Assembly: GCA_002716585.1 (NCBI GenBank)
Contig: PBBL01000081.1
Span: 124,001 to 188,000, forward strand
Length of the DNA: 64,000 bases
Origin: Myxococcales bacterium
Lineage (GTDB): Bacteria; Myxococcota_A; Bradymonadia; Bradymonadales; GCA-2716585
Reading direction: 5' to 3'
In this document: in pieces, positions 1 through 64,000 of the stretch
Numbering within the stretch: position 1 is the first letter of the stretch
How the letters are laid out: the number at the start of each line of letters is the position of its first letter
The notes under the pieces: generated by a model
The model's input: only the letters and a program-made list of their open reading frames with translations
Database searches by the model: none
What the model was told of the DNA's origin: nothing
Translations under genes and position numbers: made by a program

Positions 1-263
1 TCGTCGTTGACGGTGCTTTGGATCAGCTCGAAGGATGACGACAGCTCCGCGTCAGGCACCCACTGGATGTCGATCCGTGACGGGATCTCGCCGTCTTCGC
101 CGACGACCGACCCGGTCAGGTTGCAGGAGACGGGCTCGGTGTTGCCAAAGAGGCCCTGGAGGTCGCCGCACCCGGTGAAGGCGAGCGCGCACGCGGAGGC
201 GGCGGTCACGGCGGTGAGCAGGTGCATCAGTCGATGAAGTCGTGGGGCCTGGTGTTGTCGCAT
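1..263 (-). CDS. Putative lipoprotein, 3' end outside window
   Basis: Only the first 87 codons are in the window; the gene runs off the left edge. The start is the ATG at 263, preceded by GGGAGG about five bases upstream. The N-terminus is a type II signal peptide: basic start, hydrophobic Leu/Ala stretch, then LAFTGC with the lipidated Cys at residue 32. Export and lipid anchoring are well supported. The visible mature part (Asp-Leu-Gln-Gly-Leu-Phe then a possible beta-rich region) matches no family I recognise, so the function is unknown. It points the same way as the ABC genes but is separated from them by about 125 bases. Confidence 0.75.
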   Translation of the reverse strand, partial: MRQHQAPRLHRLMHLLTAVTAASACALAFTGCGDLQGLFGNTEPVSCNLTGSVVGEDGEIPSRIDIQWVPDAELSSSFELIQSTVND

Positions 264-388
264 GTCATCCCTCCCGTGGTGGCCATATGCAAACCGACCT
301 CTTGGACGCTGAACGAGGTGATCTATTCAAGTCGACCATTTATAGGGGGTTCTGAGGCTCAGGACCACTGGACCCTCGCGTCGAGGCT

Positions 389-1249
389 TCAGGAGAGCGG
401 CGAGGCGCCGTGGTGGAGGGTGCTGCGGGTTGCGCGGAGGAGCGCCACGAGCGAGAGGGGGGCGAGCAGCGCGAAGAAGAGGCTGAGGTGAAGCAGCTCG
501 GGCGTCAGGGCGTCGAGGGGCTGCCCAGCGAGGAGCGCCGCGCGGAGGCCATGGAGCATGGGGGTCAACGGGAGGAGCCCGGCCAGGGCGCCGAGGCCCT
601 CGGGGAGGTGCTCCAGCGGGTAGAGGACGCCGCTGAGCAGGAGCGAGGAGAGGCCGAGGAGCCAGGCCAGTGGGTCGCCGCGGCGGAGCAGGATGGTGAC
701 GGAGGCCGACAGGAGGCCGATGGAGAGGAGGACGAGCAGCCCAAGCGCGAACACGGATGACGCGGCGACCCATTGGGCGTTGGTGAGCGCCTCGCCGTTC
801 AGCAGGGCGATGGCGGTGAGGTAGATGAGGCCTCGGCTGAGGCTGCGGAGGACGTCGCCGAGGGAGGCGAGCGCGAGGACGCGCCACAGCGGGATGTGGG
901 CCATGAGGATGGCCTCCAGCCTGCCCGAGGACTGGTAGCTGTGGGCGCGGAGGCTGAAGGACGCCAGGGTGGTGGCCATGACGTCCATGCAGGCGAGCCC
1001 GAGCACGCTGAAGGCGAAGTAGTGAGTGGGCGCCGCGATCATGTTGGAGAGGGCGTAGAGGACGATCAGGACGACGGTCATGAGGGTCGCTTGCTGGAGC
1101 TGTCGGTTGGGCGTGCTCCAGTCCTCGATGGCGTCCATGCGGAGGAAGGTCTTGATCTCGGTCCAGGTCGTTCGCCGCGCCGGGGCGCTTTGGGGGAGCG
1201 GGAGGGCGGCGGAGGCGGGTTCGGTGAGGTTGTGTGTGCTGGAGGTCAT
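389..1249 (-). CDS. ABC-2 type transporter permease
   Basis: This is a 286-residue membrane protein with about six hydrophobic segments, starting near residue 55 (VVLIVLYALSNMI) and ending near residue 275. The long hydrophobic spans broken by short polar loops fit the ABC-2 permease family, which forms the membrane channel of simple drug, polysaccharide or lipid exporters. It lies 18 bases downstream of an ABC ATPase gene on the same strand, so the two almost certainly form one exporter operon. No clear Shine-Dalgarno precedes the ATG at 1249, which suggests translational coupling to the ATPase. The substrate cannot be told from sequence. Confidence 0.85.
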   Translation of the reverse strand: MTSSTHNLTEPASAALPLPQSAPARRTTWTEIKTFLRMDAIEDWSTPNRQLQQATLMTVVLIVLYALSNMIAAPTHYFAFSVLGLACMDVMATTLASFSLRAHSYQSSGRLEAILMAHIPLWRVLALASLGDVLRSLSRGLIYLTAIALLNGEALTNAQWVAASSVFALGLLVLLSIGLLSASVTILLRRGDPLAWLLGLSSLLLSGVLYPLEHLPEGLGALAGLLPLTPMLHGLRAALLAGQPLDALTPELLHLSLFFALLAPLSLVALLRATRSTLHHGASPLS

Positions 1250-1267
1250 GGTCTCAACCCGGCGCGC

Positions 1268-2110
1268 CTACCAGTCGCTCGTCGAGAACCGGGCCTTGCG
1301 GTACTCGGCGAGGCCCGGATCGACGGAGGCAGGGGGTGGAGGCGCCGGACGCTTGAAGATCGCGCGCGCGGGCCGTTGGACGTCGAAGTAGTTGCCCTGA
1401 GCGACGACCTGCCCGCGATCCATGAGCGCGATGCGCGCGCAGAGGAACTGAGCCTCGTTGAGGTCGTGGGTGGCGTAGAGGACGGTGACGTCGTGCTGCT
1501 CGATGTGATCGAGCAGGAACCCGTAGAAGTCGCTGCGCTCGTCGGGGTCGAGGCCGTTGGTCGGCTCGTCCATGATGAGGACGCTCGGCGATGTGAGCAG
1601 GGCGCGGGCGACGGCGAGCCGCTGTGTCATGCCCGCCGACCAGCTCCGCTGCGGCTGGTTGGCGACCGACTCCAGGCCGAGGTCCCGCAACAGCCCGAGG
1701 ATCAGGTGGTGGCGTGAGGGCTGGGGGATGCCGTGGAGGCCCGCGAAGAAGCGCAGGTTTTCGTAGCCCGACAGGTGCCCGTAGAACGACCTCCCGTTGC
1801 GAATGACGTAGCCGATCTGTCCCAGGAGCGCGCCGCGTTGACTCAAGGGGTCGCGACCGAGCACGCAGACGTCGCCGTCGCTCGGTGAGAGCAGGCCCGC
1901 GACGATCCGCAGGAGGGTGCTCTTGCCCGAGCCGGAGGGTCCGAGGAGGCCAAGGAGCGTGCCGCGCTGAACGCGGAGGTCCACCCCGCGAAGGGCAGCG
2001 GCGGGTTGTGTGTCGCGGTGCTCGCGAAACAGGACCCCGATCCCCCAGGCGAGGGGACCCCACATGGGTGGGTACGTCTTGTGGACGTTGGTGAGTTCGA
2101 TGACCGCCAT
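1268..2110 (-). CDS. ABC transporter ATP-binding protein (ABC-2 exporter)
   Basis: A 280-residue ATPase. The start is placed at the ATG at 2110 (MAVIELTNVHKTYP) because the frame above it lacks ABC-domain character. Walker A is GPSGSGKST at about residues 57-65. The signature region reads SWSAGMTQRLAVARA, with Ala-Gly-Met-Thr-Gln in place of the usual Ser-Gly-Gly-Gln. Walker B is VLIMDEPTNGLD, followed by the switch His (TVLYATHD). The arrangement is that of DrrA/CcmA-type importer-independent export ATPases. It is the first gene of a two-gene operon with the permease at 389-1249 and energises export across the inner membrane. Substrate unknown. Confidence 0.9.
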   Translation of the reverse strand: MAVIELTNVHKTYPPMWGPLAWGIGVLFREHRDTQPAAALRGVDLRVQRGTLLGLLGPSGSGKSTLLRIVAGLLSPSDGDVCVLGRDPLSQRGALLGQIGYVIRNGRSFYGHLSGYENLRFFAGLHGIPQPSRHHLILGLLRDLGLESVANQPQRSWSAGMTQRLAVARALLTSPSVLIMDEPTNGLDPDERSDFYGFLLDHIEQHDVTVLYATHDLNEAQFLCARIALMDRGQVVAQGNYFDVQRPARAIFKRPAPPPPASVDPGLAEYRKARFSTSDW

Positions 2111-2175
2111 GAGCCTGGTGGTTTGCGCGTCGTGTCTACATGGGTTCGAGTAGGCGCCGGTGTCCCGGCACGGGG

Positions 2176-2204
2176 AGTGTAACAACTCGAACCCCGGATT
2201 TCAC
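2176..2204 (-). promoter_or_regulatory. Candidate sigma-70-type promoter for the ABC operon
   Basis: Read on the minus strand: GTGAAA (-35), a 17-base spacer, then TACACT (-10), about 60 bases upstream of the ABC ATPase start. Each hexamer matches four of six consensus bases and the spacing is ideal. Found by eye, with no transcription data. Confidence 0.4.
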
Positions 2205-2306
2205 GGGCTAAACTGCGACAGTTGCGTGACAATCCGGTGTGGAACGTGCGCTGGGGCGGTGTCGGAGGGGGGAGAGGGGGGTTGGGCGTTCAGGGGTGGG
2301 CGCGGC

Positions 2307-3599
2307 TCACCCCTTGAGGAAGGAGAACAGGCCGCGCTTCTTCTTCTTGGGCTTGGCGTCGCCCTCCTCGGAGGGGATGGGTTGCAGCTCGGAGATGGTC
2401 TTGGCGAGCTGGACGAAGGCGGCGGTGACGGGCCCGGTCGGATCCGAGACGACGATGGGGTGGCCCTCGTCGCCGCCCTGGCGGACCTTGCCGTCGAGGG
2501 GGATCTCGCCGAGGAACTCGGTCCCGAGGCGCCGCGCTTCGCGTCGCCCGCCGCCCTGCCCGAAGACGTAGACGCGCTCGTTGGCCTTGAGGGTCTGCTC
2601 CAGGAGGGTGATGGCCTCCTTGGGGCCGTTGTTGGAGCGGAGCACGTCCAGCGCCTGACGGACGTCATCGACGCCGGGCCAGACGTAGTGGGACATGTTC
2701 TCGACGATGCCGAGGACGTCGACCTTGAGGGTCTTGAACATCTGAAGGCCGCGCGCGGCGTCCACGAGCGCGAGGTCGCTGGGCGTGGTGACGACGATGG
2801 CGCCGTCGAGCGGCACGGACTGGGCGAGCGACAGCTGGGCGTCGCCGGTGCCGGGGGGGAGGTCGATGATGAGGTAGTCCAGGCCCGACCAGTCCACGTC
2901 TTGAAGGAACTGGCGGATGATGCCGCTGACGATGGGGCCACGCCAGATGACGGGGGTGTCGTCGTCCATCAGGAAGCCGAGGCTCATGATCTTGAGCCCT
3001 TCGGCTTCGAGGGGGATGATGCGGAGGTCCTTGACCGCGGGGCGGCCCTTGACGCCGAGGAGGGTGGGCAGGGAGGGGCCGTAGACGTCGATGTCGAGGA
3101 GGCCAGCGCGGTAGCCGACCTTCTTGAGGGCGAGCGCGAGGTTGACGGCCACGGTGCTCTTGCCGACGCCGCCCTTACCGGAGGCGACGGCGATCACCTT
3201 GCCGACCCCGGCGATGGAGCGCGAGGTGGGGGTGCCACCGCCGCCGCCTGCGTGACCGGCGCCGGAGCTGTGGCTGTGGCCGTGGCTGTGGCCGTCGTGG
3301 CTGTGGCCGTGGTCCGCAGCCGGTGCGGGGGTGGCGCCGGACTCGGTCGCCGAGAGGACGTTGACGTCTTCCACCCCGTCGACCGCCTCAACCGCGTCAC
3401 AGACACGATCCTCGACGTCCCAGCGCTGCTCCTTGGTGTGGGCGTCCTGAAACATCATGCGGACGGTGACCTTGCCGGCGTTGGAGGTGACCTCCTCGAT
3501 CATGAGCGCGTCGAGGACGGGCTTGCCGGTGGCGGGGTCGTTGACGCCGTCGAGCGCTTTGATGATGTCGTTCTTGATGTCGATGTCTGGTCTGGCCAT
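2307..3599 (-). CDS. mrp: Mrp/ApbC-family P-loop ATPase, with MIP18-like N-domain
   Basis: A 430-residue member of the Mrp/NBP35 family, which binds and transfers iron-sulfur clusters in the cytoplasm. Residues 1-85 form the MIP18/DUF59-like domain. Residues 97-116 are a His-rich linker (HGHSHDGHSHGHSHSSGAGH). The deviant P-loop SGKGGVGKST lies at 140-149, with DIDVYGPSLP just after and IIDLPPGTGD as the Walker B region. Most Mrp proteins carry a Cys-x-x-Cys after ENMS; here ENMSHYVWPGV has no Cys, and an insert of about 35 residues precedes VYVFGQGGG. That could change cluster binding, so the Fe-S role is family inference rather than proven. The C-terminus is a basic KKKKRGLFSFLKG tail. It is transcribed in the same direction as the thiolase upstream. 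Confidence 0.9.
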   Translation of the reverse strand: MARPDIDIKNDIIKALDGVNDPATGKPVLDALMIEEVTSNAGKVTVRMMFQDAHTKEQRWDVEDRVCDAVEAVDGVEDVNVLSATESGATPAPAADHGHSHDGHSHGHSHSSGAGHAGGGGGTPTSRSIAGVGKVIAVASGKGGVGKSTVAVNLALALKKVGYRAGLLDIDVYGPSLPTLLGVKGRPAVKDLRIIPLEAEGLKIMSLGFLMDDDTPVIWRGPIVSGIIRQFLQDVDWSGLDYLIIDLPPGTGDAQLSLAQSVPLDGAIVVTTPSDLALVDAARGLQMFKTLKVDVLGIVENMSHYVWPGVDDVRQALDVLRSNNGPKEAITLLEQTLKANERVYVFGQGGGRREARRLGTEFLGEIPLDGKVRQGGDEGHPIVVSDPTGPVTAAFVQLAKTISELQPIPSEEGDAKPKKKKRGLFSFLKG

Positions 3600-3681
3600 G
3601 GCGCGCTGTTACCTGATGCGAAGGCCGCTCGGACCGAGTCGGAGGGCATGAAGGGGCATGTGGGCGGTTTGGGGCGAGCGT

Positions 3682-3720
3682 CACCGGCTCGCCGCAGTCG
3701 TCCTATGCGGCGAGCCGGTG
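3682..3720 (-). terminator. Perfect 15-bp hairpin after the thiolase gene
   Basis: Bases 3682-3696 and 3706-3720 are perfect inverted repeats around a 9-base loop. The hairpin starts 12 bases past the thiolase stop codon and precedes mrp. There is no T run after the stem on the minus strand, so it may be a Rho-assisted terminator or an mRNA 3'-end stabiliser rather than a classical intrinsic terminator. Confidence 0.55.
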
Positions 3721-3732
3721 GAAGACGCGGCG

Positions 3733-4995
3733 TTATTGAACGTTGCGGTAGGTCATGACGACCGTGGTGCGGTCATCGCCGCCCATGTTGGCGGTGAGGC
3801 CGTAGGTGAGGTCGCGCGGCACCTGGTAGTCGCCGCACTGCTTCTTCATCTGGCGGAAGATCTCAAGGACCTGCTTGATGCCCGTGGCCCCGACCGGGTG
3901 GCCGAACGCGACGAGGCCGCCGCCGGTGTTGATCGGGAGGTCGCCGGTGATGGCGGTGTCGCCGTTCTTGACGCGCTCCGCCGCCTTGCCGGGCTCCGCG
4001 AAGCCGAGCGCCTCCATCATCATCAGCTCGGTGATGGAGAAGCAGTCGTGGACCTCGGCGATCTGGATGTCGCTCGCCTCGATCCCAGCGTCGGCGTAGG
4101 CGGTCGCGGCGGCGGCCTCGGCGTTGCTCAGCCGGGTCAGCTCCTCGACGTTGCCGAGGCCGCTGGTGGCGTGGCCGTAGGAGAGGATCTCGACGCAGTC
4201 CTCGGGCTTGACGCCGAGCTTGGCGAGCCCCTCCTCGGTGGCGAGGATGACGGCGCTGGCGCCGTCGGAGACCTGGCTGCAGTCGGTGATCTTGAGGTGG
4301 TCGCGGTACGCCTCGTTCTGGAGGAAGTTCGGGTTCTTCGGCCCGGCGTTGCTGGCGTGCTCCAGGGTCATGGAGACGGCGCGCATGTGGGCGTAGGGGT
4401 TCTTGTTGGCGTTGCTGTACGCCTTGACCACCGTGTGGGCGATGTCCTCGTCGGTGACGCCGTAGGCCTCCTTGTAGGCCTTGGCGCGGCGCGCGAAGAG
4501 GCAGGGGAAGGTGAACTCGTCGATCTGACGCTCGGTGGCGTAGTGGGAGGCGCGGGCGAGGTAATCGGCGCCAGCGCGAGCGTTGACGGAGGTCTGAACC
4601 TCGGCGCCCGCGGCGAGCACGACGTCGTGACCGGCGTTGAGGGCGTCGATGCAGGCCGTGACGGCGATCCCGCCGGAGGCGCAGGCGGCCTCGGTGCGGC
4701 CGATGGGCTTCTTCTCCAGGCCAGGCGCGACGCGGGCGAGCAGCGAGCCGAGGTGGCCCTGGTTGACGAACAGCTCCCCGGCGAAGTTGCCGACGTAGCC
4801 CTTCTCGATGGCGTCCGGGGAGACCCCAGTGTTCTCAAAGGCCTTCTGGACCGCCTCGCCGAGGAACTCTTCGAGCGTCGGGTTCTCACGCTCGCCGAAG
4901 TCGGGGTGCTTCTTCCAGATGAAGTCGGGGTGGTGCTTGCCGATGTAGGTGGTGTGGGCGCCGCCCACGACAAAGATCCTCCTGCGAAACTTCAT
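3733..4995 (-). CDS. Thiolase-family acyltransferase (SCP-x-like acetyl-CoA acetyltransferase)
   Basis: A 420-residue thiolase-fold enzyme. The ATG at 4995 is chosen because AGGAGGAGCC sits directly upstream; longer frames lack support. The nucleophile Cys is in TEAACASGG (Cys105). The second site is EVHDCFSITE (His316) and the third GHPVGATG (His366). The usual C-terminal CxGGGxG motif of biosynthetic thiolases is replaced by LTANMGGDDRTT. HDCF together with the missing second Cys is typical of the SCP2/SCP-x thiolase branch, which acts in fatty-acid or sterol side-chain breakdown. No beta-oxidation partners are adjacent, so the substrate is open. Confidence 0.88.
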   Translation of the reverse strand: MKFRRRIFVVGGAHTTYIGKHHPDFIWKKHPDFGERENPTLEEFLGEAVQKAFENTGVSPDAIEKGYVGNFAGELFVNQGHLGSLLARVAPGLEKKPIGRTEAACASGGIAVTACIDALNAGHDVVLAAGAEVQTSVNARAGADYLARASHYATERQIDEFTFPCLFARRAKAYKEAYGVTDEDIAHTVVKAYSNANKNPYAHMRAVSMTLEHASNAGPKNPNFLQNEAYRDHLKITDCSQVSDGASAVILATEEGLAKLGVKPEDCVEILSYGHATSGLGNVEELTRLSNAEAAAATAYADAGIEASDIQIAEVHDCFSITELMMMEALGFAEPGKAAERVKNGDTAITGDLPINTGGGLVAFGHPVGATGIKQVLEIFRQMKKQCGDYQVPRDLTYGLTANMGGDDRTTVVMTYRNVQ

Positions 4996-5205
4996 GGCTC
5001 CTCCTGATGTGGCCTGCTCGGGCCTCGCGTGTTGCCCCGACCGATGTGGCGCGTGGCGCGGTGTGTGGAGGGCAGCTGAGCCGCCCGAGCGTGTAAGGTG
5101 TGCGCCGCGTCGCATGGTTCAAGGTGAACATGCGGCGACGCCAACCCATCCTTTTCAGGACGAGTTGATATCAGCGCTGGTGCTGTGGCGCAATGACCCC
5201 TTTCG

Positions 5206-5235
5206 TTTCACTCGCGGCCCCGGTTCGTGGATAAT
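5206..5235 (+). promoter_or_regulatory. Candidate promoter for glnD-xerD
   Basis: TTTCAC at 5206-5211, an 18-base spacer, then GATAAT at 5230-5235, ending 36 bases before the glnD start. The -10 matches TATAAT in five of six positions and the -35 is weak. It lies in the 276-base divergent gap with the thiolase gene, which probably also holds that gene's promoter. Confidence 0.45.
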
Positions 5236-5271
5236 CGACGCGTTGGCTGGATTTGAGGACCTGGAGACGCG

Positions 5272-8124
5272 ATGTCACGAGCGACGACCACCTCCAACAA
5301 GCGCCTTGTAATTGATGTCGAGCCTCTCCGCGAGGATTACGAGCGGACCCTGCGGCGGCTGGGGGGGATGCTCTCGCCCGAGGGATCGGAGGGCCAGCGG
5401 GGCGGGCTGGAGATCGCGGCGCACCTGTCGGGCTGGCTCGACGATCACCTGGAGGAGGTGCGCGCGCTGCTGGAGCCGTTCGCGGACACCTGCCCGGTGA
5501 CGGTCTACGCGACGGGGAGCTATGGGCGGCGTCGGGTGTGCCCGGGCTCGGACATCGACCTGTTGGTGGTCTACGACGACGCCGAGGTGTCCACCTGCGA
5601 TCTCGGGTTGTGGGTCGGTGGGTTCCAGACGACGCTGCGCGACATCGGCTGGAAGGTGGGGATGGCGACCCGCACCCCGGAGCAGTGCTTGAAGCTGGCG
5701 CGCGAGGATCTCTCGATCGCGGCGTCGATGCTGGACGCGCGGCTGCTGTGGAGCGGAGGCGACACGGAGCTGCCGTGGGCGTCGGGGCGGCTGGCGCAGG
5801 TGGTCGCCGATCAGCTCCGCGAGCGGGACGGCGGGCGCGGGTTCGTGCGTCAGGTCCGGGAGGGGTGCCGTATCCGGCACCAGCGCTCGGGGCGGACGGT
5901 CTACCTGCTGGAGCCGAACCTCAAGACAGGGCGAGGCGGGCTGCGTGACCTTCAGGCGCTCCAGTGGTCGGCGTTTGTGCTGTTCGACGCGAGCAGCATC
6001 GCGGAGCTGGCGCGCATGCCGGGCTTTGAGCTGGTCGACTTCACCGCGCTGCGCGACGCGGCCGACTTCCTGTTCCGGGTGCGGGTGGCGCTGCACCTGG
6101 AGATGGGGCGGTTCGCGAACGATCGGCTGACGTTTCGCAACCAGGAGGTGCTGGCGCGGCGCCTGGGTTATGAGGACAGCCGGGATCACGCCGCGCGGGA
6201 TCTGCTGGCGGTCGAGCGGTTCATGCAGGATCTCTACCGCGCGGCGCACACGCTGGCCTCGATGTCGCTGCGGTGGCAGGACATCTGGCTGCTGCCGGAG
6301 GTGGACAGCCGTCCGGTCGCGGTGGCCGACGGGGTGTGCGTGCGGCAGCGGCGGATCGATCTGGTGCGGCTCAAGGATCAGCTCGATCGCAACGAGGTGC
6401 TGCCGTCGCCGGTGGAGGAGCCGCGGCTCCGCGAGGAGGAGGAGAGCCCGTCCGGGGGGACGTGGCCTGCGCTGCGCCCGGGGGGGCTGGCGAGCGTGCT
6501 GCACCCGACCAGCGTGGGGCTGCTGCGCAACAACCCGCTGCGGATCTACGAGGCGGCGCTGGACACGGGGCTGCCGCTGCACCCGGTGGCGGAGACGCAC
6601 CTGGCGCGTGAGGCGCAGCGGGTGAACGTCCAGAACGCCCAGGGGCCACGGATGGCGCTGTCGCTGCGGCGGCTGCTGTGCTCGCTGGATTGCCCTGAGG
6701 AGTTGATCCAGTCGATGGCTGATCTGAGGCTCCTGGCGGCGGTGTTGCCGGAGTTTCAGGCGGTGACGGCGCTGGCGCAGCACGACGTCTACCACGTGTA
6801 CACGGTGGACGCGCACCTGCTGCGGGCGATGCACGAGGTCAAGAAGGTGCTCACGGGTGAGGCGAGCGGGCTCCCTGAGCACGCGGGGCCGTTCGTGGAG
6901 GTCGCGGCGACGATCCCATCGCATCGACACGAGGTCCTGGTGCTGGCCTGCCTCCTGCACGACATCGGCAAGGGGCGGGGGAAGGGTCACTCCGCGATCG
7001 GGGCGCGGCTGGTGCGGGACATCGGCGCGAGGCTGATGCTGACCAGCCACCAGATCGAGCACCTCGTGTTGCTGGTGCGCGAGCACCTGTTGTTGCCGCT
7101 GGTCAGCCAGCGCCGCGATCTGGACGACGAGGAGACGATCCGGCACGTGGCGTTGACGGTGCGCAACAAGCCGATCCTGGATGATCTGGTGGTGTTGTCG
7201 GCGGTGGACATGATGGCGGTGGGGCCGAACAACCTCACGGCGTGGAAGGCGCACCTGCTGATGGACCTGTACAAGCGGGTGTGTCACGTGCTGGAGAACG
7301 GCCTGGACGCGGTCTGGCGGACCAACCGGGCGTTGGACAAGGCGAGGGGCGACGTCGAGGGGTTGCTGGAGGAGCGGGGCGGTGAGGCGCTGGACGCGTT
7401 CTTCAGCTCGATGCCGAAGCGCTACCTGCTCTCGACGCCGCCGCGGGTACTCAAGCGACACCTGGAGGCGTACACGGAGGCGCAGGGCGGCGTGTCGATC
7501 CACTTCGCGGGCGCGTCCGGGGATTACACGGAGCTGACGGTGTGCACGTCGAGGCGCTCGGGGACGCTGGCGACGGTCGCGGGTGTGGTCTCGGCGCACC
7601 GGTGCAACATCCTGTCGGCGCAGATCAACACGAGCCGCGAGGGGGTGACGCTGGACGTGTTCGCGCTCCAGTCCGCCGCAGGCGGCGCGATCCCGCCGAG
7701 CGCGATGTCGCGGGTCGAGGTGGATCTGGAGCGGGCGCTGCGGGGGGATCTCGACGTGTCGACGCTCCTCGATCAGCGCCGATCGGGGCTCCGCGGCCGG
7801 GAGGTGCCGCCGGTGGCGACGGTGGTGACGGTTGACCAGGGGTCGAGCAGCCGTTACACCATCCTGGAGGTCAAGACCCGCGACCGCGTCGGGCTGCTGT
7901 GGGTGATCGCCCGCTGCCTGCTCGACGCGCAGTGTGAGATCCACGTCTCGAAGATCGCGACGGAGGGGATCCAGGTGATCGACGTGTTCTACGTCACCCA
8001 CCGCGGTGAGGCGCGGAAGTTGACCGACGCGGAGGCGAGCGCGGCCAGGGAGCTGTTGCTGGGGGCGCTCGCCGACTTTGAGCGACAAGCCAGGGAACAG
8101 GCATGCACATCGACAACGCCATAG
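5272..8124 (+). CDS. glnD: [Protein-PII] uridylyltransferase / uridylyl-removing enzyme
   Basis: A 950-residue nitrogen sensor that uridylylates PII signal proteins at low glutamine and removes UMP at high glutamine. The nucleotidyltransferase motif GSYGRRRVCPGSDID lies at about 82-96. The HD hydrolase motif LLHDIGKGRGKGHS has its His-Asp at 563-564. Two C-terminal ACT glutamine-sensing domains begin near residues 752 and 862. All domains expected of GlnD are present in order, and the length is close to the E. coli protein of about 890. The start at 5272 has GGAG five bases upstream. The 3' end overlaps the next gene by 22 bases, implying translational coupling with the recombinase. Confidence 0.95.
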   Translation: MSRATTTSNKRLVIDVEPLREDYERTLRRLGGMLSPEGSEGQRGGLEIAAHLSGWLDDHLEEVRALLEPFADTCPVTVYATGSYGRRRVCPGSDIDLLVVYDDAEVSTCDLGLWVGGFQTTLRDIGWKVGMATRTPEQCLKLAREDLSIAASMLDARLLWSGGDTELPWASGRLAQVVADQLRERDGGRGFVRQVREGCRIRHQRSGRTVYLLEPNLKTGRGGLRDLQALQWSAFVLFDASSIAELARMPGFELVDFTALRDAADFLFRVRVALHLEMGRFANDRLTFRNQEVLARRLGYEDSRDHAARDLLAVERFMQDLYRAAHTLASMSLRWQDIWLLPEVDSRPVAVADGVCVRQRRIDLVRLKDQLDRNEVLPSPVEEPRLREEEESPSGGTWPALRPGGLASVLHPTSVGLLRNNPLRIYEAALDTGLPLHPVAETHLAREAQRVNVQNAQGPRMALSLRRLLCSLDCPEELIQSMADLRLLAAVLPEFQAVTALAQHDVYHVYTVDAHLLRAMHEVKKVLTGEASGLPEHAGPFVEVAATIPSHRHEVLVLACLLHDIGKGRGKGHSAIGARLVRDIGARLMLTSHQIEHLVLLVREHLLLPLVSQRRDLDDEETIRHVALTVRNKPILDDLVVLSAVDMMAVGPNNLTAWKAHLLMDLYKRVCHVLENGLDAVWRTNRALDKARGDVEGLLEERGGEALDAFFSSMPKRYLLSTPPRVLKRHLEAYTEAQGGVSIHFAGASGDYTELTVCTSRRSGTLATVAGVVSAHRCNILSAQINTSREGVTLDVFALQSAAGGAIPPSAMSRVEVDLERALRGDLDVSTLLDQRRSGLRGREVPPVATVVTVDQGSSSRYTILEVKTRDRVGLLWVIARCLLDAQCEIHVSKIATEGIQVIDVFYVTHRGEARKLTDAEASAARELLLGALADFERQAREQACTSTTP

Positions 8125-9014
8125 AGCAGTTTCGCACCCACCTGCACGTGGAGCGCAACGTCGCCAAGAACACGCTGGAGTCCTACAGCCGCGATCTGGC
8201 CAACTTCGCCGGGTTTGTGGTCGGCGAGGGGATCGTGGACGTGCGCGACATCGAGGCCGATCACGTCACGCGGTGGCTGGAGGCGGAGTTCGATCGGGGG
8301 TTGCTGCCGAAGTCGGTGGCGAGGTCGCTGATCGCGGTGCGGCAGCTGTGCTTGTTCTTGAGGGCGGACGGGGTGCTGGAGTTCAACCCGACGCTGGTGA
8401 TCGACATCCCGAAGCGGGGGCGCGTGATCCCGAGGTTCCTGACGCTGGAGGAGGTGGAGCGGCTGCTCGCCGCGCCCGACCCGGGCTCCCCCGAAGGGGT
8501 GAGGGACAAGGCGATGCTGGAGACGCTGTACGCGACCGGGGTGCGGGTGACGGAGCTGGTCAAGCTGCCGATGAACGGCCTGGACATGACGGTCGGCTTC
8601 GTGCGGGTGACGGGCAAGGGGGGCAAGACGCGCCTGGTGCCGCTCGGTGAGGTGGCGCGGGACGCGATCGCGGTGTACCTGGACGGGCCGCGCGACCAGA
8701 TCCTGTCGAAGGCGGGCTCGGCGTCCACCGGGGCGCTCTTTGTGACGCGCCTCGGGGGTCCGATGACGCGCCAGGCGTTCTGGAAGAACATCAAGCGTTA
8801 CGCGTCGATCGCCGAGATCGAGAAGAACGTCACGCCCCACCTCGTCCGCCACAGCTTCGCGACCCACATGCTGGAGCGGGGCGCCAACCTGCGGATCGTC
8901 CAGGCGCTGCTGGGCCACGCGGACATCAGCAGCACCCAGATCTACACCCACGTCACCCAGGAGCGCCTCAAGGAGCTTCACACCGCCCACCACCCGCGGG
9001 CACAGGAGACCTGA
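8103..9014 (+). CDS. xerD: Tyrosine recombinase XerC/XerD
   Basis: A 303-residue site-specific tyrosine recombinase of the Xer type, which resolves chromosome dimers at dif near cell division. The N-terminal SAM-like core-binding domain covers about 1-90. Catalytic residues are all visible: Arg148 (ATGVRVTEL), Lys172 (TGKGGKTR), His246 and Arg249 (TPHLVRHSFATH), His272 (LGHADI) and Tyr281 (STQIYTHV). Length and motifs fit the housekeeping Xer proteins rather than phage integrases, and no phage genes are near. XerC versus XerD cannot be settled by eye; XerD is slightly preferred from HxLRHSFATHLLxxGA-type spacing. Co-transcribed with glnD. Confidence 0.9.
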   Translation: MHIDNAIEQFRTHLHVERNVAKNTLESYSRDLANFAGFVVGEGIVDVRDIEADHVTRWLEAEFDRGLLPKSVARSLIAVRQLCLFLRADGVLEFNPTLVIDIPKRGRVIPRFLTLEEVERLLAAPDPGSPEGVRDKAMLETLYATGVRVTELVKLPMNGLDMTVGFVRVTGKGGKTRLVPLGEVARDAIAVYLDGPRDQILSKAGSASTGALFVTRLGGPMTRQAFWKNIKRYASIAEIEKNVTPHLVRHSFATHMLERGANLRIVQALLGHADISSTQIYTHVTQERLKELHTAHHPRAQET

Positions 9015-9017
9015 GGC

Positions 9018-9677
9018 TCAGGGCTTGACCTGGCAGGGGTCGATGCTGAAGTGGTCGCGGAGGATGAAGCCGCTCAGGTAGACCCCCTCCGGGTCCCAGA
9101 TCTCCACCTCGACGAAGTCCCCGTCGCAGCCCGCGCGGCGCATGTCCAGCGAGGGGTTGACCTCGAACTCGCAGGTCGCGTTGTCGAGCGAGGGGCGGTC
9201 GCACAGCGGGCTGGGCGCCTCAAGGAGCTGCCGGTAGGCGCCCGGGATCGCCTCCGAGGTCCCACCCGCGGGCTGCCCCGAAGGGACCGGGGCCAGCACC
9301 TCCGTGTGAACCCACCCTCGCCAACCGATCTGCGTCTTGATGGGTGAGGCGGTGACCTCGATGAAGATCCAGGGGTTGGTCGCGGGGTCGGTCACCGCCT
9401 GGGTGCTGCTGGCCTCCGGGTCGGCGGCGGGTTGCCGGACGACGAGCGCGCCCTCGGGGATGACGCGGCCAGGGCGCACCCGGAAGGTGGTCGTGGGGCG
9501 CGCGAGCGACGGATCGGTGGGCTGGCGGCTGAGCATCACCGCCCCGAGCCTGGCGACCACCGAGCGCTCCCCGTGGGGGAAGGTCAAGCTGACGTCAGGG
9601 CGCTGAGGCCCTCTGGGTGGGCAGGCGAGGAGCGAGGCGGCGAGGATCAGGGTAAGCGCGAGCAGTCGGGTGTTCAT
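9018..9677 (-). CDS. Lipoprotein with SH3-like segment, function unknown
   Basis: A 219-residue predicted lipoprotein. The ATG at 9677 has GGAGAG just upstream. The signal peptide is MNTRLLALTLILAASLLAC, so Cys19 is the lipidation site. The mature part contains a stretch ending in IGWRGWVHTEVLA, which looks like the last strands of a bacterial SH3-like domain. This is followed by a Cys-containing C-terminal region (LCDRPSLDNATCEFEV, RAGCDGDF, SIDPCQVKP) that could form disulfides in the periplasm. It is convergent with xerD, with only three bases between the stop codons. No enzyme motif is visible. Confidence 0.75.
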   Translation of the reverse strand: MNTRLLALTLILAASLLACPPRGPQRPDVSLTFPHGERSVVARLGAVMLSRQPTDPSLARPTTTFRVRPGRVIPEGALVVRQPAADPEASSTQAVTDPATNPWIFIEVTASPIKTQIGWRGWVHTEVLAPVPSGQPAGGTSEAIPGAYRQLLEAPSPLCDRPSLDNATCEFEVNPSLDMRRAGCDGDFVEVEIWDPEGVYLSGFILRDHFSIDPCQVKP

Positions 9678-9875
9678 GGCTCTCCGGTTGCGGCTCGGCG
9701 GCGAAGGATTGCCGACGTGGGTATTGACTATAGGACAGTCGGTCATGTAGTCCACTCAGACCACCACCACGCCGCTGTTGTTGGATGGAAGGATGTTCAT
9801 TGCGGCCAGGTCGGTGTGAGGTTGATACCATGGACAAGGATGTCCCGGCCATGATCGATCGAAAGGAGTCCTTGA

Positions 9876-10724
9876 ATGATCCGGATGGTCCTCGCCCTGT
9901 TGTTTGCGGGATCGTTGGCTGCTTGTCAGGTCGCCCCTCGGGTGACCCCTGAATCCTCCTCCAACGCGCCTGAGCCAGAACACGTCCATGTCCCTCCAAC
10001 ACCCGTCGCCGCGCTGGCGGTGGACTCTGAGGTGAGGCCGACGCCCGCCGAAGAGGGGGTGGACGCCCCCGAGGCGGAGCTGGTGACAGCGGAGCCCCCC
10101 CCGAAGGTGGCGCTGCTGGAGGAGCCGATCCGCATCAAGCGGGCGTCGTTTCGGGTGGTCGATCCCCCCGAGGTGATCGTCTCGCGACAGCACGCCGACG
10201 ATGAGACGACCCACGTGGTCCACTACCGGGTCATCGTCGAGGAGGGGCTTGAGGGCGAGGCGACCGAGCTGACGAGGACCATCGACGTCGTGCTCAACCA
10301 CTCGGACGGGTGGCGCAAGGCGGGCTACGCGTTCAAGCAGGTCGAGGACGACGAAGACATTACGATCCTGCTGGCCAACCCCAAGACGGTCGATTCGCTC
10401 TGCCTGCCGATGCAGACGGGCGGCGTGCTCTCCTGCGCGGCGCGGCGTCGCGCCCACCTCAATTATCGGCGGTGGACCCAGGGCGCGAAGACCTGGGGCA
10501 GCGAGGTCAAGGGCTACCGCAGCTACCTGATCAACCACGAGGTGGGCCACCTCCTCGGGATGCCCCACATGAAGTGCCCTGGGACCGGGGCGCCAGCGCC
10601 CGTCATGTTGCCCCAGACCAAGTACCTCGACGGCTGCGCCCCCAATGGCCTCCCCACGACGAGCGAGCGCGGCATCCTCAAGCGCTGGAAGAGCCGCCGC
10701 GCCGATCGCTGGAAGAAGCCCTGA
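9876..10724 (+). CDS. DUF3152-like lipoprotein with metzincin-type zinc motif
   Basis: A 282-residue lipoprotein. AAAGGAG at 9862-9868 precedes the ATG. The signal peptide ends LAAC (Cys17), followed by a Pro/Glu/Ala-rich linker to about residue 80. The folded part ends in a perfect metzincin signature HEVGHLLGMPH (His221, Glu222, His225, His231), with a downstream Met (PVMLPQ, Met244) that could be the Met-turn. This organisation matches DUF3152, which I know mainly from actinobacteria. The surrounding Cys residues (LCLPMQ, LSCAAR, KCPG, DGCAP) suggest disulfides. Likely a surface- or periplasm-exposed zinc peptidase or a related domain; the substrate is unknown. Confidence 0.8.
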   Translation: MIRMVLALLFAGSLAACQVAPRVTPESSSNAPEPEHVHVPPTPVAALAVDSEVRPTPAEEGVDAPEAELVTAEPPPKVALLEEPIRIKRASFRVVDPPEVIVSRQHADDETTHVVHYRVIVEEGLEGEATELTRTIDVVLNHSDGWRKAGYAFKQVEDDEDITILLANPKTVDSLCLPMQTGGVLSCAARRRAHLNYRRWTQGAKTWGSEVKGYRSYLINHEVGHLLGMPHMKCPGTGAPAPVMLPQTKYLDGCAPNGLPTTSERGILKRWKSRRADRWKKP

Positions 10725-10908
10725 GGGCCACCCGGCGACGCTCCTGACAAACGTCATCTGTCTTTGCACATCAAGCGCTTCGGTCTGGTCTGGCGACGTC
10801 ATGTGGTGTAACCTGGCGATTGCTCCGGACTGGATCCGAGCGATCACCAGGCGCTCATCGCTTGAACTGAGCGACGTCGATCGCCCAGGCAGTAGAATCC
10901 AGGGTGTC

Positions 10909-11991
10909 ATGATGCACTCCAACGTTGAACCACCTCGCCCCTGGTGTGGCCGCACGCCGTTGCTGACGGTCATCTGGGACTGGGACGGCCGCGAGCCGAT
11001 GGACCTGCCGGATCAGGACACGCTGCCGCTGGATCTGCTGCGCCACCCCGCGGGCGGGCGCGACGGCGAGTGGGCGCTCCTGGGTGAGGAGGAGCGCGAC
11101 GAGGGGCTGGACGTGGTCGAGAGCGTGCACTTCATGCTGCGGCGCCTGATCCACACCAACAGCGACTTCGCCCGCGCCGCGCTCTACGGGTTGGCGCTGG
11201 AGCAGCCCGTGGTGACGTACGCCGATCGCCTCCTGGAGCGCCTCGCGCACATCCACCGTGACGACCTCCTCCCCCACGCGCGCTGGCTCGTGAGCGAAGC
11301 GGCCCACCGCGAGCCGCTCAAGCTGGGCATGTTGCTGCTGGGCCTGTCGGGGCGCCACGACGACCTCGTGGACCTGCGGGCGCTGGCGCGCCACGACGAG
11401 CTGACCCTGTTCGCGCTCAAGGCCACCGAGCTGCTGTGTGACGATCCGACCGACCTCTGGTGGGAGATCGCGCGCAAGGCGCGGGGCTGGGGGCGGGTTC
11501 ACGCCGTCAAGCGGCTCTCCGAGGTCGTCTACGATCGCCCCGACGTCCGCGCCTGGCTCATCCGCTACGGGTGCTGGAACACGGTCGCCCCCGATCACCT
11601 GGCCTGGATCTGCGCCGACGCGGGTGACCTGGTGTCGGTCCTGGAACGCAGCCTGGTCGATCGCGCGACGTTGGAGGGGGCCTCGCTGATCCTCGGGACG
11701 TTGGCGCGCACCTCCTACGACGGCGACATGGACGCCTACGAGGACGGCGCCGAGGCGACCCTCCTCTTTCTGGAGCACGTCGAGGCGCGCAGCGACCTGG
11801 AGGCGTTTGTGCCGACGCTCCAGGCCCTCATTCGCTGGGTCTCCTGGCCCGACGCGATCGAGCGCGGCGCCGAGCCCTGGAAGCGACGGATCGCGCAAGG
11901 TTGGGGAGACGCGCAGCGCGCCCGGGTGCTCCAGTCCTGTCGGAAGCTGCTCGCGGTGCACGACGAGGGTCAGCCGAGCCAGCGCGCGTGA
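10909..11991 (+). CDS. Hypothetical alpha-helical protein
   Basis: About 360 residues from the tandem ATGs at 10909 and 10912, with CCAGGG a few bases upstream; an in-frame extension further 5' would overlap the previous gene and looks non-coding. There is no signal peptide or membrane segment, so it is probably cytoplasmic. It consists of regularly spaced amphipathic helices rich in Leu, Ala, Arg and Asp, with a WWEIARKARGWGRVHAVKRL segment near the middle. The pattern suggests a HEAT-like helical repeat or immunity-type scaffold. I do not recognise the family. It precedes the gltB promoter. Confidence 0.65.
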   Translation: MMHSNVEPPRPWCGRTPLLTVIWDWDGREPMDLPDQDTLPLDLLRHPAGGRDGEWALLGEEERDEGLDVVESVHFMLRRLIHTNSDFARAALYGLALEQPVVTYADRLLERLAHIHRDDLLPHARWLVSEAAHREPLKLGMLLLGLSGRHDDLVDLRALARHDELTLFALKATELLCDDPTDLWWEIARKARGWGRVHAVKRLSEVVYDRPDVRAWLIRYGCWNTVAPDHLAWICADAGDLVSVLERSLVDRATLEGASLILGTLARTSYDGDMDAYEDGAEATLLFLEHVEARSDLEAFVPTLQALIRWVSWPDAIERGAEPWKRRIAQGWGDAQRARVLQSCRKLLAVHDEGQPSQRA

Positions 11992-12048
11992 GCGGGGCGA
12001 AGCCGCCTGGATCACGCCGAACGCGGCGCAGGCGGCGCAGGTCGAGGT

Positions 12049-12077
12049 TTGACGCAACGCGTCAGATGGACTATATA
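12049..12077 (+). promoter_or_regulatory. Strong sigma-70-type promoter upstream of gltB
   Basis: TTGACG at 12049-12054, exactly 17 bases, then TATATA at 12072-12077. Both hexamers match consensus in five of six bases. It is the best match in the 334-base gap between the helical protein and gltB, and lies about 250 bases upstream of the gltB start. Confidence 0.65.
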
Positions 12078-12083
12078 GGATAG

Positions 12084-12325
12084 GGATAGGGAGATCATGA
12101 GCATAGCCCATTCCTCTCGATCCAGGGGTCGGGTTCCCCACCCCGGGACCACCCAGACATTCGAGCCCTGAGCCGGGTCGGCTCGGTGTTCCGCTCGAAC
12201 GTCACCGCGCCCACCCCGGGACACCCGAAGCATCACAGCGTCCCTCGTTGTCGTTCAACAGGGGCGCTTGTCTGTCTGGTGCGTGTGTGTGCCCAACCCG
12301 GGCGCCCTTGTCTGGAGAATGCCTT
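12084..12325 (+). other. Long (about 240-base) gltBD 5' leader
   Basis: If transcription starts just past the TATATA box, gltB mRNA has an untranslated leader of roughly 240 bases. It has GC-rich, partly self-complementary blocks (for example around 12126-12152) but no riboswitch class I can recognise. GGAG at 12313-12316 is the gltB ribosome site. This covers the rest of the gap from 11992 to 12325; no coding gene is seen in it. Confidence 0.4.
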
Positions 12326-16846
<4,521 letters not shown>

Positions 16847-16861
16847 GCAGAGGTTGAGCGA

Positions 16862-18313
16862 ATGGGCAAGCCCACTGGGTTCATGGAGTACGAGCGCGAG
16901 TCAACGCCGCTGAGGCCGGTTGAGGAGCGCATCAAGGATTGGAACCTGATCTACGAGCACCTGCCTCAGGAGCGGATCCAGAAGCAGGCCGCGCGGTGCA
17001 TGGACTGCGGCGTGCCGTTCTGCAACTCCGGTTGCCCGCTGGGTAATGTCATACCGGACTGGAACGACCTGGTGTACCGGGATCGGTGGCAGGAGGCGCT
17101 GACCCGGCTGCACTCGACCAACAACTTCCCGGAGTTCACGGGCCTGGTGTGCCCGGCGCCGTGCGAGGCGTCCTGCGTGCTGAACATCAACGCCAGCCCG
17201 GTGACGATCAAGCAGATCGAGTGGTCGATCATCGATCGCGGCTTTCGGGAGGGGTGGGTGACGCCGCGACCTCCCGACCGTGAGACGGGCCGCTCGGTGG
17301 GGATCGTGGGCTCGGGGCCAGCCGGGTTGTCGGCGGCGCAGCAGCTGCGCCGCGCCGGGCACGCGGTCACGGTGTACGAGAAGGCCGACGCCGTGGGAGG
17401 GCTGCTGCGCTACGGGATCCCGGACTTCAAGCTGGAGAAGTGGATCATCGATCGGCGCGTAGAGCAGATGGAGGCGGAGGGCGTCGTCTTCGAGGTCGGG
17501 GTGACGATCGGCGAGGACGTTCGCGGCGCCGAGCTGCGGGAGCGGCACGACGCGGTCTTGCTGGCGTGCGGCAGCGAGCACCCCCGGGACACCCAGCTGG
17601 AGGGTCGCGAGCTGGACGGGATCATGTTCGCGATGGACTTCCTGGTGCCTCAAAACCGGCGCGTGGCGGGGAAGGAGAGCCCCGAGGTGACGGCGGAGGG
17701 CAAGCGGGTGGTCATCCTGGGGGGTGGGGACACGGGGTCGGACTGCCTGGGGACCTCGCATCGGCAGGGGGCGCTCTCGGTGACCCAGCTGGAGCTGATG
17801 GAGCGCCCCCCGGACGACCGCGATCCATCCACGCCGTGGCCGATGTGGCCGCTGAAGATGCGGACCTCCAGCTCCCAGGAGGAGGGGGGGATGCGTGACT
17901 TTGGCGTGATGACCAAGCGCTTCTCGGGCTCCAACGGCCACGTCGAGCAGCTCCAGGCGGTGCGGGTGACCGTGGAGGAGGATCCGAAGACCGGGCAGCG
18001 GCGGATCGTGGAGGTGCCCGGGTCGGAGTTTGAGATCCCGTGTGACCTCGTGCTCCTGGCGATCGGGTACGTCCACCCGATCCGCGAGGGGCTGCTCGAC
18101 GAGCTGGACGTGGAGCTGACGCGCCGCGGGAACGTGCGGGCCAACACAAACACCTTCGAGACCTCGGTTCCCGGGGTGTTCGCGGCGGGCGACATCCGGC
18201 GGGGGCAGTCGCTGGTGGTCTGGGCGCAGTGGGAGGGTCGCGAGGCCGCGCGAGCCATCGATCGGTACCTCGTCGGGCAGCCGCGCTTGCCTTCGCGGGA
18301 CACCATCCTGTAG
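16862..18313 (+). CDS. gltD: Glutamate synthase small subunit (electron-transfer flavoprotein)
   Basis: A 483-residue beta subunit that takes electrons from NAD(P)H via FAD and two 4Fe-4S clusters and passes them to GltB. The N-terminal ferredoxin-like Cys motifs are CMDCGVPFCNSGCPLGN and CPAPCEASC. The first dinucleotide fold is VGIVGSGPAGLSAAQQL near residue 145 (FAD). The second, RVVILGGGDTGSDCLG near 280, is for NAD(P)H. The C-terminal GVFAAGDIRRGQSLVVWA is the usual FAD-closing motif. Length and motif order match GltD. It starts 15 bases after the gltB stop codon, so the two form an operon, with the SDR gene 90 bases further on. Confidence 0.96.
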   Translation: MGKPTGFMEYERESTPLRPVEERIKDWNLIYEHLPQERIQKQAARCMDCGVPFCNSGCPLGNVIPDWNDLVYRDRWQEALTRLHSTNNFPEFTGLVCPAPCEASCVLNINASPVTIKQIEWSIIDRGFREGWVTPRPPDRETGRSVGIVGSGPAGLSAAQQLRRAGHAVTVYEKADAVGGLLRYGIPDFKLEKWIIDRRVEQMEAEGVVFEVGVTIGEDVRGAELRERHDAVLLACGSEHPRDTQLEGRELDGIMFAMDFLVPQNRRVAGKESPEVTAEGKRVVILGGGDTGSDCLGTSHRQGALSVTQLELMERPPDDRDPSTPWPMWPLKMRTSSSQEEGGMRDFGVMTKRFSGSNGHVEQLQAVRVTVEEDPKTGQRRIVEVPGSEFEIPCDLVLLAIGYVHPIREGLLDELDVELTRRGNVRANTNTFETSVPGVFAAGDIRRGQSLVVWAQWEGREAARAIDRYLVGQPRLPSRDTIL

Positions 18314-18403
18314 CGAAGTCATGGCGCTCGCCCTCTCCTGGCGACATGAGTCGGCGCGGGCGTGACGTGCACATCAAGTCTGGTGGATAGGAGCCTGTAA
18401 CCA

Positions 18404-19141
18404 ATGAACGTTGCCTTTCTTGGGGCCAGCCGCGGCATGGGCCGCGCGTTGGCCCGGTTGATGGCGGAGCGCGGCGCGGGGCTGGTCCTGCTCGGTCGAG
18501 ATGTGGAGCAGCTCGAAGTCAGCGCCCGTGACCTGGAGCTGCGCGGGGCGCTGAGCCCGGTTGGGGTTCAGCGCTGCGATCTGGAGGACCCCGAGAGCCT
18601 GCGGCCTGCGCTGGAGGGGGCGAAGGAGCACCTCGGCGATCTCGACACGGTGGTGGTCACCGCTGGAATGTTCGGGACCCAGGACGAGCTGGAGGCGGAT
18701 CTGGAGCGCGCTCGCCGTGTGTTGGAGGCCAACTTCACCCACACGATCCTCTTCTGCGAGCACGCCCGCGCGCTCCTGATGGAGCGGGGCGGGGGGACGC
18801 TGTGCGTGTTCAGCTCCGTGGCCGGGGAGCGGGGGCGCAAGCCGGTCGGCCTCTACGGGGCGAGCAAGGCGGGCTTATCGCATTACCTGGAGAGCCTCGA
18901 TCACAAGTACCGCGCCGATGGGCTCAAGACCGTGTGCGTCAAGCCAGGGTTCGTCAAGACCGGCATGACCCACGGCCTCAAGCCGCCGCCGTTCGCGGGC
19001 GAGCCCGACGAGGTGGCGCGGCGCGTGCGCAAGGCGATTGAGCGCGGCGAGCCCGAGGTCTACACCCCGGAAATCTGGGGGCTGATCATGGCCGTGATCC
19101 GCAGCCTCCCGCGGTCGGTCATGCGCCGGGTGAACTTTTGA
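18404..19141 (+). CDS. SDR-family oxidoreductase (DprE2-like)
   Basis: A 245-residue short-chain dehydrogenase/reductase. The cofactor motif GASRGMG lies at 7-13, with VVVTAGMFG as the NNAG-equivalent strand. The catalytic Ser is in VFSSVAG (137-138), with Tyr151 and Lys155 in YGASK. The PGFVKTGMT segment and basic C-terminus (IRSLPRSVMRRVNF) resemble the 2-epimerase/keto-reductase DprE2 branch, but no DprE1 oxidase is adjacent, so that substrate is only a guess. The ATG at 18404 follows TAGGAG with a somewhat long spacing of 11. It may be read through from gltD. Confidence 0.85.
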   Translation: MNVAFLGASRGMGRALARLMAERGAGLVLLGRDVEQLEVSARDLELRGALSPVGVQRCDLEDPESLRPALEGAKEHLGDLDTVVVTAGMFGTQDELEADLERARRVLEANFTHTILFCEHARALLMERGGGTLCVFSSVAGERGRKPVGLYGASKAGLSHYLESLDHKYRADGLKTVCVKPGFVKTGMTHGLKPPPFAGEPDEVARRVRKAIERGEPEVYTPEIWGLIMAVIRSLPRSVMRRVNF

Positions 19142-19152
19142 CACGAACCCGC

Positions 19153-19470
19153 TCATGAAGCGCGCCTCCGCGCCACCACGCTCCCCAGCCCGAGCATGAT
19201 CCAGATCGACGCGCCCGAGCCCCCGGAGGGGACGGCGCAGGACAACAGCCCGTCGTCCACGTCGTCCGATACGACGACCTCTTCAGGAGGCCCGACGTTC
19301 CCTGCGAGGTCCACGGGGTAGACGTTGAGCGTGAAGGCGACGTCGCGCTGCTCGTCAGGGCCACCCTCGGACCAGTTGAGCACGAGCGCCCCAGACATCG
19401 CGAAGACCCGCACCGGGTGGACTCGACTCCTGGAGAGGGCAGGAACGATTCGAGGCGATGCGTTGTTCAT
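19153..19470 (-). pseudogene. Remnant or small gene ending in a MYXO-CTERM-like sorting tail
   Basis: An open frame of up to 105 codons on the minus strand, convergent with the SDR gene. The middle, PVDLAGNVGPPEEVVV, looks like the end of a fibronectin-like or Ig-like surface domain. The C-terminus has Cys, a Gly/Ser-rich stretch, a hydrophobic run (SIWIMLGLGSVVA) and ARRR: the layout of MYXO-CTERM sorting signals. There is no signal peptide and no ribosome site at the ATGs at 19470 or 19398, as expected if the 5' part of a larger secreted protein was lost. A real 81-105-residue gene remains possible. Confidence 0.4.
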
Positions 19471-19664
19471 CCGTCCAGAGCGCCGCTCGGCGTTGCGAGG
19501 TGCGGCGACTGGATCGCTTCTGGTGTTGTCGGCCGTCGCGGTATACCCTGGGGCGGCTCCTCGGTCCGGCGCAGCCCATGGCGTGCAGGCCGAGCAGCCA
19601 GGTTGATTTCGGGAGTCGCGCTCAGGCGCGGCTCGGTACGATAGATTGAACGGAGGAGGTCGCT

Positions 19665-19919
19665 ATGAATGAACTCAGCAACTACTTGATCGATAACCTG
19701 GTCCTGGATTTCCGGGGAGACGTCGATATGGAGACGCTGAACGAACTCCTCCTTCGCGATGGCAGCCAACTGGCGCACGATCTCCGGGCGCGGTTGATCT
19801 CACAGGATGGCGTCGATGACTTCCTCCTGGTGCTCGCGGACTGCCTCAAGGACTTCCTGCGCGAAGGAATCTCGGAAGAGCTCGTGACGGAGCAGATCGG
19901 GATGTACGTCAACGCGTAA
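19665..19919 (+). CDS. Small acidic protein, unknown function
   Basis: An 84-residue protein with an excellent ribosome site (GGAGGAGG six bases before the ATG), so it is very likely translated. It is acidic and probably all-helical (NELSNYLIDNLVLDF, DDFLLVLADCLKDFL), with one Cys and no signal or membrane segment. No family recognised. A 63-base palindrome begins ten bases after its stop, separating it from the convergent VIT/VWA gene. Confidence 0.75.
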   Translation: MNELSNYLIDNLVLDFRGDVDMETLNELLLRDGSQLAHDLRARLISQDGVDDFLLVLADCLKDFLREGISEELVTEQIGMYVNA

Positions 19920-19928
19920 GCGTTCGGA

Positions 19929-19991
19929 CGCCGGTCAGAGCGACAACGCCGACCTCCACTCTGGAGGTCGGCGTTGTCGCTCTGACCGGCG
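19929..19991. terminator. 63-bp near-perfect palindrome between convergent genes
   Basis: Two perfectly complementary 30-base arms (19929-19958 and 19962-19991) around a three-base loop. It lies between the stop codons of the small gene (19919) and the VIT/VWA gene (20002), as expected for a bidirectional terminator. Neither side has a T run. The length and perfection are well beyond an ordinary intrinsic terminator. Confidence 0.65.
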
Positions 19992-20001
19992 CCGTCGGCG
20001 C

Positions 20002-22155
20002 TCAGAACACCGAGAAGGCCTCCCCGGCGTCTTCAAAGTCGACGTTCCGGCCAATGGACATCTTGCGCTTGAGCGCTGGCCGCTCCTCCAGCAGGTCGAA
20101 GTACTCCTTGGAGCCGTACTTGATCCGCTTCGCCCTGGAGGGATCGACCCCAGCCTCCTGCCAGACACCGTTGTTGTGGATGAACAGCTTGCCGTCGATG
20201 TAGCGGGTCGCGCGGTTTTCGGCCTCGGACGCCGATCCGGCGGTCTTCAGCTCGTTCGCCGCGATGGACGACTCGACGGCGTCTGCGCCGGAGTCGAAGT
20301 CGAACCCCTTGCGGTTCTTCAGCGCGCTCTCGCGGCGGCGGCGCTCGGCCTCGAAGCCGCGGGTCGCCACGCCTGGCCGAGGTGAGCCCTCAAGCTCCTC
20401 ATCATCGACGGCGAGGTAGCTGGTGTAGGGGGTGACGAGACCGTAGGCGCGGGCGAGCCGGATCACCTCGGCCTTCAGCTCGGGGATCTCGCCCTTGCCT
20501 CGGATCTCCTCAAGGAGGTAGCCGACCTTGCGGGTCGCCCACAGCTTGGGGATGAAGTCGTGGGCCACGGTGGCGTCCCCTGACGAGGTGTGCCCCTCGA
20601 TCTCGTCGAACTCCAGCGTGATCTCCTCGTCCCCGAAGCGGCCGTGCAGGTCGATGCCCGAGGGCAGCGCGCCGCGCGTGCGGCCCATGACGACCACCTG
20701 GCCGCCGCGGAACAGGTCGGGGAGGCGCTTCGGGTAGACGTCGAAGACCCCGGAGGTGTTGTACTCCAGCTTCAGGTCGGCCATGACCGGGTAGCTGATC
20801 CGGTTGACCAGATCGGTGACCTTGAGCTTGATGTCCTCGTTGGGGCGGACGTAGTCGCTGATGCCGCCGTTTCCGGTGGCGATCTGGTCGAGGAGGGTGG
20901 TGTTGACCCCCCACCCCACGCCGTAGGTGAAGATCCGGGCGCGCTGGGCGTTGCGCGCCTGGGTGCGTCGGATGATCGCCTGGACGTCCATCTCACCGAC
21001 GGTGGGGCGCCCGTCGGTCATGAAGATCACGAAGTGCAGCCCGTCGTCGGGCGCCTGCGAGGCGAGCGCGGTCTCCAGCGCGTCGTCGATCGCCGTCCCC
21101 CCGGCGGCCTCAAGGCGGCTGGCGAAGGCCAGCCCATGCCTCACCGCGTCGGGCGTGGCGGGCGTGGGGCGCGTGAACAGGGTCTCCAGGCCCGTTGAGA
21201 AGCGGACGACGTTGAAGTGATCCCGAGGTCGAAGCGTCCGAATGCACTGCGCCAGCGCGGCGCGGGCCTGCTCCATCTTCTCGCCTGCCATCGAGCCGCT
21301 GGTGTCCACCACGAACGTCACCGTCTTGCCCGGAATGTCGTCCTCGTCCACCTCCAGCTTCGGAGCCAGGATCATCAAATAATACCCATCCTCGCCGCCC
21401 TTCCCGTCCGGGTCGTAGGTGAGGATCGACATCCCGACGTCGTCATCGCTGGTCCCGAGGTAGAGCAGGAAGTCGCGCTCCAGATCCGCGGCGTCCTCCT
21501 CCAAGCCCACCGTGACGCGGTGATCCGAGGCGCGCGAGACGTCCACGCGGTGCGTCGGCGAGTAGACCGCCTTGAGCGGGGCGTTTGAGGAGATGTTCGC
21601 GACCAGGGTGAAGTCCTCCATCAAGCGGGCCGCCTTGCGACCGGTCTTGAGTGGGTAGATCAGCCGCCTCGTACTCCCGGCGCGGCCGATCACCGAGGCG
21701 TAGGCGATCTCCACCTTCTGCTCCCCACGCGCCGGGACCGGGAAGATCCGTGCTTGAAAGAGCTGCCCGTCGATGTACTCCACCAACCCGGGATCCTGCG
21801 TGCGGCGCACGATCCGCTCGTAGATGGCGCGCGCCTTGCTTCGCTCCAGGACCGCCCCCGGCGTCTTCCTGCCGTTGATCCACAGCGAGAAGTCCGACAC
21901 CGTCGAGCCCTTCGGGACCGGGAAGTAGAAGGTCGCCTCAAGCTGCCGGTCGGTGTGGTTGACGAACACCTGCTCCACGCGCGTGACGGCGGCCTGATCC
22001 GTGACCTGGATGTTCACGCGGTGGCTCTTGATCGCCAGCGGTGGGAGTGATTGTTCGGATGGGATCAACAATCCAATCGCTTGCCCCTCATGGGAGTAAC
22101 CGGTGGTGAGGGCGAAGGCGATCAGGGCGATCGCGGCGAGTGTGATTCGGGACAT
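20002..22155 (-). CDS. Secreted VIT and VWA domain protein
   Basis: A 717-residue exported protein with GGAG about eight bases before the ATG. Signal peptide about 1-26 (LAAIALIAFALTTGYS). The VIT (vault/inter-alpha-trypsin) domain covers about 40-170, including the typical NHTDRQLEATFYFPVPKGS. The VWA domain runs from about 278 to 460, with the metal-binding MIDAS sequence FVVDTSGSMAGEK (Asp284-Ser288). The C-terminal third is charged. This is the inter-alpha-trypsin-inhibitor heavy-chain-like architecture, used in bacteria for extracellular or periplasmic protein-protein contact. The partner is unknown. No C-terminal sorting tail is seen. Confidence 0.85.
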   Translation of the reverse strand: MSRITLAAIALIAFALTTGYSHEGQAIGLLIPSEQSLPPLAIKSHRVNIQVTDQAAVTRVEQVFVNHTDRQLEATFYFPVPKGSTVSDFSLWINGRKTPGAVLERSKARAIYERIVRRTQDPGLVEYIDGQLFQARIFPVPARGEQKVEIAYASVIGRAGSTRRLIYPLKTGRKAARLMEDFTLVANISSNAPLKAVYSPTHRVDVSRASDHRVTVGLEEDAADLERDFLLYLGTSDDDVGMSILTYDPDGKGGEDGYYLMILAPKLEVDEDDIPGKTVTFVVDTSGSMAGEKMEQARAALAQCIRTLRPRDHFNVVRFSTGLETLFTRPTPATPDAVRHGLAFASRLEAAGGTAIDDALETALASQAPDDGLHFVIFMTDGRPTVGEMDVQAIIRRTQARNAQRARIFTYGVGWGVNTTLLDQIATGNGGISDYVRPNEDIKLKVTDLVNRISYPVMADLKLEYNTSGVFDVYPKRLPDLFRGGQVVVMGRTRGALPSGIDLHGRFGDEEITLEFDEIEGHTSSGDATVAHDFIPKLWATRKVGYLLEEIRGKGEIPELKAEVIRLARAYGLVTPYTSYLAVDDEELEGSPRPGVATRGFEAERRRRESALKNRKGFDFDSGADAVESSIAANELKTAGSASEAENRATRYIDGKLFIHNNGVWQEAGVDPSRAKRIKYGSKEYFDLLEERPALKRKMSIGRNVDFEDAGEAFSVF

Positions 22156-22250
22156 GATGGCAGCTCCGCGAGGTGATCGAGCGCGCCGGTGAGGTCGCCG
22201 GGTTAATCACGCAGGAGGGGGGAGGTTCGATCTGAAAAGGTGGGGTGGGG

Positions 22251-22284
22251 AACAAAAAAGGCCCCGCGCTCTCGCGCGGGGCCC
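22251..22284 (-). terminator. Rho-independent terminator after the matrixin gene
   Basis: On the minus strand a perfect 10-bp GC stem (arms 22274-22283 and 22260-22269) with a four-base loop is followed directly by six T residues (22259-22254). It sits about 27 bases past the stop codon of the 22311-23693 gene. It is a textbook intrinsic terminator. Confidence 0.9.
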
Positions 22285-22310
22285 TGGTTGTGGAGGACGC
22301 CAGGGGAGGT

Positions 22311-23693
22311 TCAGTCGCGGACGAGGCGGCGCAGCTCGTCGAGTTCGATGGCGAAGGTCATGTCGTCGCCGTGCACGGCGACGCGCTCCTGGTTGACGAG
22401 GGCGACGTCGGTGAGGTCGCGGACGGCGACGGTGTCCTGACCGAGCTGGTGGACCCGGAGGGCGCCCAGCGCCATCCCGAAGGGTCGAAACACCTGCCCG
22501 AGGGTGTTGGGGGTGGCTTCGAGGAACAGGACGAGGCGGTCGCCGGTGCGCATGGTGGTCACGCCGTGAACGCGCTGCTCCAGGTCGCCGACCACGCCGC
22601 CGGGGGTGCGGACGACGAGGGTGTCGTCGTCGCAGTCGCCGGACCAGCACTCCTCGACGCGGACGGTGGTGTGGGTCCAGATGACGCCGCCCTCGAAGTC
22701 GGCCGCCTGGTCGAGGACCTCGACGAGGACGACGCGCTCGCTGGCGACGGTGACCTGGTCGAGGGTGAGGGCGGGCAGGGTGGTGGCGGTGGCGCTGGAG
22801 GAGACGGCGACGACGCCGGTCACCAGGAGCGCGGCGACGGCCAGCGTGCTGCGGCGCGCGGTGTGGCGCGGCTGGCGACGGCGGCGGAAGAAGGTGGCGC
22901 CCAGGAGCAGCCCGCCGAGGGCGAAGAAGGCCCCGAAGCCGCGAGGCGACCCGCCGGGGGCGGTGGTGGAGCAGGCGAGGTGGACCTGAGCGTCGTTGAT
23001 GCGGTAGCCGGAGTCGTCGCTCTCGGTGGCGACGTCGGCGTCGGTCCAATCGGAGCCGATCGCCTGGGTGTTGTTGGCGTAGAGGAAGTTCAGGCCACGG
23101 AGGTCGTCGTTGTAGAGGGTCCGCTTGAGGACCTCGCCGGGGGCGGCGCTGGGGAACATGGTCGCGTGCTCCGATTCGCTGTGGCCGAGGCCGATGAAGT
23201 GGCCCACCTCATGGGTGAGGCTGTTGCTGAGGTCGTGGCGGCCCGACTGCCCGTCGGTGGCCCAGCTGTAGTCGGCGCTGTTGATGATGATGTCCGCGTC
23301 CACGAGGCGACCGGAGCCGCGCTCAAACGAGGTCAGGGTCAGCGCGAGGGCGTTGGGGTCGTAGGGCCAGCTGTCGTCCTCCCAGATGATGGTGTTGGAG
23401 TTCTCCTGGTTCTTGACGTAGCCGTGGTGGCCGTTGGCGATCTCGCCGCCGTAGACGAGGTGGAGGTCGGCGCCGTGGCCGTTCCAGGTGTCAAACGACT
23501 CGATGATCGCCTCACGGGCCTGGGTGTTGGACATCTGGCGCGTCCCGGCGGTGTGGATCGTGTAGACGACCTCGGGGGTGTCCCAGTGGACGGTGGCGCC
23601 CGCCTCGGTCTTGCTGATCTCGAAGGCGAAGCCGGGGGCGGTCAGGAGAGAGACGACGGCGATGGTGGCAGCGGTGGTCGCAGCGAGCTTCAT
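22311..23693 (-). CDS. Matrixin metalloprotease fused to a second exported domain
   Basis: A 460-residue protein starting at the ATG at 23693 (GGGAG eight bases upstream). Signal peptide about 1-23. A matrixin-type domain follows, with zinc motif HEVGHFIGLGH (161-171) and Met-turn HATMF (Met179). Residues 241-273 have the layout of a MYXO-CTERM tail: Cys241, Gly/Pro-rich linker, membrane helix FGAFFALGGLLLGATFF, then RRRR. Instead of a stop codon the frame continues into a new signal-like segment (basic, then STLAVAALLVTGVVAV, Ala-x-Ala near 303). A second domain (about 305-460) rich in beta strands follows, with CWSGDC and a VVRTPGG motif. It looks like two adjacent genes joined in frame. 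Downstream domain function unknown. Confidence 0.85.
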   Translation of the reverse strand: MKLAATTAATIAVVSLLTAPGFAFEISKTEAGATVHWDTPEVVYTIHTAGTRQMSNTQAREAIIESFDTWNGHGADLHLVYGGEIANGHHGYVKNQENSNTIIWEDDSWPYDPNALALTLTSFERGSGRLVDADIIINSADYSWATDGQSGRHDLSNSLTHEVGHFIGLGHSESEHATMFPSAAPGEVLKRTLYNDDLRGLNFLYANNTQAIGSDWTDADVATESDDSGYRINDAQVHLACSTTAPGGSPRGFGAFFALGGLLLGATFFRRRRQPRHTARRSTLAVAALLVTGVVAVSSSATATTLPALTLDQVTVASERVVLVEVLDQAADFEGGVIWTHTTVRVEECWSGDCDDDTLVVRTPGGVVGDLEQRVHGVTTMRTGDRLVLFLEATPNTLGQVFRPFGMALGALRVHQLGQDTVAVRDLTDVALVNQERVAVHGDDMTFAIELDELRRLVRD

Positions 23694-23784
23694 GATCCAT
23701 GCTCCCTGGTACAGGACGGCGAGGTCGCTGTACCGGCGCAGGGCGTCGCGCTGCAGACGAGAGCTTCGTTTCGGTAACCCGGCT

Positions 23785-23804
23785 GCCCACAGCATGCTGT
23801 GGGC
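23785..23804. promoter_or_regulatory. Perfect 20-bp palindrome upstream of the matrixin gene
   Basis: GCCCACAGCATGCTGTGGGC is a perfect dyad about 90 bases upstream of the matrixin start, in the 287-base gap before the K+ channel gene. Its symmetry and position suit a homodimeric regulator's operator, but it could also form a short RNA hairpin. The rest of the gap (23694-23980) shows a seven-base A run near 23960 and nothing else I can name. Confidence 0.35.
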
Positions 23805-23980
23805 CCGTGGCTTTGCGTCCCGCCCTCACGAGCGGTTTGCCATTGTCGTCGAAGCGCAAGGCCCGAAGTTGAGTTGTCATTGTGGACCGGGAGGGGGGTT
23901 TCACGCCCTCCTCAGGTGGTCCTCTTGTGCATCGGGATGTACCGAGGGGGACTTGAGCAAAAAAATGAGGGGGGTGGCGG

Positions 23981-25042
23981 TCAGCTGATGTGTCGGCGCA
24001 GGTGCTCGATCTCTTCGAGGGTGCCGAGCACGAGGAGGACGTGCTTGTCGCGCACGGTGAAGTTGGGCGGCGGGTTGTAGGTGTGGCGCCCGGTGGCGGT
24101 GTTGTAGACCGCGATGACGAGGGCGTCGGTGTCACGCCGGAGGTCGGCCTCGCGCAGGGTGTGGTCCTTGATGCGCGAGCTGGCGCCGATCGGGATCTCC
24201 TCGATCCGCAGCGGGTGCGACTTGTCGCGGATCATCAGGTCGAGGAACGTCACGACGTTCGGGCGCAGCACCTCGCTCGCCATGCGCTGCCCGCTGATGA
24301 CGGTGGTGAAGATCACCCGATCGGCGCCCGCGCGCTTGTACTTCTCCTCCGAGCGGGGGTCGTCGCCCTGGGTGATGATCCGCATGGTCGGGTTGAGGGT
24401 GCGGGCGGTGATGGTGCAGAACAGGTTGTCGCGGTCGTTGCCGAGGGTCACGATCGTCCCGACGCAGCGCTTGATACCCGCTTCGAGGAGGATGGAGTCG
24501 TCGGTGGCGTCCCCTATGATGTGCGGCACCTCAAAGCCCAGCTTCTGTTGGAGGCGTTCGATGTAGAGGGGCTTCTGCTCGATCAGCACCATGGGCGCCT
24601 TGCTGGTGAGCAGCTCCTCGACGACAAACTCGCCGGGGCCGTGCAGGCCGCAGACGATGTGGTGATCTTTGAGCCGAGCGATCGTTTTGAGCATGCGCTT
24701 GCGCCGGATGTAGTTCTGGAGCTGGCCGTCGATGATGAACGCGGTCAGGCTCGATACAAAGTAGAGCATCACCCCCATGCCCATGATCAGGAGGATCAGG
24801 GTGAAGACCATCGCCTCGGGGTGTCCGCTGATGGGTATGGTCTCGCCGTAGCCGACCGTGGTCAAGGTTATCACGGTCATGTAGACGCAGTCCAGCATCG
24901 GCCACTCGCCGCCGCCGAGGATGTAGTAGCCGACGCTGCCGAACACGAGCACGAGGACGACAGAGAGGGCCGCGAACCCGATGCGGTTCTGAGCCGATCG
25001 GGCATCGTCCTGGGTGCTGGCGCTGGGGATGAGCTTGCTCAT
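23981..25042 (-). CDS. Two-TM potassium channel with TrkA-N/TrkA-C (RCK) domains
   Basis: A 353-residue MthK-like K+ channel. TM1 is about 21-42, the pore loop carries selectivity filter TLTTVGYGE (filter residues 62-66), and TM2 is about 79-104. The cytoplasmic RCK/TrkA-N domain begins HHIVCGLHGPGEFV (132-140) and contains a GDATDD acid motif. A TrkA-C domain ends the protein. Such channels gate K+ flow in response to a ligand bound to RCK. The start could be the ATG at 25042 or the GTG at 25048 two codons earlier; neither has a strong ribosome site. Confidence 0.9.
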   Translation of the reverse strand: MSKLIPSASTQDDARSAQNRIGFAALSVVLVLVFGSVGYYILGGGEWPMLDCVYMTVITLTTVGYGETIPISGHPEAMVFTLILLIMGMGVMLYFVSSLTAFIIDGQLQNYIRRKRMLKTIARLKDHHIVCGLHGPGEFVVEELLTSKAPMVLIEQKPLYIERLQQKLGFEVPHIIGDATDDSILLEAGIKRCVGTIVTLGNDRDNLFCTITARTLNPTMRIITQGDDPRSEEKYKRAGADRVIFTTVISGQRMASEVLRPNVVTFLDLMIRDKSHPLRIEEIPIGASSRIKDHTLREADLRRDTDALVIAVYNTATGRHTYNPPPNFTVRDKHVLLVLGTLEEIEHLRRHIS

Positions 25043-25283
25043 GGTCACCGCGGCCGCCCGGAGGAGGCGTTGAAATCTCGCGCTTGAGCGCCTTGACGAC
25101 GTGGGGTGTCGATCCTAACCTGATTGTGTGGTGGATAGGCGCACATCAATCCCTCGGGATCGACCGACTCAGGATGACCAACGCAGGCCGCGTTGGTCAA
25201 GTCACCTGAGCTGTTCGTTGCGGAGAGGTTGCGCCTCCAGCCATGAGACGCGTATCAAAGAGAACGCACTTCGGAGGATAAGG

Positions 25284-25502
25284 ATGAACATGGTCAAGTC
25301 TGACAAGAGCAACGACGCGGCGTACATCTCCACCGAGATCAATCGGCTCAAGCAGGAGCACATGGACCTCAAGCAGCAGCTCTCCGGGTTCGAAGGCACC
25401 CGCTACCTGACGTCCAGTCAGCAGCTTGAGCGCCGCGAGCTTCAAAAGCGCAAGCTCTACGTCAAGGACCGCATCCACACCCTCAGTCGCCGCGTCGAGT
25501 GA
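25284..25502 (+). CDS. YdcH/DUF465-like small coiled-coil protein
   Basis: A 72-residue protein with GGAGGATAAGG directly upstream of the ATG at 25284. The core, INRLKQEHMDLKQQLSGFEG followed by TRYLTSSQQLERRELQKRK, matches the DUF465/YdcH pattern: helix, conserved YLT turn, second basic helix. These short soluble helical hairpins are widespread in proteobacteria and have no firmly assigned role. The stop codon is followed by a 10-bp hairpin (25510-25536). Confidence 0.7.
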   Translation: MNMVKSDKSNDAAYISTEINRLKQEHMDLKQQLSGFEGTRYLTSSQQLERRELQKRKLYVKDRIHTLSRRVE

Positions 25503-25815
25503 CCCCAACGAGCCCGGCGCTCCGGTCGCTGGGCTCACCCTCACCTGAAACAACCCCCGACCTACCCCAGCCCGACGCGTGGACGAAGCGCCCTCGCAGC
25601 GGCTCGGCCTTACGCGGGCTCTGCGATGAGCACGACCCGCGCGGTGTACAAAAACGGAGCCACGCGTCACCAGATGTGTTACTCTGTCGGCTCCAGGGAT
25701 GGACCCAATCCAACGCAAGACCAGCAGCCGATCGGGGCGCTGTCGTCAAGTCAGAGCAGCTCGCGTTGAGGGGCGCCCCTCACCCTGCGGCGTGGGTACG
25801 GATCAGGTGCAGCAG
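25503..25815 (+). other. Intergenic region with hairpin before the kinase gene
   Basis: 313 bases without a convincing gene. A stem of ten pairs with one G-U (25510-25519 and 25527-25536, seven-base loop) follows the YdcH-like gene by seven bases and may be its terminator, again without a T run. The rest probably holds the kinase promoter, but I see no clear -35/-10 pair. Confidence 0.4.
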
Positions 25816-28800
25816 ATGTCGATTGAGCTAGGAGCCTTTCAGCTGGTCAAGCCAATCGCGCGCGGTGGTATGGCCACAGTGTGGAGGGGGGTCCACACCG
25901 TCCAGGGGGTCCCCGTCGCCGTCAAGGTGATGACGGGCCAGAACGCTCAAAAGCCAGAGTTCGTGGACGCGTTTCGAAACGAGGTGCAGGCGGTGGCGGG
26001 GCTGGCGCACCCCGGGATTGTCATGGTGTTTGACCACGGCGAGATCCCGGCGGAGGTGGAGCGCGCCTCCAACGGGCTGCTCCGCCGAGGGTGCCCCTAC
26101 CTCATCATGGATCTCGCCACTGGCGGCACCCTTGAGGCGTTGCCGATGCCGATGCCGTGGCCCGCGCTCAAGAACATCCTCCTCGTCCTGCTCGACGCGC
26201 TGGCCCATGCGCATGCCCGCGGCGTCATCCACCGGGATCTCAAACCCGCCAACGTCCTCCTGTCCTCTCCAGACGATGTGCGCCCCGGGCTCAAGCTGAC
26301 CGACTTCGGGATCGCCTACGCCGAGCCGCTGAACACGGTCCGCTCGGGGAGCATCGAGGTCAGCATGGGGACGCCCTACTACATGGCCCCCGAGCAGATC
26401 GAGGGCACCTGGCGCAGCTACGGTCCCTGGACCGATCTGTACGCGCTGGGCTGCATGGCCTGGGAGTTCGTGACCGGCGACGTCCCGTTCGACGCCGAGC
26501 ACCTCGTGGGGCTGGCCTACAAGCACCTGAGCGAGGAGCCTCCGCCGCTCGTGGCCCCCAAGGGGGTCCCCAAGGGGTTCGAGGGGTGGCTCCGGCGCAT
26601 GATGGCGAAGTCGCCCGAGGCCCGCTTTCGGCGGGCCGCTGACGCCGTGTGGGCGTTGGTCCAGCTCGACGACGAGGGGCTCGACGATCACGCCTCGCTG
26701 TCGGAATGGAACCCGAGCGCCGTGCCCAGTATGTCGGCCAGCGCGGAGGTGATGCTGCGAGACACCCAGGTCGTCTCCCCCCTCGACACCGGCGAGCAGC
26801 CTCAGACCACGCAAACGCTCGCGCGCTCCAAGGAGGTCGCAGATCCCCGCAGCTACGGCGACAAGCTGCGGGTCGGGCCGGTGCGCCTCGGCGAGCAGAC
26901 CCTGGCCGAGGTCAGCCTCCCGCCGCTGCCCATGACCTGGCGGCGCATGGAGGCCGAGCGTGGCTCCATGAAGCTCGTCGGGACGGGGCTGAGCCTGTAC
27001 GGCCTTCGCTCCATCCGCCTCGTCGGCCGCGAGCGGGAGCGGGACGTGGTCTGGAACGCCCTGCACCAGGTGCGCGACACAGGCTTCGCCCGCCTCCTGA
27101 TCCTCCACGGCGCCGCGGGCAACGGCAAGAGCCGCCTCGTCGAGTGGATGTCCCAGCGCGCCCATGAAGTGGGCAGCGCCATCCTCCTGCGCGCGTTTCA
27201 CAGCCCGCTGCCCAACCCGACGGATGGGCTGTCGCGTATGATGGCCCGTCACCTCGTGTGCGTTGGCTTGGATCGCGTCGAGGTCAAGGAGCGCCTGGAG
27301 GAACAGTTCTCGTCCCACGGGGTGGAGGACAAGTACGTCTGGAACGCCATGACGGAGCTGATCCACCCCGCCTCCGACGATGAGCTGAGGGGGACCCAAC
27401 GGATCCGTTTCGGGAGCCCGGCGCAGCGCTACGCGCTGATCATGAACTACCTGGAGTTCATCAGCGCCGAGCGCCCGGTGATCGTCTGGCTGGATGACGT
27501 GCAGTGGGGTCACGACGCGCTCAGCTTCGCCGAGTACGCCATGAACCGCCAGGAGAGCTCCCCGTGCCCTGTGCTGTTCATGCTGACGGTCCGCGATGAG
27601 GCGCTGGCCGAGCACCCGAAGGTCGAGTGGAGGCTCGCCGAGGTCGCGGCGCTCCCCGGCGCGCAGACCCTCCACATCGCGGCGCTTGAGCAGTCCGCCA
27701 CCAGCGAGCTGATCCATGAGCTGCTCGGCCTCGAAGGCGACCTCGCCCACGAGGTCGAGGTCCGCACGGGCGGCAACCCACTCTTCGCGGTGCAACTCGT
27801 CGGTGACTGGGTCGAGCGTGGGGTCCTGGAGGTGGGGGATCGCGGTTTCGTCCTCAAGGACGGCGAGCAGGCGCACCTCCCCGATGACCTCTACGACGTC
27901 TGGAGCGCCCGGATCGAGCGGCTGATCGAGGGGCACGGCATGGAGGTGGAGATGGCCCTTGAATTGGCCGCCGTGCTGGGTCAGGAGGTCGAACTCGCCG
28001 AGTGGCAGGAGGCCTGTCGCCACACCCGGATCGAGTACCCCGAGCGGCTGCTGCCCATCCTCCAGGGGCAACGGCTCGCGATCCCCAGCGATGGGGGGTC
28101 GTGGCGCTTCGCCCACAGCATCCTCCGCGAGGCGCTGGAGCGCCGCGCCCGTGAGGCGGGTCGCGCCGTGCGGTACCACCTGGCCTGCGCCGAGATGCTG
28201 CGCACCCATTACCCCCCTGGCCAGCGGAGCATCTCCCAACGCGTCGGGCACCACTTCATCGAAGCGGGCGATCTGGAGCGCGCCATCACGCCGCTGCTCG
28301 ACGCCGCGCGGGAGTGCCGCGAGCGCAGCGAGTATCAGGAGGCCCACGAGCTGCTCACCACCCGCGAGGAGGCGCTGACCGCGCTGGCCTACCCACCCCA
28401 CGATCGGCGGTGGGGGCAGGGGTGGGTGCTGCGCTCGTGGATCTGCTCCAACCAGTCCGACATCACCTCGGCCTGGTCCTGGGCCGAGAAGGCCGAGAAG
28501 CGCGCCCGGACCTACAGGTGGGAGCGGCTGCTGCCCCAGGCGCTCATCGGGCTCGGGGTCGCCGCCCGCGATCTGGGCGATCTCGATCGCGCCCGAGCCC
28601 TGCTGGAGGAGGCGCGCGATCTGCACGAGGATCTGGAGCAGCGGCTCGGGCAGGCGTACTGCCTCCAGGGGCTCGGCGTGGTGGCGCGGATGCGCGGCGA
28701 CCTGAAGACGGCCTCCGAGCTGACCCACGAGGCGCTGCTGATGCACTGGCTCGTCGAGAACATGTCGGGGGTCGCGCAGTGCAACCTGCGGCTCGCCGAG

Positions 28801-29412
28801 ATCACCGTCCGGCAAGGGGACACCGAGGTGGCCCAGGAGCACATCGACAAGTCCCTGAAGTTCTACCGGGAGCTGGGCGAGCAGCTCGGGATCGCCAACT
28901 GCGTGAACGTCCAGGCCGACATCCAGCGCCTCACCGGGCGCTTTGAGGAGGCGGAGCGGACGTACGGCGAGGCGCTCGCGTTGTACCAGCAGCTCGGCTC
29001 TCGGGTGGACGTGTACGCCCGCTACGGCGTGGGCCTGGTCATGCTGGCCAACCGACGCTGGGACGAGGCGCTGCCGATCTTCCAGTACACGCGCCAGATG
29101 TTCATGAACATGTCCCGGCGGAGCGACGTGTGGTCGAGCGCCGCGGCGCTGCTGCCCTGCACGGCCCACTTCGGCGACTGGCCCTTGTGGGACGCCTGCG
29201 TGGAAGACCTCCAGAAGGGCACCGACGTCGCCATGGCCGACTTTGACGTGGCGGAGTGCATCGAGGAGGCCGCCAACCAGGCGTTCGAGCGGGGAGGGAC
29301 CGCCCAGGCGATCCAGGCGCTCCGGCTCGCCGAGGCGCAGTGGCTCCTCCTCAAGCGCCACGATCGCGCCTCGCACGTCCGCAGCGCGCTCGCTGACATC
29401 GAGTCCCAGTGA
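25816..29412 (+). CDS. Giant Ser/Thr protein kinase with AAA-type ATPase and TPR regions
   Basis: A 1198-residue protein starting MSIELGAFQLVKPIARGG at 25816; an upstream extension of 39 codons is low quality. Residues 1-280 form a Hanks-type kinase: Gly loop ARGGMATVW, Lys37, catalytic HRDLKPANVLL (Asp141), DFG 163-165, and MAPEQIEG. After a linker, a STAND/AAA_16-like ATPase begins near 405 (LVGRERERDVVW), with Walker A GAAGNGKS at 432-439 and IVWLDDVQW as Walker B. The last about 370 residues are TPR repeats. This multi-module design is common in myxobacteria, where such kinases integrate signals and partner proteins. The ligand is unknown. It is cytoplasmic, with no membrane segment. Confidence 0.92.
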   Translation: MSIELGAFQLVKPIARGGMATVWRGVHTVQGVPVAVKVMTGQNAQKPEFVDAFRNEVQAVAGLAHPGIVMVFDHGEIPAEVERASNGLLRRGCPYLIMDLATGGTLEALPMPMPWPALKNILLVLLDALAHAHARGVIHRDLKPANVLLSSPDDVRPGLKLTDFGIAYAEPLNTVRSGSIEVSMGTPYYMAPEQIEGTWRSYGPWTDLYALGCMAWEFVTGDVPFDAEHLVGLAYKHLSEEPPPLVAPKGVPKGFEGWLRRMMAKSPEARFRRAADAVWALVQLDDEGLDDHASLSEWNPSAVPSMSASAEVMLRDTQVVSPLDTGEQPQTTQTLARSKEVADPRSYGDKLRVGPVRLGEQTLAEVSLPPLPMTWRRMEAERGSMKLVGTGLSLYGLRSIRLVGRERERDVVWNALHQVRDTGFARLLILHGAAGNGKSRLVEWMSQRAHEVGSAILLRAFHSPLPNPTDGLSRMMARHLVCVGLDRVEVKERLEEQFSSHGVEDKYVWNAMTELIHPASDDELRGTQRIRFGSPAQRYALIMNYLEFISAERPVIVWLDDVQWGHDALSFAEYAMNRQESSPCPVLFMLTVRDEALAEHPKVEWRLAEVAALPGAQTLHIAALEQSATSELIHELLGLEGDLAHEVEVRTGGNPLFAVQLVGDWVERGVLEVGDRGFVLKDGEQAHLPDDLYDVWSARIERLIEGHGMEVEMALELAAVLGQEVELAEWQEACRHTRIEYPERLLPILQGQRLAIPSDGGSWRFAHSILREALERRAREAGRAVRYHLACAEMLRTHYPPGQRSISQRVGHHFIEAGDLERAITPLLDAARECRERSEYQEAHELLTTREEALTALAYPPHDRRWGQGWVLRSWICSNQSDITSAWSWAEKAEKRARTYRWERLLPQALIGLGVAARDLGDLDRARALLEEARDLHEDLEQRLGQAYCLQGLGVVARMRGDLKTASELTHEALLMHWLVENMSGVAQCNLRLAEITVRQGDTEVAQEHIDKSLKFYRELGEQLGIANCVNVQADIQRLTGRFEEAERTYGEALALYQQLGSRVDVYARYGVGLVMLANRRWDEALPIFQYTRQMFMNMSRRSDVWSSAAALLPCTAHFGDWPLWDACVEDLQKGTDVAMADFDVAECIEEAANQAFERGGTAQAIQALRLAEAQWLLLKRHDRASHVRSALADIESQ

Positions 29413-29540
29413 GCACGCTCCTGCTGGTTTCGACGCTCCACATCGCATAACGTAACGTTTGGGTCGGCGCTCGCACGATGTGCCATGGCCTGAAGGCAGC
29501 CAGGCCCCCAACGCACCCATCCACCGTTCAAGGAGTCAAG

Positions 29541-30554
29541 ATGGCCGCGGTCAATGAGTTTGTGTCTGAGTATTACGGCAAGAAGGTGACCAGGACCGAA
29601 GACCTGGAGTTCGACGCCTGCTGTGTGGCCGATTACGATCTGTCCCTGCTTGGCCCGATCACGGCGGAGGTCAAGGAGAAGCGTTACGGGTGCGGCAGCC
29701 CCATCCCCCAGCTCCTGGAGGGGCTGACCGTCCTCGATCTGGGGAGCGGGGCGGGGATCGACTGCTTCATCGCCGCGCAGCTCGTCGGCCCCCAGGGGCG
29801 GGTCATCGGGGTCGACATGACCGCGGAGCAGCTGGAGATCGCGCGCCGCAACGTCGCGCCGATCATGGAGAACATCGGCTTCGATGAGCCCAACGTCGAG
29901 TTCCTGGAGGGGCGCATCGAGGAGATCCCGGTGGAGTCGGGCACGGTCGATGTCGTGATCTCGAACTGCGTCATCAACCTCTCCGACAACAAGGAGCGGG
30001 TCTTCTCCGAGATCCGTCGGGTGCTCAAGCCGGGCGGGGAGTTCTACATCTCGGACATCGTCGCCGACCGTCGTATCCCGGCGAGGCTTCAGGAGGACAC
30101 GACCCTCTGGTCGGAGTGCCTCTCGGGGGCGGCCTACAACGGTGATCTGACGCGGATCATGCGTCGGGCGGGCTTCGAGGACGTCCGCGCGGTCAGCCGT
30201 CGCCCGTTGAGCACGGTCATTGAGGGGATCCGCTTCGAGGCGGTCAACCTGCGCGGGTTCAAGATGGAGCTGGAGGACGCCTGCGAGGATTACGGGCAGG
30301 TGGCGATCTACCGGGGCACCATCGACGGCTACGAGGACGCGTTCACGCTTGATCTGGGGCACGTGTTCGTGTCGGGTCAGGCGGTGCGGGTCTGCAAGAA
30401 CACGGCGGACATGCTCAGCCAGTCCCGCTACGCGTCGCACTTCACGGTCAGCCCCGAGCTGCACCACGTCGGCCTGTTCCCGGATTGCGGCGCCGACCCC
30501 GGTGACGGGGAGGAGTCGAGCGCGTCGGCCTCACTCCAGGGGTCGTGCTGTTGA
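29541..30554 (+). CDS. arsM: Arsenite S-adenosylmethionine methyltransferase
   Basis: A 337-residue ArsM-type enzyme that methylates As(III) with S-adenosylmethionine in the cytoplasm. AAGGAG lies just before the ATG at 29541. The SAM motif is VLDLGSGAGID (64-74). Conserved Cys sites are CC (27-28), RYGCGSP (Cys51), ISNCVINL (Cys143) and SECLSG (Cys193), matching the thiolate residues that bind arsenic in the family. The C-terminal third (GQAVRVCKNTADML, CGADPGD, terminal Cys-Cys) is also typical of longer ArsM proteins. No arsR or arsenite pump gene is adjacent, so regulation is unclear. Its stop codon overlaps the next gene. Confidence 0.9.
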   Translation: MAAVNEFVSEYYGKKVTRTEDLEFDACCVADYDLSLLGPITAEVKEKRYGCGSPIPQLLEGLTVLDLGSGAGIDCFIAAQLVGPQGRVIGVDMTAEQLEIARRNVAPIMENIGFDEPNVEFLEGRIEEIPVESGTVDVVISNCVINLSDNKERVFSEIRRVLKPGGEFYISDIVADRRIPARLQEDTTLWSECLSGAAYNGDLTRIMRRAGFEDVRAVSRRPLSTVIEGIRFEAVNLRGFKMELEDACEDYGQVAIYRGTIDGYEDAFTLDLGHVFVSGQAVRVCKNTADMLSQSRYASHFTVSPELHHVGLFPDCGADPGDGEESSASASLQGSCC

Positions 30555-31156
30555 CCACCGACGCTTCACCCGACATCGACGCCGTCCTGACGTTGCTGCG
30601 GAGCGCCGACCTGCTGGAGGCGCTCCCTCGCACGGGCTACCTCTACAGCCGCGTTCCTCAGCCCGAGTCGGTCGCGGCGCACTCCTACGGGGTGTGCCTG
30701 GTGGCGCTCGTGCTGGTGGATCTCATCCTCAAGAGGCCCGACCCGCCCGAGATCGACCGGGCGCTCGTGCTGGAGATGGCGATCCTGCACGACATGGCGG
30801 AGGCGCTGACGACCGACATCCCATCGCCGATCAAGCGCTTCATGGGGCGCGAGCACGTCAAGGCAGGCGAGCGCCGCGCCCTGGAGGTCATGGTGCGGGG
30901 CGTCGAGCCCCGTTACCTGGCGGTGTGGGATCGGTACGAGGCGGGGGGCTGCCTGGAGTCGCGCGTCGTTCACGTCGCCGACTCGATCCAGATGATGCTC
31001 AAGGTGCTTCAGTACGAGGTCGCGGGCCTCGGCGATCTGCGGCGGTTCTGGAAGCACGAGGGCAACTTCGACGATCAGGGGATCCCCGAGGCGCGGGCGC
31101 TCCTGGAGCGGATCCGCGCGCACCACGAGGCGGGCGACTGGCCGACCGGGCTGTGA
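30545..31156 (+). CDS. HD-domain phosphohydrolase (YfbR/HDDC2-like)
   Basis: A 203-residue HD-superfamily protein starting at a GTG inside the end of arsM (10-base overlap), with AGGGG upstream. Metal ligands are His46 (VAAHSYG), His82-Asp83 (ILHDMAEA) and Asp146 (HVADSIQ), with the family's HDxxE arrangement. YfbR and HDDC2 proteins are 5'-deoxynucleotidases; 203 residues is their usual size. The coupled overlap means it is translated together with the arsenite methyltransferase, but a nucleotidase role in arsenic metabolism is not established. It ends 12 bases from a convergent lipoprotein gene. Confidence 0.85.
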   Translation: MLLTTDASPDIDAVLTLLRSADLLEALPRTGYLYSRVPQPESVAAHSYGVCLVALVLVDLILKRPDPPEIDRALVLEMAILHDMAEALTTDIPSPIKRFMGREHVKAGERRALEVMVRGVEPRYLAVWDRYEAGGCLESRVVHVADSIQMMLKVLQYEVAGLGDLRRFWKHEGNFDDQGIPEARALLERIRAHHEAGDWPTGL

Positions 31157-31168
31157 CGCCCGAGCCCG

Positions 31169-31816
31169 TCAGTCCGGGTCCTCGACCTTCCACACGGCCC
31201 CCTCCAGGACGAGCGTGATCTCGCGGTCGCCGTACTGCATGTAGGCGTGATCCTTCCGCGTCTGGATGGGGTTGTACATGTTGGCCTTGAGGGCGTCGAT
31301 CATCTCGGTGACCTCGTCGGAGCGCCGCTCGAAGTCGGCCTTGAGATCCTCCGGGGTCATGTGGCGGGCGTACTCGCTGGGGATGAAGCGCATCAGGACG
31401 TCGAAGCGGCGCTCCTCCATCGCGCGCACGAAGGAGATCACGGCCTGCCGCGGGGTGTCCTGGGCGTAGAACTGAAAGAGGCCGTCGGTGATCTTCCAGC
31501 CATCCTCGGTCAGGCGCAGCTGGAGTGTGTCGTAGTCGGAGTAGTCCAGCTGAGCGCGGACCCGCGCCGACGACTGCGAGGCGTTCCGCATCGAGTCCAC
31601 GACGGGCGCCATCTGCTCCTTGTAGCGCTCCCAGTTGCGCACTAACTCATCGTAGCTCGTCTGCTCACGCACCTCGGGGGAGAGCAGGGACCAGGCCTGC
31701 TCGGGATCGTCTTTGTCCAGGGCCGCGGCGTACTGACCGAGGGTCTCTTGAGGCGTGGTGGATGAGCACGCGGCCAGGAGCAGGAGAGACAGGAGGATGC
31801 AGGAGGTTCGGAGCAT
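31169..31816 (-). CDS. Lipoprotein with two related NTF2-like halves
   Basis: A 215-residue lipoprotein with signal peptide MLRTSCILLSLLLLAAC. The mature part seems to repeat one plan twice. The first half is a helical TLGQYAAALDKDDPEQAWSL, then strands ending DGWKITDG. The second half is AVISFVRAMEERRFDVLMRF, then strands ending GAVWKVEDPD. Helices followed by a curved sheet ending in a Trp-Lys strand suggest two NTF2-like or DUF4878-like units. These are usually ligand-binding or envelope proteins without catalytic residues. The start could also be the GTG at 31822. Function unknown. Confidence 0.75.
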   Translation of the reverse strand: MLRTSCILLSLLLLAACSSTTPQETLGQYAAALDKDDPEQAWSLLSPEVREQTSYDELVRNWERYKEQMAPVVDSMRNASQSSARVRAQLDYSDYDTLQLRLTEDGWKITDGLFQFYAQDTPRQAVISFVRAMEERRFDVLMRFIPSEYARHMTPEDLKADFERRSDEVTEMIDALKANMYNPIQTRKDHAYMQYGDREITLVLEGAVWKVEDPD

Positions 31817-31901
31817 GGTCACGTCGGGTGCGGCGTTGATGCGCTGGCTCGTGCTGAGGTGAGCGAGGCGCGAGATCGCGTTAACGCGGAGCGGGTCGGT
31901 T

Positions 31902-33698
31902 TCATGCCCGAACCGGGCCTTCGAGGTAGGGCCACAGGGTCAGCGCCGCGCCCTGGCGCATCAGCAGCGCCGTCGCCACGTGAGGGTGCAGCTGCTCGGG
32001 GAGCAGCTCGGCGAGCCACGCCGAGGAGGCCGTGGAGGCGTCGTCGCGCGAGGCCTCGCTGAACAGATCGGGCGCCTGCCTGGAGCGACCGAGCATCGAC
32101 TGGAGCGCCTCCTGGCGGTGATCGACGAAGGCCACGTTGATGTCGTCGCGCTTCACCGAGGCCTCCTTGCAGGCCAGGTCGATGGCGGTGTTCAGGTCAC
32201 CGATCACGTCCACGAGGCCGAGCGTCCTGGCGCGAGGGGCGGTGTAGACGCGGCCGCGGGCCAGGCGGTGGACCTTGCGGCGGTCCATGTTGCGGCCCAC
32301 CGAGACGCGGTGCAGGAAGCGCCGGTAGAAGGCCCGGATGTCGCGGCGGAGGTTGGCCACCTCGGTGTCGGACATCGCCGACGTGAGGCTGGCGAACGAC
32401 GAGGTCTCCCCGACGCTGATGCTGTCGAAGTGGACCCCGAGCTTCTCCACCAGCTCACCGCCGGACAGCTTGCCCGCGATGACCCCGATCGAGCCGGTGA
32501 TCGTCGCCTCGGCGGCGACGATCTGGTGCGCGGCCGCGGCGATGTAGTAACCGCCGCTCGCCGCGACGTTCCCGAGGGAGGCGATCACCGGCTTCTCCTC
32601 GGCGAGCTTGCGGATCGCGCGCCACATCAGGTCGCTGGCCAGCGCCGAGCCGCCCGGTGAGTCGATGTGCAGCACGACCGCCTTGACGAGGTCGTCCTCG
32701 CGCAGCTGCTTGAGCGCCTTGACCACTCCTTTCGGCGTGAGGGACTTGCGGAGCTGTCCTTGAAGCCCCTCGTTGCCCATCATGATGATGCCCGACAGGT
32801 TCAGCACCGCGACGTGCGCGCGGCGGCGCCTCAGCGGCTGCCACCGGAACGGGCGAGGGAGCTGGGCGAGGTAGCGCGCCTGGCCGACGACGGTCACGGG
32901 GCGATCGCACTCGGTCTCGTCCTTGATCGTGTCCTTGATGTCGTCGGCGTACAGCGCGCGGTCGATCAGCTTGTGGCGCCGCGCGTCGCGCGCCGCCATC
33001 GGCGCGTCGTCAAAGAGCCTCCGGGCCTCCTCCATCGGGATGTCGCGGCGCTCCGACACCCGACCGAGGATCGAGGTCGCCATCCCCTCCAGGATCTGGG
33101 ACATCATGATCATCTGGGAGCGGCTCATGCGCTCCCGCGTGAAGCGGTGCGACGCGGTCTTGTAGCGGCCCAGGTTGATGAACTGAGCCCGGATCCCCAC
33201 CTTCTCCAGCGCCTCGCCGAGGAACATCATCTCGGTCCGCAGCCCGAAGGTGTACAGGCGCCCGGGGGGGGCCATCATGATCGTGTCGGCGGCGGTCGCG
33301 AGCAGGTAGTCGGGGAGCATCGCCTGGTTCATGTGGCAGATGACGCGCTTGCCCTGCTTGCGCAGCTCATTGAGGCGATCGGCGATGACGCCGACCTCCG
33401 CCAACCCCATGGCGGTCTGCTCGGCGCGGAAGAACACCCCCTCGATCTCCGGGTCGTCGGCGATCTTCTGGAGCGCGTCCTCAAACTGCCACCACGCCCC
33501 CTGGCCGCGGCTGGGGAGCGACAGCGGCCCGATCTTGCGCGGCGGCGCGGACAGCTCGATCCCCTTGGGGATGGTGAGCGCCACGTAGCGGCGCTTGGGC
33601 TTACGCAGCGGCGCCGTCAGCGTTCGGATGAGCTTGCGCATCACACTCCACATCAGTCGGGTCAGGTTGGTGATCAACAGGATGAGCGCACGTATCAT
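31902..33698 (-). CDS. sppA: Signal peptide peptidase SppA, long (67K) type
   Basis: A 598-residue membrane-anchored serine protease that degrades leftover signal peptides at the inner membrane. GGAGG lies eight bases before the ATG. A hydrophobic N-terminal anchor (about 3-20) precedes two tandem SppA repeats. Catalytic Lys180 is in LGRYKTASHRF and Ser381 in GNVAASGGYYIA, the Ser/Lys dyad of the E. coli-type enzyme. Length and repeats fit the long class rather than the short SppA of Bacillus. The C-terminal 50 residues are variable. The next gene upstream (glycosyltransferase) is about 70 bases away and may share transcription. Confidence 0.92.
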   Translation of the reverse strand: MIRALILLITNLTRLMWSVMRKLIRTLTAPLRKPKRRYVALTIPKGIELSAPPRKIGPLSLPSRGQGAWWQFEDALQKIADDPEIEGVFFRAEQTAMGLAEVGVIADRLNELRKQGKRVICHMNQAMLPDYLLATAADTIMMAPPGRLYTFGLRTEMMFLGEALEKVGIRAQFINLGRYKTASHRFTRERMSRSQMIMMSQILEGMATSILGRVSERRDIPMEEARRLFDDAPMAARDARRHKLIDRALYADDIKDTIKDETECDRPVTVVGQARYLAQLPRPFRWQPLRRRRAHVAVLNLSGIIMMGNEGLQGQLRKSLTPKGVVKALKQLREDDLVKAVVLHIDSPGGSALASDLMWRAIRKLAEEKPVIASLGNVAASGGYYIAAAAHQIVAAEATITGSIGVIAGKLSGGELVEKLGVHFDSISVGETSSFASLTSAMSDTEVANLRRDIRAFYRRFLHRVSVGRNMDRRKVHRLARGRVYTAPRARTLGLVDVIGDLNTAIDLACKEASVKRDDINVAFVDHRQEALQSMLGRSRQAPDLFSEASRDDASTASSAWLAELLPEQLHPHVATALLMRQGAALTLWPYLEGPVRA

Positions 33699-33769
33699 GA
33701 GACTCGCCTCCGGCGATTCGTGTCACGCTGCCATGCCACAGTAGGTCAGGGGCAGAGCCCCTGCAAGCA

Positions 33770-34621
33770 TTATCGTGGCTGGGCCACGCCGTCATCGGGC
33801 TGGGCGGTCCACTTCAGCCACGTCGCGCGCGCTTGACCGTACGCGAGGACCACCCCGGGCGGTCCGGCGATGAGGCCGCCGTGGACGAACAGCTGGCGCG
33901 CTGCCCTCCAGCAGGCCCGCGTCCACCCCTTGAGCGGGGCAGGGGGACCGGGGCGAGCGCCCGCCGCCCTGATGCCGTAACGCGCGTGGCGCGCCAGGCA
34001 ATCCCGCGCGTCCACGAAGCTGGCGTGGTGCACGATCCCCGGCAACGCTCGGATCGGAACCGACACCCGCGGGGTCTCGTGGACGCGCTCCTCGCTCAAC
34101 CAGTGCCCGAGCGCCCTGGGGAACATCCGCAGCCTCCGCTCCGCAGCGAACGGGCCGCGGCGAGTCGGTCGCCCGGCCAGGGTCGTCCGGATGTCGAGCG
34201 TCCAGGCGAACGCGCGCGGCCCTCGTGCGGCGCGCTCGATCGCGGCGAGCGCCGCGGCGGTTGGGCGCTCGTCGGCGTCCAGGTTCAGCACCCACGCCCC
34301 CCTGCACTGCCGCCGCCCACGCTCCTTGAACGATCCAAACCCCTTAAATGGCTCGTGAATCACCCGGGCGTTGGCGCGCCGCGCGAGGCGCGCGGTGTCG
34401 TCCCGGGTGCGGTCATCGACGAGGACGACGATCTCCATCTCGGGGAGCGAGCGGCGCAACGCGGCGAGCGCCTCCAACAACGCGGGGAGCGTCCGGGCGG
34501 CGTCGCGGGCGATGATGAGCACGGAGAGCAGGGGCTCAGGGGGGATCGACGCAGGTGCCGTTGACGCAGCAATCGTCGCACTCGCACACAGGTTCGCAGA
34601 CCGTGCTATCGACACAGACAT
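33770..34621 (-). CDS. Family 2 glycosyltransferase (WaaE/KdtX-like)
   Basis: Up to 283 residues. The GT-A core starts LLSVLIIARDAARTL near residue 30, with VVLVDDRTRDDT and the metal-site region LNLDADERPT typical of WaaE-like lipopolysaccharide core glucosyltransferases, then WLSEERVHE as acceptor-side residues. The start is uncertain: the ATG at 34621 has GGAGGAGG in front but would overlap the preceding Cys-rich gene by 86 bases, and the first 28 residues look like the other gene's shadow. A GTG close to the LIIARD strand would remove the overlap. It probably acts at the cytoplasmic face on an envelope glycan. Confidence 0.75.
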   Translation of the reverse strand: MSVSIARSANLCASATIAASTAPASIPPEPLLSVLIIARDAARTLPALLEALAALRRSLPEMEIVVLVDDRTRDDTARLARRANARVIHEPFKGFGSFKERGRRQCRGAWVLNLDADERPTAAALAAIERAARGPRAFAWTLDIRTTLAGRPTRRGPFAAERRLRMFPRALGHWLSEERVHETPRVSVPIRALPGIVHHASFVDARDCLARHARYGIRAAGARPGPPAPLKGWTRACWRAARQLFVHGGLIAGPPGVVLAYGQARATWLKWTAQPDDGVAQPR

Positions 34622-34961
34622 CGCCCTCCTCCCCGGCGCACTCTCCCTCGCAATCGCGGCAGATGATGGTGCTCTGTTCGACGATCATGAGCTCCTCGTC
34701 GCTGAGGTCGGTGGACTTCGTCAGGACGCCGCAGTCCTCCAGTTGGACCTCAATGGGCTCGTCCGCGGTGGAGCAGGCCTTGTGGCAGTACTTGCGGTAA
34801 CACAGCTCACCCGCTGGGCAGGCGTTGTTCTTGTCACACTCCGCGGTGGCGACGCACGAGGAGGCGGTCAGCGCGCCCACGAGGAGCGCCAGCGCGAGCC
34901 TGCCCCAGCGGCCATTGGGGGGCCGGGTCGGTCGGGTGAGCGTATCGGGTTGGTCGAGCAT
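34536..34961 (-). CDS. Cys-rich lipoprotein
   Basis: A 141-residue predicted lipoprotein. After a charged N-terminus, GRLALALLVGALTASSC gives the lipobox with Cys36. The mature region has about 18 Cys, starting CDKNNACPAGELCYRKYC, a spacing common in myxobacterial surface lipoproteins, and ending CECDDCCVNGTC. It is probably tightly disulfide-bonded and exposed outside the inner membrane. Its last 86 bases may overlap the start of the glycosyltransferase. No family name recognised. Confidence 0.7.
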   Translation of the reverse strand: MLDQPDTLTRPTRPPNGRWGRLALALLVGALTASSCVATAECDKNNACPAGELCYRKYCHKACSTADEPIEVQLEDCGVLTKSTDLSDEELMIVEQSTIICRDCEGECAGEEGDVCVDSTVCEPVCECDDCCVNGTCVDPP

Positions 34962-35039
34962 GTGGGAGCCTACCCCCAGGCGGTGAGCGACCGGATGGAG
35001 CGGCCGCGCTCAGGAGGCATCATAGTAGACCGGGGAGGC

Positions 35040-37004
35040 TCAGACATCCAACTCATCTGCGTCTGCGTCGCTGGCGTGCTCCATGATGAAGTTGAAGCGC
35101 GCCGAGACGTCGCGGCCCATGAGGTTGCTGATGGTCTGCTCGGTCTGGAGGCGCGCCTCGTCGGGGATGACCACCTTGAGGAGGCGGCGCCGGTCGGGGT
35201 CGAGCGTGGTGCTCTTGAGGGTGCGGGGCATCATCTCGCCGAGGCCCTTGAAGCGCTGGATGGCGATCCGGGCCTTACTGTTCTTGCGGCGGATGCGGTA
35301 CTCGATCCGCTTGCGGTGGGTGTCGTCGATGGCCCACCAGGTCTTCTTGCCGCTGTCGATCCGGTAGAGCGGGGGCTGGGCGAGGTAGACGTAGCCGTCG
35401 TCGATGAGCGGCTTCATGTAGCGGTAGAGGAAGGTCAGCAGCAGGGTGGTGATGTGGTGACCGTCGCTGTCGGCGTCCATGAGGAGGATGATCTTGTGGT
35501 AGCGCAGCTTGGTGGCGTCAAAGGAGTCCCCGATGCCGCACCCGAGGGCCGAGACGACGTTTTGAAGCTCCTTGTTGCGCAGCACCTTGGCGAGCGACGC
35601 CTGCTCGGCGTTGAGCACCTTACCGCGGAGCGGGAGGATCGCCTGGAAGCTCCGGTCGCGCCCCTGCTTGGCGGAGCCACCCGCGGAGTCGCCCTCGACG
35701 AGGAACAGCTCGCTGATGGCGGGGTTGGAGCTGGAGCAGTCGGCGAGCTTGCCGGGGAGGTTGAGGCGTCGCGACGCGGGCCGCTTGCGGCTGACCTGCA
35801 CGGCGGCCGCCCGCGAGGCCTTGCGCGCCTTGGCGGCCTGGATGATGCGGGCGACGATCCCGTGCCCGGTGGAGCTGTTGTGGTGGAGGTACTGCTCCAG
35901 CGCGTCGCGCACCGCGGCGGAGAGGATCGAGCGCACCTCGGGGTTGTTGAGCTTGTCCTTGGTCTGCCCCTGGAACTGGGGTTCGACCAGGAAGACGCTG
36001 AGGATCCCGGTCAGCCCCTCGCGGATGTCCTCGGCGGAGGGGTCGATCCCGCGCGGGATCAGGTCGTGGGTGTCCATGTACTGCCGCATCGCCTTGACCA
36101 CTCCATCGCGGAGCCCCTGCTCGTGGGTGCCGCCGTGGGTGGTGGGGATGCCGTTGGCGTAGGTGTGGATGTCGGCGCGGGTGGCCTCGGTCCACTGGAG
36201 CACGAGGCTGAAGCGCAGGTCACCCTCGATGTTGAGGGTGAAGGGGTCGTGGATGGGGCGCGCGCCGGACTCCTCCAGGTTGCGCTTGAGGTAGTCGAGC
36301 AGCCCGTCTTCGTACTTGAAGGCGTTGTAGCTGTCCGTGGTCTGGTCGCGGAAGACGAGGCGCATGCCGCTGTTGAGGAACGCCTTGATCTCCAGCCGAT
36401 CGCGGATGGTGTCCGGGTCGAAGCGGGTGGACTCGAAGATGTCCGGGTCCGGGGTGAAGGTGATGGTGGTCCCCGAGCCGCGCGCGTTGTCCGAGATGCG
36501 CTTGAGTTCGCTGGTGGCGGCGCCGCGGGCGTAGGTCTGCCGCCAGACGGCGCCGTGGCGCTTGACCTCGGCGATGAAGCGCTCGCTCAAGGCGTTGACG
36601 ACGCTCGACCCGACCCCGTGGAGGCCGCCCGAGGTCATGTAGTTCTGTTGGTTGAACTTGCCGCCCGCGTGCAGCGTCGTGAGGATCACCTCCAGCGCCG
36701 AGCGCTTCTCGGTGGGGTGTTCATCGACCGGGATCCCCCGGCCGTTGTCGCTGACGGTGACGGTGCGGCCGTCTTCGGCGAGCGTGACCTCGATGGTGGT
36801 GGCGAAGCCGTTGATCGCCTCATCAACGGAGTTGTCGACGATCTCCCAGAGGAGGTGGTGGAGCCCGGCGCTGCCGGTCCCGCCGATGTACATGCCGGGG
36901 CGGCGGCGCACGGCCTCAAGGCCGTCGAGGACGGTAATGTCCGCAGCTGTGTAGTGAGTCGCGCTCATGATCTCGTCGTGCTCTGGATCGTTGTTGTCAC
37001 GCAT
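35040..37004 (-). CDS. parE: Type IIA topoisomerase subunit B (ParE/GyrB-like)
   Basis: A 654-residue ATPase subunit. The ATG at 37004 is preceded by GGAGAGGGG; a GTG two codons earlier and an ATG at 36965 are less likely. GHKL ATPase motifs are [14 protein letters not shown] (Glu54 as general base), [10 protein letters not shown] and [13 protein letters not shown]. The Toprim domain has [27 protein letters not shown] and the QRFKGLGEM motif. It lacks the insert that lengthens many Gram-negative GyrB proteins. Directly downstream of the A subunit in the same operon (71 bases), it is most likely ParE of topoisomerase IV, although GyrB cannot be excluded without the rest of the genome. Confidence 0.88.
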
Positions 37005-37075
37005 GGTCACCCCCTCTCCGGACGTTACAGGCCCGGCGATTGGATCCACTCGGGTGGTGACCACGCGAGGTCGGA

Positions 37076-39682
37076 TCAATCGTCGGGCAGCAGCCTGAGC
37101 TGCTCGGTGCTCTCGTCCTCGGGTTGCTCCTGAGGTCGAGCGCGTCTCCTCACATGAGGTGGAGCGTTGCCCTCGCCCACCTCCTCAGGTGCCTCAGCCT
37201 GAACCTCCGCGGCGGGTTGCTGCGGGGGCTCGGGCTGGGGCGACTCCGCCCTGGACTCGGTGCGCGGTGACGAACTCGCCGCAGCCTCCTTGTCCGCGCT
37301 GGCCTTGTTGCTCGGCGCGTCGGGGTCATCATCTTCTTCGATCAGATGATGGATCTCCACTGGAGGTGGAGCGATCGCGATCAACCCCCCTCTCTTGAGG
37401 ATGATCGTCCCCTCGGCCCGGTTGGAGTCTTCCAGATAACGGCTCGGGGTGACAACCTCTCGCCGCCCTCTGGGCGTCTCAACCTCCAACCCTTCCATCT
37501 TGTCGACGGTGAGCGCCGCTCCGATCGCCGCGTCACCCTCGTCGATGCGCACCATCGGTGTACCTCGCCCAGGCCCCTTGAGCAACGGCACCTCGGCCAA
37601 TGGCACGGCGAGCCCGACGCTGCCTGTCGCCATGCAGAGCCACTCGTCGCCTGCGCACAGCTCCGCGGCGACCAGCCCGTCCGGCTCGCCGTCGGGCGCC
37701 TCCTTGAAGAGGCGCATCAGGCGCCGCCCGGTGCTGTTGCTGGGCGCCTCGAAGGGCTCGCGCGCGAGCCGCAGCGCGTAACCCGAGCGCGAGACGGCCA
37801 CAATGTACGGTGGGGGCGGATCGTCCTCCTCCACCGTCACGTTGGACACCGAGCCCTTGAGTTGGGCGTCGCACCGCGGATCCGTGCAGCTCACCCCAAC
37901 CACCCGCTCGCCGTCCGCGAAGTCGAAGTGGGCCTGGATCGGCTCTCCGTAGCCGCTGGTGGCGGGCACCAGGTCGACGCGCATCGTATAGGCCCGCCCC
38001 TCCGAGGTAAACACGATCACCGACTCGCGCGTGTCGGCCAGCATGATCCAGCCCACCTCGTCGTTGTCTCGCACCCGGATCGTCGATACGTCCCCGTAGC
38101 TGCGCTGTCGCTTGAACCAACCCTCGCGCGTGATGATCACGAAGGCGTCCTCGCTGACGATGTAATCCTCCTCGCTGTACGAAGTCACCGCGTCGGGCAG
38201 ATCGCGGACGACGCTGCGCCGCTTGTCCCCGTAAGCGCGGGACAACTCATTGAACTCATCGGAGATCAACGCCCAGCGGGCGCCCTCGCTCCCCAACAGC
38301 CGCCGCAGCCCCTCGGCCTCCTTGCGCTTGGCTCGAAGCTCATCCAGGATCGCCTCGATCTCCAACTTCGCGAGCTTGTACAAGCGCGTGTCGAGGATCG
38401 CGTCGGCCTGCTCGCGGCTCAACTCGAACCGCTCCATCAACCCCCGCGCCGCGTCCTGCCTCCCCTCCGACGACCGGATGATCGCGATCGCCTCATCGAG
38501 CGCCCCGAAGATCGCCGCGAACGCCTCCAGGATCGAGATCCGGTGCTCCAGCTTGTCCAGATCGTACTGGAGCCGCCTCGTGACCACCTCGAACCGGTAA
38601 TCGAGGAAGTGGTTGAGCATCTCCGCCAGGTTCGTCCTCGCCGGGGCGGGGACCTCCGGGTTGTCGGTCGGCACCAGGCAGGTGAGGTTGCCGTGGAACT
38701 TCATCATCAGCGGCGTGTGCTTGTAGAGGTAGGCCACCGCCACCTCCGGGTCGGCGCCCTGCACCATGTCGCACACGATCCGCACCTCCGCCGTGGACTC
38801 GTCCCGCACGTCCCGCAGCTGCGGGATGTTCCCGTCTCGGATGTGCTCCGCGATCTTCTCCACCAGAGACGCTTTGTTGATCGCGTATGGGATCGACGTG
38901 ATCACCAGCCGCTTCGCGCCCGACCGCTCCTCCTCGCTCTCGACCGTGTACTCTCCAGCCAGCTGAACCGCCCCCTGACCCTCCTCGTAGATCGTGAGCA
39001 GCTCCTCCTCGTCGTTCAGGATCCGCCCCCCCGTCGGGAAGTCCGGCCCCTTGATCCACCGCATCAGCTCCCGGACCGTCAGGCTCCGGTCCTCGATCAG
39101 CGCCACACACGCCCGCACCACCTCGCGCAGGTTGTGCGGCGGGATGTTCGTCGCCATCCCGACTGCGATCCCGGTCGCTCCGTTCAACAGCAGGTTCGGC
39201 AGCCGCGCCGGGAGCACCACCGGCTCCGACATCTGCCCATCGTAGTTGGGGCGGAACGCCACCGTCTGCTTGCCGATCTCCGACAGCAGCTCGCTCGACA
39301 GCGGCTGGAGCCTCGCCTCGGTGTAGCGCATCGCCGCCGCCGAGTCCCCGTCCAGCGACCCGTAGTTGCCCTGACCGTCCACCAACGGGTAGCGCAACGA
39401 GAAGTCCTGGGCCATCCGCACCATCGCGTCGTAGATCGCTTGATCGCCGTGCGGGTGATACTTCGCCATCACCTCGCCGACCACCGCCGCCGACTTGCGG
39501 TGCCGCGCGTCCGGTGTCAGCTTCAGCCCGTGGTACATCGCATACAAAATGCGTCGCTGCACCGGCTTGAGGCCATCCCGAACGTCTGGCAACGCCCGAC
39601 TCGTGATGACGCTCAGCGCATAGTTCAGGTACCGCTCGCGCGTCGCCTCATGGAGGGCGATGGGCTCAATCCGTGCTGCCAT
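37076..39682 (-). CDS. parC: Type IIA topoisomerase subunit A (ParC-like)
   Basis: An 868-residue DNA-cleaving subunit. The N-terminus contains [20 protein letters not shown], the active-site Tyr120 in [11 protein letters not shown], and [10 protein letters not shown] breakage-rejoining domain and a coiled coil follow to about residue 480. The C-terminal beta-pinwheel region ([16 protein letters not shown] onward) shows no clear GyrA box, which favours ParC (decatenation) over GyrA (supercoiling). The last about 100 residues form a Pro/Glu/Ala-rich tail. First gene of the parC-parE operon, with a consensus-like promoter about 110 bases upstream. Confidence 0.88.
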
Positions 39683-40012
39683 TCTCCCGCCTCGATTTGA
39701 GTTCGTTCATCTGGAAGAAGTCAGGTTCAAGGGTCACTCGACCCTCGTTCAGTGTGCGAAGGTCAGGTTACTCAGGGCTTGAACGTTTGTCAAGTGTGTC
39801 GTTGGGTTCAAGCACGCTTCTCCTGATGCCCTCCGACAACCTGTGCCTGAGCTTGATAGGTTGGTTTTTTTCGAAGAACACAGGTCATCTTGACCACGGT
39901 TGACTTCAAGGTGTGTGAACCCGGGTTCATCCCCGGGCGTACGCATGCCCGAGGATAGGCGCTTCCGAGCAGATTTGAAGTTTATCGGGGGTGGGCAGGC
40001 GGAGCAGGGGGC
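39683..40012. other. Intergenic region holding the parC promoter
   Basis: 330 bases between the ends of parC (5' end) and the large lipoprotein gene (3' end), both minus strand. The parC promoter lies at 39765-39793. A seven-T run occurs near 39867-39873 on the plus strand, and CCCGGG-type short dyads lie around 39920. No gene seen. Confidence 0.5.
39765..39793 (-). promoter_or_regulatory. Consensus-like sigma-70 promoter for parC-parE
   Basis: Minus strand: TTGACA (39793-39788, perfect -35), 17-base spacer, TAACCT (39770-39765, four of six). Transcription would start about 75 bases before the parC ATG. Confidence 0.7.
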
Positions 40013-43000
40013 TCAGGGGCGACCGGGGAAGATCGACCGCAGGTAGGTCTCGGCGATCGCGCCAACCTCGGCGGGGGGCGCGCCCTTCAACGCGTCGAGG
40101 ACCTCCTCGGTCTGGCGGTCGAGGCCCTGAACGTCGGCGCGCGCCTTGATGAGGGTGCTCAGCGCGTCCGGATCCAGCGACCCCTGCTTCGCGGTCAGCG
40201 CCAGCTTGACGACCCGCATGCGGAACACCACGGCGTCCCGGGTGCCGAGGGTCCGGCTCACCATGAGGGTGACGTCGTCGATCACCCCCAGGAGCTGCTC
40301 GTCTCGACCGAGACGACCCAGCAGGGCGATCATGTTGCTGCTGGCGCTCAGCTCGTCCTGCACCGGGATGCGCCCGTGCTGGTTCTGGATGAACGCCACG
40401 AGCGACGTCGCCAGGCTGTTCACGTCGCCGCGCTGATCCCAGTGGGCCCACAGCGCCCGGTCGAGGTCCATGTAGGCGATGTGCGGCGCCTTGTCCCCCA
40501 TCGCCTCCCGCGTGGCCTGGACCAGCTTGAGGCCCTCCTCCCCGCGATTCACCTCAACCAGGATCCGCGCCATCCGAACCGCCAGCTCGCTCGCCTCGTT
40601 GTAGAGCCCGGCCTGGATCAGCGCCTGGATGTGGGGCTCGACCTTGGCTGTGTCGGTGGGTTTGCGCGTGTTGGTCGCCTCAAGGAGGAGGCGCCACCCC
40701 TCGATCGCGGCGGTCGCGGCGGGATCGCGGCGCGGCGGCCGCACCCGCTTGATCGCCTCCCCGGCCTCCTTCAGCTCGCCGATCCAGGCCTGGTGGATGT
40801 TGAGCGCGACGCCGACGCCCCAGGTGGGCATGAGCCTGGAGCCGCGCGCGGCCCCCTCAAAGGTCTTCTTGAGGGTCGCGAGGTCGTCGGGCTTCTGCGC
40901 TTCGAGCGTGGCGCGCAGGAGCCCGGGCAGCCCCTTGAACTCATCGAAGCCGCGCAGGAGGCTGTGCAACCCCTCCTCATCTTCTTCCTCGTCGTCGTCC
41001 TCTTTCGCGTCCTCCTCGCCGCCTGGCAGCTGCTCCAGGAGCGGGGTGTCCTGCGCCGCAGCGAGCGCTCTGGCGAGGTCGTCGAGCTGCCGGGCGGTGT
41101 GGACGTGGCCGCGGGTGCGGGCGACGAGCGCGGTGATGTGAACGAGCGGCAGGTACAGCTCCTGACGGCTCTCGGTGAGGCCGCTCGCCTCGGCCACGCC
41201 GAGCGACTGCGGTGAGCCGTGGATGAGCAGGCGCCCGGTGGTGAGCGCCTCCAGGAGGGCGAGGTGGGCGGTCTTGTCGTCTCCGGCGCGGAAGGCGTAC
41301 ATGGCGCGGGCGAGGTAGGCGTGGATGATGCGATCGTAGCGGGGGGTGGCCAGCGGCGAGCCGACGCAGACGATCCGATCCTGGTTGCCGGTGGCGCCGG
41401 TCGCCCAGCCGAAGCCGATCTGGAACGTGCCGTCGCCTGCGCCTGGCGCGGAGGGGCTGAAGCGGTCCTCGATGTTGATCTGGGCTTGAAGCTCGGCGCG
41501 CCGAGATTGAATCTTGCATTGGACCACGCCGTCGCCGGTGAAGCCCGCGTCGATGAGCCGTTTGTAGAAGGCCAGGGCGTCGTCGGCCTCGTCGTGGCGC
41601 CCGAGGCGCTCCAGCGCCCAGGCCTTGGTCGGGAGGATCCCGTGGGTCTGGTGGGCCTTGTTGCAGGCGAGCGCGGGCTCGCCGAACTTGAGGACCTCGT
41701 TGATCGCCTTGAGGGCGTGCTCCGGGTTGTCCTGGGTGAAGTTGCCGTTCGCCTCAAAGGCCTTCGGGAGGTAGGCGTGCTGGCGGAGCGCCCCTTCGAG
41801 GGCCGACGCCTCGGCGCGGTCGAACGACGCGTGGGCGTCGTCCGGGTTGTCGCCGAAGGCGAGCTTGAGCACCCCGGCCAGCATCTGGGCGTAGCTGCGC
41901 TGCTCGGGAGGGTAGGTCGCGACCTTCTTCTCGACGTGGTCCGCGAAGTTGATCTTCCCGGCGTCCCCCCGAAGCAGGTTCTCGATCCCGACGGTCGCCG
42001 CGACCTCGACCATGTCGACGAGCATCTGCACGGTGTCGCCCTGGTCGTCGTCGTTGGCGTTCTTCGCCAGCGTTTGCTGGACGCGAACCAGCGCCTCGCG
42101 GAGGGGGCGCTGGATCGTCTGCGCGGCGGCCTCCATCGCCTCGTCCTCCTCGGCGTTGGAGGTGAGGTAGGTGAGCAGCGCCGTGTGGAGCGGCGGGGCG
42201 AGCTGGAGCAGCTCCCAGTCGCTCCCCCTCAACCCGAAGTCGTCCAGCGCCCCCTCCACCATCCTCGCCAGGATCACCTCACCCTCATCGAGGGCGACGT
42301 CGGCCCCCGCGCGGTCGCTCTCCGCGATGACGTAGGCGAAGACGTCGTGCAGCACGACGCGGCCCAGCTCCAGCCCGACGGCCCACCACCGCTGCTCCGC
42401 CTCGCCCCGTGTGCGCGTCGTCGCGAGGTCGGCCTTGAGCTTGCCCGCGTTGGCGCCGGGCGACTCGACGAGGTCGACGAGCGACGCCCCGACGCGGATG
42501 AGCCGGGTGACGGCGGCGCTGTGGTCGGGCTGCTCGAAGTTGAGCAGGAGGATCTTGAGGTCGGCCTCCAGGTTGGTGTCCATGGCCTTGAGGGCACCGA
42601 GCGCGGCGGCGGTGTCCCCCTGCACGAGGTGCACCAGCCCCTGGACGCCGCGGGTGGCGAGGCGCAGAGCGGGGGCGAGGCGGAGCATCATGGGCGCCTC
42701 GGGGTTGGCCTCGGTCGGGGTGACCTGGGCGAAGGTCGCGGCGGCCTCGTTCAGGGTCGGGTGGGGGTTGGCGCCCTGGGCGAGCGTGGCGCTCAGGGCG
42801 CGGATGACGTGGATGACGGCGATGAGCGCCTTGTCCTCGTCGCTGTCGCCGAGGCTGCTCCTGACACGCTGGAGGCCGTTGTTGAGGGCAAAGAGCACCT
42901 GGGTGCCCTGCTGGAGGCGGCCGGTGAAGGCGTACTGCAGGAGGCTCCCGCCGGTGCTCGTGATGACCGCGAGGATCCCGGCGCGGCCGTCGCCGCCCTC

Positions 43001-44515
43001 CATGGAGCGGGTCAACACCTGATCGACCAGCGCGGTGGACTGCTCCTGGTCCGGGCAGGTCATCAAAGGGAACAGGGAGGTGAGCAGGCGGGTGTTGTTG
43101 CGGCCGGTGAAGCCCTCGAAGGTGTCCTGGGCGATCAGGCGCTGGGTCTCCTCAAAGGCGAGGTTGCAGACGGGCGCCAGGGCGGTCGTGTCGGTGCCCT
43201 GCATCATGGCGCCGACCGAGCCCACGGCGAGCGCGCCGCTCGCCCCGGTGAGGCGGTACCAGCGCCGCTCGGGTTGATCGAGCCAGGCGAGCAGCCGCCG
43301 AATCGAGGCCGGGCGGATCTGGTAGTTATCGTCGAAGATGTCGGAGGTTCGGGCGAACACGGCGAGGTCGTCTCGCCCGTTCCCCTCCAGCCTGGCGTAG
43401 AGGTCCTCGATAACGTCCTCCTTGCGCTGCTCGAACCCGTCGTCACAGGGACCGTCGGGTTGGCCGTTGTAGGCCACGGCCCACGCCCCGAACAGCTTGA
43501 GGCGCTCCGCCGGGAGCCCCGGGAAGGCGCGCCCGAGCGCCTCCATCTCGGACTGGTAGGTCTGGCGGTCGGCGGGGCTGAACCAGCGGTCGGGGCGCTC
43601 CTCCAGCGAGGTGTTGCGCCAGACCGACTCGAAGCGGCTCACCTCGTTGATGTACTGGCAGACGGGCTTCTGCGCCTCGGGCGGCTCCAGCTCGCTCTTG
43701 TTGAATGCGTCGATGAACGCCTCGTCCAGCTCACCGGAGGCGAGCGAGGCGGCGCGGTGGAGCATGTACTGGAGCGCGGCGTGGCTGGAGCACAGGTCGG
43801 CGCCCTCCGGGTGGCGGCGGACAGCCTCCTGGAGCAGCATGAACGCCTCGGTGGGGCGCGCCTCGCGCAGGAGCTGGTCGGCGCGACCCACGCGGGACGC
43901 CGACTCCCACGCCCCGGCGGCGCCGCCCACGGGCAGGCCGAGGAGCTGGTAGGTGAGGGGCGCCGCCGGGACGACGCGGTCGCGTTGGTAGACCCCGGCG
44001 ACTCCACCCGCGGCGGCGACGACCTGGGCGACCAGCGCGTCGCCCTGGAGCGGCCCCGCGCCCGCCGGGACCGTGAGCGGGACCCGCAGCGTGGGCTTGC
44101 CCGCCTTGGTGTCCGGCGTGTCGCGGGCGTCCTTGAACAGGATGATCGCCTCGGACGGGACGGGGTCGGCGGGGACCTGGAGGCCCTGCGCCAGCCCGCG
44201 GAGCTGCTCATGCAGCTCCGCGGGCAGCTTCGGCGCCGGGTTGAGCCAGAGGCCGAGGCGGATCGCGTCGTCGCGCCCCTCCTGAGGCAGGTCCGTCCGC
44301 CTCAGCGCGCCCGCGATGAGCGCCTCGCCGGCGGCTTCGCGGTCGCCTCGCTGCGCCGCGCGCGACAGGGTCAGGAGGCAGGGCTGTTCGGCGGCGACGG
44401 GGCACGGGTCGGGCTGCCCGTCGGACAGCGCCTGGAGCGAGACGGGCTTCATCTCGACCGAGGCGCAGCCCCAGAGCAGCGCGGTGGCGAGTGTGGCGAG
44501 CGCGAGCTTCTTCAT
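40013..44515 (-). CDS. Very large helical-repeat (TPR-like) lipoprotein
   Basis: A 1500-residue lipoprotein. AGGAG precedes the ATG at 44515, and the signal peptide is MKKLALATLATALLWGC (lipidated Cys17). Apart from a short acidic run (EDAKEDDDEEEDEE, roughly two thirds along), the protein is almost entirely amphipathic helices with TPR-like Ala/Leu/Gly spacing, for example KAWALERLGRHDEADDALA. It contains no enzyme motif. The size and architecture suggest a periplasm- or outer-membrane-anchored scaffold. It is transcribed away from prkA. Its family is not recognised, and the role is open. Confidence 0.8.
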   Translation of the reverse strand: MKKLALATLATALLWGCASVEMKPVSLQALSDGQPDPCPVAAEQPCLLTLSRAAQRGDREAAGEALIAGALRRTDLPQEGRDDAIRLGLWLNPAPKLPAELHEQLRGLAQGLQVPADPVPSEAIILFKDARDTPDTKAGKPTLRVPLTVPAGAGPLQGDALVAQVVAAAGGVAGVYQRDRVVPAAPLTYQLLGLPVGGAAGAWESASRVGRADQLLREARPTEAFMLLQEAVRRHPEGADLCSSHAALQYMLHRAASLASGELDEAFIDAFNKSELEPPEAQKPVCQYINEVSRFESVWRNTSLEERPDRWFSPADRQTYQSEMEALGRAFPGLPAERLKLFGAWAVAYNGQPDGPCDDGFEQRKEDVIEDLYARLEGNGRDDLAVFARTSDIFDDNYQIRPASIRRLLAWLDQPERRWYRLTGASGALAVGSVGAMMQGTDTTALAPVCNLAFEETQRLIAQDTFEGFTGRNNTRLLTSLFPLMTCPDQEQSTALVDQVLTRSMEGGDGRAGILAVITSTGGSLLQYAFTGRLQQGTQVLFALNNGLQRVRSSLGDSDEDKALIAVIHVIRALSATLAQGANPHPTLNEAAATFAQVTPTEANPEAPMMLRLAPALRLATRGVQGLVHLVQGDTAAALGALKAMDTNLEADLKILLLNFEQPDHSAAVTRLIRVGASLVDLVESPGANAGKLKADLATTRTRGEAEQRWWAVGLELGRVVLHDVFAYVIAESDRAGADVALDEGEVILARMVEGALDDFGLRGSDWELLQLAPPLHTALLTYLTSNAEEDEAMEAAAQTIQRPLREALVRVQQTLAKNANDDDQGDTVQMLVDMVEVAATVGIENLLRGDAGKINFADHVEKKVATYPPEQRSYAQMLAGVLKLAFGDNPDDAHASFDRAEASALEGALRQHAYLPKAFEANGNFTQDNPEHALKAINEVLKFGEPALACNKAHQTHGILPTKAWALERLGRHDEADDALAFYKRLIDAGFTGDGVVQCKIQSRRAELQAQINIEDRFSPSAPGAGDGTFQIGFGWATGATGNQDRIVCVGSPLATPRYDRIIHAYLARAMYAFRAGDDKTAHLALLEALTTGRLLIHGSPQSLGVAEASGLTESRQELYLPLVHITALVARTRGHVHTARQLDDLARALAAAQDTPLLEQLPGGEEDAKEDDDEEEDEEGLHSLLRGFDEFKGLPGLLRATLEAQKPDDLATLKKTFEGAARGSRLMPTWGVGVALNIHQAWIGELKEAGEAIKRVRPPRRDPAATAAIEGWRLLLEATNTRKPTDTAKVEPHIQALIQAGLYNEASELAVRMARILVEVNRGEEGLKLVQATREAMGDKAPHIAYMDLDRALWAHWDQRGDVNSLATSLVAFIQNQHGRIPVQDELSASSNMIALLGRLGRDEQLLGVIDDVTLMVSRTLGTRDAVVFRMRVVKLALTAKQGSLDPDALSTLIKARADVQGLDRQTEEVLDALKGAPPAEVGAIAETYLRSIFPGRP

Positions 44516-44922
44516 CGGGACTCCTGGGTCAAACGCGCGTGATTCGGCCGCCTCGCCGAGGCTGCGAGGCGCGACGCGGGTTGATGCTGGGACGCGCGTC
44601 ACGACCCCGGGGTCGAGCACCGAGGGCTCCTGGCGGGCGTGGCGCGGTCTGGCGATGCGCGTGTGAGGGTGCCACACACGCGCGGACCTGTCACCCGCCA
44701 TGATCCGGCCTGGGGGTTGACAACAGCGGGTGAAAATCCTGGAATCTGTCTCGGCGTGCGCCTGGATGTGGTAAGGTCAGGTTCAATGAACCGGGCTGAT
44801 CTTCAAGAGCCCCTGGGGGAATGAACCGGACGAGCAATACGTCCAGGGAAACGCCACGCCGCGCTCGGCCCGAGGCCGTGCGCGCTCGCCTGCACAAACA
44901 CAGGTACGATGGGAGGAAGTGC
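44516..44922. other. Divergent intergenic region, lipoprotein / prkA
   Basis: 407 bases separating the large lipoprotein gene (minus) from prkA (plus). It holds the prkA promoter (44717-44745) and a leader of about 170 bases. Within the leader is a possible 12-codon reading frame at 44786-44824. The ten-base ATGAACCGG-containing segment occurs twice, at 44785 and 44820, 35 bases apart. No other gene seen. Confidence 0.45.
44717..44745 (+). promoter_or_regulatory. Candidate sigma-70 promoter for the prkA operon
   Basis: TTGACA at 44717-44722 (perfect), 17-base spacer, TGGAAT at 44740-44745 (four of six). Leaves a 5' leader of about 170 bases before the prkA ATG. Confidence 0.6.
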
Positions 44923-46968
<2,046 letters not shown>

Positions 46969-46992
46969 TCGCCTGATGCCTCGACATCCGGC

Positions 46993-47026
46993 GCGGCGAG
47001 CGTTGGGGTCACCCGACGCTCGCCGC
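46993..47026 (+). terminator. Hairpin between prkA and yeaH (attenuator or processing site)
   Basis: A 15-bp stem with one G-U pair (46993-47007 and 47012-47026) and a four-base loop, 24 bases past the prkA stop. No T run follows. Because all three genes share orientation and function, it more likely tunes expression or protects the prkA mRNA end than stops transcription completely. Confidence 0.5.
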
Positions 47027-47075
47027 CATCACCTCAACTCAACCAGGTGGGCGCGCGAGCGCTCATCGGAGTGTT

Positions 47076-48182
47076 ATGAGTCGAATTCAGACAGACCATC
47101 GCCGCTTTCGACAGATCGTCCGGGGCAAGATCAAGCGCAACCTCAAGCGCTACATGTCCCAGGGCGAGCTGATCGGTCGTAAGGGCAAGGACAAGGTCTC
47201 GATCCCGATCCCCCGCATCGACATCCCCCGCTTCCGGTTTGGCCAGCGCCAGTCCGGCGGGGTCAGCCAGGGCAACGGCGACGTCGGCGACTCCCTCGGG
47301 CAAGGCGATCAGCAGCCCGGCCAGGGCGGTCAGGCGGGCGACCAGGCCGGGGATCACAGCCTGGAGGTCGAGGTCAGCCTCGACGAGCTGGCCGAGATCA
47401 TGGGCGAGGAGCTTGAGCTGCCGCGCATCGAGCCCAAGGGCAAGGAGTCGCTGGAGACGCTCAAGGAGAAGTACACCGGGATCCGCCCGGTCGGCCCCGA
47501 GTCGCTCCGCCACTTCAAGCGGACCTACAAGCAGGCCCTCAAGCGCATGGTCGCCACCGGGGCCTACAACCCCAACAACCCCATCGTCCTCCCCATCCGT
47601 GAGGACAAGCGCTACCGCGCCTGGACCGAGATCAAGGAGCGCCACGCCAACGCCGTCATCGTCTACATGATGGACGTCTCCGGCTCCATGGGCGACGAGC
47701 AGAAGGAGATCGTCCGCATCGAGTCCTTCTGGATCGACACCTGGCTCCGCTCCCAGTACCAGGGCATCGAGTCGCGCTACATCATCCACGACGCCACCGC
47801 CCGCGAGGTGGACGCCCACACCTTCTTCCACACCCGCGAGTCGGGCGGCACGATGATCTCCAGCGCCTACAGCCTCTGCGCCCGCATCATCGAGGCCGAG
47901 TACCCGCTGGAGGACTGGAACATCTACCCCTTCCACTTCTCCGATGGCGACAACTGGTCCGTCGATGACACCCTGGAGTGCATGAACCTCCTGCGCGACC
48001 AGCTCATCCCCTCGTGCAACATGTTCGGCTATGGACAGGTCGAGTCGCCCTACGGCTCCGGCCAGTTCATCAAGGATCTGCGCGAGCACTTCGACGACGA
48101 GGAGAAGATGACGCTCAGTGAGATCAAGAACCGTGACGCGATCCTCGGCTCCATCAAGGACTTCCTCGGCAAGGGCATGTGA
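47076..48182 (+). CDS. yeaH: YeaH/YhbH family protein (DUF444)
   Basis: A 368-residue DUF444 protein, close to the 385-427 of Bacillus YhbH and E. coli YeaH. The N-terminus is basic ([20 protein letters not shown]), then a Gly/Gln-rich linker (about 60-95). A VWA-like metal-binding core follows, with [16 protein letters not shown] as a MIDAS-like site. It works with PrkA in stress physiology, probably as a partner or substrate, but its biochemical role is not settled. It starts after the 46993-47026 hairpin and is followed 54 bases later by spoVR. Confidence 0.92.
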
Positions 48183-48236
48183 TTGCCCCCGGCCTCGCCA
48201 TGAACGCGTGAACCACACCCCATCTGGAGGAGACCG

Positions 48237-50936
48237 ATGACGCTGCCCCTGCACCTGTGGGAGATCAAGGAGAACATCCGAATCATCGCCGAGGACCTCG
48301 GCCTCGACTTCTTCGAGACCATCTTCGAGGTCGTTGACTACAAGCGGATGAATGAGATCGCCGCGTTCGGTGGGTACCCCACCCGCTACCCGCACTGGCG
48401 CTTCGGCATGGAGTACGAGCAGCTCTCCAAGAGCTACGCCTATGGCCTCTCCAAGATCTACGAGATGGTCATCAACAACAACCCCTGCTACGCCTACCTC
48501 CTCGAAGGCAACAACCTCGTCGATCAAAAGACCGTCATCTCGCACGTCTACGGTCACTGCGACTTCTTCAAGAACAACTACTTCTTCAGCAAGACCAACC
48601 GCAAGATGATGGACGAGATGGCCAACCACGCCACCCGCGTCCGTCGCTACATCGACCGGTACGGGATCGAGAAGGTCGAGTCCTTCATCGACGTCTGCCT
48701 CTCCATCGACAACCTGATCGACTACTTCTCCCCCTTCATCGTCCGCTCGCGCGAGTCCGACCCCAGCACCGAGGACGACGATCACGACATCGTCGTCCCT
48801 CGCCTGCGCTCCAAGGAGTACATGGAGGACTTCATCAACCCTCCCGAGTACATCGAGGCGCAGCGCAAGAAGCTCATCGAGGAGCGCGACAGGAAGCGCA
48901 CCTTCCCCGAGCACCCCCAGCGCGACGTCATGCTCTTTCTCCTGGAGAACGCCCCGCTGGCGGGCTGGGAGAGCGACATCCTCAGCATCATCCGTGAGGA
49001 GGCCTACTACTTCGCCCCCCAGGGGCAGACCAAGGTCATGAACGAAGGTTGGGCCTGCGTGCACCCGGACACCTACGTCTTCACCGATCAAGGCATGGTC
49101 TGCATGCGCGACCTCGTGGAGCGCGGCTGCGGTGAGGTCTTCGACGGCGAGAAGCGACAGCGGGTCTACGACCGGAACATCATCAGGAACCACGACTCGG
49201 TCACGGTCCGCACCCGGCGCGGGCTGGAGCTGTGCGGCTCGAACAACCACCGCGTCCTCCTTGAGGACGGTGAGACCTGGAAGCGCCTCGATGAGCTGGA
49301 GATCGGCGACTCGATCGCGATCAGCGGCGGCGGTGACATGTGGCCCGAGGCGATGGTGCCTCTGACCTGGTCGCTCCCCCCAACCATGACCCTCCACGAC
49401 GTCGCCGAGCAGGCCGACGTGTCCGTGTGGACCGTGCTCCGGCGCAGAGCGGGGCGGAACGTGCGCGCGGCCCTCGCGGTGGATGAGGCGCTTGAGGAGT
49501 ACGAGGCCCTTCAGCAGGTCGCGCCTGCGCGCTCCATCAACCGCCGCGCGGTCGTCCGCGTCCCTGAGGTCCTTGATGAGCGGCTCGGCGCCTTCCTGGG
49601 CTACCTCGTGGGCGATGGCCACATCAGCCGCGTCAAGCGTCACCTCGGGCTGACCTCGGGTGATGAGTCCCAGGCCCTCCACTTCCTGAAGCTGGGCCAG
49701 GAGCTCTTTGACGTGACCGCCAGCATGCACAAGGACGAGGGCCGCTGGCGCGTCCTCCTCCACTCCGAGACGGTGTCCGACTTCCTCGTGGATGGCCTCG
49801 GCCTCACCGAAGGCCCCAGCGCCCGCGACAAGCAGATCCCCGCGGAGGTCCTGCGCTCGTCGGAGCCGGTCGTCCGCGCGTTCCTGAGGGCGCTCTTTGA
49901 CAGCGACGGCTACGCCGGTCGGCAGGGGGTCATCCTCAGCACGTCGAGCGACAAGCTCGCCGAGCAGGTCCAGCTGCTGCTGCTCAACTATGGGATCCTC
50001 AGCCGCAAGCGCCTTCAACAGGATGGGTGCTGGCACGTCCACGTCACCGGTCGCTCCGCTCAGGTCTACGCGGAGCGGGTTGGCTTCGGGCTTGCGCGTA
50101 AGCAGGAGGCGCTCGACGCCTACCTCCAGGACCACACGTGGTTCAAGCAGGAGCGCTGGCTCGATGAGATCGTCGAGATCGAGCACGGGCAGTGTGACGT
50201 CTACGACATCTCGGTCACCGAGACCCATCGGTACGCGGCGGGAGGGGTGATCAACCACAACTCCTACTGGCACTCCAAGATCATGACCGAGCACGTCCTC
50301 GACGCCAGCGAGATCATCGATTACGCCGAGGCCTACGCGAGCGTCATGGCCACCGCGCCCGGCCAGTTCAACCCCTACAAGCTCGGCATCGAGCTGTTCC
50401 GCAACATCGAAGACCGCTGGAACAAGGGGCAGTTCGGCAAGGAGTGGGAGGAGTGCGAGGACCTCGCCGCCAAGGAGAGCTGGAACCGCCAGCTCGGCCT
50501 CGGGCGGGAGAAGATCTTCCAGGTGCGCTCCATCTACAACGACGTCACCTTCATCGACGAGTTCCTCACCGAGGACTTCGCGCGCGAGCAGAAGCTCTTC
50601 ACCTTTGGCTACAACAAGAAAAGCCGCCAGTGGGAGATCGAGAGCCGCGAGTTCGCCGAGATCAAGCAGAAGCTGTTGTTCCAGCTCACCAACTTCGGCC
50701 AGCCCACGATCATGGTCAAGGACGGCAACTTCGGCAACCGCGCCGAGCTGCTCCTCCACCACCGGTTTGAGGGGGTCGAGCTGAAGATGGACTACGCCCG
50801 CGACGTTCTTGAGAACATCAGCCGCATCTGGCGTCGCCCCGTCAACCTGGAGACGATCGTCGAGGGCAAGGGGCGCCTGCTCACCTACAACGGCTCCGAC
50901 CACAGCGACCGCCCCATCGAGTACGAGCCCGTCTGA
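48237..50936 (+). CDS. spoVR: SpoVR family protein interrupted by an intein
   Basis: The reading frame is 899 residues: a 497-residue SpoVR (YcgB) host protein plus a 402-residue intein at residues 274-675. GGAGGAG lies five bases before the ATG. The SpoVR parts run continuously across the insertion: ...KVMNEGWA, then after the intein [15 protein letters not shown], together rebuilding the family's conserved NEGWASYWH core. After splicing the length matches E. coli YcgB (510). SpoVR works with PrkA and YeaH in stress or sporulation-linked development, but its chemistry is unknown. As translated, the precursor should be inactive in its conserved core until the intein leaves. Confidence 0.95.
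49056..50261 (+). mobile_element. Intein with LAGLIDADG homing endonuclease, inside SpoVR
   Basis: 402 residues between Ala273 and Ser676. Splice residues: Cys at position 1 ([20 protein letters not shown], block A), block [17 protein letters not shown] (His at intein position 65; Ser-Asn-Asn-His instead of Thr-x-x-His), block [17 protein letters not shown], block G VINHN ending in His-Asn, then Ser as first C-extein residue. Endonuclease motifs are [10 protein letters not shown] (Asp460 of the precursor) and [12 protein letters not shown] (Asp555/Asp557), so both catalytic acids are kept. A helix-turn-helix resembling LacI ([19 protein letters not shown], from residue 384) lies between the splicing and endonuclease parts. 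Composition resembles the neighbours, so it is not obviously recent. Confidence 0.93.
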
Positions 50937-51216
50937 TCTCCACAAACCACGTCATGGACGGCGTGGGCCTCTCCTCCTCAGCCGCCTTCAGGCGCGCACG
51001 AAGGTGACCGAACCGCAACCCGGTTCACGGAACCGTCACACTGTCCCCGCCACCGAAACCGACCCTCAGCAACCGACACGCAGTTTCGCTGAGAGTTAAC
51101 TGCGCCTTCATTTCCCCGTCACAGAGCCCGGTTAGACAAGGGGCCGTCAGCCAAGCGCTGCGCTCACCTCGCGAACCTGCGAGGCGAGCGCCTCAACCCT
51201 GGCCACGGTTCAGCCC
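50937..51216 (+). other. Intergenic region before the response regulator
   Basis: 280 bases. It contains two CCGTCACA segments (near 51026 and 51117) about 90 bases apart and an imperfect hairpin with 11-base arms just before the regulator. I see no confident promoter, and the GTCACA pair is not spaced like a Pho box. No gene seen. Confidence 0.4.
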
Positions 51217-51891
51217 ATGTCGCGGAGGATTCTCATTGTCGAGGATGAGGTGGAGCAGGCGGGGGTCCTCAAGAGGATCCTCACCGGCGCAGGGTTTCAA
51301 ACCCTCCTCGCCTCGACCGGGGGAGCGACGCTCAGGCTTGTCCGCGAGGCGAGGCCCCACCTGATCCTCTTGGACGGGACCCTGCCGGACATGCCGGGGC
51401 TTCAGGTCTGTCGGATCCTCAAGCAGGATCCTGAGCTGAGCTGGATCCCGGTCGTCCTGCTCACCCGCAGGTGTGAGCAGGAGCGGATCCTGGGTCTTGA
51501 GCTGGGCGCCACCGACTGCGTGGTCAAGCCCTTCAGCACGCGGGAGCTGGTGCTGCGCGTCAAGGCGATCCTCAAGCACTTTTCGCCCAACGCGGACGTC
51601 CGCGTTCTGACGCTGGGGCCTGTGACCGTCGATGTCCACGCCGCGCGGGTCCGTGTTCACGGCGCTCCGATCGAGCTGACGCCCATCGAGTACCGCCTCC
51701 TGGTCTGCCTCCTGCGTGCGCAGGGCAAGGTGTTCACCCGAGAGGAGCTGCTCGACGGGATCTGGGGGCGAGACGCTGAAGTTCAGGACCGCACCGTGGA
51801 CGTCCACATCATGCGGTTACGCGAAAAACTTCAATCCGCTGGCGAGTTTGTTGAGACCGTCCGAGGCGTTGGATACCGCCTCGGTGGGTGA
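51217..51891 (+). CDS. OmpR/PhoB-family response regulator
   Basis: A 224-residue DNA-binding regulator. The receiver domain has acidic Glu9/Asp10, phospho-acceptor Asp53 (ILLDGTLPDMPG), Thr83 (VLLTRR) and Lys104 (CVVKPFS). The C-terminal winged helix contains LTPIEYRLLVCLLRAQGKVF and the recognition helix DRTVDVHIMRLREKL. All phospho-relay residues are intact. There is no histidine kinase gene beside it, so it is an orphan here. It sits just upstream of the lipoprotein and TonB operon, which makes those genes its likely targets. No clear ribosome site precedes the ATG. Confidence 0.9.
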   Translation: MSRRILIVEDEVEQAGVLKRILTGAGFQTLLASTGGATLRLVREARPHLILLDGTLPDMPGLQVCRILKQDPELSWIPVVLLTRRCEQERILGLELGATDCVVKPFSTRELVLRVKAILKHFSPNADVRVLTLGPVTVDVHAARVRVHGAPIELTPIEYRLLVCLLRAQGKVFTREELLDGIWGRDAEVQDRTVDVHIMRLREKLQSAGEFVETVRGVGYRLGG

Positions 51892-51971
51892 GCTGTGTGA
51901 CGACAGGTCCGGCGACCCCGATGGTGGGGTGCCGCCGGTACGAAGCAACGCGTTCAAGGAGACGTTCCAAC

Positions 51972-53381
51972 ATGCCTACCTTCAAGACCACGACCCTTCA
52001 TAAGATTGTTGTCATCGCGGCCCTGGCCCTTGGCCTCATGGCGGTCGGCTGCGGCGATGAGGAGAGCGACGGCAGCACCGAGAGCAACAGCACCTCGAAC
52101 AGCACGTCAAACAGCACCTCGAACAACACGTCGAGCAACAACACGGGCGATGGGACCTGCCCCGGCGCGGAGAGCAACGGCGTCTGCACCCTCACGGGCG
52201 AGATCACCGAGAGCTTCACGATGGGGCCGAACCTCATCTACCTCCTTGAGGGTGGCGTGTTCATCGGCGACGGCTCCGCGGAGACGGTGCTGACCATCCT
52301 GGCGGGCACGGAGATCTTTGGTCAGACCAGCGGCTCGCCGAGCTTCCTGGTCATCCAGAAGGGCTCGAAGATCATGGCCAACGGCACGGCCACCTCCCCG
52401 ATCGTGTTCTCGTCCGCCAACGACCCGGGCAACCGCAGCCGCGGCGACTGGGGCGGCCTGATCATCAACGGCGAGGCCCCGATCAACCTCGACGGCGGCA
52501 CGGCCACTGGTGAGGGCGACACCGGGAGCTACGGTGGGACCAACGCCAGCGACGACAGCGGGGTGCTGCGCTACGTCCGCGTCGAGTTCGCTGGCAAGCA
52601 GATCACGATGGAGCGCGAGTACAACTCGGTCGCCTTCCAGGGCGTCGGCTCGGGCACCACGGTGGAGTACGTGCAGGCGCACATGGGCGCGGACGACGCC
52701 TTTGAGTTCTTCGGCGGCACCGTCAACGTCAAGTACCTGCTCGCCACCGGCGCGGGCGATGACAACTTCGACTGGGTCCTCGGGTGGCAGGGCAAGGGGC
52801 AGTACCTCCTGGCGCAGCAGTACGCCGACGAGTGCGATCAAGGCATCGAGGCCGACAACTACGACGAGGGCCGCGACAACGAGCCGCGCTCCATGCCGAC
52901 CCTCTCCAACGTGACGCTCATCGGGAGCCCCGACTCCGAGTTCTCCGACATCGGCGCGCTGCTGCGCGAAGGCACCGCCGGTCAGATCTGGAACTCCGTC
53001 ATCGTCGGCTTCAACGACGTCTGCGTCACCGTGGACAGCGCCGAGTCCTACGCGCAGGGCAGCGGCGGCGCGCTGGTCATGGCGGGCACCGCCATCTCCT
53101 GCGCCACCAACTTCGAGGACGGCGAGGGCGCCCCTGAGGCGGGCGCGACCGAGGCCTGGTTCAACAGCGGCCAGGACAACGTCGCGGTCACCTTCAACGC
53201 GAGCGACACCCTGATCACCGACCCCTTCAACGAGAGCGCCCCGGACTTCACGCCGAAGAACGAGGCCACCAGCGGCGCCCTGTCGGTCGGTGACACCTTC
53301 TTCGACGACACCGCCTTCCGCGGCGCCGTCGATCCGGCCAACGACTGGACCAAGGGCTGGACCACCACCGTGAAGAACTGA
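51972..53381 (+). CDS. Surface lipoprotein with Asn/Ser/Thr linker and beta-rich domain
   Basis: A 470-residue lipoprotein. AAGGAG lies ten bases before the ATG at 51972. The signal peptide ends LGLMAVGC (lipidated Cys near 27), followed by an acidic and Asn/Ser/Thr-rich linker coded by 12-base repeats. The large C-terminal domain has many short strands and motifs such as GDWGGLIINGEAPINLDGG, GVLRYVRVEFAG and DAFEFFGGTVNVK. These are typical of a family often encoded beside TonB-dependent receptors and probably forming a parallel beta-helix. A surface-exposed binding partner of the receptor at 58519-61683 is likely, not proven. Its gene ends before an intrinsic terminator. Confidence 0.85.
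   Translation: MPTFKTTTLHKIVVIAALALGLMAVGCGDEESDGSTESNSTSNSTSNSTSNNTSSNNTGDGTCPGAESNGVCTLTGEITESFTMGPNLIYLLEGGVFIGDGSAETVLTILAGTEIFGQTSGSPSFLVIQKGSKIMANGTATSPIVFSSANDPGNRSRGDWGGLIINGEAPINLDGGTATGEGDTGSYGGTNASDDSGVLRYVRVEFAGKQITMEREYNSVAFQGVGSGTTVEYVQAHMGADDAFEFFGGTVNVKYLLATGAGDDNFDWVLGWQGKGQYLLAQQYADECDQGIEADNYDEGRDNEPRSMPTLSNVTLIGSPDSEFSDIGALLREGTAGQIWNSVIVGFNDVCVTVDSAESYAQGSGGALVMAGTAISCATNFEDGEGAPEAGATEAWFNSGQDNVAVTFNASDTLITDPFNESAPDFTPKNEATSGALSVGDTFFDDTAFRGAVDPANDWTKGWTTTVKN
52086..52145 (+). repeat. Five 12-bp tandem repeats coding the low-complexity linker
   Basis: Five imperfect 12-base units (first two AACAGCACCTCG and AACAGCACGTCA) encode the Asn-Ser-Thr linker right behind the lipid anchor. 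Such repeats can change length by slippage, which would alter how far the domain stands off the membrane. Confidence 0.8.
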
Positions 53382-53397
53382 GCCGTTTGGGGCAGGT

Positions 53398-53431
53398 CCG
53401 CCACCGTCGCTCCCGTGACCGACGGTGGCGG
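53398..53431 (+). repeat. 12-bp inverted repeat after the lipoprotein gene
   Basis: Perfect arms 53398-53409 and 53420-53431 with a ten-base loop, 16 bases past the lipoprotein stop and just before the true terminator. Probably an mRNA-stabilising hairpin. Confidence 0.5.
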
Positions 53432-53451
53432 CTCGCCACAGCCCACGGAGG

Positions 53452-53485
53452 CAGGGGCCACGCTCGTGAGCGTGGCCCCTGTTTT
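53452..53485 (+). terminator. Rho-independent terminator between lipoprotein and DUF3450 genes
   Basis: A 13-bp stem (arms 53452-53464 and 53469-53481), four-base loop, then TTTT (53482-53485). It ends 24 bases before the DUF3450 start, so the lipoprotein would be made at higher level than the downstream transport genes. Confidence 0.85.
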
Positions 53486-53509
53486 GACATCCACCACCCG
53501 GGTGAACCC

Positions 53510-54274
53510 ATGCGCCGCGCCCTGCTCATCACCGCGCTCCTCCTGACCTCCTCGCTGACGCTCACCTCTGCGCTGGCCGATGACCCCGCCGAGCTGGCGA
53601 AGGACCTCTCTCGTCTCAGGAGCGAGGTCGAGGCGCTCAACTCGGACATCGAACTGGAGCGCGACAGCATGCGCTCTCGCCTCCGCGCCTTGTCGGCGCA
53701 AAAGGCCGATCTGGAGCTGGAGCTTCAGCGCGAGAACCTCCGCATGCGTCAACTGGAGGACGCCAGGACCAAGCGCGAGACCCGGATCGCGTCCACCTCG
53801 TCCTCCGAGGATCTCCTCAAGCCGTCGGTCTCCAAAATCGCCGCCGCGCTCAAGGAGCGCGTCGAGGCTGGGCTCCCGTTCAAGACCGAGGAGCGGCTCG
53901 CCGACCTGGAGCGCATCGAGGAGCAGCTGGAGCGGGGGCTGATCAAGCCGTCGGACGCGCTGTCACGGCTCTGGAGCCGCTACGAAGACGAGCTTCGCCT
54001 GACCCGCGAGAACGGCCTCTACAAGCAGGTCGTCGTGGTGGACGGCGAGGAGGTGCTGGCGGACGTGGCGCGCCTGGGGATGGTGGCGATGTACTTCAAG
54101 ACCCCGACCGGGGGATATGGGCGCATGGTGCGTGAAGGGGCAGGCTGGGTCGCGAAGCCCTACACGCGCCCCGAGAACGCGGAGCAGGTCGCGGCGCTGT
54201 TTGACGCCTTCCAGAAGAACATCCGCGTTGGGTTCTTTACGCTCCCGAACGCCTTCCCCGGGACGAAGGAGTGA
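53510..54274 (+). CDS. DUF3450 periplasmic coiled-coil protein
   Basis: A 254-residue exported protein with signal peptide MRRALLITALLLTSSLTLTSALA. A long coiled coil (about 25-105) is followed by a compact domain with MVAMYFKTPTGGYGRM and TLPNAFPGTKE. This is the DUF3450 family, encoded in many proteobacteria as the first gene of a cluster with ExbB/TolQ, ExbB, ExbD, TonB and TPR genes. The role is thought to be support of TonB-driven uptake in the periplasm. It begins the overlapping transport operon; the next start is five bases past its stop. Confidence 0.88.
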   Translation: MRRALLITALLLTSSLTLTSALADDPAELAKDLSRLRSEVEALNSDIELERDSMRSRLRALSAQKADLELELQRENLRMRQLEDARTKRETRIASTSSSEDLLKPSVSKIAAALKERVEAGLPFKTEERLADLERIEEQLERGLIKPSDALSRLWSRYEDELRLTRENGLYKQVVVVDGEEVLADVARLGMVAMYFKTPTGGYGRMVREGAGWVAKPYTRPENAEQVAALFDAFQKNIRVGFFTLPNAFPGTKE

Positions 54275-54279
54275 AGCCC

Positions 54280-55683
54280 ATGGTCACACCGCGACGAACC
54301 GCGCTTATGGCGCTTATGGCGCTGGGTTGGCTCACGACGGTTGGCATGCAGCGGGCCGAGGCCAAGCCATCGAGCTTGATGGACGCCTACAAGAAGGAGT
54401 TCGCCTTCCTGGAGGCGGAGAAGCAGGCGTTGACCGACCGCCGCAACGCGATCCGCGCGGAGTCCAACCGGAAGGTGGGGCGCGGCGAGGCGGAGATCCG
54501 CGGCCTCCAGCAGCGGCTCTTGACGCTGCGCGGCGAGGCCGACCGGCTGGAGGAGGAGCTGCGGGAGCTGGACAGCCAGGCGACGTCGGTGGACGACCCC
54601 AGCGGGGCGCTGGACGAGACGCTGCTGCGCGCCAACACCTCGCTGGAGGCCGCCGGGGTCAAGCCGGTCAAGGCGCCTGGCGAGGAGGAGGGCGTTGAGG
54701 AGCGGCTGGAGGCGCTCCAGGCGGCGTTTGAGCGCGGCGGCGGGCTGATCGATCGCCAGAGCCGGACCACGCGCGATGAGGGGAGCTTCTTCCTGGTGGA
54801 CGGCGCCCGGGTGGACGGCGAGCTGCTGCGGATCGGCGCCATCGCCACGTACGGCGTGAGCGACCGGGGTGCGGGCGCGCTGGCTCCGGCGGGGCAGGGG
54901 AGGCTGCGGCTGTGGTTCGAGGAGAGCGGCTCCAGCGCCCGCGCCCTGGCGACGGGCGCCTCGGCCAGCAACCTCAGGATCTTCCTCCACGAGTCGTTGG
55001 AGAAGGGGGTGGAGCAGAAGCAGGAGGAGACCGTCCTGGAGTTCCTCGAAGGCGGTGGGGTCATCGGCTGGGTCATCGTGGGCCTGGGCGGCGTGGCGAC
55101 GCTCCTGATCCTCATCCGGGTCATCATCCTCCTGTTGGCGAGCGCCGGGATCGGCGGTTGGATGAAGGTGCTCGTCCCGCTGGTGGAGCGAGGGAAGTTC
55201 TCGGAGGCGCAGCAGCTCGCCCTGGGTTGGAGCCGAGGCCCGGCGTCCCGGGTCGTGCGGGCGGCGCTGCTCCACCTGAACCACAGCCGCCAGCAGCTGG
55301 AGGACATCATCTCCGAGTCGCTGCTCAACGAGGTCCCACACCTGGAGCGGTTCGCCTCGGCGTTGACGGTGATCGCCGCCGTCGCTCCGCTCATGGGGCT
55401 GCTTGGGACGGTGACCGGCATGATCTCGACCTTCGACGTCATCACCGAGTACGGCACCGGCGACCCCAAGCTCCTCTCGGGGGGGATCTCCGAGGCGCTC
55501 GTGACGACCGAGCTGGGCCTGATCGTCGCCATCCCGACCCTGCTCATCGGGACGCTGCTCACCAGCCGCTCCGACAGCATACTCGCCGACACCGAGCGCG
55601 CCGCGCTCCAGATCCTCAACGCGGCGGCGCGCGCCGCTCAGGCGCCCCCACCGCTGCCTGGCTCACCCTCGGAGGACGCATGA
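54280..55683 (+). CDS. MotA/TolQ/ExbB proton channel protein with periplasmic coiled-coil domain
   Basis: A 467-residue protein. The ATG at 54280 has AAGGAG eight bases upstream and is preferred over the GTG at 54271, which lacks spacing. Signal peptide (about 1-28), long coiled coil (about 40-105), a soluble middle region, then three membrane helices near the C-terminus (GVIGWVIVGLGGVATLLILI, ERFASALTVIAAVAPLMGLL, TTELGLIVAIPTLLIG) with the MotA/TolQ/ExbB fold. It resembles the large TtpC-like protein needed by some TonB2-type systems. Overlaps the second ExbB gene by ATGA. Confidence 0.88.
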   Translation: MVTPRRTALMALMALGWLTTVGMQRAEAKPSSLMDAYKKEFAFLEAEKQALTDRRNAIRAESNRKVGRGEAEIRGLQQRLLTLRGEADRLEEELRELDSQATSVDDPSGALDETLLRANTSLEAAGVKPVKAPGEEEGVEERLEALQAAFERGGGLIDRQSRTTRDEGSFFLVDGARVDGELLRIGAIATYGVSDRGAGALAPAGQGRLRLWFEESGSSARALATGASASNLRIFLHESLEKGVEQKQEETVLEFLEGGGVIGWVIVGLGGVATLLILIRVIILLLASAGIGGWMKVLVPLVERGKFSEAQQLALGWSRGPASRVVRAALLHLNHSRQQLEDIISESLLNEVPHLERFASALTVIAAVAPLMGLLGTVTGMISTFDVITEYGTGDPKLLSGGISEALVTTELGLIVAIPTLLIGTLLTSRSDSILADTERAALQILNAAARAAQAPPPLPGSPSEDA

Positions 55684-56270
55684 ACGCGATCCTCGATCAG
55701 GTCCTGTTCTACGTCGAGCGCGGCGGGTTCGTGATGCCGCCGCTGCTGCTCGGGGCCGCCGCGCTCTGGTATGGCCTCGGCTACCGCCTGTTGACGCTGC
55801 GGCGCGGCTGGGGCGCCGCGTTGACGACGATGGTTCGGCGCTACCAGGCAGGCTCAGGCCCATCGCCGCGAGGGATCATCGACGCGGCGGTGCTCAAGGG
55901 CGTCGAGATCAAGGGTCAGCGCCCCCCCGACCTCCGCGAACACCTCGACGAGGCGTTTATCGACCTCGAAGCCGACATGAGCGCCTTCTCCGGGCTGGTC
56001 ACGGCGGTCGTCATGGCCGCCCCGCTCACGGGCCTGCTCGGCACGGTCAACGGCATGATCGAGACCTTCGACGCCCTCGGTGACATGGCCCTCTTTTCCC
56101 AATCGGGCGGGATCGCGGGCGGGATCTCCGAGGCCCTCTTCTCGACCCAGATGGGGCTCGCCGTCGCCATCCCGGGGTTGATCGTCGGCAAGCTCCTCGA
56201 CCGCCGCCAGGAGGCGCTGGAGACGGAGTTGGCGAGGCTCAAGGACATCCTCTGTGGGCACGCATCATGA
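55680..56270 (+). CDS. exbB: Biopolymer transport protein ExbB/TolQ
   Basis: A 196-residue ExbB of normal size with three membrane helices (VMPPLLLGAAALWYGLGY, then AFSGLVTAVVMAAPLTGLLG and FSTQMGLAVAIPGLIVG). TxxxxGLxVAIP is the signature of the family. GGAGGAC lies before the ATG and the start overlaps the previous stop (ATGA). It supplies the proton channel with ExbD for energy transfer to TonB. Having two ExbB-type proteins in one operon is the known layout of the DUF3450-type TonB clusters. Confidence 0.93.
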   Translation: MNAILDQVLFYVERGGFVMPPLLLGAAALWYGLGYRLLTLRRGWGAALTTMVRRYQAGSGPSPRGIIDAAVLKGVEIKGQRPPDLREHLDEAFIDLEADMSAFSGLVTAVVMAAPLTGLLGTVNGMIETFDALGDMALFSQSGGIAGGISEALFSTQMGLAVAIPGLIVGKLLDRRQEALETELARLKDILCGHAS

Positions 56271-56671
56271 GGTACCTCAAGAAGCGCGACCGGGACACCT
56301 CGATCGACATCTCGCCGCTGATCGACATGGTCTTCATCCTGTTGATCTTCTTTATGGTCTCGACCACCTTCGTCAAGGACATGAAGGTCGACATACAGCG
56401 CCCCAGCGCCTCCAGCGCCGAGCGCGCCTCGACGAAGGTGGTCCGCGTCAACATCGACCGCTCGGGGACGATCTTCCTGGAGGGGGTGTCGGTCAAGCCC
56501 TGGATGCTCCAGAGCCGGGTGCGTGAGCTGATCCGCGGCGGCGGGTCCAAGGCCGTCCTCGTGATCGTCGATAGCCGGGCGTCGGTCTCCAACCTCGTCG
56601 AGGTGGTCGATCAGTGTCGGCTCGCGGGCGCGGAGGACGTCGCGGTGGCGACCGAGAAGGAGGCGGGCTGA
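56267..56671 (+). CDS. exbD: Biopolymer transport protein ExbD
   Basis: A 134-residue ExbD. The membrane helix PLIDMVFILLIFFMVSTTF carries the essential Asp (Asp20, equal to Asp25 of E. coli), and the periplasmic domain ends in a small sheet (VLVIVDSRASVSNLVEVVDQ). Starts with the ATGA overlap of exbB and ends overlapping tonB by one base (TGATG), so translation of the three is coupled. Confidence 0.95.
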   Translation: MRYLKKRDRDTSIDISPLIDMVFILLIFFMVSTTFVKDMKVDIQRPSASSAERASTKVVRVNIDRSGTIFLEGVSVKPWMLQSRVRELIRGGGSKAVLVIVDSRASVSNLVEVVDQCRLAGAEDVAVATEKEAG

Positions 56672-57324
56672 TGACGCCTCGAACCACCGGACGCGCGCTG
56701 CGCCACCTCGGGGCGACGGTGTCGATGCTCCTCGGGGTCGCGTTTGTCCTGGGGCTGATCTGGGCGATGAACCGCCCGGTCCCGGAGCGGGAGAAGGAGG
56801 CCGAGCAGAAGCAGGTGCAGATGCAGGTGCAGCGCACCAGGCCCCCCCCGCGTCGCCCCAAGCCCAAACCGAAGCCCAAGCCTCGCAAGCGACAGACCTC
56901 GCGGCAGCCGCCCCCGCCGCAGGTCAGCAGCGACCTGACCCAGGTGGGCTTCAGCGGCGGTGGGATCGACGTCGGCGGCCTGGGCGATCTGACCCGGGAC
57001 CTGCTCGGCGCCGAGCAGAGCGTCAACAACATGGTCATGACCGAGGACGCCGTCGACTCGCCGCCCCGCGCCACGACCCGGGTTCCGCCTCGCTACCCGC
57101 CGAGGGCGCGCGCCAGGGGGTTGACCGGTAAGGTCACGCTGGAGCTGCTCATCGGCCCGCAGGGCGACGTCGTGAAGGCGCGGGTCATCGAGGCCGATCC
57201 GCCCGGCGTCTTTGAGCAGGCGGCGATGGACGCCGTTCGCCAGTGGCGCTTCAGGCCCGCCACCTACAAAGGCCAGCCGGTCAAGATGCGAGCGCGCCAG
57301 GTGGTGCGCTTCAAGCTGGGATGA
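56671..57324 (+). CDS. tonB: TonB family energy-transducing protein
   Basis: A 217-residue TonB. One N-terminal membrane helix (about 14-33) is followed by a Pro/Lys/Arg-rich spacer (PKPKPKPKPRKRQ). The C-terminal TonB domain contains PPRYPPRARARGLTGKVTLE and ends with AMDAVRQWRFRPATYKGQPV, giving the typical YPxxA and WRF motifs. It spans the periplasm to contact the TonB box of the receptor. It starts on the exbD stop (TGATG) and is followed four bases later by the TPR gene. Confidence 0.95.
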   Translation: MTPRTTGRALRHLGATVSMLLGVAFVLGLIWAMNRPVPEREKEAEQKQVQMQVQRTRPPPRRPKPKPKPKPRKRQTSRQPPPPQVSSDLTQVGFSGGGIDVGGLGDLTRDLLGAEQSVNNMVMTEDAVDSPPRATTRVPPRYPPRARARGLTGKVTLELLIGPQGDVVKARVIEADPPGVFEQAAMDAVRQWRFRPATYKGQPVKMRARQVVRFKLG

Positions 57325-57328
57325 GCCC

Positions 57329-58519
57329 ATGCCCCGACGACCCCCCACAACACCCCTCCGCGCCTGGTTCATGCCGCTGGGCCTGTGCGTCGCGCTGTGG
57401 CTCGGCGCGGGGTTGGCCGTGGCGCAGGAGCCAGCAGCCGCCGCTGAGGAGGAGGTCGATCACATCGGGCTGGCGTCCGTGCTGGTGCGCGACGGCCATT
57501 ACGATCGCGCCGCCGCGGTCCTGGGCGGTGTCGATCCTGGCCAGGAGGGGCTCGACGTCGCCCAGTACTGGATGCTCAAGGGATTGATCGAGGTCAAGCG
57601 CGAGAGCTGGGGTGACGCGCAGCGCTTCCTGGAGCAGGCGCTCAAGGCGGGCAAGCAGGAGCCGTCGGTCCACACGCTGCTCGCCCGGGCCAGCTTCGCC
57701 AACGAGGACTGGGAGGCGACGCTCAAGGCGCTGGACGGCGCGGGGGCCTACGCCAACGACAAGCCCGGGGCGTGGCTGATGCGTTCGCGCAGCCACGATC
57801 GGCTTGGCCACGTCGAGGGCGCCTGGGAGGCGCTGACCGAGGGGCGAGCGCGCTTCCCGGACAACCTCGACATCGCCCGCGAGAAGCTGACGTTGATGAT
57901 CCGGTTGGGGCTGTTTCAGGAGGCGGTGGCCGAGGGCGATCGCTTCCTGGAGGCGTTTGGTGATCGGGTGGAGGGCTATGTGATGATCGCGGAGGCGCTC
58001 ATTCAGGGCAACAGCGCCTCCGACGCGGTCCTGGTCCTGGAGGAGGCGCTGCTGCGCTTCCCCGAGAGCGAGCGGGTCATGGTGCAGCTTGGCCGCGCCT
58101 ACCTCGGCGCGGGCAAGCCGCTGGCCGCCGGGACGATCTTCCAGAAGGCGACCGCGCTCAACCCAGCCCTCGCGCTTGACGCCGCCGAACTCTACCGCCA
58201 GGCGGGCGACCTGGAGCGGGCGATGGCGATGAACGCCCAGGTTCACGATCAAAAGAGCAAGATCCGCCAGCGCCTCGGCTTGCTCATCGAGCAGAACCGG
58301 ATGGAGGAGGCCGCCGCGCTGGAGCCTCGGCTCGCGCGCCTGGGCCTGCTTGAGGAGCAGGGGCTCATCTACGCGCTGGCCTACGCCTACTTCAAGACGG
58401 GGCGGTTTCAGCAGTCCGAGCGTTGGCTCAAGCGCATCGAGGACCCGGAGCTGTTCCGCAAGGCGATCGAGCTGCGCCGGGTCATGGAGCGCTGCAAGCG
58501 CGAAGGGGGGTGCGACTGA
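57329..58519 (+). CDS. Exported TPR protein of the TonB cluster
   Basis: A 396-residue protein with signal peptide (WFMPLGLCVALWLGAGLAVA) and about eight TPR-like helical repeats. These TPR proteins are regular members of the DUF3450-TonB operons and probably scaffold periplasmic parts of the machine; their binding partner is not known. It ends CKREGGCD, with two Cys, and its stop overlaps the receptor gene start (TGATG). Confidence 0.88.
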   Translation: MPRRPPTTPLRAWFMPLGLCVALWLGAGLAVAQEPAAAAEEEVDHIGLASVLVRDGHYDRAAAVLGGVDPGQEGLDVAQYWMLKGLIEVKRESWGDAQRFLEQALKAGKQEPSVHTLLARASFANEDWEATLKALDGAGAYANDKPGAWLMRSRSHDRLGHVEGAWEALTEGRARFPDNLDIAREKLTLMIRLGLFQEAVAEGDRFLEAFGDRVEGYVMIAEALIQGNSASDAVLVLEEALLRFPESERVMVQLGRAYLGAGKPLAAGTIFQKATALNPALALDAAELYRQAGDLERAMAMNAQVHDQKSKIRQRLGLLIEQNRMEEAAALEPRLARLGLLEEQGLIYALAYAYFKTGRFQQSERWLKRIEDPELFRKAIELRRVMERCKREGGCD

Positions 58520-61500
58520 TGCCCACGCGCCTCCTCCAACGCCTCGTCATCGCCGCGTGGCTGTCGTCGCTGGCCCCGATGGTGTTCGCTGAGGCGGTCC
58601 ACGCGCAGCCCACGTCGCCCGAGCGGAAGACCCAGCCCGGAGAGCTGCGCGTGATCGTGTTCGACGCGGAGCGAACCGGGCCCGCGGCGGGGGTGCGGAT
58701 CATCATCTCGGGCGTCTCGGGCGGGAGCGTGACCAACCCAGACGGGGCCGCGACGCTGGTGCTGCCGGTGGGCACCTACGACGTCGAGCTGGGTGGCGGC
58801 GCGGGGTTCCCGTGGGTGCAGCTCCGGGGCGTGCCCATCGAGCCGCGCGCGGTGACGGAGGTGGTCGCGACGCTGCGTCGGGACGGCCTCCCGCCCAGGG
58901 TGGACGTGGAGGCAGGGCGGGCGATGGTGCTGGTCGCCCCCGAGGTGGACGCCAACGCCCCGAAGGGGCGGCTGACGGGCCGGGTCACCCTGGAGAAGAA
59001 GGGGACGCCGATCGTCGGGGCGCGGGTGTTCGTGCGCGGACAGCCGGTGGAGGCGACGACCGATCGGAGCGGGCGGTTTGAGCTGGAGCTGCCGATCGGC
59101 GCCCACGACCTGACGGTGATCGCGCCGGAGTATGCGACGGCGTCCCTCTCGCAGGTCGAGGTCACCGAGGAGGAGGTGGCCGAGGTCCAGCTGGAGATGG
59201 CGCCGGTCGCCGTGGAGCTTGAGGAGTATGTGGTGCTCGTCCCCCGGATCGAGGGCAGCTCGACGGCGTTGCTGGAGGAGCGCCGCGAGTCGGGGGTGGT
59301 GAGCGACATGCTGGGGGCTGAGGAGATGTCGAAGACCGGCGCGTCGGACGCGGCGAGCGCGCTCTCGCGGGTCACCGGCGTGACGATCGTGGACGGGAAG
59401 TTCGTGTTCGTCCGTGGGCTCGGCGATCGCTACTCCAGCACGCTGCTTGATGGCGCGACCCTCCCCAGCCCGGAGCCGGAGCGTCGGGTCGTGCCGCTGG
59501 ATCTGTTCCCGACCGGGGTGTTGGAGAGCGTGGTGATCCAGAAGACCTACAGCCCGGACATGCCGGGGGAGTTTGGCGGCGGGGTGGTGGACCTGCGCAC
59601 GCGCGGCATACCGGGCGCGTTTGTCTTCAACGTCTCGCTGTCGGGCGGGGTGACGACCGGGACCACGCTCGCCAGCGGCTTGAGCAGCCCGGGCGGCTCG
59701 ACGGACTGGCTCGGGTTTGACGACGGCACCCGAGCCCTCCCGTCCGAGATCGAGGCCGCGGCGTCGGAGTGTGAGCTGGTCCTGGCCAACCGCTTCTCGG
59801 ACTGCGGCTTCACGCCGCAGGAGCTGGAGGGGTTCGGCGAGTCGCTGCCCAACACCTGGGAGACCACCCGGGAGACGCTGCCGCCGAACTTCGGGCTGGG
59901 GGTGACGGTGGGTGATCGCTTTGAGTTCACGGACAAGCTGTCGGCGGGGTTTCTGTTCGGGGGCAACTACGGCAACGCCTGGAGCCGGACCGATCGCGCC
60001 TTCAACCGCTACCTGTTCCCCGAAGGGGGGGAGCCGGTCTCGGCGGACTCCTACGACATCGAGTTCGTCGAGAACGAGATCACCCTCGGCGGGCTGCTGA
60101 CCGCGGGCGTGGATTACGGCGAGGACCACAAGCTGCGCCTCACCTCACTGCTCGCCCGCATTACGACCAACAGCAACCAGCTCCGCGACGGGTTCGACGA
60201 CGACGTCATGGCGCCCGTTCGCCTGACCCGGCGGCGGTGGGTCGAGCGGGAGCTGCTCCACAACCAGCTCCGCGGGGAGCACGTGCTGGAGTCCGTGGGT
60301 GGGCTCGGGGTCAACTGGCACGTCGCGTACTCCCAGGCGGATCTCTCCGAGCCGGACCGCCGCGACGATCGGTACGACTTCGAGGCTGGAGACGAGGAGG
60401 GGGAGGGGGTTTACCTCCTGCCGGTGAGGCCCGACAGCAACCAGCGCCTGTTCGGGGCGCTCCAGGACGTCAACCAGGACGCCAGGCTGGAGCTTGTCAT
60501 CCCCTACGCGTGGTGGGATGATCTGGAGGGGGACGTCAAGGTCGGGGCGAGCACCATCTTCCGGGATCGCGACGTCTCGGTGCGCCGGTTCAACTACACA
60601 GGCGGGCCGCCGGGCTCGGAGCGCGGGCGCCCGCCCGAGGAGCTGTTCACCGACGCGCTGATCGGGCCGGACGAGGGTCAGTTCCAGCTCTCGGAGTTCT
60701 CCCGCGACAACGACAGCTACGTCGCGGAGCTGACGATCCTCGGGGCGTGGATGATGGTGGACGCGCCGCTGACCCCGAGCCTGCGCCTCATCGGCGGCGC
60801 GCGGGTGGAGCAGGCCGATCAGCGGGTGGCCAGCTACCCGCCGCTGGATCGGGAGGAGCCGACCGAGGAGAGCGAGCTGAGTCACCTCGACGTGATGCCC
60901 GCGGCCACGCTCTCGTGGAGCTTCCTCGACGGCATGATCGCGCGGGCGAGCGTCGCCCGGACGGTGTCCCGGCCAAGCTTCCGCGAGTTGAGTGAGGCGC
61001 TGTTTGTGGACATCAACGGGCAGTTCTTTCGGGGCAACGCCGAGCTGGAGCGGGGCCAGATCACCCACTACGACCTACGCTGGGAGTGGTACCCGTCGGA
61101 GTTGGAGTCGGTCACGCTGGCCGCCTTCTACAAGGACTTCGACCAGCCCGTGGAGCAGATCCTGGAGGCCAGCACGGAGAACACGATCACGTTCGTCAAC
61201 ATCGACAGCGCGCGCAACTACGGGCTGGAGCTGGATCTGCGGCGAACGCTGGGGTTCATCGATGAGGAGCTGGTGGACTTCTTCATCGCCGCCAACGCCA
61301 CGCTGGTCACCTCCTCAGTGACGCTCCCCGAGGGGGGGCTCCAGACCAACGACGAGCGCCCGCTCCAGGGGCAGTCGCCCTACGTCTTCAACGTCCAGGC
61401 CGGTTACGACGACGTGGATCGAGGGACCAGCGTCATCGCGCTGTACAACGTCGCCGGGCCGCGGATCGAGAGCGCGGGCTCGAACAACGCCCCGGACTCG

Positions 61501-61683
61501 ACGCGGGAGCCGTTCCATCAGCTCGACTTCGTGGTCCGCCAGCGCCTGCGCGCCGGGTTCGCGCTCTCGTTCAAGGGGACGAACCTGCTCGACTCCAGCG
61601 TGACGATCAAGCAGGGGGACGTGGTGCAGCAGCAGTGGAGGAAGGGGCGCTCGTTCAGCCTCGGGCTGGGGTGGAGCTATTGA
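58519..61683 (+). CDS. TonB-dependent outer-membrane receptor with two N-terminal carboxypeptidase-like domains
   Basis: A 1054-residue receptor with signal peptide about 1-29. Two CarboxypepD_reg-like beta-sandwich domains follow (about 38-130, LRVIVFDAERTGPAAGV; and about 150-230, GRLTGRVTLEKKGTPIVGA). The plug domain contains GASDAASALSRVTGVTIVDG and GLGDRYSSTLLDGATLP. The long beta-barrel ends RSFSLGLGWSY with a terminal aromatic residue, as outer-membrane proteins do. It imports a ligand too large for porins, driven by the TonB proteins in this operon. The ligand cannot be read from sequence. Last gene of the operon. Confidence 0.94.
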   Translation: MPTRLLQRLVIAAWLSSLAPMVFAEAVHAQPTSPERKTQPGELRVIVFDAERTGPAAGVRIIISGVSGGSVTNPDGAATLVLPVGTYDVELGGGAGFPWVQLRGVPIEPRAVTEVVATLRRDGLPPRVDVEAGRAMVLVAPEVDANAPKGRLTGRVTLEKKGTPIVGARVFVRGQPVEATTDRSGRFELELPIGAHDLTVIAPEYATASLSQVEVTEEEVAEVQLEMAPVAVELEEYVVLVPRIEGSSTALLEERRESGVVSDMLGAEEMSKTGASDAASALSRVTGVTIVDGKFVFVRGLGDRYSSTLLDGATLPSPEPERRVVPLDLFPTGVLESVVIQKTYSPDMPGEFGGGVVDLRTRGIPGAFVFNVSLSGGVTTGTTLASGLSSPGGSTDWLGFDDGTRALPSEIEAAASECELVLANRFSDCGFTPQELEGFGESLPNTWETTRETLPPNFGLGVTVGDRFEFTDKLSAGFLFGGNYGNAWSRTDRAFNRYLFPEGGEPVSADSYDIEFVENEITLGGLLTAGVDYGEDHKLRLTSLLARITTNSNQLRDGFDDDVMAPVRLTRRRWVERELLHNQLRGEHVLESVGGLGVNWHVAYSQADLSEPDRRDDRYDFEAGDEEGEGVYLLPVRPDSNQRLFGALQDVNQDARLELVIPYAWWDDLEGDVKVGASTIFRDRDVSVRRFNYTGGPPGSERGRPPEELFTDALIGPDEGQFQLSEFSRDNDSYVAELTILGAWMMVDAPLTPSLRLIGGARVEQADQRVASYPPLDREEPTEESELSHLDVMPAATLSWSFLDGMIARASVARTVSRPSFRELSEALFVDINGQFFRGNAELERGQITHYDLRWEWYPSELESVTLAAFYKDFDQPVEQILEASTENTITFVNIDSARNYGLELDLRRTLGFIDEELVDFFIAANATLVTSSVTLPEGGLQTNDERPLQGQSPYVFNVQAGYDDVDRGTSVIALYNVAGPRIESAGSNNAPDSTREPFHQLDFVVRQRLRAGFALSFKGTNLLDSSVTIKQGDVVQQQWRKGRSFSLGLGWSY

Positions 61684-61705
61684 CAGGGCGTCGTGGCGCC
61701 GCGTA

Positions 61706-61734
61706 TTGACAGCCTACGGAGCCGCCACTTAAGG
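61706..61734 (+). promoter_or_regulatory. Candidate promoter for the sigma-like gene
   Basis: TTGACA at 61706-61711 is a perfect -35. At the right distance only a poor -10 (TTAAGG at 61729-61734, after 17 bases) is present. It lies between the receptor gene and the sigma-like gene. Confidence 0.4.
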
Positions 61735-61790
61735 TGGGGGCGTCTGTTGCAAGGTCATCTATCATCCATCCTTCAAGGACGAGGGTCGGT

Positions 61791-62234
<444 letters not shown>

Positions 62235-62273
62235 AGCCCTCCGACAACCTGCACCCCCATCACCCCATCCAGG

Positions 62274-64000
62274 TCAGGGCGCGAGCGTCTCCTCGGCCTC
62301 GGAGGTCAACTCCTCGCTGGGCTTGTGTCCGGGGAAGTAGAGCACGAACGGGTACGCGTCCATGTACTGCTCGCGGCTGATGAACCGCCGCTCGTAGAGC
62401 TTGCGCATCGTGTTCGAGATGCGCTTGTGCCACCACCCCCCGGTCGGCGTGTGCCCGACCTTCTTGACGCCGACGCCGTTGAGCGGTGACGGCTTGATGG
62501 CGGCGAGGAACACCCCTTCGAGCGGGGTGAGCTGGTGGGGCGGCTTGCCGAAGTAGAACCACGACGCCTTGACGATGCCGTAGAGGTTCGGGCCGAACTC
62601 GATGCAGTTCATGTACAGCTCGATGATCCGATCCTTGGTGACCACGTCGCCCATCCGCCAGACGATGAAGGCCTCCTCGAGCTTGCGGCTGAGGGTCTTC
62701 TGCCGGGTCATGAACAGGTTCTTGACGAGCTGCTGCTCGATGGACGAGCCACCGTACACGTAGCGCATCCGATCGAAGTTGAGGCGGATGGCGCGCCGCA
62801 TCAGGCTCACGGAGAAGCCCGGGTTGCTGTAGAAGGCGCTCTCCTCGGTGATGTACATCGAGGCCGCCACGTGGCGGGGGATCTGCCACAGGCGCGCGTA
62901 ATGCCCGGAGGTCGGCCCGACGTAGATGCCGCGGCGAGTGACCCCCTCGCGGACCTCCTGACGGAAGGGCTCGTTGAGGTAGCGCGGTGAGTAGTCGCCG
63001 AGCGACTGGATCTTGCAGGAGCCCGGCAGCCCCTGGATGTCGAACTCCAACCCGTAGGGGTCGGCGAGGTCGATGTTGAGGGTCACGCTCGGCGCGAAGC
63101 TCCCGGTGGCCTTGATCTGATCCCAGAGGTGGGGGACCATCCCGCGGGGGATCGCCCCGATGGCGATGTCGCACGGGGTCTCGTCGAGCCAGAAGCGGCT
63201 GTTCCAGCGCAGCTTCTCGTCCTTGGAGCGGTAGGAGCCGAAGAGGTTCTCGATGTCACCGGCGATGTTGACCCGTGCGGTCCGCCCCTGCACCCGCGAC
63301 GGGAAGTCGAGGGCGAGGCTCTTGATCTCAAGGCGGTCGTCCTGCTCGCCGAACAGCGGCCGGTAGGAGCCGGTGAACTCGACGCCGAGCTGCTCCTGGA
63401 CGAGCCCGACCGGCGTGATCTTCGGGTGCTCGAAGGTGCCGTCTTCAACGACGAGGCGACCGTCGGCCCGAAACACCCCGGCGTGCTTCGGGGTGGGCTG
63501 ATCGAGGTCGATCCGCACCTGCCCCGACACCAGCCCACCGATCCGATCGCCGATCCGCGGGATGTACCGGGACGCGAAGGGCTGCATGGGCATCTTCTCC
63601 AGCTCTAAAATCACGTGAGGCGCCTGGGCCTGGGCCTCGACGGCGATCCGCCCTCCTCCCAGCGCGCCCCCGACGCGGTAGGCGTCTCCACGCGGCTCGG
63701 CCTCGATCTCGGTCAGGTGGATGTCCATCCGCGTCAGGTGCAGCTCGCCGTCCTGAACCCGGATGGAGCCGAGCCGGGGCACGATCTTCGCGATCGTCTC
63801 CCGGATGGAGAGCGGCGTGGGGATGGAGGGGATGGAGGGCTGCTGCTCCTCCGGCTCGATGAGGTCGATCCGGCTGTGCTCGTCGTCGTAATCGCTGCGC
63901 TCGGCGGCGGCGGGGCGGTACCCCTCGAACCTGGGCCGTTGCAGGGTCACGGTGCGCAGCTTCTTGTCGTCGGGGTGGGAGACCATGACGGAGTCCACCG
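62274..64000 (-). CDS. Biosynthetic peptidoglycan transglycosylase with AsmA-like N-part (5' end outside window)
   Basis: At least 574 residues; the frame stays open to the right edge, so the N-terminus is missing. Residues to about 330 are strand-rich repeats (GSIRVQDGELHLTRMDIHLT, SRVQGRTARVNIAGD) like AsmA/DUF3971 envelope proteins. The C-terminal part is a glycosyltransferase family 51 domain: TEESAFYSNPGFS (usual ED..F..H.G changed to EES and Asn), GGSSIEQQLVKNLFM, RKLEEAFIVWRMG and IELYMNCIEFGPNLYG. This domain polymerises lipid II glycan at the outer face of the inner membrane. No transpeptidase domain is seen. Changes in the first motif raise the question of full activity. Confidence 0.85.
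   Translation of the reverse strand, partial: VDSVMVSHPDDKKLRTVTLQRPRFEGYRPAAAERSDYDDEHSRIDLIEPEEQQPSIPSIPTPLSIRETIAKIVPRLGSIRVQDGELHLTRMDIHLTEIEAEPRGDAYRVGGALGGGRIAVEAQAQAPHVILELEKMPMQPFASRYIPRIGDRIGGLVSGQVRIDLDQPTPKHAGVFRADGRLVVEDGTFEHPKITPVGLVQEQLGVEFTGSYRPLFGEQDDRLEIKSLALDFPSRVQGRTARVNIAGDIENLFGSYRSKDEKLRWNSRFWLDETPCDIAIGAIPRGMVPHLWDQIKATGSFAPSVTLNIDLADPYGLEFDIQGLPGSCKIQSLGDYSPRYLNEPFRQEVREGVTRRGIYVGPTSGHYARLWQIPRHVAASMYITEESAFYSNPGFSVSLMRRAIRLNFDRMRYVYGGSSIEQQLVKNLFMTRQKTLSRKLEEAFIVWRMGDVVTKDRIIELYMNCIEFGPNLYGIVKASWFYFGKPPHQLTPLEGVFLAAIKPSPLNGVGVKKVGHTPTGGWWHKRISNTMRKLYERRFISREQYMDAYPFVLYFPGHKPSEELTSEAEETLAP

Follow-up and report, generated by a model that had tools for sequence, protein, structure and literature searches.

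A matrixin, an internal MYXO-CTERM-like tag and a predicted TIMP-fold partner in one reading frame of a Myxococcales bacterium

In animals, TIMPs are inhibitors of MMPs, and the amino group of TIMP residue 1 binds the catalytic zinc of the target enzyme. In bacteria, genes for proteases and their partners have been found side by side. In Tannerella forsythia, the potempin inhibitor genes directly precede the KLIKK protease genes (PMC7296668). In Listeria, adjacent genes encode a metzincin (Mtz) and a TIMP-like exported protein (Tim), which is a lipoprotein that is cleaved by Mtz, rather than simply inhibiting it; the authors of that study came across no previously described bacterial TIMP-like protein (PMC8235301). 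The MYXO-CTERM proteins carry a tag whose helix anchors the protein and which is cleaved by myxosortase at the cysteine. Internal tags are rare: one occurs in MXAN_5598 of Myxococcus xanthus, which is thought likely to be a fusion of two genes and for which processing at the internal tag has been proposed (PMC11980579). The locus described here has a matrixin, a MYXO-CTERM-like tag and a predicted TIMP-fold domain in a single reading frame.

The window, i.e., the whole stretch of DNA that was analysed, is 64,000 nucleotides long (contig PBBL01000081.1, positions 124,001 to 188,000). On its minus strand, where all of the features given below are situated, an ORF (22311..23693) begins with an ATG at 23693, ends with a TGA at 22313-22311 and runs for 460 amino acids without an internal stop. 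It encodes, in this order, a signal peptide, a matrixin, a linker, a MYXO-CTERM-like tag, a loop with a second signal-peptide-like segment, and a beta-rich domain. GC3 is 0.94-1.0 and is even across the junction between the tag and the second domain. On the 3′ side of the stop codon there is a GC-rich, intrinsic terminator-like hairpin with a T run (22258..22285; one found, versus 0.5 expected in shuffled sequences). The sequence-only reading of this DNA had claimed a protease, a sorting tail and a second exported protein in a single frame. This is confirmed: the ORF is free of stops and is also fused in relatives, so that the fusion is both real and conserved.

The first signal peptide (residues 1-23; 23625..23693), recognized from its sequence and a hydropathy peak, is predicted to be cut between G-F-A and F24. 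The matrixin (M10) catalytic domain that follows (residues 24-208; 23070..23624) was matched by PF00413 in a Pfam scan with an E-value of 1.4e-12 (48.2 bits versus a gathering cut-off of 24) and contains the zinc motif HEVGHFIGLGH (residues 161-171; 23181..23213), which had been described as complete from the sequence alone, with Met179 of the ATM turn just downstream. In an alignment of seven fused proteins, Met179 and most positions of the zinc motif are invariant. The closest solved structure in the fold comparison was karilysin (8b2q; Z 19.1, rmsd 2.5, 158 residues aligned), and MMPs scored Z 17-18.5. Thus, by its zinc motif, Met-turn, Pfam score and fold, the enzyme that partners the second domain is a matrixin, with predicted proteolytic activity. 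The family model NF041905 (MXAN_2677/2678 metalloprotease) gave 119.6 bits versus a curated cut-off of 250, which makes the protein a relative rather than an equivalog. A propeptide with a cysteine switch, a trait of animal-type MMPs, is absent, and the catalytic domain begins at F24 directly after the predicted signal peptide cut. F24 aligns with the mature N-terminal Phe79 of MMP-8, with residue 83 of MMP-3 and with residue 35 of karilysin. Because the predicted signal peptide cut thus makes the enzyme begin where mature MMP-8 and karilysin begin, the matrixin appears to be made without a propeptide.

The tag (22875..22973) has all three elements of a MYXO-CTERM, namely a cysteine (Cys241), a hydrophobic helix and an arginine cluster (RRRR270-273), in agreement with the sequence-only reading. 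Its score is about at the cut-off of TIGR03901 (19.9 bits in a scan of the whole protein and 25 bits in a genome search, versus a cut-off of 20), and it is not C-terminal, as 187 residues come after it. Like MXAN_5598, the window's protein thus carries the tag within a longer frame; unlike it, it pairs a protease with a putative inhibitor, whereas MXAN_5598 combines an adhesin with outer membrane barrel and OmpA domains, and the main text contains no analysis of how its junction is conserved (PMC11980579). The loop and the second signal-peptide-like segment (residues 274-303; 22785..22874) end in A301-T-A303, immediately before T304. Since hydropathy peaks at ~252-270 and 281-297, two hydrophobic segments flank the arginine cluster, and the earlier description of a frame that runs on into a signal-peptide-like segment and a beta-rich domain holds good. 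A301 and A303, which form the signal-peptidase motif, are invariant in 7/7 aligned fused proteins, and so are Arg271/272, in a region that is otherwise weakly conserved.

From the arginine cluster to halfway along the second helix, no ATG, GTG or TTG is present in the window's copy or in those of two other genomes (G004 and G053); the only candidate start codons inside the window's copy are a GTG in mid-helix, plus CTGs. An independent internal start for the window's second domain was rejected, as the loop lacks these codons. An in-frame ATG is still found in the loop of G026, G003 and G054, so that extra internal starts are possible there. As there is no stop between the parts, ribosomes that start at the matrixin must produce the fusion. 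Given the invariant Ala-x-Ala of the fused proteins and the lack of start codons in the window's copy, the best reading is that the chain is a polyprotein, likely cut at two sites. A candidate myxosortase, an MrtX-like CPBP protease, is encoded in the window's genome (108 bits versus a family cut-off of 180); the best CPBP proteins of the 57 genomes of the class all fall below that cut-off. MrtX itself is reported to be functional in E. coli (PMC11980579).

Other internal MYXO-CTERM tags were observed. In the window's family (f1), eight of the 120 inspected tags are internal, with a segment resembling a signal peptide or a lipoprotein signal, and then another domain, after them; outside f1, none of the 60 top-scoring tags has a following signal peptide, but the two samples differ in score and enrichment in f1 is not claimed. 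In the window's own genome, a protein with a lipoprotein-like N-terminus (L003; G000:C64:12549-12656) has a tag, RRRR, a signal peptide ending SDAEA and a barrel-like exported domain of ~180 amino acids. Elsewhere, a MYXO-CTERM protein continues in frame through a signal peptide into DsbA-like CPFC domains in tandem (L217/L284; G003:C649), and a MYXO-CTERM surface protein is fused in frame to a protein that is barrel-like and shows features of calcium repeats, which recalls TraA-TraB and MXAN_5598 (L257/L283; G004:C65). In two cases (L204, G004:C292; L251, G002:C419), the internal tag is immediately followed by a lipoprotein signal (LGATAC, VLGAC), and these chains may each give a surface protein and a lipoprotein. 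At L277, L278 and L288 (in G002, G003 and G004) and at L082, a matrixin, a tag, a signal peptide and a further matrixin share one frame, downstream of a separate TIMP-like gene.

Relatives of the window's protein were found in 56 of the 57 genomes of the class. In genome contigs, a search with the single protein gave none, and one with an alignment did find relatives. Six other genomes of the class (G002, G003, G004, G026, G053 and G054), each of another genus, have the same in-frame fusion, with proteins that are 33-44% identical to the window's. The window's genome (G000), G002, G003 and G004 belong to one family, and G026, G053 and G054 belong to another. L053 and L075, both from Myxococcota that are further removed, also have a matrixin, a tag, a signal peptide and a weakly matching second domain in one frame. 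Split genes occur as well: in G032, which is of the same genus as G026, there is a stop after RRRRV and then ~75 nucleotides to the next start; in G035, the two genes overlap by 4 nucleotides (ATGA); and in G038, the second start lies 3 nucleotides past the stop. Since close relatives have two adjacent genes, the fusion either derives from such a pair or is able to come apart into one. In a tree of the matrixins, the fused G000, G002, G003 and G004 form one supported clade, so that the fusion has been kept across four genera of the window's family, and the fused G026 lies beside the split G032. The tree implies at least six changes between the fused and split states, of which the supported branches force only one, and gain and loss cannot be distinguished in it. 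The sequence-only reading had offered a processed polyprotein or a joining of two genes by stop loss, and each of these holds in part, as the adjacent split genes speak for joining and the one-frame state has been kept across genera.

The second domain (residues 304-460; 22314..22784) is the part for which the analysis goes furthest beyond the sequence-only reading, as both its predicted fold and its partnership with matrixins across the phylum are new. An AlphaFold model built with 47 relatives has a mean pLDDT of 96.3 and a pTM of 0.90. In Foldseek, the top PDB matches were agrin NtA, followed by TIMP-2, TIMP-1 and the NTR domain of PCOLCE; the PDB entries for agrin NtA describe it as related to N-TIMP-1. 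In VIA-align, N-TIMP-3 from its complex with TACE came first (Z 10.9, 2.5 Å, 113 residues aligned), tied with NtA (Z 10.7) and TIMP-1 (Z 10.6). A netrin/TIMP (NTR, OB) fold is therefore well supported by the model. The Pfam profile for agrin NtA (PF03146) also matched three of the 47 members (best E-value 2.9e-4, residues 7-58 versus profile positions 6-56), with a best score of 21.1 bits that lies below the gathering cut-off of 25.1, and is an independent pointer to the same fold as the structure comparison. The Pfam scans of the 47 members gave no match to the TIMP family, no Pfam or NCBIfam name was obtained for the window's second domain, and a sequence-profile search of PDB chains with this domain gave nothing meaningful, PotA and TIMPs included. 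Potempin A was absent among the best 50 fold matches listed, which excludes nothing.

The N-terminus of this domain is of particular interest. Residue 1 of the model, Thr305, aligns with TIMP residue 2 in 3cki, 2j0t, 6mav, 1br9, 2e2d, 1bqq and 3ma2, which places Thr304 at TIMP residue 1. An AxA-like site stands exactly before residue 1 in 55/58 distinct family members; position -1 is Ala in 56/58, and residue 1 is Thr, Ala or Ser in 55/58. A fixed N-terminus is seen in both the matrixin and the second domain and is therefore no proof by itself. The Cys1-x-Cys3 and the conserved disulfides of TIMPs are absent, as the domain starts Thr304-Thr305-Leu306 and has only two cysteines. The system thus resembles the animal MMP/TIMP system in having a matrixin catalytic fold, an NTR/OB partner and a mature N-terminus at the position of TIMP residue 1. 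In contrast to the animal system, it is bacterial, has a surface tag in place of hemopexin, is encoded as one chain, lacks the propeptide, Cys1-x-Cys3 and TIMP disulfides, and is only predicted to involve inhibition.

A profile of the TIMP-like domain matches 215 of the 282 Myxococcota genomes. The usual arrangement in the phylum is a pair of neighbouring genes, with the TIMP-like gene just before the matrixin gene. When 20 loci were chosen by the TIMP-like match alone from elsewhere in the phylum, outside the window's family, a matrixin was directly downstream on the same strand at 19 of these. Pairing of the two is thus well supported as near-obligate across the Myxococcota, which implies that a matrixin goes with a TIMP-fold partner that is probably its inhibitor. 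At one of the 19 (L383; G108:C75), HExxHxxGxxH was not found in the matrixin relative, which is perhaps an inactivated protease. The other matrixin/TIMP-like pair in the window's genome (L276; G000:C47:53000-58000) consists of two genes in the order opposite to that of the fusion, i.e., with the TIMP-like gene first. TIMP-like domains adjoining a matrixin were also seen within very long ORFs in two Woesearchaeota bins (L104, L108) and a Melioribacteraceae bin (L105, Ignavibacteriota), possibly through transfer or binning error. The pairs resemble the karilysin-Potempin A and other KLIKK pairs, as karilysin is the nearest fold and the partner gene precedes the protease gene in most of the Myxococcota pairs; they differ in that potempins are lipoproteins from separate genes and the window's domain has no sequence match to PotA. 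The Listeria Mtz-Tim system differs from the window's fusion in being encoded by two genes, in being phage-associated and in that Tim is a lipoprotein.

The following sequence of events can be proposed. The chain would span the inner membrane as a hairpin, in which the helix of the tag runs inwards, the arginine-rich loop is cytoplasmic and the second signal peptide runs outwards, leaving both the matrixin and the TIMP-fold domain in the periplasm. Myxosortase would cut beside Cys241, so that the matrixin becomes lipid-anchored and destined for the cell surface, and signal peptidase I would cut after Ala303 and so release the second domain, which would then begin with Thr304. This new N-terminus may bind the matrixin's active-site zinc in the fashion of TIMP residue 1, and an inhibitor supplied in equimolar amount by the chain itself would thereby restrain an enzyme without a propeptide. 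Inhibition of the matrixin is the most likely function of the partner, by reasoning from an enzyme without a propeptide, a partner with the fold and the N-terminal position of an inhibitor, and a potempin-like gene order; set against this are the absence of the TIMP cysteines and the occurrence of the NTR fold in non-inhibitors (agrin, complement, netrins). The whole account, in which one precursor gives a matrixin and a TIMP-fold partner by two cuts and the partner caps the zinc of the enzyme as its inhibitor, is modestly favoured.

Other explanations were weighed against this account. The possibility that a stop codon or frame break near 22870 was lost through faulty sequencing or assembly, as the sequence-only reading had allowed, would fit a draft genome in 91 contigs, but it was rejected, as eight other, independently assembled genomes have the fusion with sequences that have diverged, and its probability is close to nil. 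A neutral fusion, in which a stop codon was lost, the second product comes mostly from a weak or non-AUG internal start and co-linearity has no function, is improbable. Split neighbours do occur, G032 being of the same genus as the fused G026, and the loop ATG has been kept in G026, G003 and G054; set against these are the lack of such codons in the window's copy, G004 and G053, the stop-free frame that obliges ribosomes to make the fusion protein, and the retention of the fused state in four genera of one family. We give equally little credence to a chain that stays uncut, as a membrane hairpin that holds the protease and its partner together. The full-length model (pTM 0.75, with 95 residues of pLDDT <50) docks the two domains, judged by the pTM of ~0.43 expected for undocked and ~0.72 for firmly docked domains, and myxosortase cleavage at internal tags is so far a proposal; set against this, the AxA site is invariant in all fused proteins, and the internal tag of MXAN_5598 has been proposed as processed in Myxococcus (PMC11980579).

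The most serious of the alternatives accepts the fusion and the pairing and takes the TIMP-fold domain to be something other than an inhibitor, i.e., a chaperone, an activator or a targeting or binding module, or else a substrate of the matrixin that is set free by cleavage. Agrin NtA and complement C345C are NTR folds that bind other partners, and the TIMP-like lipoprotein of Listeria is cut by its own metzincin to give an active fragment (PMC8235301). Nevertheless, this is rather unlikely in view of the mature N-terminus fixed at TIMP residue 1, the matrixin without a propeptide, the gene order shared with the potempin-protease pairs and the docked domains of the full-length model. The two-cut precursor with an inhibitory partner is therefore the account we prefer. 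A broader proposal, which is put forward tentatively, is that matrixins are controlled by TIMP-like proteins throughout this bacterial phylum, possibly in a manner homologous to that of animals, and that some lineages use a polyprotein, the inhibitor of which would be activated only when signal peptidase exposes its zinc-capping N-terminus.

TIMPs are discussed as proteins of animals. If bacteria do have a widespread matrixin that comes with a TIMP-fold partner of its own, this would provide a simple model for how inhibitors of the TIMP type work and how they originated, and a natural fusion fixes which enzyme belongs with which partner. Perhaps, a C-terminal sorting tag followed by a fresh signal peptide is a route by which Gram-negative bacteria obtain several exported proteins from each chain.

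Follow-up and report, generated by a model that had tools for sequence, protein, structure and literature searches.

The interrupted spoVR gene

The window (the whole stretch of 64,000 nucleotides analysed here, part of a MAG that is 65.6% complete) carries on its forward strand an operon in the order PrkA-DUF444-SpoVR, PrkA and DUF444 being the usual partners of SpoVR. Neither prkA, which encodes an AAA+/PrkA kinase (44821..46968, +; PF08298, PF06798), nor the yeaH-like DUF444 gene (47076..48182, +; PF04285) contains an intein. The third gene, spoVR (48237-50936, +), is one unbroken ORF of 899 aa, to which the Pfam SpoVR model aligns in two parts, positions 7-270 and 268-406 of the model, which join at an in-frame insertion. 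The N-extein has 273 aa and ends in KVMNEGWA (48237..49055, +; PF04293 model 7-270 against protein residues 7-275); its sequence runs on without a break in intein-free relatives. The C-extein has 224 aa, starts with SYWHSKIM and provides Ser as the +1 nucleophile (50262..50933, +; PF04293 model 268-406, and SpoVR_C, PF24755). Joined, the exteins amount to 497 aa, a SpoVR of normal length as an earlier note on this DNA had maintained, and the full PF04293 profile over them, together with the prkA-DUF444-spoVR operon, identifies the host protein as SpoVR. In this respect the window protein resembles the ordinary SpoVR family (PF04293; YcgB in E. coli), from which it differs in being interrupted, most genomes having an intein-free SpoVR. 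NEGWA[S/T][Y/F]WH ranks with the best-conserved parts of SpoVR, and the insertion splits this most conserved motif. The predicted structure of an intein-free SpoVR is mediocre (pLDDT 75) and returned no significant match in the PDB; judging from conservation, the intein may split a SpoVR active site.

Anatomy of the intein

The insertion comprises 402 aa with no stop, from CVHPD to VINHN (49056..50261, +), between KVMNEGWA and SYWHSKIM; the position between Ala and Ser of NEGWA/SYWH given in the earlier note was exact. In the window ORF the Pfam profiles Intein_splicing (PF14890) and LAGLIDADG_3 (PF14528) score 45.6 bits (cut-off 35.8) and 67.6 bits (cut-off 22.5), respectively; the models for the N and C ends of inteins, TIGR01445 and TIGR01443, are barely above their cut-offs with the intein alone as query. 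The N-terminal Hint (splicing) part, approximately residues 1-100 (49056..49355, +), is recognized from the sequence and is mostly beta in the model described below; it includes Cys1 (49056-49058, +) and the block-B His65 (49248-49250, +). The C-terminal Hint part (50157..50261, +) includes the block-F His391 (50226-50228, +), kept in 75/76 of the homologues collected in this study, and the pair His401-Asn402 (50256-50261, +). The splicing residues that the earlier note had listed, that is Cys1, His65, His401, Asn402 and the +1 Ser, are all present, and each of them is invariant in the 76 homologues, all of which also match both PF14890 and PF14528. Block B reads SNNH in the window as against the textbook TxxH, with Ser at this position in 71 of the 76 sequences.

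Between the two Hint parts lie a small helical unit and an endonuclease. The helical unit, residues 113-155 (49392..49520, +), is an HTH-like accessory domain with three helices in the model (113-119, 124-131, 139-155), and its probable role is DNA recognition. Weak matches to the LacI-type HTH of Pfam occur in 38 of the 76 homologues (best E 4.4e-5); since the window sequence scores 16.4 bits, below the Pfam cut-off of 27, the LacI label was dropped, and we refer to the unit as HTH-like only. The LAGLIDADG homing endonuclease domain, approximately residues 170-345 (49563..50090, +; PF14528), can also be aligned with LAGLIDADG enzymes that stand alone, among them I-DmoI, and has the two motifs of this class with both catalytic acids in place, as had been claimed: Asp187 (LVGDG; 49614-49616, +) and Asp284 (FDSDG; 49905-49907, +), which are Asp in 74/76 and 75/76 homologues, respectively. 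The GC3 of the intein is 0.90, close to the 0.94-0.96 of the exteins, and there is no break.

Predicted fold and comparison with known inteins

An AlphaFold (AF2) model of the intein, built on the 76 homologues, has a mean pLDDT of 94.1; it consists of a largely beta Hint fold formed at both ends, the three-helix HTH-like unit (113-155) and the two-motif LAGLIDADG domain (~170-345). The top matches of this model in a Foldseek search of the PDB are solved intein structures, each with a homing endonuclease nested in it: TliVMA, PI-TkoII, PhoVMA, PI-PfuI and PI-SceI. The best of these in fold (7qsu; E 1.1e-24, TM 0.65/0.70), and also the best PDB match in sequence (E 5.9e-21), is TliVMA from Thermococcus litoralis (PDB 7QSU, 7QSS; PMC8966425), which like the window intein combines a Hint fold, a nested two-motif LAGLIDADG endonuclease and an HTH-like accessory domain. 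The identity between the two is approximately 21%, the host gene (V-ATPase A) and the insertion site of TliVMA are others, and the accessory domain follows the endonuclease in TliVMA, whereas in the window intein it lies between Hint-N and the endonuclease. Published work shows that the TliVMA endonuclease cleaves its empty site once this is reconstituted, and that cleavage is modulated by accessory HTH-like domains (PMC8966425). PI-TkoII, PI-PfuI and PI-SceI share the Hint and LAGLIDADG layout with an accessory domain (PMC8966425), but are larger, reside in other hosts and are only 13-15% identical to the window intein.

A site-specific family across bacteria and haloarchaea

SpoVR was found in 210 of 379 genomes sampled from the window's phylum, and in 18 of these (the window included, and one cut by a contig end) it is interrupted by an intein, always after NEGWA. 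The 16 complete inteins other than that of the window measure 399-404 aa each. The intein-free SpoVR of a different genus in the window's family (79% identical) is contiguous across NEGWA|SYWH, and so are the other intein-free SpoVR sequences that were read, which thus represent the empty site. Two genomes of a single genus have an intein-free SpoVR that reads NEGWA|CFWH, with Cys in place of Ser at +1.

When genomes of bacteria and archaea were scanned, full-length relatives turned up at about 70 loci, almost all of them at the same site in SpoVR. By the titles of their records, the bacterial carriers belong to at least seven phyla (Myxococcota, Planctomycetota, Bipolaricaulota, Chloroflexota, Acidobacteriota, Nitrospirota and Bdellovibrionota), 20 carriers are haloarchaea, and isolate chromosomes (L081, L083, L089) are among the carrier sequences. 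Halomicrobium katesii, Natrinema altunense and Natribaculum breve are named carriers. The weakest matches of the scan (L121-L129) are ORFs with at most 32% identity that lack the SpoVR motif. Seven IMG/VR contigs also bear the SpoVR intein. A second, independent sample, of 292 haloarchaea, gave 12 full-length matches and one split by a contig end, the host gene having been re-read for part of them. One intein from the window's order (genome G219) has the same sequence as that of the record named Bradymonadaceae bacterium LUM.15 (L039 = L076), which points to Bradymonadales as the order of the window. In the plasmid and annotated-phage collections no match covered 80% of the query, and those listed were only distant intein or endonuclease fragments (~23-31% identity); carriage by plasmids or annotated phages was therefore rejected. 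Altogether there are 76 distinct homologues, all in SpoVR and all at the same site. We propose that they constitute one site-specific allele, and suggest the name SpoVR-a.

These data bear on the most skeptical reading of the locus, namely an artefact of MAG assembly, or a Hint/endonuclease domain that is fused and does not splice. The incompleteness of the window MAG and the fact that splicing is deduced from the sequence lend it some color; nevertheless, another 75 distinct sequences, isolate chromosomes among them, have this element at the identical codon, every splicing residue is invariant, and GC3 shows no break at the intein. An artefact is refuted by the same-site homologues in many genomes, and none of the relatives, among which the earlier note would have looked for a fused domain, has lost Cys1, His65, His401, Asn402 or the +1 Ser, which makes this reading as a whole scarcely credible. 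Motifs, profiles, predicted fold, the site left empty in relatives and the unvarying splicing residues of the 76 homologues thus concur at the level of sequence and model: the window insert is confirmed as a class-1 intein, complete and with a LAGLIDADG endonuclease nested in it.

Horizontal spread

The presence of the intein is patchy even within one family and one order: on a SpoVR tree of 46 rows it changes 10 times, at least 7 of these changes being forced by well-supported branches. Distances also point to horizontal transfer. Between the nearest bacteria and the haloarchaea the median distance is 1.37 for the intein and 4.18 for the SpoVR extein, and in the top pairs the raw identity is 49-59% for the intein as against 29-39% for the extein. 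The ratio of intein to extein distance is 1.15 between the window and L051, 1.4-1.6 inside the window's order and, among Planctomycetota, 1.8, inteins being the faster to evolve there; it drops to 0.47 for the window pair against haloarchaea, and to 0.33 for four Bradymonadales-type bacteria (L034, L063, L070, L076) against the same group. The corresponding value within haloarchaea, where the extein evolves fast, is 0.75: acceleration of the extein thus explains part of the reversal, but 0.33 lies well beyond it.

In a careful tree of the inteins, all haloarchaeal sequences group with those of the same four bacteria (support 100/99), while the SpoVR exteins of the four group with that of the window (support 99; this extein tree was a quick search that returned long-branch warnings). 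Forcing the four exteins together with those of haloarchaea was rejected (AU p 0.017), as was forcing the inteins of the window pair together with those of the four (AU p 0.011), these p-values being moderate and the groups having been named after the trees were seen. The inteins of the window and L051 are placed among those of other Myxococcota, apart from the inteins of their order-mates, which likely reflects at least two acquisitions within this order. The conflict between trees, together with the reversal of distances, supports a horizontal spread of the intein, including at least one crossing between bacteria and haloarchaea.

Is the endonuclease still maintained?

An alternative to ongoing mobility is that the intein splices but its endonuclease is dead or fixed, homing being over and inheritance vertical. 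Many sub-clades (haloarchaea, Planctomycetota, Bipolaricaulota) are indeed mostly coherent in both the intein and the extein trees, and three members have a changed acid (L034, D187A; L100, D187G; L042, D284E), from which we conclude that decay occurs too. On the other hand, both acids are intact in the window, and presence is patchy and the trees conflict, as described above. Furthermore, in 13 close pairs dN/dS is 0.09-0.30 for the intein and 0.07-0.25 for the endonuclease region, low in every pair tested, which indicates that the endonuclease is maintained, as expected under recurrent homing. Full size is also the rule: mini-inteins would be under-represented in the contig scan, whose patterns lie within the endonuclease, but the SpoVR-based search is free of that bias and returned 16/16 inteins of full size. 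On balance we regard the loss of homing as rather improbable. One of the three sequences with a changed acid, in a single-contig genome of 5.05 Mb (G008), reads LVGAGH at the first motif, and is a natural candidate for a splicing-only form.

Proposed mechanism

Very probably, then, the element in the window is a class-1 intein, complete with nested LAGLIDADG endonuclease, that belongs to the site-specific SpoVR-a family, splices, homes and has spread horizontally. The 899-aa precursor, presumably inactive as long as it is unspliced, would be translated whole; as the motifs suggest, Cys1 and the Ala upstream of it would undergo an N-S acyl shift, attack by the +1 Ser would follow, and Asn402, aided by His401, would cyclise, releasing ligated SpoVR with the sequence ...NEGWA-SYWH... 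restored. Conservation and trees further suggest that the endonuclease cuts an intein-free spoVR at the NEGWA|SYWH codons, probably with the assistance of the HTH-like accessory domain, and that repair off the intein-bearing allele would then copy the element into the cut gene. What makes the site work is the conservation of NEGWA[S/T][Y/F]WH: distant genomes offer the same target DNA again, and selection acts against imprecise loss.

The nature of the host invites a further hypothesis, that the intein was domesticated into a conditional switch, the splicing of SpoVR awaiting a signal (redox, metal, salt) and thereby regulating the PrkA-DUF444-SpoVR stress pathway. Conditional splicing has been published for inteins of DnaB, RadA and SufB (PMC6195587, PMC7360933, PMC5790916, PMC5874633), and here a stress protein is split in its most conserved motif, with a precursor that is presumably inactive. 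Patchy presence argues to the contrary, as most relatives manage without the intein, and the additional cysteines of the window intein (16, 25, 60) are absent from the consensus of the 76 members, which leaves no family-wide redox sensor in the sequence. It is solely the nature of the host that speaks for such a part in the stress response, and we consider a domesticated switch unlikely. Still less probable is its most ambitious form, in which the intein would hold PrkA-DUF444-SpoVR inactive until a signal arrives, and would be passed among bacteria, haloarchaea and large viruses with PrkA-DUF444-SpoVR operons and the intein.

An apparently unreported allele

The earlier note was not aware of a well-described SpoVR intein. 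This impression holds for the open-access literature searched, in which no paper contains both "SpoVR" and "intein"; it does not extend to InBase and closed papers, which were beyond the scope of the search. Models for "intein-containing" exceptions exist in NCBIfam for other hosts, and none was found for SpoVR. A 2014 survey of haloarchaeal inteins (PMC4071816) describes 24 alleles in 13 genes (cdc21, polB, rir1, udp and others), which like the SpoVR intein are patchy and horizontally transferred, some being shared with bacteria; SpoVR is not among them, although 12-13 of the 292 haloarchaeal genomes sampled here have a strong match. The SpoVR intein is thus ordinary in kind, an intein with a homing endonuclease, but the allele is unusually widespread, crosses domains and is apparently unreported. 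Inteins concentrate in proteins of replication, recombination and repair, a puzzle of "localized distribution" (PMC5874633); with a widespread allele in SpoVR, a stress protein whose biochemistry is unknown, the range of hosts becomes broader. Given its clean cross-domain signal, the allele lends itself well to tracing gene flow between bacteria and haloarchaea, and its insertion site points to NEGWA[S/T]xWH as a functional core of SpoVR.

IMG/VR contigs and other intein-like insertions

Four IMG/VR contigs (L131, L133, L135, L136; up to 335 kb) carry prkA/DUF444/spoVR clusters or parts of them, with phrog matches that include a "sporulation protein" and an adjoining ribonucleotide reductase of phage type; a terminase check of the IMG/VR contigs gave one sub-threshold match only, and their viral status is the assignment of IMG/VR. 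In one of them, of 173 kb, SpoVR (L135:2805-6908) has two inteins, one at the same site and the other at a second insertion site in SpoVR (...EMVIN | C...SHN | TNPCY...). In two others the DUF444 gene and spoVR are separated by an ORF of 536-587 aa (L131:2208-3815, L133:2476-4236) that resembles a nuclease with DNA-binding units in repeats; it is possibly a free-standing homing endonuclease.

The window genome itself has two more intein-like insertions on other contigs. One is in glycine dehydrogenase (GcvP; L137, G000 contig C69:35130-36719), directly after the PLP-lysine motif (...LNLHKTF | C...VHN | CIPHGGGGPG...), where the Pfam intein profile scores below its cut-off. The third of the genome is in IMP dehydrogenase (GuaB; L138, G000 contig C85:41243-42289), and is located at the catalytic loop (...VGVGPG | C...VHN | SICTTR...).
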